Origin: Candidatus Poribacteria bacterium
GTDB taxonomy: Bacteria; Abyssobacteria; SURF-5
DNA length: 26,119 nt
Reading direction: 5' to 3'
Assembly (NCBI GenBank): GCA_016215705.1
Contig: JACRIR010000036.1
Location: 1-26,119 of the forward strand
Part shown: positions 1 to 26,119 of the stretch, piece by piece
Numbering within the stretch: position 1 is the first letter of the stretch
How the letters are laid out: every line of letters begins with the position of its first letter
Notes under the pieces: model-generated
Database searches by the model: none
Told to the model about the DNA's origin: nothing
The model's input: the letters and a program-made list of their open reading frames with translations, nothing else
Position numbers and translations under genes: made by a program

Positions 1-559
1 ACTCCATCACGTACAGCCCCGATGTCCTCAGCTTCGAGCGGCCATCCATCGAGGAATGTATCCGGCTCACGCTCTCCACGGCGCCGTCACTGCCCATCTG
101 CACACGCTCGGTATCCGTGTCGCCTTCCGAAACCGCCACCAGACCCACTGTCACATCCGCCCCGCTTTCACGGTGATGCCGTATCATCTCCTCCAAATCG
201 TCCCGCCCGAAAAACACAAGCTCGGCCGATATGACCACGATCGTGTGACCGTTCAACCGGCTCTCTATCTGCTTCAAGCAGCCCGCAGTGCCTCGAGGGT
301 ACTCCTCGATCACTCGATGCACGGTCAATCCATTGGACGGAGGCAGGCACTCGCACTCCTTGCCTTCCTTACTCAATGTCAGGAAAGCTTCGGTTATCCC
401 CATCGAACTCAGCGTCTCTATCGTGTACAGAACAGACGGCTGGTTCACAATCGGAAAAAATGCCCGGGATATGCCAACCGGGTCTACTGAACGGCTCCTT
501 AGCCCACCACCAAGTATCACTGCCTTTGTGCCAGTCATGCTCTTGACAACACCCTCCAT
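1..559 (-). CDS. Sugar-nucleotidyltransferase-like protein, N-terminal part (truncated by window edge)
   Basis: The reverse strand reads open from an ATG at 559 to the window start (186 codons visible). The protein begins MEGVVKSMTGTKAVILGGG and continues with SRAFFPIVNQP, resembling the start of NTP_transferase (mannose-1-phosphate guanylyltransferase / glucose-1-phosphate thymidylyltransferase) folds. TSGLYVME near the visible end matches the family's TGxYVxx segment. By family knowledge such enzymes join a sugar-1-phosphate to an NTP. The usual GxGTRLRPLT signature is degraded here to GGGLRSRSVDP, and the usual Lys-Pro before the LPI-like strand is Arg-Ala, so activity is uncertain. AAGGA about 6 nt before 559 supports this start; an in-frame ATG at 538 is the alternative. 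An in-frame TAA lies just upstream, so no longer form exists. The C-terminal half is outside the window. Confidence 0.75.
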   Translation of the reverse strand, partial: MEGVVKSMTGTKAVILGGGLRSRSVDPVGISRAFFPIVNQPSVLYTIETLSSMGITEAFLTLSKEGKECECLPPSNGLTVHRVIEEYPRGTAGCLKQIESRLNGHTIVVISAELVFFGRDDLEEMIRHHRESGADVTVGLVAVSEGDTDTERVQMGSDGAVESVSRIHSSMDGRSKLRTSGLYVME

Positions 560-921
560 CCTCGCATCCTTTACATCTTCAGCGACTACATCTTCAGTTG
601 CGTTGTTTTATGCAAGGGGGCATTGAAACCTTCGCGTCGCTTCCGGTGAAGGTGCCAGCCTCCTTGTTAATCTCCAGGCTAACATTATATTGCACAAGAC
701 GAGTCTTCTCCCGCCACGCTGGTTGAAAGACATTGTTCGAGAAGAGAAAACTCCCCATCACTCTGTCACGAAGCTTTCATCATTGGGGCTAACTAGTGGC
801 CTAGACAGGATATACAACATCTTTCCGATGCATGCCTATAAGGCAAAGTATAAACAGGAGAAAACTTCCCCGCATATTGAATAAAATTATATCCCATAAG
901 TTACATTTTGTCAATATGTCC
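560..921 (-). other. Leader region between Lin0512 gene and nucleotidyltransferase gene
   Basis: I see no gene in these 362 bases. Transcription from the consensus promoter at 886-914 would give an untranslated leader of roughly 320 nt. It contains an imperfect direct repeat of GAGAAAACTTCCCC (around 857-870 and 742-755) and a second -10-like TATAAT on the minus strand (684-689) with no convincing -35 box. A stem pairing ACCTTC with GAAGGT is possible around 630-655. I could not match it to a known riboswitch. Confidence 0.5.
886..914 (-). promoter_or_regulatory. Consensus sigma70 promoter for the nucleotidyltransferase gene
   Basis: On the minus strand TTGACA (909-914) is followed after exactly 17 nt by TATAAT (886-891). 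Both boxes match the sigma70 consensus completely. It lies just beyond the stop of the Lin0512 gene and points to the gene starting at 559. The predicted transcript start is near 879. Confidence 0.75.
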
Positions 922-1290
922 TCACTCCGAGTCTACGGAAACCGTCACCGCCGCATTTGCCACATAAGTCTCGGCGGTTCTGTCACCGAGCTCCGGCGCA
1001 TAGGCATGAGGAGATATCATTCCACCTTCCTTCACCTCGATGGTCTTGACGCCAAAAGGCAACTCTTTCAGAACAGCCGCCTTGTCGACCTTTTCGGGTT
1101 TTGGACAGGCGACAAGCACATGGACATGCAATTTCTGTTCCACCTTCTCAGCATGGAGAACTTCCGAAATGCCGCACAAGCAATTATTCGCGATCGCGTT
1201 GTGTACGGCCCGAGTTGCCGCTTTTGTGGGGTTCTGACCGTGCAAGTCTACGCCCATCCCCATTTGAATCAGATATCGTTTGTCTTCCAT
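922..1290 (-). CDS. Lin0512-family conserved protein of unknown function
   Basis: A 122-aa protein beginning MEDKRYLIQMGMGVDLHGQN. The GMGVDLHGQNxTKAATRAVxxAI segment and the following NNCLCG are the hallmark of the Lin0512 family, small uncharacterised proteins found across bacteria. The rest (HVHVLVACPKPEKVD, then FGVKTIEVKEGGM) is also typical. No signal peptide or membrane helix is visible, so it is probably cytoplasmic; no biochemical role is established. The start at 1290 is chosen because GGAGG precedes it by about 8 nt; an extension to 1365 has no such site and looks non-coding. It is probably transcribed alone or with the gene starting at 559, from a weaker promoter at 1336-1365. Confidence 0.85.
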   Translation of the reverse strand: MEDKRYLIQMGMGVDLHGQNPTKAATRAVHNAIANNCLCGISEVLHAEKVEQKLHVHVLVACPKPEKVDKAAVLKELPFGVKTIEVKEGGMISPHAYAPELGDRTAETYVANAAVTVSVDSE

Positions 1291-1677
1291 TGTCGATCCC
1301 TCCTTCAACTGCGGAAAGGACAAGTATTCTCTAAAATTATGCTCCAGGTTTGTTCGCCGCTGCAAGGGTAGAAGTACCTACTGAAGGGATACGGTTCACG
1401 GTTTACAGTCTACAGGACGTGTTGCCCAAATCCAATTACAGAATCAGCCGTGAAGCCAGGGAATAAGAAACGCCGAAATTCCAACGTCTTTGCCATTTCT
1501 GCGAAAGTGGGAATCCATGTTTTTCGCAGATGAACGATTGGGGCGCTGCGGCGTTGAAATTGTGCGCGGTGGCTCTTTCTTAGACATGGGCCGGTTTTAT
1601 GGTAATATAGAAGCATTGTAGTCTGCTGTCTCCCCCACGATCGACTGTCTTTGACTTGAGAATGAGGAGAAAAGCGC
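1291..1677. other. Divergent intergenic region with repeat remnants
   Basis: No gene seen. It holds the Lin0512 promoter, a short copy of the GTGTTGCCCAAAT tag (1420-1433) that also bounds the nested repeat at 7613-7778, and a hairpin with 9-bp arms TCTGCGAAA / TTTCGCAGA (1498-1506 and 1522-1530). That hairpin includes the TGCGAAAGTGGGAATCC tag common in intergenic repeats. A weak TAATAT (about 1605) might serve the downstream amidohydrolase gene, but I find no good -35 box. Confidence 0.5.
1336..1365 (-). promoter_or_regulatory. Possible promoter for Lin0512 gene
   Basis: Minus strand TTGCAG (1360-1365), 18-nt spacer, CATAAT (1336-1341), about 45 nt upstream of the chosen start. The -10 box matches consensus at 5 of 6 positions and the -35 at 4 of 6. 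Confidence 0.4.
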
Positions 1678-3330
1678 ATGGATTGTGACCTGCTCATCAT
1701 AAATGGAAAAATATTGGATGGCACAGGGGCGGAAGCTTTCGATGGCAACGTGGCGGTGGGGGAGGGGCGCATCGTCGCGATGGGGACTTTGGCCACTGCG
1801 TCCGAATCCGCACAAGTTATCGATGCGCGCGGAAGAGTTGTCTCACCCGGATTCATTGATGTGCACACACATGCCGATTTCATGATTGCCTCGCCGGTCC
1901 ATCACCGGGCGCTCGAGCCGTTCGTCAGGCAGGGGATCACCACGATGATCACAGGCAACTGCGGAGCGTCGCCGGCGCCGATAAACAGCAAGTGCGTCGA
2001 GCAGTTTTCCACGTATTGGGACTCCATTTGCCCGCGTGAGGGGCTTTCGTGGAAGTGGAGCTCGATGGCTGAGTTCCTTGGACATCTCGAAGCCGTTCGC
2101 CCGAGCGTCAACGTCGCGCAATTGGTCGGCCACGGAACTATTCGATTAAACGTGATGGGATACAGGTCCGGGCGGGCTTCCTCCGATGATCTCCATGCGA
2201 TGCGAAACCACGTGCGTCAAGCGCTCGAAGAGGGGGCGGTGGGCGTTTCGTTTGGGCTGGGATACGTGCCAGGTGTGTGGTCGGATACGGATGAACTGAT
2301 AGAAGTCGCGAGAGACCTGCCGAAATACGGTGGCCATATTACAGTTCATCTCAGGGGGCAGACCAGATTCATGGAACGCGCCGTTGACGAGATGATCCAC
2401 GTGGCTGAAGCCGTCAAAGCGCCGCTTCAACTGTCGCACTATGTCCCATTTGCCGAGGAATACATAGACCATTTCTTCAGATCATACGAGGCGACGGAAC
2501 AAGCCCGCGCTCGAGGGGTGGAGATCGGGTATGACCTGTTGCCCTATGGAGTGGCTTCTACCACAATTCTTGGCCTCTATCCTCCGTGGATGTTCGAGGG
2601 CGGACTCACTGATTTCTTTGAACGGCTGGAGGACAAGGCGATACGGGAGCGCCTTGTCCGCGATTTCAAGGACAACAGAGTGGAATGGCCGACATGGGAG
2701 ACGGGAACATCGCCCGATGTCCGCTATGATGCGGAGGACGGCTGGAGCAATCTGCGAGTATTCGGGTTTCGACAACCCGAATACATGCGCTACGAAGGCG
2801 TCAATCTCGAAGCGATTGCCGAGGATATGGGGAAGGACTCCTTCGAGGCGTTGTTCGACTTGACTGTCGGCGAGAAAGGCCGCTTATACTATACAATAGG
2901 CGCATATGATGATGACGGAATCGACGCCATGCTCGGAATCTTTCTGAAGCTTCCTCATATGTCGTGTATGACTGACGCGGTCGGCATCGGTCACAGGGCG
3001 CGCCATCCCTCGCATTACGGCGCTTTCCCCAAGTTCATCGGCAGACACGTGAGGGAATGGGAGACGTTCACGCTTGCGGAGGCGGTGAGAAAATGCACGT
3101 CGCTGCCTGCATCGCAGTTGGGACTCAAAGACCGCGGGATCATCCGCGAAGGAGCGCACGCGGATTTTGTCATTTTCGATCCCGCTAAGGTCGCCGACGA
3201 GGCATTGTTCGCAATACCGTATCAATATCCGGTGGGCATTGACACAGTCATTATCAACGGCGTGCCCGCCTGGCATGAAAACCATTACGCGACGGATTCG
3301 CCCGCAGGACAAGTGATAAAGCGAGCCTAA
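1678..3330 (+). CDS. D-aminoacylase / N-acyl-D-amino-acid deacylase family amidohydrolase
   Basis: A 550-aa protein of the amidohydrolase superfamily (TIM barrel with a small beta-sandwich made of both termini). Visible motifs are the N-terminal LIINGKILDGTG, the metal-binding HTH at His63/His65 (FIDVHTHADF), GNCG with Cys95 (the bridging cysteine of D-aminoacylases), His224 (TVHLRG), His254 (LSHY) and Asp433 (MTDAVG). The late HPSHYGAFPKFIGRHVRE is typical of N-acyl-D-amino-acid deacylases. By family knowledge it hydrolyses an N-acyl bond, but this family also includes dihydroorotase-like and D-glutamate deacylases, so the substrate is open. No signal peptide: cytoplasmic. AGGAG lies about 10 nt before ATG. 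The acyl-CoA synthetase subunit follows 154 nt later on the same strand and might activate a released acid (inference). Confidence 0.85.
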   Translation: MDCDLLIINGKILDGTGAEAFDGNVAVGEGRIVAMGTLATASESAQVIDARGRVVSPGFIDVHTHADFMIASPVHHRALEPFVRQGITTMITGNCGASPAPINSKCVEQFSTYWDSICPREGLSWKWSSMAEFLGHLEAVRPSVNVAQLVGHGTIRLNVMGYRSGRASSDDLHAMRNHVRQALEEGAVGVSFGLGYVPGVWSDTDELIEVARDLPKYGGHITVHLRGQTRFMERAVDEMIHVAEAVKAPLQLSHYVPFAEEYIDHFFRSYEATEQARARGVEIGYDLLPYGVASTTILGLYPPWMFEGGLTDFFERLEDKAIRERLVRDFKDNRVEWPTWETGTSPDVRYDAEDGWSNLRVFGFRQPEYMRYEGVNLEAIAEDMGKDSFEALFDLTVGEKGRLYYTIGAYDDDGIDAMLGIFLKLPHMSCMTDAVGIGHRARHPSHYGAFPKFIGRHVREWETFTLAEAVRKCTSLPASQLGLKDRGIIREGAHADFVIFDPAKVADEALFAIPYQYPVGIDTVIINGVPAWHENHYATDSPAGQVIKRA

Positions 3331-3484
3331 TCCAAAATCCAAAACACGCGAATGAAACGAATAGGGACGGATGAACACGAAATCAGCGTGTGGATGCGAA
3401 TTCATTCGCACAGGTTTTCTTTTCATATAGTGGTTTGTTCAATCCAAAATCTAGAATCCAAAATAAGATGAGAGGGTTGCTTTA
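3331..3484. other. Short spacer with AATCCAAAATC tags
   Basis: Two copies of an AATCCAAAATCnA-type tag (around 3330-3347 and 3440-3465) flank a segment with a GAATGAAnCGAAT motif. These simple tags are repetitive filler common in such genomes. No gene and no clear promoter; GAGAGGG before 3485 is the ribosome-binding site of the next gene. Confidence 0.4.
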
Positions 3485-4912
3485 ATGAAATTCGAGGATT
3501 TCCGGTCGATTTTTCAGCCTCGGTCCGTGGCCGTCATTGGCGCATCGAATGACGCGAGCAAGTTCGGTGGACAGTATTACTTCGCGTTGCGGGCGCGTGC
3601 ATATTCGGGAAAGCTTTTCGCAGTGAATCCCAAAGTGCCCGACATCGACGGCGTGCCGACCTATATGCGAATGCAGGATATTCCGGATGAAGTCGAGTTT
3701 GCAGTCGTTGCTGTGCCTGCCGCGCACGTCGTTCAAGCAATAGCCGATTGCGCCGAAAAGAGAGTGCGAGTGGTCGAGATATTGACCGCCGGCTTCGGCG
3801 AGTCGGGTACTCCGGAAGGCGCGCGATGGGAAAATGAGATCATTGAAATTGCGCGACGGAACGGCACAAGGATAATAGGGCCGAATTGCTTCGGTGTATA
3901 CAGCCCCGAGAGCGCGCTTACACTGCTGCCGGGCATCGATTTTCCGAAAGAAGGCGGGCCGGTCGGAATTCTTTCACAGAGCGGAGGAGTCACCTCGTTC
4001 CTGATGCGCAAGGCGATCGGACTCGGCGTCCGGTTCAGCAAGGTCATTAGTTACGGGAACGGCTGCGACCTGAATGAAATCGACTTTTTATCGTACTTCG
4101 AGGCCGACGAGCAAACAAAGATTGTCGTTGCCTACCTCGAGGGTGTGAGCGACGGAAAGAGGCTGCTTGAACTTGTCAAGAAGACCACGCTCAAGAAACC
4201 GGTGATAATCTGGAAAGGCGGCCTCAGTAAGATGGGTAGCCGGGCGGTAGCGAGCCATACGGCATCGCTCGGGGGAAAAAAGGAAATCTGGGACGGTTTC
4301 TTCCGACAAACAGGGGCGATTCCGGCTGTCGGCACAGATGATTTGCTCGACATGATGATCGGATTCGGTTGCCTTCCGGGTTTTCAGGGCAGGCGCGTAT
4401 CCGTTGTCGGCGGCGGCGGCGCCATTACGGTTGCGGCGGCCGACGCGCTCGACCAGGTTGGCCTTTCGATCCCTGAGTTTTCGGTGAAAACACAGCAGGC
4501 AATCCGCGCGTGTCTGCCACCGACGGGCAACAGCGTCAAGAATCCGATTGACGTGGGCACGCCTGTTTATCTTCCACATATATTGAAGCCGGTGCTTGAG
4601 GCCGCGGCCAGTGACAGCGCGGTCGAGGCGGTCATCGTTGAGCAATGGGTTAGCAATTACATGCCGGTGTTTGTCGAGGAGTTGGCAGATGTGATTCCTT
4701 CGGTCAAGAAATCAAGCGGCAAACCTTTTATTGCCACCATGCCGGAGCCGAGCGCCTCGAGTGAAACCATCGAGATCGAGGACACGCGCCGAAAATACCG
4801 TGAGCATTATCTGCGACACGGGATTCCGGTGTTCGACACACTTCAGCGCGCAGCGACCACCCTGGGCAGGATTGTGCGGTACAACGAATTCGTGAAGGAG
4901 AGACAAGCCTGA
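3485..4912 (+). CDS. NDP-forming acyl-CoA synthetase, alpha subunit (CoA-binding and ligase domains)
   Basis: A 475-aa protein with the alpha-subunit architecture of ADP-forming acetate/acyl-CoA synthetase. An N-terminal CoA-binding Rossmann domain (SVAVIGASNDASKFGG, about residues 14-29; GFGES, about 103-107; GPNCFGVY, 132-139) is followed by the first ligase domain (SQSGG, about 164-168) carrying the phospho-histidine loop ASHTASLGG with His258. A second flavodoxin-like ligase domain begins at VSVVGGGG (about 310). By family knowledge it reversibly converts acyl-CoA + NDP + Pi to acid + CoA + NTP. The ATP-grasp beta part, fused in about 700-aa homologues, is absent here and not found in the window, so a partner must be encoded elsewhere or the protein acts differently. 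GAGAGGG lies upstream of ATG. The gene converges on the sulfatase gene across palindromes. Confidence 0.82.
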   Translation: MKFEDFRSIFQPRSVAVIGASNDASKFGGQYYFALRARAYSGKLFAVNPKVPDIDGVPTYMRMQDIPDEVEFAVVAVPAAHVVQAIADCAEKRVRVVEILTAGFGESGTPEGARWENEIIEIARRNGTRIIGPNCFGVYSPESALTLLPGIDFPKEGGPVGILSQSGGVTSFLMRKAIGLGVRFSKVISYGNGCDLNEIDFLSYFEADEQTKIVVAYLEGVSDGKRLLELVKKTTLKKPVIIWKGGLSKMGSRAVASHTASLGGKKEIWDGFFRQTGAIPAVGTDDLLDMMIGFGCLPGFQGRRVSVVGGGGAITVAAADALDQVGLSIPEFSVKTQQAIRACLPPTGNSVKNPIDVGTPVYLPHILKPVLEAAASDSAVEAVIVEQWVSNYMPVFVEELADVIPSVKKSSGKPFIATMPEPSASSETIEIEDTRRKYREHYLRHGIPVFDTLQRAATTLGRIVRYNEFVKERQA

Positions 4913-4960
4913 ATCGGCAGATTGCACAGGCGCCATAGCCGTAACCAAAGAGGCCGCCGC

Positions 4961-5012
4961 GCTTATTCGGGGACACCCCGCGTGTGGCGGGACATGATGT
5001 CCCCGAATAAGC
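4961..5012. repeat. GGGGACA-family palindrome (copy 1), convergent junction
   Basis: Perfect 15-bp arms GCTTATTCGGGGACA (4961-4975) and its complement (4998-5012) enclose a second hairpin with CCCGC/GCGGG arms. It lies between two convergent genes and could end transcription from both sides. The same two-tier design recurs at 23286-23340. Confidence 0.9.
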
Positions 5013-5030
5013 AATGACTGCACCCTCGGA

Positions 5031-5086
5031 ATTGCGGCCCTGCAAAGGCTTACCATATGTTCATAGGGGCGCAATTCATTGCGCCC
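5031..5086. repeat. Composite GGGGCGCAAT-family repeat (copy A)
   Basis: A 56-bp unit ending in the palindrome GGGCGCAAT-TC-ATTGCGCCC (5067-5086). By eye it aligns without gaps at about 44 of 56 positions with 15417-15472, including a shared CAAAGGnTTA block. It lies in the convergent gap downstream of the acyl-CoA synthetase and sulfatase genes. Confidence 0.8.
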
Positions 5087-5132
5087 GATTAGTCTGCATG
5101 TGAATTGTTGCCCGGAAAACGCGCCGGCGAAC

Positions 5133-7487
5133 TCATTGCCGCGCCATATGAATCCGCATTTCAGCCTTGCTGTCCGTTATCAGGGCGCCACCGACGTCCA
5201 CGGTAACGCTATGAATCGTTCCGGCAAACGCAAAAGGCGCCTCGAGTTCGGGAGTTATCGGAGCCCCGGGCAAAGCGCCCACGCAGATTCCACCGGATAA
5301 CCCCATCGAAAACGGAGTGGTAAACGGCATCTCTATTTCCCCGGCCGGCTTCCCATCGATATAAAGTCGGCCGCTTCCCGGCGCGCCTTTTCCCTCGGAG
5401 AAGTCCGGCTCTCCGGTCACCTCGAACTCATACCGCAACTGATGGCGACCCTCGGGAACGTTTCCCTTGGACTCAACGTGATAGATGTGCCTGGCGACAT
5501 AGTTATGAGCGTAATGAAGTTTTCGATCTTTTACATAGAAAACATAGCCGCCTTCGTTGTCGCCGTGACAGAGCAGTACGCCGTCGGCGCCGTTCCCGGG
5601 AATTTCAACTTCAGCGGTGATGCTGTGCGGCCGATTGAGCAATCTCACACCGGAAAACGTCGGCACTGGCTGTGTGCCGGGATAATAGACGTACCTCGCA
5701 CGGTCAGGAGCAATCTGCGGACGCTCTGCCAACGCTCGCATTATGCCCCGTCCGTCAATTGGAAGAACCTTGTGCTTGCCCGCCTCAACATACCACTGCG
5801 AGATCATTTCGGCGAGTCTTATCGGTTCCTTGCCGGCCAGGTTGTGGTTCTCGGCGAAGTCCTCGGCCACGTGGTAGAGTTCCCAACTCTTTGCATCGAG
5901 TTCCGTGAGCGTCTCGGCAAAGATCGGCATGCCGAAAGGCATGCCCGCCTCTGTGAACGAAGTGCCCGGCCACGGACAGACCGCGCGCCAGCCGTCATGA
6001 TAGATCGAACGGTGACCCATCATCTCAAAATACTGCGTATGATGTTTAGATGGAGATGCGGCGTCATCGAAAGTATGGGCAAAACTCACGCCCTCAATGG
6101 ACGATTGCGCAATTCCCTTGACAACCGTTGGCGGCTCGATGCCCAATGATTCCAGCACTGTCGGCGTCATGTCGATTGCATGGGCGTATTGCGCGCGAAT
6201 TTCTCCCTTTGCTCTGATGCCTTTGGGCCAGTGCACGATAAACGGATCACTGATGCCGCCTCGATAGGTCTCTCGTTTCCAGCGTCGAAACGGCGTATTG
6301 CCGGCCCACGTCCATCCCCATGCATAGTGGTTGAAAACCTCGGGGCCGCCCAATTTGTCGATGAGCCTGAGATTCTCCTCGAGGCTCTCCGGCACATTAT
6401 TGAAGAAGAAGTTTTCATTGACCGAACCGGTAGGCCCGCCTTCGGAGCTTGCGCCATTATCTGAAAGCGCCATGACGAGCGTGTTCTCAAACTCACCGAT
6501 GCTCTTCAGGAATCCGAGCAAGCGGCCGATATGATAATCGGTATGCGTCAGAAATCCCGCATAGACTTCCATCATGCGCGAATACAATCTCTTCTCTTCG
6601 GGTGAGCACTTGGCCCACGGTTTCACATCCGGGTCATGCCGGGAAAGCTCTGTCTCTCTCGGGATGATGCCCAACTCTTTCTGTCTTCCGAATACCTTCT
6701 CGCGGTATGCTTCCCAGCCGTCGTCGAATTTGCCTTTGTACTTGTCCGCCCATTCCTTCGGAACGTGATGCGGCGCATGAGTGGCGCCGGGGCAGAAGTA
6801 CATGAAGAACGGCTTGTTGGGGGCAACCTGCTTTGAATCTGCGATGAAGCTGATGGCCTTGTCAACTAGGTCCTCTGTAAGATGATAGCCCTCTTCGGGC
6901 TTCCTGGGCGGGCTAATGCGGTGGTTATCGTACGCCAGGTCCGGATAATACTGATGCGTGTCCGCGCCAAGGAAACCATAATAGCGCTCGAAACCGCGCC
7001 CCAAAGGCCAGCGATCATATGGGCCCGCCGCCGAAACCTGATCGACCGGCGTCAAATGCCATTTGCCCACGGCAAACGTGTTGTAGCCGTGCTGCAAAAG
7101 CATCTCCGAAAGGAATCCGTTCTCGAACGGGATGTATCCGTTGTAGCCCGGATATCCCAATGAACCTTCGGTGATGCAGGCCATGCCGTTCGAGTGATGG
7201 TTGCGGCCGGTCATAACGCAGGAGCGTGTCGGCGAACAGAGCGCCGTGGTGTGCATGTTGCTGTAGCGCAGGCCATTGGCGGCCAGACTGTCAAGATTCG
7301 GGGTTTCAATCGGGCTGCCGTAGCACCCGATCTGCCCAAAGCCGGTGTCGTCCAATATGATGAACAATATGTTCGGTGCGCCTTCCTTCGCGCGCACCGG
7401 CATGGGCCACGCGGGCGCCGACACTTCAAACGTCCGCCCGATCACTCCGGTGAACGCCGTTCCGGGCTTGTATTCTTCCAGACTCAT
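5133..7487 (-). CDS. Arylsulfatase (type I, Cys-type formylglycine sulfatase)
   Basis: A 784-aa sulfatase. The metal-binding start NILFIILDDTGFGQIGCYG (Asp46/Asp47), the modification motif CSPTR with Cys84 (CxPxR; Cys becomes formylglycine) and MTGRNHHSNGM are classic for the type I sulfatase fold, as are GKWHL and DNGASSEGG further on. The last roughly 170 residues, after the sulfatase core, form a beta-rich segment (HSITAEVEIPG onward, then YIDGKPAGEIEMPF) like the C-terminal domain of long AtsD-type arylsulfatases. By family knowledge it hydrolyses sulfate esters; the substrate is unknown. I see no signal peptide, so export is unlikely unless the start is wrong. A formylglycine-generating enzyme is needed and is not in the window. 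The promoter is at 7554-7582; GGAG lies 11 nt before ATG. Confidence 0.92.
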   Translation of the reverse strand: MSLEEYKPGTAFTGVIGRTFEVSAPAWPMPVRAKEGAPNILFIILDDTGFGQIGCYGSPIETPNLDSLAANGLRYSNMHTTALCSPTRSCVMTGRNHHSNGMACITEGSLGYPGYNGYIPFENGFLSEMLLQHGYNTFAVGKWHLTPVDQVSAAGPYDRWPLGRGFERYYGFLGADTHQYYPDLAYDNHRISPPRKPEEGYHLTEDLVDKAISFIADSKQVAPNKPFFMYFCPGATHAPHHVPKEWADKYKGKFDDGWEAYREKVFGRQKELGIIPRETELSRHDPDVKPWAKCSPEEKRLYSRMMEVYAGFLTHTDYHIGRLLGFLKSIGEFENTLVMALSDNGASSEGGPTGSVNENFFFNNVPESLEENLRLIDKLGGPEVFNHYAWGWTWAGNTPFRRWKRETYRGGISDPFIVHWPKGIRAKGEIRAQYAHAIDMTPTVLESLGIEPPTVVKGIAQSSIEGVSFAHTFDDAASPSKHHTQYFEMMGHRSIYHDGWRAVCPWPGTSFTEAGMPFGMPIFAETLTELDAKSWELYHVAEDFAENHNLAGKEPIRLAEMISQWYVEAGKHKVLPIDGRGIMRALAERPQIAPDRARYVYYPGTQPVPTFSGVRLLNRPHSITAEVEIPGNGADGVLLCHGDNEGGYVFYVKDRKLHYAHNYVARHIYHVESKGNVPEGRHQLRYEFEVTGEPDFSEGKGAPGSGRLYIDGKPAGEIEMPFTTPFSMGLSGGICVGALPGAPITPELEAPFAFAGTIHSVTVDVGGALITDSKAEMRIHMARQ

Positions 7488-7553
7488 AATCGTCCATTCT
7501 CCTCTCCAAGTTCGCAGGGGGCTTCAAAATTCACAGATGAATATGAACAAGGT

Positions 7554-7582
7554 AGTATAAAACATGTAGAGTATGGCCGCAA
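7554..7582 (-). promoter_or_regulatory. Probable promoter of the sulfatase gene
   Basis: Minus strand TTGCGG (7577-7582), 17-nt spacer, TATACT (7554-7559). The -10 box matches consensus at 5 of 6 positions. The predicted start is about 60 nt upstream of the ATG at 7487. Confidence 0.5.
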
Positions 7583-7612
7583 GAGATATAGCCCGATTAT
7601 GAATTCTTAACC

Positions 7613-7778
7613 GCGTGTTGCCCGAATGAAATTGCGCTTCATAGTGCCGCCAGGATTGTCATTCTGAGGAGCGAAGCGACGAAGAATCTCTCGTTTTCCT
7701 GCAAATTTGCGACCTATTGACAGAGATTCTTCGCTTCGCTCAGAATGACAAACGGCTATTACCATTTGGGCAACACGC
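7613..7778. repeat. Nested inverted repeat, MITE-like, about 166 bp
   Basis: Outer arms GCGTGTTGCCCGAATG (7613-7628) and CATTTGGGCAACACGC (7763-7778) are inverted with one mismatch. Inside lies a second inverted repeat, with TTGTCATTCTGAG and GAAGAATCTC (7656-7690) facing GAGATTCTTCGCTTCGCTC and AGAATGACAA (7723-7751). No reading frame is present. The inner tag is one I recognise as widespread in intergenic DNA of many environmental bacteria; the outer arm also occurs alone near 1420. Confidence 0.85.
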
Positions 7779-7805
7779 TGTTAAGACCTGACTGGCATCC
7801 GGACT

Positions 7806-7982
7806 TCAAGCGCCGGTAATTGCGCCGGAGGGACAAATGTCGGAACATGAACCACAATCGGTGCACTTGTCGGGGTCAATGACGTATCGGTCGGCCGGAT
7901 CGACGCTGATGGCTTCCATCGGACACTCTTCGAGACACGCGCCGCACTGGGTGCATTTCTTAGCCAGGATTCTGTATGCCAT
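7806..7982 (-). CDS. 2[4Fe-4S] ferredoxin
   Basis: Read directly from the minus strand: a 58-aa protein starting MAYRILAKKCTQCGACLEEC and ending PSGAITGA. It has two complete CxxCxxCxxxCP clusters (Cys10/13/16/20 and Cys40/43/46/50), the pattern of bacterial 8Fe ferredoxins, which carry low-potential electrons in the cytoplasm. The pseudo-twofold sequence and the length are normal for the family. It follows the acyl-CoA dehydrogenase gene by about 108 nt on the same strand, with a GGGGACAC palindrome between them. It may be cotranscribed and serve as redox partner, but that is inference. The ribosome-binding site is weak (GAAAG about 6 nt before ATG). Confidence 0.93.
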   Translation of the reverse strand: MAYRILAKKCTQCGACLEECPMEAISVDPADRYVIDPDKCTDCGSCSDICPSGAITGA

Positions 7983-8037
7983 ATAACGCTTTCAAAATAT
8001 AATGGGACGCAAGCAGCGCCTGTGAAACTCCTTCTTA

Positions 8038-8066
8038 CGGGGACACGATGCGGCATCGTGTCCCCG
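8038..8066. repeat. GGGGACAC-family palindrome (copy 2)
   Basis: Perfect 14-bp arms CGGGGACACGATGC and GCATCGTGTCCCCG around a single G. It sits between the acyl-CoA dehydrogenase stop and the ferredoxin start, inside a same-strand gene run, where it may attenuate or stabilise the message. Confidence 0.9.
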
Positions 8067-8090
8067 CAAAAAGGGAGATGTCTTTCATGA

Positions 8091-9365
8091 TTACTTTGCC
8101 GGAACTTGCTCGTGCACCCGCCACATGTCTTCGTCGGAAAAACACTTTTCGGCTGAATCACCGCTGATCGCGTCGGCCTCGAAATCACGATAGTCAGCCA
8201 TTTGTTCTGCGACCTCTTTGTAATATTCATGCTGGATGAGCAGGCTCATGATTTCGCTTGTGCCGGTCCAGATCATGCAGAGACGCGCGTCGCGAAGCGC
8301 TTTCTCGATCGGGTAAACGTCGGTGTATCCGATGCCGCCCATAACCTGCATCGCCTTGTTCACGATCTCCCAGTTTGCCTCGGTTGAGAACTTCTTCGCT
8401 TCGCTCACCAATCGTCTCATGTTCGGTTCGCCCGCGTCAACCGCCTTTGCCGCAAGATAGACCAATCCCCTCGCGGCGTCTAACTTGGTGATCGCCTCCG
8501 CGATCATGAACTGGATCGCCTGGAACTTCCTTATCGGCCGCCCGAAGGCCACTCGCTTGGTGCTGTAATCGAGCGCAACATTCAACGCCGAGAAAGCGCC
8601 CAAGCCCGCCGCTGCAGACGTGAGACGCTCCGGCACCATGGTCTGGTTGAACACAAGCCCGCCCATGTTCAACTCGCCGAGGAGATTCCTTTTCGGAACC
8701 TTGACATCCCTGAACACGAGACGGCCTGTGCCTCCGCCCCGGCAGCCCATCAAGCCATAAAGGTACTCCGCCTCCACGCCTGGTCCCTTATCGATGATCA
8801 AAGCGCTGATCGTGTTGTGCGGGTGGGCGTTCTTCTCGAAATTAGTGCGGCAGAAAACCAGGAAGAAATCCGCCTCTGAGGCCGCAACGACAAACCGCTT
8901 CTGGCCGTTCACGATGAAATGGTCTCCGTCGAGAACCGCTTTCGTGGTCGCGCCGAAGAAATCGGAGCCGCCACGCGGCTCAGTGAGCGCTTCCGCGCTG
9001 ACGACTTCGCCTTTGAGCAGAGGCACAAGGTACTTGGCTTTCTGTTCATCGGTGCCGAATGTATTGATGGCCTCGCCGACAATCGAAGGCATGACGTAGG
9101 CGCACCCGAGCGCGGCGCCCAGAACCCCTATCTCTTCTTCAACGGCGACCTCGGCCGTCCAGTTCAGCCCTCTGCCTCCCCATTTTTTCGGGAACCGGAG
9201 CCCGAGCAGATTCTTTTTGCCGAGCTTCTTGACGTACTCGCGCGGATACTTGATCTCGTCCTTGTCCATCTGCTTGATCAATTCCGCCGGCACGTCATTC
9301 TTTACAAACTCGCGAACCTCCATTTTCACTGCTTTCTCGACATCGGTAAGCATATAGTCGTACAT
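8091..9365 (-). CDS. Acyl-CoA dehydrogenase (FAD-dependent)
   Basis: A 424-aa member of the acyl-CoA dehydrogenase family: an N-terminal helical domain, then the LTEPRGGSD substrate/FAD loop (residues 128-135), the beta domain, and a C-terminal helical domain with RVAFGRPIRKFQ (271-282) and VMGGIGYT (341-348). It oxidises an acyl-CoA to the 2-enoyl-CoA. At the MCAD catalytic position (IYEGT) this protein has IWTGT, with Thr367 in place of Glu. A Glu is present at 246 in VPERLTSA, aligned with the catalytic glutamate of isovaleryl-CoA and long-chain dehydrogenases, which suggests that active-site geometry. The start at 9365 follows GGAGG by about 6 nt. The tetR gene ends 16 nt upstream, so the two are very likely cotranscribed; a ferredoxin gene follows. 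Confidence 0.92.
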   Translation of the reverse strand: MYDYMLTDVEKAVKMEVREFVKNDVPAELIKQMDKDEIKYPREYVKKLGKKNLLGLRFPKKWGGRGLNWTAEVAVEEEIGVLGAALGCAYVMPSIVGEAINTFGTDEQKAKYLVPLLKGEVVSAEALTEPRGGSDFFGATTKAVLDGDHFIVNGQKRFVVAASEADFFLVFCRTNFEKNAHPHNTISALIIDKGPGVEAEYLYGLMGCRGGGTGRLVFRDVKVPKRNLLGELNMGGLVFNQTMVPERLTSAAAGLGAFSALNVALDYSTKRVAFGRPIRKFQAIQFMIAEAITKLDAARGLVYLAAKAVDAGEPNMRRLVSEAKKFSTEANWEIVNKAMQVMGGIGYTDVYPIEKALRDARLCMIWTGTSEIMSLLIQHEYYKEVAEQMADYRDFEADAISGDSAEKCFSDEDMWRVHEQVPAK

Positions 9366-9381
9366 GACAGCCTCCTCAACG

Positions 9382-9993
9382 TTATTTGTTTTGTGTTTGT
9401 TCAAACTGGTCCGCAACGGTTTCCGCGAGAACAAGCGTCCGGTTCTTGATCTCGTCAGGATTACGCCCCGGATAATTCACGAGACTTATCATGATGCCAT
9501 TCATCGAAGCAAAGAAACTGTGGGCGAGAATTCGCGAATCGCCTCTGCCTTCGCTGTTCTTGAACATCACCTCCAGTTTGTCCATGATCCGGCGCAAAAC
9601 TCCGTTGACCCTCTCGAGCGCTTTGCCGGAAAGCCTTCCCTCGAGCATGAAATGGCTCATCATTTGGAAGAACATTTTGTTTTCATGCAGGCAGTTAATA
9701 TATGTCTTCGCCAGCCTGTGAACCGGTCGCGGCCCTCCTGCCTTGATCTCGGCATCGAGCCGGTCACAGATTTCGCCGGTTCCCGCTTCCAACAGCTCCA
9801 CAAAGATGTCCGTCCGCATCGGGAAGTAGCAATAAATGAAGCCCACCGACACGCCGGCCTTGCGGGCGACATCGCGCATCTTGACACCTGAGATGCCGCG
9901 TTTGGAAAAAAGCTCCTGCGCGGCGAGAAGGATGATTTTCCGGCGTTTTTCCTGTTCTGATTTCTTGAGCTTCAGCAGCGTCGCATTGGCCAA
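9382..9993 (-). CDS. TetR-family transcriptional regulator
   Basis: A 203-aa one-component repressor-type regulator. The N-terminal tetR helix-turn-helix spans about residues 18-62, with KMRDVARKAGVSVGFIYCYF (39-58) as the DNA-reading unit; the C-terminal part is the variable ligand-binding, dimerising domain. The start is a TTG at 9993: TAA lies immediately before it in frame and GGAG lies 8 nt upstream, so no longer form is possible. It is 16 nt upstream of the acyl-CoA dehydrogenase gene, which makes an acyl-CoA or related ligand plausible (as for FadR/PsrA-type TetR proteins; inference). A near-perfect palindrome overlapping its own promoter (10018-10028) suggests autoregulation. Confidence 0.92.
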   Translation of the reverse strand: MANATLLKLKKSEQEKRRKIILLAAQELFSKRGISGVKMRDVARKAGVSVGFIYCYFPMRTDIFVELLEAGTGEICDRLDAEIKAGGPRPVHRLAKTYINCLHENKMFFQMMSHFMLEGRLSGKALERVNGVLRRIMDKLEVMFKNSEGRGDSRILAHSFFASMNGIMISLVNYPGRNPDEIKNRTLVLAETVADQFEQTQNK

Positions 9994-10017
9994 TTATAGA
10001 ACTCCATTCATAATTGC

Positions 10018-10028
10018 GAACAATGTTC
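10018..10028. promoter_or_regulatory. Candidate operator at the tetR promoter
   Basis: GAACA-A-TGTTC, inverted arms around one centre base, begins directly after the -10 box of the tetR-acyl-CoA dehydrogenase promoter. A bound repressor would cover the transcript start. The adjacent TetR is the obvious candidate ligand. Confidence 0.5.
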
Positions 10029-10057
10029 ACTCTATCAACAAAAATCTACCCTGTCAA
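10029..10057 (-). promoter_or_regulatory. Promoter of tetR-acyl-CoA dehydrogenase unit
   Basis: Minus strand TTGACA (10052-10057, perfect), 17-nt spacer, TAGAGT (10029-10034, 4 of 6). Located about 36 nt upstream of the TTG start. Confidence 0.65.
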
Positions 10058-10112
10058 GCTGTCACATCGACAGAATCCGGACAAGACTATTTCCGGAACC
10101 GATTCTTCCCTT

Positions 10113-11375
10113 CTAGTAGTCTTCCGGGAATGGCGGGCACTGAATCGAGGAGTACGGATAAACCGCGACCTTGGTACCCTTTGAGTAGTCCTTCTTTAGC
10201 TCGTCCAAAAGGTCTTTCCACGTCTTGAAGATATGAGCTTTCTCCAGCGGAGAGAAGTATTCGGTATCAATCCTTGAATGATACGGATTAAGTATCAACG
10301 TTCGCCTGTATGGCGATTCCGGCAGCTTGCGCGCCATTGCAAACTGCTCTCCGCCGTATTCGCTCCCGAAACGGGCGTTGCCGTAATGGTGTATCTGTCC
10401 ATCGGGACTGTAGCTGATGACCACGCCCTCGCCGTCCACCCGCGTCGAGAAATAGCACGGCCAGAGCGCTTTGCCCGCCTCGTTTTCGATCGGGAATGTG
10501 TTCGAAACCGTGATGTCGGAGTTGAAGGCCGGGTCGGTCGCGTAAAACTTCTTCCCGAACTTGACGCCTTCGTAGAATGAATCGAGCCCGTCACCTGCGA
10601 AGATTTTCACGATCTCGCGCTTCTCGTTGACAATGGCGTCAATCTTCATATCCAGTCCGACTATCTTTGCGACCTCGTGCGCGTCGTCTCGCAGGCAATT
10701 GCCGTAAACCTTCCCGAAGGTGAGCTCGGAAATCGAGCCGTCGGGATTGCGCGGGGTGACAGTCATATGATTGTAATTGATGGTCTCCATGCCGACGATA
10801 CCAGGGAGGATGATCTTGAGGCCGCCGCTGAAGCCGGCGTCGACGTGGGGAATGATGCATCCGATGCCGATGCGAAGGTCACAGGAAGCGTATTCGCGGT
10901 TCACGAGAATGGGTGTTCCCTTGCTGGATTTTCCCATGTCAACCAACTGCCCGTGCGAATAATGATTGTAAACGGGGTAGTTCTCGACGATGTTCTCGCC
11001 GAGTTTCTTCGCGAGTTCATCTCGCGTCATCGCGCGGTGAGTCCCGAGAGCCGAGATGAACCGAATCTGGTCGGATGTTATGCCGGCCTTGCTGAGCACG
11101 GAAAGCACGGCAGGGATAATGTCCTTCACAGGAGTCGGCCGCGTGAGGTCGTCGAAGAGAATCACCACTCTCTTCTTCCCTTGTGCCAGGGCTGAGAGCG
11201 GGGCGGTCCCTATCGGGTTCTCGATGGCTTTCTTAGTTGAGTTCAGACCGATCGCCTTTGCGCCGTGCCCCTTCATACGACACTCCTGCACTTCCCAGTT
11301 GGCAGGGAATTTCAAGGTGAGGGTCTTGTCACCGAACCATGCCTTGGTAGGAATGTTGATTGCATTGTCCTTCAT
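10113..11375 (-). CDS. LarA-type nickel-pincer racemase homologue (DUF2088 family)
   Basis: A 420-aa protein matching the nickel-dependent lactate racemase LarA in length and key residues. DDLTRP (residues 75-80), GTHR with His113, PHVDAGFSGGLKIILPG with His177 and Lys187, and NH with His203 line up with LarA's Asp72/Arg75, His108, His174, Lys184 (which carries the NPN cofactor) and His200. This implies a working nickel-pincer enzyme that racemises or epimerises a 2-hydroxyacid; the family is broader than lactate. Cofactor genes larB, larC and larE are not in the window. GGAGG is 9 nt before ATG 11375 and only 3 nt before an in-frame ATG at 11381, so 11375 is preferred. It follows the alcohol dehydrogenase gene by about 146 nt with a palindrome between. 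Confidence 0.85.
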   Translation of the reverse strand: MKDNAINIPTKAWFGDKTLTLKFPANWEVQECRMKGHGAKAIGLNSTKKAIENPIGTAPLSALAQGKKRVVILFDDLTRPTPVKDIIPAVLSVLSKAGITSDQIRFISALGTHRAMTRDELAKKLGENIVENYPVYNHYSHGQLVDMGKSSKGTPILVNREYASCDLRIGIGCIIPHVDAGFSGGLKIILPGIVGMETINYNHMTVTPRNPDGSISELTFGKVYGNCLRDDAHEVAKIVGLDMKIDAIVNEKREIVKIFAGDGLDSFYEGVKFGKKFYATDPAFNSDITVSNTFPIENEAGKALWPCYFSTRVDGEGVVISYSPDGQIHHYGNARFGSEYGGEQFAMARKLPESPYRRTLILNPYHSRIDTEYFSPLEKAHIFKTWKDLLDELKKDYSKGTKVAVYPYSSIQCPPFPEDY

Positions 11376-11448
11376 TGCCATATGCCTCCTCTTGAGCAAG
11401 CCTTGTTCCCTTTTGGGCACAACGTTCTTGTTGTTCACGCGCAGACCG

Positions 11449-11495
11449 GCGTTTATTCGGGGACACCATAGCGCATGGTGTCCCCGAATAAACGC
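11449..11495. repeat. GGGGACAC-family palindrome (copy 3)
   Basis: Perfect 21-bp inverted arms (11449-11469 and 11475-11495), core TTATTCGGGGACACCAT, loop AGCGC. It lies between the alcohol dehydrogenase stop and the larA-like start and would form a strong hairpin in a shared message. Confidence 0.93.
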
Positions 11496-11521
11496 GGAAT
11501 CCCTCGCAATGACGATTCCCG

Positions 11522-12529
11522 TCAAGTCTTGACTATTATTTTAGTATCATTCTTGCCGTGGGTCAACCCGGCCATGGTTTCCGGCAACTCATCGAGTGAA
11601 ATCGTTCGGGTTATGAAAACGGCGGCGTCGAGCTTCTTTTCCGCTACCCATTCCAGCACGGTCTCAAAATCCTCGTTCGTTGTCCCTTGACTGGCCTTGA
11701 TGTTTATCTCCTTGATTATCCATGTTATCGGAATCAGTGATATCTCTTCGAAACAATTGCCCACCATGACGACCGTTCCACCTCTATTGACGGTTTCCAT
11801 CGACTGAAGGATGGTCGCCGGTTTGCCGGCGCACTCGAACACGAGGTCGGGCGCAGAAGAGAATAACGATTCGAGACGCTCCGAGATATCCTCTGCGACA
11901 GGGTCAATCACGGCTAGGGCGCCCAATGAGGCAGCGGCTTTCTTGCCGGTCGGATTCATATCGGAAACAACAACGTTCCGGACCCCCGCAATCTTCAATG
12001 CGACCAGAACACTCAGACCTACCGGGCCGGCTCCAATTATCAGCGTCTTCGTGTCCGGCCTCGCAGCCGCCTGCCTGAAGACGTGGTAGCCGACAACGAT
12101 AGTCGGTATGAGCGCGCCTTCTTCCATCGAGACTCCTTCTGGCAGCCTGAAAAGCGAGCGCGCAGGAACTTTGGTAAATTCGGCAAATGCACCCGGCCAA
12201 TGAATTCCGAGGTTGGCTGCCCTGTCACAGAGGTTGCCGAGACCGCGGCGACAGAATCCGCACTCGCCGCACGCAAAGAGGTCATTCACGGTCACCCGCT
12301 CGCCGGCCTTCCACCCTTTCACGCCGGGGCCGACCTCGACTATCATGCCGCTGCATTCATGGCCGAGGGTCCAACGCGGGTTGTAAGCGCCATTTTCATA
12401 AAACTCCATATCAGTCCCACAGATGCCGCAGCTATCCACTTTCAACAACACCTCGCCTTCACCGGTAACCGGCATGGGCACATCATCAATAACCATATTG
12501 TGCGCGTCAATGAGAACGGCGGCTTTCAT
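11522..12529 (-). CDS. Zinc-dependent medium-chain alcohol/polyol dehydrogenase
   Basis: A 335-aa MDR-superfamily dehydrogenase. Catalytic zinc ligands are visible in GICGTD (Cys37) and GHE (His57/Glu58). The structural zinc lobe has four cysteines (Cys87, 90, 93, 101 in CGECGFC and NLC). The nucleotide-binding GAGPVGL is at 166-172, followed by VVSDMNPTGK, with the Asp favouring NAD over NADP. The family oxidises secondary alcohols, sorbitol, threonine or 2,3-butanediol; the substrate cannot be called from sequence. It is the first gene of the ADH-LarA unit, and its promoter carries a TGACC-N5-GGTCA palindrome, so expression is probably repressor-controlled. Pairing with LarA suggests interconversion and oxidation of a hydroxylated compound (inference). 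AAAGGA lies about 10 nt before ATG. Confidence 0.9.
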   Translation of the reverse strand: MKAAVLIDAHNMVIDDVPMPVTGEGEVLLKVDSCGICGTDMEFYENGAYNPRWTLGHECSGMIVEVGPGVKGWKAGERVTVNDLFACGECGFCRRGLGNLCDRAANLGIHWPGAFAEFTKVPARSLFRLPEGVSMEEGALIPTIVVGYHVFRQAAARPDTKTLIIGAGPVGLSVLVALKIAGVRNVVVSDMNPTGKKAAASLGALAVIDPVAEDISERLESLFSSAPDLVFECAGKPATILQSMETVNRGGTVVMVGNCFEEISLIPITWIIKEINIKASQGTTNEDFETVLEWVAEKKLDAAVFITRTISLDELPETMAGLTHGKNDTKIIVKT

Positions 12530-12694
12530 AGATCACAATCCTTTCGGCGCATCGGCGACCAAACAAAAGCAATCTCGTTGGTGGCATAAAAGACAAATGC
12601 AGAGATTGCCTCGCTTCCCTCGCAACGACGAGATCGGCTCGCTTTCTAAAGATTTAGCCATGAACCATAGACCCCAAACCATGAACCGATTCCA

Positions 12695-12717
12695 TAACTG
12701 ACCCATTCGGTCAGTTA
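12695..12717. promoter_or_regulatory. TetR-type operator upstream of ADH-LarA unit
   Basis: Perfect 9-bp inverted arms TAACTGACC and GGTCAGTTA around CATTC. The site starts 5 bp past the -10 box, covering the predicted transcript start. Size and symmetry are typical for TetR-family dimers. It differs in sequence from the palindrome at the tetR promoter. Confidence 0.75.
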
Positions 12718-12722
12718 ATCAC

Positions 12723-12751
12723 ATTTTACCAATGTTCTTGCAGCTTGTCAA
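12723..12751 (-). promoter_or_regulatory. Sigma70 promoter of the ADH-LarA unit
   Basis: Minus strand TTGACA (12746-12751, perfect), 17-nt spacer, TAAAAT (12723-12728, 5 of 6). Predicted start near 12716, giving a leader of about 185 nt to the ATG at 12529. Confidence 0.8.
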
Positions 12752-12890
12752 GGAAAAGAAGAAATGGGGAGCGACGTGTTAGACCCCTTTAAGATCGCCG
12801 GTGAATCCAGCAAAATGCGGGAATCCATTCTTCTACCTGCCGTGACATACGGTCAACACGCCGTCAAGACCTTACCCCAGCGACTAAGGG

Positions 12891-12920
12891 TTGCGTTTCC
12901 CGGAGGAGCTTTCGTATAAT
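12891..12920 (+). promoter_or_regulatory. Promoter for the patatin/C39 cluster
   Basis: TTGCGT (12891-12896), 18-nt spacer, TATAAT (12915-12920, perfect). It faces the patatin gene about 315 nt downstream; the leader would contain both palindromes at 12935-12963 and 13048-13065. Confidence 0.5.
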
Positions 12921-12934
12921 GGCGAAGTCGAAAC

Positions 12935-12963
12935 GTAGGGGCAACTCGGCGAGTCACCCCTAC
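12935..12963. repeat. GTAGGGGC-family palindrome
   Basis: Arms GTAGGGGCAACTCG and CGAGTCACCCCTAC are inverted with two mismatches. The same family occurs at 16478-16506. Confidence 0.75.
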
Positions 12964-13047
12964 AGAACGCGGGTACATATGTCGCGGAACTTGTCATATG
13001 TGCTGTTGCTTCGTCAACTTTGTCTTGTCCGTTCCCGCAAGGACGCA

Positions 13048-13065
13048 GTCACGCCGAGGCGTGAC
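13048..13065. repeat. Palindrome GTCACGCC/GGCGTGAC
   Basis: Perfect 8-bp arms around GA, followed by GCCCCTGCAAAAGC. The tail resembles the CCCCTACAAAGG tail of the 15417 composite repeat, so it is probably a diverged member. Confidence 0.65.
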
Positions 13066-13235
13066 GCCCCTGCAAAAGCATGTGTGTATGCTTACAAACT
13101 CAAGCGTGACATGATACTATTGCCTCGGCAACCTTGTTTTTGTAGAGTCTCATAGGGCGCACTCCCACCGTGGCGGGGAACTCCTACAAGGATACGCGCC
13201 AAAACCCAAGAATACGCAAGGATGCGATTGTTACC

Positions 13236-14645
13236 ATGCGCTGTCTAGCTCGGCTACCGGTTTTGCTCCTTGGACTCCAGGTCTTTTTTGCGTGCGCGCA
13301 CTACCCCGCAAACAAGAGGGTTGAGAGCGTTGATATGGTCGCACAGCCGAGAGCGGCCAGTCCGGAGAGTTCGGATGATCTGTTGCTCATTCTGGCATTC
13401 TCCGGCGGAGGAACCAGGGCGGCCGCTCTTTCCTATGGAGTGCTCGAGGCGCTGGCACAAGCCAAGATTCCGGGTTCGGCATATGCCCTCGACGCTCACA
13501 ACGGCGAAAGCGAGCGCAGGCTGCTGGATGAGGTCGATATCATCTCGTCCGTGTCCGGCGGAAGTTTCACTGCGGCCTATTATGGACTGCACAAAGATCG
13601 CATATTCGAGGATTTCCCGCGCCGTTTCCTTTACCGCGACGTGAATCGGGGCCTCATCCGGCAGGCACTCTCGCCCATCAATGTGTTGCGACTGGCCAAT
13701 CCGGGTTTTGGGACGAGCGACCTGGCAGCGGAATACTACGACAGAATCCTTTTCGACGGGGCGACGTTTGGCGCGCTGCAAAAGCAGGATACCCCGACCC
13801 TTTTCATCCAGGCGACTGACATCGTCGATGGAATCTATTTTGGGTTCACTCCATACTATTTCTCGCTGCTCTGCTCCAATCTGGATGACTACCCTATCTC
13901 ACGCGCCGTGGCTGCTTCTGCGGCGTTCCCGGGACCATTCAACGCGATCACTCTCCGCAATTACGCAGGCGCGTGCGGGTTCGAGGAGGAGCCGTGGATG
14001 ATCGAGGCGCTTCAGAAGCGCGACACCACGAGCCGCCTATTTAACACGGCCAATCATCTGCACACCTATCTCGATCCGGAGAAGAAAGCCTTTGTCCACC
14101 TCGTGGATGGCGGTGTCGCCGACAACCTCGCTTTAAGGGGTCCCCTCGAGATGATCATGATTCGCGGCGGCATCAAAGGAGTATTCGGAGACATGCATGG
14201 CAGGAAGACTCGTCGGGTTGCTTTTATTATAATAAATGCCGAAAAGAAGCCTCAGACCGTTTATGGACTATCGAGCCAGGGGCCGGGGCCGCTTGGAATA
14301 ATAGGTATCACGTCGTCTGTGATGATCAGCAGTTACAACTATGAGACGTTGGAACTCCTGCGCAGCTACATAAGAGAGTGGTCGGATGAAAGCCGGCGTC
14401 TGAACGGCAACGCTCAAGCGATCGAGTTCTATGAAATCGAGGTGGGCTTCAATGCCCTGCCTACCGAAGAAGAACGTGCGCGCTTCTCGAGTATACCGAC
14501 GACTCTTAGTCTTCCGAGGGAAACCGTGGACGACTTGCGCGGAGTCGCCGGCAGAATTCTCTATGACTCGGAGGAGTTTCAAAGACTGCTGCACGACCTC
14601 GGCGGCGAAATCCCGGTCTCTCATTCCATGAACCCGTCCCGCTAA
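13236..14645 (+). CDS. Patatin-like phospholipase, predicted lipoprotein
   Basis: A 469-aa protein. The signal MRCLARLPVLLLGLQVFFAC ends in a lipobox-like FFAC (Cys20), predicting an exported lipid-anchored protein. The patatin core shows FSGGGTRAAALSYGVLEAL (oxyanion loop GGGTR, 57-61), the nucleophile elbow SVSGGS with Ser107 (a Ser-for-Gly variant common in this subgroup) and the catalytic Asp291 in DGGVADN. The Ser-Asp dyad predicts acyl-hydrolase/phospholipase A activity, probably at the periplasmic face or outer membrane. ATG 13236 is preferred because it starts the signal peptide; a GTG at 13170 gives an unlikely extension, although the ribosome-binding site for 13236 is weak (AAGGA about 13 nt away). 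It leads the same-strand run with the C39, TPR and small-protein genes. Confidence 0.88.
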   Translation: MRCLARLPVLLLGLQVFFACAHYPANKRVESVDMVAQPRAASPESSDDLLLILAFSGGGTRAAALSYGVLEALAQAKIPGSAYALDAHNGESERRLLDEVDIISSVSGGSFTAAYYGLHKDRIFEDFPRRFLYRDVNRGLIRQALSPINVLRLANPGFGTSDLAAEYYDRILFDGATFGALQKQDTPTLFIQATDIVDGIYFGFTPYYFSLLCSNLDDYPISRAVAASAAFPGPFNAITLRNYAGACGFEEEPWMIEALQKRDTTSRLFNTANHLHTYLDPEKKAFVHLVDGGVADNLALRGPLEMIMIRGGIKGVFGDMHGRKTRRVAFIIINAEKKPQTVYGLSSQGPGPLGIIGITSSVMISSYNYETLELLRSYIREWSDESRRLNGNAQAIEFYEIEVGFNALPTEEERARFSSIPTTLSLPRETVDDLRGVAGRILYDSEEFQRLLHDLGGEIPVSHSMNPSR

Positions 14646-14780
14646 CACATATTCCGCAGTCGGCGGCTATTGCAAACGGCACGGTCATAATGTATGCTTG
14701 TACAGGTCGTGGAAGGCACAGGCAATTGAGTCCAGCGTGTCGAGTTTCGGATTGGACCGGAGGAAAGGAAACAGAGTTTA

Positions 14781-15416
14781 ATGCGCGTGCGCGCATTGTG
14801 GATTCTTGCGGGTTTCCTGCTTATTGTGGCCGGATGCAGCGCTACAGGCTATCAAAGAATCGGCAACGGGCATGCCCACGAGCTATCCTGCGAGGACATT
14901 TCTTTATCGCCCGGAAAGGACCCTGCCTGCGGCCCTCAAGCCCTCGCGCAGATATGCAAATTCTGGGGAATCGAGGTGGATGAACAGGACCTGCTGAATC
15001 AGACTCTGGGCGATGAGAGCGACGGCTCACGGCTTGGAACCCTCCGGGAGTGGGCGCAGGGGCATGGGCTCGAGGCGCAACTCTATCACGGCTCGCCGCA
15101 GGACCTCGCCGAGAAAGTCGCCGCCGGGATGCCGGTGATTGCCGTTCTGGATGTCAATCGGTACCCTGAGCTTCCCAATCCGCTGGTCCGAAAGAACTTC
15201 TGGGGGCATGCCGTCGTGGTCGCCGGGTTCGATGATGAGTCCCGGCAAGTGATTCTGTGCGACAGCGGAAAAACTGCAAGAATGTCCTACGGCAGTTTCT
15301 TCAGAGATTGGAAAGCCGCTGAATGGGTGACCCTGCTGGTGTGGCCCGGCGACACTGCTTTGTCCACGGAGACACGGTTGGACCCCGAAGCCGCAAGCAG
15401 AGATTTGGCGCGATGA
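14781..15416 (+). CDS. C39-like cysteine peptidase lipoprotein (PA2778-like)
   Basis: A 211-aa protein with a lipoprotein signal ending LIVAGC (Cys19). The mature part is a papain-like C39 domain: PACGPQALAQICKFWG gives the catalytic Cys50, and FWGHAVVVAGFDDES followed by ILCDSG gives His143 and Asp161. C39 domains of ABC exporters cut double-glycine leaders; free lipoprotein versions such as the PA2778 family have no proven substrate. Length fits a stand-alone domain, whereas PA2778-type proteins, as I recall them, also carry TPR repeats, here encoded by the next gene. AGGAAAGGA precedes ATG. The stop codon TGA is the loop of a GGCGCGA-TGAA-TCGCGCC palindrome, so the C-terminus may have been set by repeat insertion. 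Confidence 0.85.
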   Translation: MRVRALWILAGFLLIVAGCSATGYQRIGNGHAHELSCEDISLSPGKDPACGPQALAQICKFWGIEVDEQDLLNQTLGDESDGSRLGTLREWAQGHGLEAQLYHGSPQDLAEKVAAGMPVIAVLDVNRYPELPNPLVRKNFWGHAVVVAGFDDESRQVILCDSGKTARMSYGSFFRDWKAAEWVTLLVWPGDTALSTETRLDPEAASRDLAR

Positions 15417-15472
15417 ATCGCGCCCCTACAAAGGTTTAGTGTATGTCCGGAGGGCCACAATTCGTTGCGCCC
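15407..15472. repeat. Composite GGGGCGCAAT-family repeat (copy B), overlapping the C39 stop codon
   Basis: Two palindromes in tandem: GGCGCGA-TGAA-TCGCGCC (15407-15424) and a decayed GGGCCACAATTCGTTGCGCCC (15452-15472). The part 15417-15472 aligns without gaps with 5031-5086. It contains the stop codon of the C39 gene (15414-15416). Confidence 0.8.
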
Positions 15473-15555
15473 TTGTATTCAGCCAATTTCTGCCAAGATG
15501 GCGGGCGGGAATCACCACAGGAATTCAAGAGGCTGGAGGTAAGCCACACAAAGGA

Positions 15556-16242
15556 ATGGAAGAAAGTAAAGTCTCTCGGAGAACCTGGCGGCCCTTGTGG
15601 CAGGGGTTACGCTTTGGCTGTGACTGTGCCGCACTATGTTTACTATTAATGACGGCGGCAGGTTGTGCCCGTGTTCCCTATAGAGTCGCGATTCCTGAAA
15701 GAGAAGGCGTTCAGCCTGCGGGCAAATCCGCAACAGCGGCAGATCATAATAAGGTGGGTGTAACTTATGAGTCAGCCGGCCAGTACGAGAAGGCAATCCG
15801 AGCGTACCGAAAATCTCTAGTCCTGGAACCGGAGAACCATGTTGCTCGTACAAACCTGGGAAATGTTCTTGGCAAACTATGCCATTTTGATAAGGCAGAA
15901 GAATGCTACCGCGATGTTCTGGCGAAAGACCCCGAAAACCTTGCGGCCATGAACAACCTGGCCTGGCTGCTTGTTTCCACCGGCGACACCCGGGAGTGCG
16001 AGGAAGGGATCAAGTTTGCCGGCAAATGTCTTTCGCTTGCTGAGAAGGCGGCCCCCGGCATACGTCCTTCTCTTCTGGACACGCTTGCGTGGGGCAATTA
16101 TCGGCTTCAGCGTCAATCCGAAGCCCTTCGGCACGCTCGGTTGGCCGCCGATTTGCTTGGGGAAGAAGAACTGAAAAATAACCCGTTGATTTGGGGGCAT
16201 TACCGTACAATTGTTGGGATTCAAGGCCGATGGGCGCAATGA
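15556..16242 (+). CDS. TPR-repeat lipoprotein
   Basis: A 228-aa protein. A 36-residue leader with a hydrophobic stretch ends LLLMTAAGC (Cys37), a lipobox, so export and lipidation are likely. About four TPR units follow (roughly 62-95, 96-129, 130-165 and 172-205), the clearest being YEKAIRAYRKSLVLEPEN and FDKAEECYRDVLAKDPEN. TPR arrays bind partner proteins; the partner may be the C39 lipoprotein encoded 139 nt upstream (inference). ATG 15556 is chosen because it gives a plausible signal; AAAGGA is adjacent and GGAGG is 15 nt away, so the start is only fairly sure. An upstream frame from 15439 runs through repeat DNA and is discarded. The TGA stop is in the centre of a CGCAA-TGA-ATTGCG palindrome. 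Confidence 0.83.
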   Translation: MEESKVSRRTWRPLWQGLRFGCDCAALCLLLMTAAGCARVPYRVAIPEREGVQPAGKSATAADHNKVGVTYESAGQYEKAIRAYRKSLVLEPENHVARTNLGNVLGKLCHFDKAEECYRDVLAKDPENLAAMNNLAWLLVSTGDTRECEEGIKFAGKCLSLAEKAAPGIRPSLLDTLAWGNYRLQRQSEALRHARLAADLLGEEELKNNPLIWGHYRTIVGIQGRWAQ

Positions 16243-16251
16243 ATTGCGTTC
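16232..16251. repeat. GGGGCGCAAT-family palindrome overlapping TPR stop codon
   Basis: CGCAAT-GA-ATTGCG with partly conserved GGG/TTCC flanks. The stop codon TGA (16240-16242) is at its centre, as in the C39 gene upstream. Confidence 0.75.
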
Positions 16252-16369
16252 CTATGGAGACGCATCAAGAAATGCGGACGTATTCTTGGACACTAACCCT
16301 GAACATGGAACCGTTTTTGCTAGGAGCAGCAGACCACGGCGGAGCGTGGTTAATCGAGAAAGTGGTACG

Positions 16370-16414
16370 CCTTAATTCGGGGACACGATGCAGCATCGTG
16401 TCCCCGAATTAAGG
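16370..16414. repeat. GGGGACAC-family palindrome (copy 4)
   Basis: Perfect 22-bp arms (16370-16391 and 16393-16414) around one A; core TTAATTCGGGGACACGATGC. Longest perfect palindrome of the family in the window. Confidence 0.93.
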
Positions 16415-16477
16415 GAACCATAGCTGGCTTCCCAGTCCTCATTTTCACGAATACGATGACGTATCCGCTCAACCTCC

Positions 16478-16506
16478 GTAGGGGCGACCCGTCGGGTCGC
16501 CTCTAC
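16478..16506. repeat. GTAGGGGCGACCC palindrome
   Basis: Arms GTAGGGGCGACCC (16478-16490) and GGGTCGCCTCTAC (16494-16506), one mismatch, spacer GTC. This is a palindrome type I know from intergenic DNA of many unrelated bacteria. Confidence 0.85.
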
Positions 16507-16552
16507 AAAATACGCTATAGGATTTAGGAAACTGACTGCTTGGGAGGTGATG

Positions 16553-16608
16553 TTGGCAACCACAAAACGGTTTTGGCAACCGGAAATCAACGAGGTTAGT
16601 CATATAAC
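16553..16608 (+). promoter_or_regulatory. Possible activator sites and -10 box before the first small gene
   Basis: TTGGCAACC occurs twice in direct orientation (16553-16561 and 16573-16581), 20 bp apart, about two helical turns. TATAAC (16603-16608) could be a -10 box with no good -35, so the nearer repeat would lie around -36. Suggestive only. Confidence 0.35.
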
Positions 16609-16632
16609 GGGCACAACTAAAGGAGGAAGAAG

Positions 16633-16917
16633 ATGCCTAAGAATTCCGTCGCCGCTATGTTGGCTTTGGTTATGCTTCTTACAGCCCTCGTGTCGCCGTG
16701 CATAGCTGCTCCAATCGCTTCGTCAACAGGGGCCGAGGAAGGCGGGAAGGTCGCAACTCAACCGACTGTCTCAAGTCCCTCGGCTACGCCTGCCGAAACA
16801 CAAGAAATGGATGAGACAGTTGTCGGCGAATTGGTTCAGGGAATCACAAATACTCAGCTTGTTGTAGGCGGTCTTGTTGTGATTCTTTTGGTGGCGGTAA
16901 TTGTGGCGGCATCCTGA
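16633..16917 (+). CDS. Small exported protein with C-terminal membrane helix, paralogue 1 (PA2779-like)
   Basis: A 94-aa protein with three parts: a signal peptide (residues 1 to about 25, ending CIAA), a Ser/Thr/Ala/Pro-rich linker with an acidic EMDETVVGE stretch (about 26-70), and a strongly hydrophobic C-terminal helix (VVGGLVVILLVAVIVAAS, 77-94). AGGAGGAAG just before ATG is a strong ribosome-binding site. The layout matches PA2779-type small proteins that neighbour PA2778-type C39 peptidases, although sequence similarity cannot be proven by eye. The next gene encodes a paralogue with the same layout. A Val-Gly-Gly precedes the helix core, but the paralogue lacks Gly-Gly, so a classical C39 double-glycine leader is not supported. 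Function unknown. Confidence 0.8.
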   Translation: MPKNSVAAMLALVMLLTALVSPCIAAPIASSTGAEEGGKVATQPTVSSPSATPAETQEMDETVVGELVQGITNTQLVVGGLVVILLVAVIVAAS

Positions 16918-17023
16918 TCGCGGGCGGATGATCCCGCGGCGCCATGTGATGTTTGCGAAAGAAACGGGATAAGGAACGAATAGGTTCACCCCACAGATAT
17001 GGGATTTTCGGGGGGAGTTGGGT

Positions 17024-17041
17024 TTCCCGCTTTCGCGGGAA
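17024..17041. repeat. TTCCCGC/GCGGGAA hairpin tag
   Basis: Arms TTCCCGC and GCGGGAA around TTTC, followed by TGACA. This is the common GGATTCCCGCTTTCGCGGGAATGACA-type intergenic tag, here between the two small-protein genes. Confidence 0.75.
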
Positions 17042-17125
17042 TGACAAGAAGAAGCGAGAATGACGAAAAGAAATGGAAATGACAAAGAGTACTGGAAAGG
17101 ATGAAAAGGAAAGGGGGATGCTCAA

Positions 17126-17401
17126 GTGAAACACAGAGTCCTGTCTTTAGCCATGATACTGATTATGCTGATCCCGACGTCGGCCATTTTCGCGGCCCCG
17201 CTGGTATCGCAGCCTGCAGAGACCAATAACAACCAGATGGAAAAGGGCGATGTGCAATCGCTTTCCGGGCCGGACACGCCGGGGCTCAGCCGGGATCAGC
17301 AGCAAATCGAGTCGCTGCAGGTCGGCGAGATAAGCGAGAACGCATTGTGGATAGGACTGGGAATCGTAGTCGTGCTGGGAATCGTGCTTGTCGCATCATG
17401 A
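17126..17401 (+). CDS. Small exported protein with C-terminal membrane helix, paralogue 2 (PA2779-like)
   Basis: A 91-aa protein with a signal peptide (MKHRVLSLAMILIMLIPTSA then IFAA), a polar linker rich in Gln/Asn/Glu (about 26-70) and a C-terminal hydrophobic helix ending GIVVVLGIVLVAS. The AAPxxSxxA after the signal and the VAS ending are shared with the product of the preceding gene, so the two look like diverged duplicates. The start is GTG at 17126, with GGGGG 8 nt upstream; an ATG at 17118 opens only a three-codon frame overlapping it. Probably sits in the inner membrane with the linker outside. Partner or substrate of the C39 lipoprotein is a reasonable guess, not shown. Confidence 0.78.
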   Translation: MKHRVLSLAMILIMLIPTSAIFAAPLVSQPAETNNNQMEKGDVQSLSGPDTPGLSRDQQQIESLQVGEISENALWIGLGIVVVLGIVLVAS

Positions 17402-17502
17402 TTCTCGAGGAAATAGTGACGGAACTTGATAAACTTCGGCTCGGCAGGGTCGGAATGATAGAGACCTGAATGAGCCATAATTAACACTAGAGGAGAAGGC
17501 AG

Positions 17503-18681
17503 ATGCATGACGTTTATGTCGTTGGGGCCGTGCGCACCCCTGTGGGACGTAGAAACGGCTATCTGAGGGAATGGAAAGCCCCCGAGTTATTGGGGGCGGT
17601 ATTGGACGAGGCGGTAAAGCGAATAGACCTCGACCCGGGTCTTGTGGAGGAAGTCATAACCGGCGCGGTGTACCAGGTCGGCGAGCAAGGCGCTACAATT
17701 GCCCGCACCGGCGTTCTTGCCTCGAAGTTTCCGGAGAGCGTGCCCGGAGTTTCCGTGAATCGGCAGTGCGGCAGCAGTCTCACTGCGCTCCAGCTCTGTT
17801 GCGGATTGATTGCGTCCAACACGATAGACGTTGCGATAGCGAGCGGAATCGAGTTGATGAGCAAATATCCGATCGGCTCAGACGTCGGCGGCACGCTTCC
17901 CGATGGTCGGCCCCAGGGAGACCCGTATGGAGAATATTACTTTGAGCGGGTCAAAGGAAAATTCTACAATCAGGCTCAGGCCGCGCAGGCGATTGCCGAA
18001 ACATGGGGCATCACCAAACAGATGTGCGATGAATTTGCCGTGGCAAGTCACAAGAAGGCTCACCGCGCCACGGTCAATGGGCACTTCAAGAATGAGATTA
18101 TGCCCACGAAAGGGCTCGACGGCGACGGCAAGGAAATAGTCCGCGACACCGATGAGACCGTTCGTCCGGACACTTGCATGGAGAAACTCGCGACTTTGAA
18201 ACCCGTTCTCGGAACCGATTGGATTACCGCAGGCATCTCCAGCCCGGTGACTGATGGCGCCTCGGCGGTGGTGCTCATGAGCGGGCAGAAAATGAAAGAA
18301 CTGAAGATGACGCCGCTGGCTCGAGTCGTGGCCAACGCAGTGGTCGGCTCGGACCCGATACTCATGCTGACGGGCCCGCTGGTAGTCACTCCGAAAGTGC
18401 TCAAGAAAGCCGGCATGAAGATGGGTGACATCGACGTCTTTGAAGTCAACGAAGCCTTTGCGCCGGTTCCTCTGGCCTGGGCCAAGGAGCTGAAAGCCTC
18501 AATGGAGAAACTGAACGTGAACGGCGGGGCCATGGCTCTCGGGCATCCGGTGGGCAACTCAGGTTGCAGACTGAGCATAACGGCAATAAACGAATTGATC
18601 CGAAGGAAGGCAAAGTACGCTCTCGTTACGTTGTGCACCGGCGTGGCAATGGCGCCGGCAACTATCTTCGAACGCTGCTGA
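17503..18681 (+). CDS. Thiolase (acetyl-CoA acetyltransferase family)
   Basis: A 392-aa thiolase, the same length as Zoogloea biosynthetic thiolase, with catalytic residues at the same numbers: Cys89 (NRQCGSS), His348 (GHPVGNSG) and Cys378 (LCTGVAMA). VNEAFA and NGGAMALGHP are family signatures. It condenses two acyl-CoAs or cleaves a 3-ketoacyl-CoA. The last motif is CTGVAMA instead of the usual CxGGGxG, so the pocket near the general base may be unusual. AGAGGAG lies about 8 nt before ATG. It is 101 nt after the second small-protein gene; whether it belongs to that unit is doubtful. It converges on the PEGA gene across a palindrome. Confidence 0.93.
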   Translation: MHDVYVVGAVRTPVGRRNGYLREWKAPELLGAVLDEAVKRIDLDPGLVEEVITGAVYQVGEQGATIARTGVLASKFPESVPGVSVNRQCGSSLTALQLCCGLIASNTIDVAIASGIELMSKYPIGSDVGGTLPDGRPQGDPYGEYYFERVKGKFYNQAQAAQAIAETWGITKQMCDEFAVASHKKAHRATVNGHFKNEIMPTKGLDGDGKEIVRDTDETVRPDTCMEKLATLKPVLGTDWITAGISSPVTDGASAVVLMSGQKMKELKMTPLARVVANAVVGSDPILMLTGPLVVTPKVLKKAGMKMGDIDVFEVNEAFAPVPLAWAKELKASMEKLNVNGGAMALGHPVGNSGCRLSITAINELIRRKAKYALVTLCTGVAMAPATIFERC

Positions 18682-18757
18682 ACGCCTGTTTTCAAGTTCA
18701 AAATGTACATTGCCGAGTTCCATCTCGACGCGGGCGGAACATTCGGCAATCTGACAC

Positions 18758-18800
18758 AGAAAAATGGGGACACGATGCCGCATCGTGTCCCCATTTTTCT
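18758..18800. repeat. GGGGACAC-family palindrome (copy 5), terminator-like
   Basis: Perfect 21-bp arms (18758-18778 and 18780-18800) around one C, with A5 on one side and T5 on the other, so both directions give a GC-rich hairpin followed by a short U tract. It lies in the convergent gap between thiolase and PEGA genes and overlaps the last two bases of the PEGA stop codon. Confidence 0.92.
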
Positions 18801-19980
18801 AGTCGATTGCCTGTATTCTCCATTGGGACTTGCCGGTCTTGGTGAGTGTGAACTTCTGGTCGGCGTCGAGGAAAGTGACCGAACGGCCTGTCTCGGTAAG
18901 TGTGCCGGACATTTTGCGGTGAAGAGCCAGCACAACGCGATCCCCGGCGTTATCCTGCACTCTCACGGATGAATGCGATTCGGTAATGTTGTCAAATTCA
19001 CTGAACAGATTCTCCGCTTTCTCCCTCTGTCTTCGGACGAATGCGGTATCGGATTGATCCAGTAATGAAACAAATGCCCCCACGTTTTCTTCTTGCATCG
19101 CTGTTTTCAGGGAAGTGAGCAGGCGCTGAGTCTGCTCGGCAAGAGTGGGCGTCTTCGCCTTCGTCATTTCCATCTTAACCTTCAGAGACGTCATTGCGTT
19201 GTTCCAGCAGACGGCTTTGCGTTCGACCGGCTTATAGCCATCCTTCTTGAGGAGGACCTTGTGTTCGCCTGCCGGCAATCGCCGGAGAACGAGCGGAGTG
19301 ACACCTTCTTCGACACCATCCAGGAACACCTTTGCTCCGTTGGGATTCGACCTTATCTTCAGATCGCCAAGTCTCGGCTGTTCGGGTTCGAGGGCTTCTT
19401 GAGTATTACCGGCGCGAGCATCATCGCTGTCAGTTGCCTGTGGATCAGAGGCGGGTTGCTGTGTTTCATCGGTCACGGTTGCTCCGGAAGCTTCAGATGC
19501 AAGCGTCTGTGACTCCGGTGTTGCAGACACGGGTGTCTCAGACACGAGTGTCCCGGACCCGGGTCGCGCGGATTCACTGTTTTCGGTCCCTGTCAGCGGC
19601 GCCTGTTCGGCGGAAGGAGAGGCATACCCGGCGTAAACGTTTGGGTCAGGTGTGCGACGAGATTGTGTCTCCGCCAGGGTGGAGCTTGTGTAAAGCTTCG
19701 CAAACAAAGCGTAGAAAGCCGAAAACAGGACGACATAGATAGTGACGGCAGTAAGGAAAGTGAATATGCGCTGGCGCGGCTGGCATCCATAAACGTACGA
19801 CATGATGTCGTGAGTGCTGCGCAGCCTCGCGGCGTCATTCCCCCGGAGTCTGTCTTCGGCCTTGATGGGGGAGCGGGAATCCTTTTTATCAAGTCTGACC
19901 TTGGGCTTTGGACGTCCAGGTTTATGAGGAAGTGCGACTTCTGGCTTTGTCGGTTTGCCGGATGAGATACTTGTAGTCAT
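18799..19980 (-). CDS. PEGA-domain membrane protein
   Basis: A 393-aa protein. The N-terminal 71 residues are basic and Pro/Lys-rich, then one hydrophobic helix (about 73-94, FTFLTAVTIYVVLFSAFYAL) anchors it, followed by a Ser/Thr/Glu/Pro-rich linker (about 98-203). A PEGA domain follows at about 205-270 (IRSNPNGAKVFLDGVEEGVT, then LPAGEHKVLLKKDGY), a small beta fold typical of surface proteins. The last 110 residues contain a helix pair and a beta segment ending GKSQWRIQAID, resembling NTF2-like domains. Function unknown; the linker and anchor suggest a periplasmic arm on the inner membrane. The linker DNA contains repeated GACACnnGTGTC-type motifs encoding SETPVSATPESQTL. GAGAGG lies 5 nt before ATG; the promoter is probably at 20044-20073. 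TAG overlaps the 18758 palindrome. Confidence 0.85.
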   Translation of the reverse strand: MTTSISSGKPTKPEVALPHKPGRPKPKVRLDKKDSRSPIKAEDRLRGNDAARLRSTHDIMSYVYGCQPRQRIFTFLTAVTIYVVLFSAFYALFAKLYTSSTLAETQSRRTPDPNVYAGYASPSAEQAPLTGTENSESARPGSGTLVSETPVSATPESQTLASEASGATVTDETQQPASDPQATDSDDARAGNTQEALEPEQPRLGDLKIRSNPNGAKVFLDGVEEGVTPLVLRRLPAGEHKVLLKKDGYKPVERKAVCWNNAMTSLKVKMEMTKAKTPTLAEQTQRLLTSLKTAMQEENVGAFVSLLDQSDTAFVRRQREKAENLFSEFDNITESHSSVRVQDNAGDRVVLALHRKMSGTLTETGRSVTFLDADQKFTLTKTGKSQWRIQAID

Positions 19981-20043
19981 TGCCGCCTCTCAAACGGAGT
20001 GCTCTTCTGGCTCGCCTGTGGTGAGCTATCGCTTTAAATGGCA

Positions 20044-20073
20044 ATTATCATGCCGTATAGGCTGAGGCAGCAA
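20044..20073 (-). promoter_or_regulatory. Possible promoter of the PEGA gene
   Basis: Minus strand TTGCTG (20068-20073), 18-nt spacer, GATAAT (20044-20049, 5 of 6), about 70 nt upstream of the ATG at 19980. The remaining gap to 20240 contains nothing I can interpret. Confidence 0.4.
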
Positions 20074-20240
20074 TGCTGACGTCGTAACATGCTGGAATGC
20101 GAGAGGATAGCAACACAAAGAGAACGATTGGCGGAAGTTCGAGACTTTCCCAACCGGCGTGGACATATTACAATTCTGAATTTCCGGAGCGTAGTTCTTG
20201 CGGCATTGAGTATGGCTGAGCAAGTCACGGCGCTCCAATC

Positions 20241-20816
20241 TTATGCTTGTATTTTCTTGAGCAGCCACGCCATGTTCTCGCCGAGCAACCGCATGGTCTG
20301 TTTGCCTTCTTCGTCGGTTTCCACGTCGCCTTTTTCGAGACCGAAACCCATGTTCCAATAGTTCGAGCCGGGGACGATCATTTGGCTGATGGTGAAAAAG
20401 TGGTTTATGGTGTCGAATGCGTGGATTGAGCCGCCCCGGCGGACCGCCACCACGGCTGCCCCCACCTTGCGTCTGAATATGTCGCCGTTGGCCTTGGCGA
20501 CGAGGCCGCACCTGTCAATCAACGCCTTAATTTCTGCGCTGACATCGGCGAAATAGGTCGGCGACCCTATAATGACGCCGTCCGCCTCGAGTATCCCGGA
20601 AAGGCATTCGTTGAGGTAATCGTCGTCAAAGGCACACCGTTGATCCTGATTGCCGAAGCATCCATAGCAGGCTCTGCAACCATGAAGTTCCTTCCCGGCC
20701 AGTTGAATGAGCTCGGTCGATATGCCTTCATTCTGGAGTTCCTGCAAGACGATATTGACGAGCATTGCGGTGTTTCCATCTTTGCGCGCGCTTCCATTGA
20801 AAGCAACTACCTTCAT
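20241..20816 (-). CDS. Iron-sulfur flavoprotein / NADPH-dependent FMN reductase-like protein
   Basis: A 191-aa flavodoxin-fold protein. FNGSARKDGNT (residues 6-16) is the FMN phosphate loop and GSPTYFADVSAEIKALIDR (about 83-102) the second FMN-binding segment. HGCRACYGCFGNQDQRC places cysteines at 47, 50, 53 and 61, a CX2CX2CX7C pattern close to the compact cluster motif of archaeal iron-sulfur flavoprotein Isf. A 4Fe-4S cluster plus FMN is therefore likely, for electron transfer or oxygen/peroxide or quinone reduction. AAGGAG lies about 9 nt before ATG. The ABM-domain gene ends 54 nt upstream on the same strand, so the pair probably shares the promoter at 21244-21273. Confidence 0.88.
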   Translation of the reverse strand: MKVVAFNGSARKDGNTAMLVNIVLQELQNEGISTELIQLAGKELHGCRACYGCFGNQDQRCAFDDDYLNECLSGILEADGVIIGSPTYFADVSAEIKALIDRCGLVAKANGDIFRRKVGAAVVAVRRGGSIHAFDTINHFFTISQMIVPGSNYWNMGFGLEKGDVETDEEGKQTMRLLGENMAWLLKKIQA

Positions 20817-20870
20817 CGCCTATTCTCCTTCTGGGGAACACGAAATTAGCCAGTTACACGAATTCGAAAG

Positions 20871-21167
20871 TTACCTTATGGAATGGATTTCGTCCAGTAC
20901 CACAATCTCCGGCGGACCAGCGACAAAGGACATTGATTTTTCCATGAATTCCTGGAAATGCGGCGTGGAGCCGTGCGCGCCCAAAGCGGCCATGTCTTTG
21001 TAACGTTCCATGAAGACCAGTGTGTCAGGATTGTTCTGGTCAATGTTGACCGTATAATGCAATGTGCCTTTTTCCTCGGCCACTTTGGCCATGAGGGTCT
21101 TCACTTCCTTAAGTGCAACTTCCTTGGTTCCTGGTCTCACGGGTATCTTCGCGATGACAGCGATCAT
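20871..21167 (-). CDS. ABM-domain protein, putative quinol monooxygenase (YgiN-like)
   Basis: A 98-aa protein starting MIAVIAKIPVRPGTKEVALK and containing EKGTLHYTVNIDQNNPDTLV, FMERYKDMAALGAHGSTPHF and a C-terminal strand. This is the antibiotic-biosynthesis-monooxygenase fold (dimeric alpha+beta barrel) of small cofactor-free quinol oxygenases such as YgiN and related heme-degrading or stress proteins. Full family length, no signal peptide. GAAGGAG is about 8 nt before ATG. Pairing with a flavin reductase-like protein fits a quinone redox role (inference). It is probably regulated through the palindrome at 21220-21232. Confidence 0.88.
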   Translation of the reverse strand: MIAVIAKIPVRPGTKEVALKEVKTLMAKVAEEKGTLHYTVNIDQNNPDTLVFMERYKDMAALGAHGSTPHFQEFMEKSMSFVAGPPEIVVLDEIHSIR

Positions 21168-21219
21168 GTTTCATTCTCCTTCGTTGTGCGCAATCTGATC
21201 TTCTCCAGCAATGATTCGG

Positions 21220-21232
21220 GTTTGCTTCAAAC
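21220..21232. promoter_or_regulatory. Candidate operator GTTTG-N3-CAAAC
   Basis: Perfect 5-bp inverted arms around CTT, about 12 bp past the -10 box of the ABM/flavoprotein promoter. A regulator bound here would block promoter clearance. Confidence 0.45.
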
Positions 21233-21243
21233 GGCGAGGTCAA

Positions 21244-21273
21244 ATCATATATCGAACGGCGGGGCGAAGTCAA
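21244..21273 (-). promoter_or_regulatory. Promoter of ABM-flavoprotein gene pair
   Basis: Minus strand TTGACT (21268-21273, 5 of 6), 18-nt spacer, TATGAT (21244-21249, 5 of 6), about 70 nt before the ATG at 21167. Confidence 0.6.
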
Positions 21274-21341
21274 TGTGGGCTCGGCCCGCGGGGGCAGTTA
21301 TTGCGTGTCAGAGATTTGTTGATTCTTGTGTGCGCTGATTC

Positions 21342-21719
21342 TCAAAAGAAAACGCCGGCGCCGGCGATGAGAATGCCGGTGACGAAAAGGGTTATCCAGC
21401 AGAGTTCTCCAAAAACGTCGAGGAACCGTTCCAAGGGGTATGTATTGAAGTTGATGACATCATTGGCGGATGATGCGATAATGCGTGTCGCTTCCGCTTC
21501 CTGATCGTGCAGAGTTCGGATGAAGTTTCTGAGGTCTTCAATGGGACTTGTCCCTTCCGCCTCCGCTGTTTGCTCGGTCCGTCCGTTCGCGGGTATTTGC
21601 TCGCAGATTGCATCGGACATCGAATGCACGAAAGCGATAGCCCGCCCGCAGTGAAGTTTGGCTGGAAGAGTGGCCGGGGAAAACTCACTCGCATAGTCTG
21701 CAAGAATATTGTCTGCCAT
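21342..21719 (-). CDS. Hypothetical small protein with C-terminal membrane helix
   Basis: A 125-aa protein not recognised. The N-terminal 100 residues are soluble-looking, with helix-forming stretches (PIEDLRNFIRTLHDQEAEAT, about 59-78) and SSANDVINFNTYPLERFLDVFGE. The last 21 residues (WITLFVTGILIAGAGVFF) form a single hydrophobic helix, so it is probably tail-anchored with the bulk in the cytoplasm. The start at 21719 follows GGAGG by about 9 nt; a longer frame to 21779 begins in low-complexity AAAGACGAAAGG repeats and is rejected. No neighbour suggests a function. Confidence 0.7.
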   Translation of the reverse strand: MADNILADYASEFSPATLPAKLHCGRAIAFVHSMSDAICEQIPANGRTEQTAEAEGTSPIEDLRNFIRTLHDQEAEATRIIASSANDVINFNTYPLERFLDVFGELCWITLFVTGILIAGAGVFF

Positions 21720-22080
21720 TGGTGATGTCCTCCTGAGAAAGAGGAAAGACGAAAGGAATAAGACGAAAGGGGAAATCAAAAAGAAACAGAATCGTCTTTG
21801 GTTCCAAGCTTCGTCTTTCTTCTTCAGTTAACCACGTCCATTGTGTTCGCCCAGCGCGTTCGACGCTGAGGATCATGTGGGGCCGAAAGAATCGAAAGAG
21901 CAACGCTCGTGCCAAAGGCCGCAGACTGGTGACGGCAAACTTATATGATATTGTCAGGCATATATTTGCAGCTATTCAGAAGAGATCGCGAGTGATTGAG
22001 CGATTGACGTGGTATGGTCAATCTCTTGTCATTAGCGGACACATCGGAACAACATTGATACGCCCAAAGGCTGCTGTTTA
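21720..22080. other. Intergenic region between small membrane protein and aminotransferase genes
   Basis: 361 bases. Next to 21720 is a short purine-rich direct repeat (AGACGAAAGG, two copies around 21747-21769). A plus-strand frame 21875-22099 (74 codons, Arg/Lys-rich) has a poor ribosome-binding site and runs into the opposite gene, so I do not call it. No clear promoter or terminator. Confidence 0.5.
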
Positions 22081-23226
22081 TCATCCCGCTTCGATATGAG
22101 CCATAAGGCGATCGACGTCTTCTTTATTGTTGTAGAAGTTCAATCCCGTGATCAGGCAGCCGCGCATTGCGTGCGCGAGGATTGATTGTCCTTGCAGTTC
22201 TTCCGCAAGATCGAGCGGGTCTTGCTTCGGCAGCCGGATGAGCACAATTCCCGACCATTCGTTTCCCTTGCGAGGGCTCGTGATTTCGCATCCCTTGGCC
22301 TCGGCCTGCTCGCACAAGTAGTCGGTCATCTCCTTTAATCGCCGTTCGATATTGTCGATGCCGATTTCCTCTATGAGGCTGAGGCCCGCATTCAAGGCCG
22401 CGATGCCGACCAGGTCCTTGCATCCCTCTTCGTATCTGCGCGCGCCTCGGGCCGGTTCCTTGTCATACGACGAAGTGTCGTAGTCGTTTCCAATTTCCTT
22501 CTCGAGACTGCCCCATCCGATATGGACCGGGCGCAGTTTCTCAAGCAGAGATTTCCGGCAATAGAATATGCCAAGGCCAGGGAGCCCGAGAAGGGCTTTG
22601 TGTGTTCCGGCTGATAGACAATCGATGCCCATCTCGCGCACATTGAGCCTGATGGACCCCAGGCACTGAATCGGGTCAACCAGGAACACGATGTCTCGCT
22701 CGTGGCAGATTTCAGAAATTGCCTTTAAGTCGCACCGCTGGCCGGTGTCGAACTGTGGCCAACTGACTGCGACCAGCCGGGTGCGGTCCGTGATTCCTTT
22801 CTTTATGGCTTCCGGCGTGATGCGACGATTGTCCTGCTCAACGAGAACGACCTTCATTCCGTAGTGCTGTTGCGCCAGAAAGGGATATACAAGACTGGGG
22901 TATTCGCGCCGGGTAAGCAGCGCCTCATCGCCTTGTTTCCATGGAATAGACTGCGCGAGCCAGAGGACTCCTTCAGCCGTGTTGCGGCTGAATGCCACCT
23001 CGTCAGCGTCGCAGCCAATCAGCCGGGCGACTTTCTCGCGGGTTTCATCTATCAGCGGCTTTGAGAGCGCCATGGGGATGGCCGCCAGACTTGCAAGCTG
23101 GTCAATCATTTCATGTGCGGCATCCGCCACGGGCTTTGGCAGCGGCGACTTGGCGTTTGCCAGGAAATATGCAAAGTTTTCGGTGATAGGAAAGAGCTTG
23201 CGCGCTTGCTCAAAATCAATAGCCAT
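22081..23226 (-). CDS. Class V aminotransferase (PLP-dependent, cysteine-desulfurase-like fold)
   Basis: A 381-aa fold-type I PLP enzyme. SRNTAEGVLWLAQ (residues 80-92) binds the cofactor phosphate, FLVDPIQCLG has the pyridine-contacting Asp184 and Gln187, and CLSAGTHKALLGLPGLGIFY has the Schiff-base Lys210. The THK context and the lack of a conserved SxRxxSAC loop suggest an aminotransferase, lyase or epimerase-like class V enzyme rather than an IscS desulfurase. Substrate unknown; cytoplasmic. GGAGG lies 4 nt before the ATG. The predicted promoter (23351-23379) places a GGGGACA palindrome in the 5' leader. No same-strand partner is close. Confidence 0.87.
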   Translation of the reverse strand: MAIDFEQARKLFPITENFAYFLANAKSPLPKPVADAAHEMIDQLASLAAIPMALSKPLIDETREKVARLIGCDADEVAFSRNTAEGVLWLAQSIPWKQGDEALLTRREYPSLVYPFLAQQHYGMKVVLVEQDNRRITPEAIKKGITDRTRLVAVSWPQFDTGQRCDLKAISEICHERDIVFLVDPIQCLGSIRLNVREMGIDCLSAGTHKALLGLPGLGIFYCRKSLLEKLRPVHIGWGSLEKEIGNDYDTSSYDKEPARGARRYEEGCKDLVGIAALNAGLSLIEEIGIDNIERRLKEMTDYLCEQAEAKGCEITSPRKGNEWSGIVLIRLPKQDPLDLAEELQGQSILAHAMRGCLITGLNFYNNKEDVDRLMAHIEAG

Positions 23227-23285
23227 AATGCCTCCGAAGAAAGAAGGTTCTCGGTTTCAGGTTTTAAGTTTGGGGGCGAATCCGC

Positions 23286-23340
23286 AGCTTATTCGGGGAC
23301 ACCTTGCGGTCCCGCCGGAGGCGGGATCCCCGAATAAGCT
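23286..23340. repeat. GGGGACA-family palindrome (copy 6)
   Basis: Perfect 14-bp arms AGCTTATTCGGGGA (23286-23299) and TCCCCGAATAAGCT (23327-23340) enclose an inner CCCGCC/GGCGGG hairpin. It has the same two-tier structure as copy 1 and lies in the aminotransferase leader. Confidence 0.9.
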
Positions 23341-23350
23341 CATACGCGCA

Positions 23351-23379
23351 AGTATATTACAATGATCTCGGATATTCAA
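23351..23379 (-). promoter_or_regulatory. Promoter of the aminotransferase gene
   Basis: Minus strand TTGAAT (23374-23379, 4 of 6), 17-nt spacer, TATACT (23351-23356, 5 of 6); leader of about 120 nt. Confidence 0.5.
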
Positions 23380-23617
23380 GACTGACGACGCCACCGAATT
23401 GCTCTCTCCGGCGAGACTGTCCCATAATTGGCCGGAAAATTTCTCTGACAGGGTCACTGCAGAATTCCATGAGGTCTCCTCATTTGCGGTTTCATTCCGC
23501 ATTCATCATTCATCACTCATCATTCCCTGGTTGATTCTCTCTTTGCGCCCTTTGCGCCTCGGGTCTGCGACCCTTTGCGGTGAACGAAGCTGTTTTGGAC
23601 AACAGTGCGCCGGGGTA

Positions 23618-23646
23618 TTGTCTAACCGGAAAAAAGATGATAAAAT
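23618..23646 (+). promoter_or_regulatory. Promoter of the 105-aa hypothetical gene
   Basis: TTGTCT (23618-23623, 4 of 6), 17-nt spacer, TAAAAT (23641-23646, 5 of 6); leader of about 155 nt. Confidence 0.5.
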
Positions 23647-23809
23647 TATGCCCATAAGGAGGCTCTCCGGCAGAAGAAACCGTCCCCCTAATCCAGTGCA
23701 GATCAAGCTCAACAGAGTCCCGCAGCCTGCCTTTTTCAGTCTCCAGGTTAATTCTAATCAAGAGCAGTAGGCGCAGTTTGCTTTGCCAGGGGGGAAAGAA
23801 GGTGACGTA

Positions 23810-24127
23810 ATGCGGACTGCAAAAGGAGAGTATTCAGTTCGTCTGGAGCTTGAGAAATATGACTTCCCGGATGTGCCGCCTGAATCATGTCATCTTGATC
23901 TGTCTGTCAATCCGGGAGAAGAGGTAAAGGATGGCGACCTCTGCTATGCTCCGTGTCTGAATCAGGTGATGTGGTCGAAGAAGAAAGCGTTGAAAATCCC
24001 TCTTCATAAGATTGTGTCGGTAACCTGTCCTTCCGAACTCGCGGTCAAACGTCTTCCCGATCTGCTGTTCGTGAAGGGCGTCTTTAATTACTCGACAGAC
24101 GGGTGGCGAGATAGATATGCTTCCTAA
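23810..24127 (+). CDS. Hypothetical protein, 105 aa
   Basis: Not recognised. The protein starts MRTAKGEYSVRLELEKYDFP and is hydrophilic without signal peptide or membrane helix. It includes SCHLDLSVNPGEEVKDGDLC, YAPCLNQVMW, and the hydrophobic strand IPLHKIVSVTCPSELAVKRL. Alternating strands and three-residue turns suggest a small beta-rich domain, and four cysteines are scattered without a metal-site pattern. AAGAAGG about 8 nt before ATG 23810 supports this start over a TTG at 23783. Codon usage and amino-acid content look genuine, but short length and an isolated position lower confidence. It converges on the amylase gene. Confidence 0.6.
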   Translation: MRTAKGEYSVRLELEKYDFPDVPPESCHLDLSVNPGEEVKDGDLCYAPCLNQVMWSKKKALKIPLHKIVSVTCPSELAVKRLPDLLFVKGVFNYSTDGWRDRYAS

Positions 24128-24338
24128 TTGAAATCCCGAAGGCGTCTTCTTGCTTCGTTTCCGGATTGCGCCAGAATCCGGAGATGCGTGGATAAGTATT
24201 GGGGAGGGATATCCCTATTCCCCGACCAACAAATATCGCATTGGTCGCGCTGCATAGCGGCAACCAAGAACCTAAGCCACAGAGCGCCCTGAGTCCACAG
24301 CGCGGCACAGCCGTAACCAAACAAAAACAACGGCAATC

Positions 24339-24358
24339 GGGCGCGACAAATCGCGCCC
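24339..24358. repeat. GGGCGCGA palindrome
   Basis: Arms GGGCGCGA and TCGCGCCC around CAAA, a variant of the GGGGCGCAAT family (compare 15407-15424). Confidence 0.8.
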
Positions 24359-24360
24359 CA

Positions 24361-24401
24361 GAAAATCGGGGACACGATGCGACATCGTGTCCCCGATTTT
24401 C
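24361..24401. repeat. GGGGACAC-family palindrome (copy 7), convergent junction
   Basis: Perfect 19-bp arms GAAAATCGGGGACACGATG and complement around CGA. A-rich and T-rich ends make it terminator-like in both directions. Confidence 0.92.
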
Positions 24402-24418
24402 CTCATTCATGTCTGTAG

Positions 24419-24438
24419 GGGCGCAATTCATTGCGCCC
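24419..24438. repeat. GGGCGCAAT palindrome
   Basis: Arms GGGCGCAAT and ATTGCGCCC around TC, identical in core to 5067-5086. Confidence 0.88.
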
Positions 24439-24553
24439 TTGTGATTTCCAGGTAGGATGTCGTGCGAAATCACGACAAGATTCACGATTTCAAACGTAAG
24501 TACTTCGGAGTTCTCAGAGACGTGATCTGCGTCGGAGTGTAGAAAAAGGCTTG

Positions 24554-26119
24554 TCAATAGCCGGTTGGCCGGACTTCGTAAGTTGTTCCCCCTGTCCCGG
24601 AATGATTAGGGCCTGATTCCCAAATGGAATCGTTCTTTAGAGACTTCCATTCGAATGATTTTCCGGAAGGTATGTCCGTGACTGCGCACTGCCAGATATC
24701 ACCCGGCGACCATGTGCACGATCTCCCCGGAGCGCTCCAATCATTCAACTGAGGAATGCTCCCCCTGATTGATATGAAGTTGCCGAATCCAACATCCTCA
24801 TGAATCTTGAAAACGGTCTCGGCTCCTCCGCCTGAACTCTTTGTCCAGATCTTATAATCGCCGTACTCAGCCCGTATGGAGCATCCCGCAATGCCGGCAT
24901 CATTCGGCTCCCATTGTTTCGGACCTATCTTCACAATCAATTTGTTGTCCACTTCGGCGGCGTACAGATCTTGCTCTGCCCGGATGATCCACACTGCGGA
25001 TGTATTGGTAATCCCCTGTTCCCTCCTTATCCTGCACAATTCCTTGATCTTGTCGTGAATGACCGGCCCTTTGTCATAGAAGTGCTGCCAGTAAATACAC
25101 GGCACGCCGGGATGAGTCAGGATATACGCATAACCCTCCAAGAGCCTGTTGTCGGGAAATGGCTTAGGATTGTTATGAGGCGGATACGTGTCGTGATTGT
25201 CGAGAAAGGTGACCGCTTTTGTGGGCCATCGCCCCATAAGCCCCGGCAAAGCGCCTAGCACCGTGAAATTATTTGTCCCAAAGTTGTTGGTCAGGACAAC
25301 CTTGGAAGGAAAGTCGAATGCGGCGGACTTTTTCGCATCGTCCGTGTGCGAGGCGTTTATCCAGGCAATGATATTGTTCGTCACTTCTTCGTCCCAAAAT
25401 TCGCCGACCGACCAATAAGGATTTGTGGCATCGTTATACTCCTTCACACGGTCCGCAGAGAAACCCTTAACATAGTCATATCGCCAGCCGTCAAAGCCGA
25501 CAGAGTTCTTCATCCAAAACATCCATTCCTTGAATTGATTCCTCACATTCGCGTTTTGATGAGCGACGTTGGGAGGAAACCCGGATTCACCATCATCGTT
25601 TCCGCCGCCCCCACCATTCATCGAAATAATCTCGGGAGGATCGCAGTCGCTCTTGTTTCCCCAGAACATTTTTCCGCTTGCGATCTTCCCCATGTCATCT
25701 CCCCAGGATATCCATTCGTCGCAGTCGTTCTTCTGTCTGGGACCTCTGTGATTCAAAACTATGTCGGCTATCACTTTCAATCCTTTGCCGTGCAAAACAT
25801 TGATGGCGTTTTGAAGCTCTTCTCGACTTCCATAAAGGGTTTCGCTGCCGCCGTGTTTATACCAGTTGGCGGTGTAGCGCGGCCAGCCGTCCTGCACCCA
25901 TTGCTCGTATTCCCCGAGATCGTAGTAATCCATCGGGACGTACCCGCAAGCCGAGAACGGGTCTCCCTCCTCGTTCAGGTCCCATCGCGGCGTTTTCGAC
26001 GCGGGAGGCATCCACACCATTGTTATGCCCGCTTCCTGGATATCCTGAGCCTTCGAAGCAATCAAATCATACCAGGCTCCGTGTTGCCCGTTGTTCTTGG
26101 CCTGCCAGTGGAACGCCTG
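24554..26119 (-). CDS. Alpha-amylase (GH13) with C-terminal starch-binding domain, 5' end outside window
   Basis: The frame is open to the right window edge, giving 521 visible residues that begin QAFHWQAKNNGQHGAWYD, close to the usual N-terminal strand. GH13 regions are all present: I DIVLNHRG, II GFDGWRYDYVKG (nucleophile Asp, about 215 of the visible part), III SVGEFWDE (acid/base Glu, about 240) and IV TFLDNHD (Asp, about 310). The last roughly 90 residues (ISIRGSIPQLNDWS, then SFEWKSLKNDSIWESGPN) resemble a CBM20-type starch-binding module. It cleaves internal alpha-1,4 bonds of starch or glycogen, probably outside the cytoplasm, but the signal peptide would lie beyond the window. A TTG at 26065 is not the true start. 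No other glycan genes are nearby, so the substrate source is unclear. Confidence 0.92.
   Translation of the reverse strand, partial: QAFHWQAKNNGQHGAWYDLIASKAQDIQEAGITMVWMPPASKTPRWDLNEEGDPFSACGYVPMDYYDLGEYEQWVQDGWPRYTANWYKHGGSETLYGSREELQNAINVLHGKGLKVIADIVLNHRGPRQKNDCDEWISWGDDMGKIASGKMFWGNKSDCDPPEIISMNGGGGGNDDGESGFPPNVAHQNANVRNQFKEWMFWMKNSVGFDGWRYDYVKGFSADRVKEYNDATNPYWSVGEFWDEEVTNNIIAWINASHTDDAKKSAAFDFPSKVVLTNNFGTNNFTVLGALPGLMGRWPTKAVTFLDNHDTYPPHNNPKPFPDNRLLEGYAYILTHPGVPCIYWQHFYDKGPVIHDKIKELCRIRREQGITNTSAVWIIRAEQDLYAAEVDNKLIVKIGPKQWEPNDAGIAGCSIRAEYGDYKIWTKSSGGGAETVFKIHEDVGFGNFISIRGSIPQLNDWSAPGRSCTWSPGDIWQCAVTDIPSGKSFEWKSLKNDSIWESGPNHSGTGGTTYEVRPTGY

Follow-up and report, generated by a model that had tools for sequence, protein, structure and literature searches.

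The locus raises the question of whether five consecutive genes for exported-looking proteins form one surface lipase-protease system, as the initial annotation proposed, or whether only some of them belong together, in a module of the PA2778/PA2779 type. The window, that is, the whole stretch of 26,119 nt that was analyzed, is an entire contig of a 5.47-Mb draft genome in 270 contigs. The five open reading frames, all on the plus strand, were recovered as had been described, and together with one repeat they make up the following set:

13236..14645, plus strand: patatin-like phospholipase lipoprotein (Pfam PF01734, E=7e-15), a neighbor judged to lie outside the module
14781..15416, plus strand: C39-type cysteine peptidase lipoprotein, putative N-terminal half of PA2778 (Pfam C39_2, NF033920)
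15556..16242, plus strand: TPR lipoprotein, putative C-terminal half of PA2778 in its own gene (Pfam TPR_2, 5e-18; NF033920)
16370..16414, no strand: dispersed 22-nt palindromic repeat (REP-like), a perfect inverted repeat between the C39-TPR genes and the small genes
16633..16917, plus strand: small exported protein 1 (94 aa), with a signal peptide, an acidic segment of ~40 aa, and a C-terminal helix; probably a reduced PA2779-like protein
17126..17401, plus strand: small exported protein 2 (91 aa), a paralogue of protein 1, with juxtamembrane VGEISENALWIG

Three of the proteins carry a lipobox and two combine a signal peptide with a helix at the very C terminus, as can be read in the sequences and had been claimed before; signal peptides and helices were called from hydropathy and motifs. 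The gaps between the genes are 135, 139, 390, and 208 nt, in order, and the dispersed palindrome lies within the 390-nt gap; hence, the five do not form a compact operon. The palindrome has 308 half-sites genome-wide, against 0 for a reversed control pattern. Simple scans of the stretch gave promoter results no better than shuffles and, for terminators, weak terminator-like sites only. Since the patatin gene has orthologues in sister genomes and the dispersed repeat is shared, the contig is unlikely to be foreign to its genome bin.

The C39 protein carries the lipobox VAGC, matched Pfam C39_2 (PF13529) with E=1.5e-10, and aligned to positions 4-155 of the NCBIfam model NF033920 with 54.3 bits. 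The TPR lipoprotein, with the lipobox AAGC, matched several TPR models and covered positions 153-250 of NF033920 with 35.1 bits. As family membership calls for a C39 domain and a TPR region, encoded by one gene or by two neighbors, and the window proteins cover complementary parts of the model, the two genes together are, judging from these profile matches, the presumptive halves of PA2778. Neither protein reaches the whole-protein cut-off of 150 bits, and other split members also fall under it, e.g., with 111 bits in genome G125. On the tree, the window C39 sits on a long branch (3.1) and its nearest relative is 32% identical, which suggests a divergent member of the family. A scan of genome contigs with the window C39 alone as the query returned no matches.

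The PA2778/PA2779-type module itself is already known and widespread. Scanning genomes at one per species yielded 80 named C39 loci, from Nitrospirota, Myxococcota, Pseudomonadota, Thermodesulfobacteriota, Aquificota, and further groups, and genes of this type are present in at least five phyla. A PA2779-like gene lies immediately upstream of the C39 gene in 71 of the 73 loci with enough sequence (median gap of 17 nt), compared with a background of 2/132 when similarly small ORFs ahead of other genes are counted, and these C39-adjacent relatives score well on NF033919 PA2779_fam and Pfam DUF6627. At 68 of the 80 loci, a gene of its own downstream encodes the TPR part, which is fused at 6 and was not detected at 4. 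Thus, the separate TPR gene, which had been taken as a peculiarity of this genome, is the usual form outside Pseudomonas and was dropped as a mark of it. The duplication of the small gene had likewise been thought distinctive, but tandems of two to four copies occur at 5/80 named loci as well as in G249, G354, and G115, and as a feature common among relatives it was no longer treated as special.

The likeness of the window to the PA2778/PA2779 locus, which had been pointed out from the sequence, is borne out by the NF033920 halves and by the linkage found in relatives: a C39 lipoprotein, a TPR part, and a small partner with a signal peptide and a C-terminal helix are encoded together. However, the order is C39-TPR-small-small in the window and small-C39-TPR in the PA2778/PA2779 locus, and C39 and TPR are separate here, which is common outside Pseudomonas, whereas PA2778 of Pseudomonas is fused. 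Unlike PA2779, the window small proteins have no DUF6627 helical domain. The window scores fall under the curated NF033920 and NF033919 cut-offs, and the C39 protein has lost an oxyanion Gln that nearly all relatives retain. The gaps of 139, 390, and 208 nt are wide against the 17-nt median between PA2779 and C39 genes elsewhere, and the longest of them holds the palindrome. We therefore read the genes at 14781-17401 as a probable divergent and rearranged copy of the module. No function has been assigned to PA2778, PA2779, or DUF6627 in the literature searched. In P. stutzeri, a PA2779-family gene ranks in the top 3% by expression (PMC10155442), as would be expected of a substrate or a structural protein.

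That the two small proteins are paralogues, as had been assumed, was confirmed by their global alignment score of 59 against a shuffle mean of 8, a score reached in 0/2000 segment-preserving shuffles. Their relation to PA2779 is more distant. They share the signal peptide, the C-terminal helix, and the linkage to C39_PA2778 with PA2779_fam/DUF6627, but they fall below its HMM cut-off, lack its middle helical domain, and have no NCBIfam or relevant Pfam match. With an HMM made from about 90 PA2779-like proteins, protein 1 obtained ~11 bits and protein 2 obtained 10.3 bits, while shuffles reach 10.7 bits and 1/200 shuffles of protein 2 beats protein 2 itself. Both rank above all 301 real decoys; with 56 and 301 proteins, the decoy sets are of modest size, and the smaller one also contains genuine family members and the window proteins in copy. 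The clear signal comes only from decoy-calibrated pairwise alignment to the PA2779 proteins of G354, with z of ~4.7 for protein 1 and ~4.5 for protein 2, a range that also covers PA2779 members of G139 and G249; unrelated decoys, likewise small and exported, give ~2 or less. The two are therefore probably, though not provably, shortened distant relatives of PA2779/DUF6627 without the helical middle domain; as clear members of PA2779_fam or of the VITASDAGGG family described below, they are unsupported at the HMM level. An AlphaFold model of a PA2779 protein consisted of low-confidence helices (pTM 0.24) and was not used.

A second family of small partners, which matched no curated model and is new here, was found at other C39 loci. 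Its members are 66-78 aa long and carry the invariant motif VITASDAGGG before the C-terminal helix. They follow the C39-TPR gene in G115, G252, G417, G466, and G529, in tandem in G115 and G529, and two of them gave nothing above any curated cut-off in Pfam-A and NCBIfam. When the family was searched alone in 324 genomes (317 + 7), six strong matches were obtained outside the training set, two in G639 and one each in G663, G671, G679, and G701, and all six adjoin a C39 gene; a further match in G695 is weak (E=8e-4) and has no C39 gene nearby. The association is therefore independent of the DUF6627 domain. Like the window genes, those at all ten loci encode reduced small proteins with a signal peptide and a C-terminal helix, and they usually lie downstream of C39-TPR; unlike in the window, C39 and TPR are fused there, and the window proteins lack the motif. 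All partner types have a signal peptide, a C-terminal helix, and, next to the membrane, a motif that contains Gly; the middle domain is present in some and missing in others.

As for the enzyme, an AlphaFold model of the window C39 (pTM 0.71) has the predicted C39 fold, and its nearest Foldseek matches are the peptidase domains of PCAT1 (E 2.8e-8), LahT150 (E 2.7e-7), and ComA, with E of 2.8e-8 to 3.4e-7 and TM of 0.74-0.78 on target length. The C39 family profile matches the same structures, and the structural matches also include the pseudomurein endoisopeptidase PeiR. The PCAT1, LahT, and ComA domains use a Gln-Cys-His-Asp site and cut leader peptides at double-glycine sites. The Cys-His catalytic pair is shared with them, and column counts show Cys50 and His143 to be invariant in 61/61 sequences, the window protein among them. 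However, these nearest solved folds lie on the cytosolic side of ABC exporters, whereas the window C39 is a lipoprotein and presumably faces outside the cytoplasm. The oxyanion Gln45, kept in 58/61 sequences, is Gly in the window protein, and the column of the ComA/LahT catalytic Asp is Ser in 52/61, with an Asp one residue earlier in the window; hence, neither the oxyanion-hole Gln nor the third catalytic Asp is present at its classical place. Four other positions conserved in more than 90% of relatives have also been lost. Because the oxyanion Gln is gone and the family mostly has Ser at the Asp column, the activity of the window C39 may be weak or lost.

The reading that we lean towards, if only somewhat, is a module in which a C39 lipoprotein peptidase trims small partner proteins beside the membrane, a TPR protein docks or organizes it, and the patatin acts independently. 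Both the C39 and the TPR lipoproteins would reside on the extracytoplasmic side, where the TPR lipoprotein may serve as a scaffold for the peptidase. The peptidase would act immediately outside the membrane, cutting each small protein near its AGG/VGG/VGE motif, and the cut would free the N-terminal segment, here ~40 acidic residues, from the hydrophobic tail. Cleavage of the small proteins by C39 is plausible on these sequence grounds. It is supported by the coupling of C39 genes with small signal-peptide/C-terminal-helix genes across loci, by the sister genomes, in which C39, the TPR lipoprotein, and the small genes are all missing, and by the predicted fold and the profile, which match peptidases known to cut at GG motifs. 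Against it, the GG motif is not invariant. The second Gly varies in the PA2779 family, where VGKD, VAKG, and AGQS also occur, and a strict GG cleavage motif as a family-wide rule was given up; the window proteins carry VGE or QGIT at this position. The altered active site, the position of the small genes 390 nt past the C39-TPR pair and behind a dispersed repeat, and the weak homology of the small proteins to PA2779 (~10-11 bits vs shuffles up to 10.7) also speak against the model. Among experimentally studied proteins, FapD of the Pseudomonas functional amyloid system comes nearest. This periplasmic C39 peptidase needs its active-site Cys for Fap amyloid secretion, and its target has not been identified (PMC5557850). 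FapD and the window C39 are alike as exported stand-alone C39 peptidases without an identified substrate, but neither a TPR partner nor a small membrane protein has been described for FapD, and the window genes examined included no Fap gene.

The same losses in the active site would also fit a pseudo-enzyme or scaffold that binds but does not cut the small membrane proteins, the small proteins in turn anchoring or regulating the lipoprotein-TPR complex. We regard this as unlikely, though with a real share of the probability. Ser at the canonical Asp in 52/61 family members, the missing Gln and four further conserved positions of the window protein, and the variable GG motif all agree with it, and non-catalytic C39-like domains are known, as in some type 1 secretion systems (PMC5557850); however, Cys50 and His143 are kept throughout the family, window included, and FapD requires its Cys (PMC5557850). 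It is rather improbable that C39 acts on another target, such as a cell-wall peptide or a secreted protein, and that the small proteins are strongly expressed envelope proteins that just happen to share its operon. C39-fold relatives do include peptidases with different targets, e.g., PeiR, but the linkage extends across several phyla and at least two small-protein families, and in the genomes searched the strong VITASDAGGG matches occur only beside C39 genes.

A joint lipase-protease surface system, in which the patatin works with C39 and the small proteins, is highly improbable and already largely refuted by the neighborhood analysis, although the patatin and C39 genes are on the same strand with a gap of 135 nt. 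The patatin itself is a clear patatin-like phospholipase with the lipobox Cys20 (FFAC), the nucleophile motif SVSGGS, and the DGG dyad motif, all read directly in the sequence. Its orthologues in the sister genomes G001 and G002 are 62-63% identical, have SSC and SAGC, respectively, at the lipobox position, and lie in other neighborhoods. These two same-family drafts (98% and 91% complete) contain no C39 gene, no small genes, and no orthologue of the TPR lipoprotein, only unrelated TPR proteins. Moreover, no patatin relative was found near C39 in the 80 named loci, with flanks of up to 6 kb per side (at least 5 kb on both sides in 48 of the 80), nor in 18 further C39 loci. Because the patatin is absent near C39 elsewhere and the sisters keep it without the module, it is an independent neighbor and not part of the C39 module, and its role as leading member or component of the system was ruled out. 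Of the co-occurrence once expected beyond this genome, the small-gene part stood (71/73 loci and 6/6 strong independent VITASDAGGG matches), and the patatin part did not.

Returning to the trimming model, a broader reading, which we hold tentatively and with less than even confidence, is that exported C39 lipoproteins with their TPR partner represent a widespread system dedicated to the maturation of small proteins anchored in the membrane. It would be of the double-glycine type, act outside the cytoplasm without an ABC exporter, and serve three or more types of partner (DUF6627, VITASDAGGG, and that of the window). As the same exported C39 protease accompanies partners of different families, what was an orphan annotation becomes testable. 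By analogy only, the system recalls GlyGly-CTERM/rhombosortase, where exported proteins with a Gly motif and a C-terminal hydrophobic stretch undergo tail processing, and a basic end appears to be common to GlyGly-CTERM proteins and DUF6627-type partners. However, rhombosortase is an intramembrane rhomboid with many substrates, while here a C39 lipoprotein would serve one or a few dedicated partners.

The VITASDAGGG motif is invariant in a family of small proteins (66-78 aa) that adjoin C39-TPR genes in two phylum-level groups. Pfam and NCBIfam scans of two members gave no meaningful match. These VITASDAGGG small proteins are encoded, next to C39-TPR, at the following loci from other genomes:

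L222, 4010-4243
L221, 2631-2867
L223, 2175-2780
L052, 4887-5316
L054, 7127-7327
L225, L228, L229, L230, L233 and L234

In the phylum of genome G354, a further variant small protein, with a signal peptide, a helical domain, a FAAG motif and a C-terminal helix, is encoded ahead of a C39 protein that is short and exported:

L199, 902-1297
L200, 1031-1447
L201, 839-1405
L205, 2043-2453

As well, at L141 (508-2206), in a Rhodospirillales bin, a fused C39-TPR gene is preceded by a tandem array of four genes of the PA2779 family.

The window carries a perfect 22-nt palindrome (16370-16414; based on CTTAATTCGGGGACACGAT), which is a REP-like dispersed element; its half-sites occur 308 times genome-wide, frequently in facing pairs. 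Elsewhere in the window, a PEGA-domain protein is encoded beside a thiolase gene:

18799-19980, minus strand, PEGA-domain protein

The remaining genes are metabolic, including amidohydrolase, sulfatase, acyl-CoA dehydrogenase, lactate racemase-like and CBM20-bearing alpha-amylase genes.

Follow-up and report, generated by a model that had tools for sequence, protein, structure and literature searches.

The window, a stretch of DNA of 26,119 nucleotides, carries two adjacent forward-strand genes: a C39-like cysteine peptidase gene (14781..15416) and a TPR lipoprotein gene (15556..16242), representing the N-terminal and C-terminal halves of the PA2778 family, respectively. The peptidase matches PF13529 (E 1.5e-10) and positions 4-155 of the PA2778-family profile NF033920 (E 1.2e-14, 54.3 bits). 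The second protein matches TPR families and, within NF033920, positions 153-250 (E 1.3e-8, 34.6 bits). By these consecutive matches, the two proteins are equivalent to the two parts of what is, in some bacteria, a single fused protein. The locus thus shares with PA2778-family cysteine peptidases the order of C39 followed by TPR, but here the two parts are separate genes and both scores fall below the curated cut-off of 150.

As listed, the TPR open reading frame begins at a GTG at 15439, a position that lies inside a repeat dimer, and the gene therefore probably starts at the ATG at 15556, which would be followed by a signal peptide with the lipobox LMTAAGC. The GTG of this longest frame is likely to mislead annotation of the start. 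Downstream of the pair, two small proteins (16633-16917 and 17126-17401), neither of which matched any family, each possess a signal peptide and a C-terminal hydrophobic segment. Homologous loci likewise have small membrane proteins alongside C39.

Both genes take their stop codons from the loop of a palindromic repeat. The peptidase gene ends TTG GCG CGA TGA within TGGCGCGATGAATCGCGCCCCTACA (15406-15430, forward strand), a G-type copy with one mismatch to the 25-nt family consensus, and its stop at 15414-15416 is the loop TGA. The TPR gene ends TGG GCG CAA TGA within GGGCGCAATGAATTGCGTTCCTATG (16232-16256, forward strand), a degenerate A-type copy with four mismatches, and its stop at 16240-16242 is again the loop TGA. 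The initial annotation had placed both stops inside palindromes of one family, and the mismatch counts bear this out. It had also described the terminal LAR and WAQ as repeat-encoded, which holds for the AR and AQ residues but not for the leucine and tryptophan, whose codons straddle the repeat edge.

The copy at the end of the peptidase gene forms the left half of a facing dimer that has decayed (its alignment scores 120.5, shuffles at most 70). Its partner on the reverse strand (15448..15472) has five mismatches and has lost the loop TGA (ACGAAT). Read directly from the sequence, the spacing of this dimer is 47 bp, compared with a genome mode of 49. The copy at the end of the TPR gene is single and aligns to the element with a score of 72 against a shuffle maximum of 60.5. 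Similarity between the DNA upstream of the first copy and the flank of the element was not significant, and an Rfam search of 13000-18000 gave no match.

The repeat belongs to a GTAG-tagged REP family with approximately 350 copies in the genome. Its oriented unit is GGGCGCRATGAATYGCGCCCCTACA; the opposite strand begins TGTAGGGGCGC, with the GTAG tag at one end. With up to three mismatches, GGGGCGNNATNNATNNCGCCCC occurs five times in the window (0.24 expected) and at 347 places genome-wide, against 25 for a control, while the stricter pattern GGGCGCRATGAATYGCGCCC with one mismatch gives 252 genome-wide matches against none for its control. Across 1.47 Mb of the genome, the 25-nt consensus with up to six mismatches yields 174 matches, compared with one for a reversed-sequence control. 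The loop reads ATGAAT, or its complement ATTCAT, in 83 of the 92 copies in a first sample of 850 kb, so the consensus of the family itself includes the TGA, which is no peculiarity of the two copies at these stops.

G-type and A-type units are about equally represented (35 and 34 copies), and 37 facing pairs of the two types occur among 113 copies, most often spaced 49 bp apart. GTAG-tagged REPs typically lie for the most part between convergent and unidirectional genes. Here, by a home-made gene caller, 62 copies lie between unidirectional genes, 18 between divergent genes, and 10 between convergent genes. A RAYT gene flanked by the repeat is a common but non-universal feature of REP families and is not treated here as defining. 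Three genes for Y1_Tnp (tyrosine-transposase) proteins are present in the genome, and no copy with up to seven mismatches was found in the 1.9-3.3 kb loci examined around them; the assembly is 92% complete, and the cognate RAYT gene may be missing from it.

Open reading frames that run into the hairpin use its TGA about as often as chance predicts. Among frames of at least 100 codons entering from the TGA side, the hairpin TGA is the stop in 6 of 19 in the same genome, 12 of 39 in other organisms, and 5 of 7 in G002, a genome of the same family that carries copies of the repeat; this last count is small and comes from frames that were not tested as real genes. Pooled, 23 of 65 (35%) stop there against 33% expected by frame (p = 0.79), in a test that is approximate because many of these frames are not proven genes.

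Pfam-supported genes show several outcomes. A repeat TGA serves as the stop codon for a methylpurine-DNA glycosylase (L238), an inositol monophosphatase (L275), and a P-type ATPase (L264), whereas an OpcA-like gene (L258) reads through the repeat. In the same genome as the window, a glutamine amidotransferase gene (L028, 811-1770) passes through a copy in a frame other than that of the TGA and terminates in the spacer of the dimer, thereby gaining a repeat-encoded tail (RRGRNQTDRIGRDESRPCGIS). Several long frames of this genome that stop at a repeat TGA (in L036, L033, and elsewhere) were not accepted as genes, being antisense to called genes or having a non-coding score. Two further frames, L241 34-4218 and L233 45-677, contain the repeat-like motifs VGAQFIAP and VGAPFMAP and then end at another repeat TGA; neither frame has a Pfam match.

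The two stops are best explained by old, decaying REP copies with a built-in TGA that happened to lie in frame at gene ends, a reading to which we assign a probability of about 0.88. Each copy of the ATGAAT-loop family carries a TGA on one strand. If a copy lands over the 3′ end of a coding sequence, suitably oriented and in one frame of three, its loop TGA would become the stop codon, and the protein would gain a two-residue tail, A-R or A-Q. Selection would tolerate such tails because the domain is already complete. That both copies arrived by insertion is inferred, as the searches found no repeat-free orthologue near enough to reveal an empty site. The striking anatomical coincidence at this locus would then be a consequence of the stop codon present in the repeat consensus. 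Counting against this explanation, it is an uncommon coincidence for two adjacent genes to share the arrangement, and the peptidase and TPR genes are the only secure cases in the sampled 1.47 Mb.

Stop codons supplied by REPs have already been described, and the loop TGA is a small variation on a known event. The termini of GTAG-tagged REPs often give a TAG stop to flanking frames (Di Nocera et al. 2013, PMC3733652). Like those elements, the present family consists of short, GTAG-ended palindromes in many copies, with frequent facing dimers and mostly intergenic positions. It differs in that the stop is the TGA of the loop, on the strand opposite the tag, and not the tag's own TAG, and in that it is not concentrated at 3′ ends in the sampled genome.

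If the copies inserted, they could in principle have shortened the proteins, as the initial annotation had proposed as one option. For the peptidase, the comparison points the other way: 34 residues follow the invariant tryptophan in the window, against 13-23 in seven homologues with repeat-free loci, although at 20-36% identity an end at the same residue can be compared only roughly. Because this tail is longer than in the repeat-free homologues, which include split forms, the C39 domain is complete and the protein was not truncated. For the TPR protein, loss of a further TPR unit from an ancestral C-terminus is unlikely but deserves some weight, since 85 residues follow the conserved aspartate in one homologue (G365), compared with 53 in the window. 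Against this, two other homologues have 54 and 55 (G245 and G372) and two more only 11 (G125 and G025), so the length of this region is inherently variable.

A functional role for the hairpins at the stops, in which they would be retained as regulators of termination, ribosome stalling, or the stability of mRNA 3′ ends, is very unlikely. Such a role would find a parallel in E. coli, where REPs no more than 15 nt from a stop are reported to be capable of lowering translation (PMC12306157), and the consensus dimer of the present family does fold very stably, as one long hairpin (-54.6 kcal/mol, z = -9.05). However, the two copies at these stops are degenerate, and neither folds more stably than its shuffles (z = -1.25 and -1.02). 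In E. coli the palindrome also lies near the stop codon, but the hairpin is downstream of the stop, whereas here the stop sits inside the hairpin, in the loop, so a terminating ribosome would be expected to open the 5′ arm.

There is slim likelihood that the loop TGA has itself been selected as a built-in stop by which insertions close to the ends of genes do no harm, which would render the family a terminator-safe mobile repeat. If this were the case, it would explain both the near-invariant ATGAAT loop among copies in the genome and the recurrence of the repeat in several phyla.

The initial annotation had also raised a preference of the repeat for stop codons, which might reflect machinery that recognizes a sequence or RNA structure at gene ends. 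Two adjacent genes with stops in the repeat, together with the frequent location of REPs near 3′ ends in other species (PMC3733652), would fit such a preference. The relation of copies to stops was tabulated in 101 stretches totalling 1.47 Mb of the genome, with 113 copies and 1059 genes called by a hexamer model; the first stretches were picked because they contained copies, the others mainly by contig number, and the TPR gene, missed by the caller, was added by hand before the count. Within 60 nt of a called stop there are 13 copies against 15.4 expected for random intergenic points, and within 15 nt there are 2 against 3.9, these two being the peptidase and TPR copies themselves, at a distance of about zero. 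Copies thus lie no closer to stops than intergenic points placed at random, with no excess at stop codons, and frame use is random. This count largely refutes a preference for stops, which now has very little chance of being correct.

It is similarly hard to credit that a fused ancestral PA2778-type protein was divided into the two genes when the repeat inserted. The consecutive NF033920 matches, the position of the dimer exactly between the genes, and the existence of fused forms elsewhere speak for such an event, but the same split occurs in five other lineages (G025, G125, G365, G245, and G372) whose loci lack the repeat (best match, 9-11 mismatches), the TPR protein has a lipoprotein signal of its own at its start both in the window and in those lineages, and a signal peptide downstream of a 70-bp repeat cannot come from that repeat. 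In the five lineages, the adjacent C39 and TPR genes are usually preceded by a small membrane protein. Their split arrangement in repeat-free loci shows that the separation of the two genes occurs independently of the repeat. No C39 homologue was found in two genomes of the same family, and a single-protein search of the genome contigs with C39 found no relative.

Outside this genome, the 25-bp core is present, among the matches listed, in records labelled Gallionella, Armatimonadetes, Polyangiaceae, Chloroflexi, Nitrospirae, and others. The occurrence of an exact core across several phyla (L196-L275) suggests horizontal spread, convergence, or binning contamination; metagenome bins can be contaminated. 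In genomes carrying the family, proteins ending in RAR or RAQ, and reading frames that start or end in a repeat, should be annotated with care.

A second palindromic family, GGGGACACGATGC / GCATCGTGTCCCC, with variable outer arms, is represented by about five copies in the window (8030-8074, 11447-11497, 16370-16414, 18758-18800, and 24361-24401). Sequence resembling this second family also adjoins copies of the first elsewhere in the genome.
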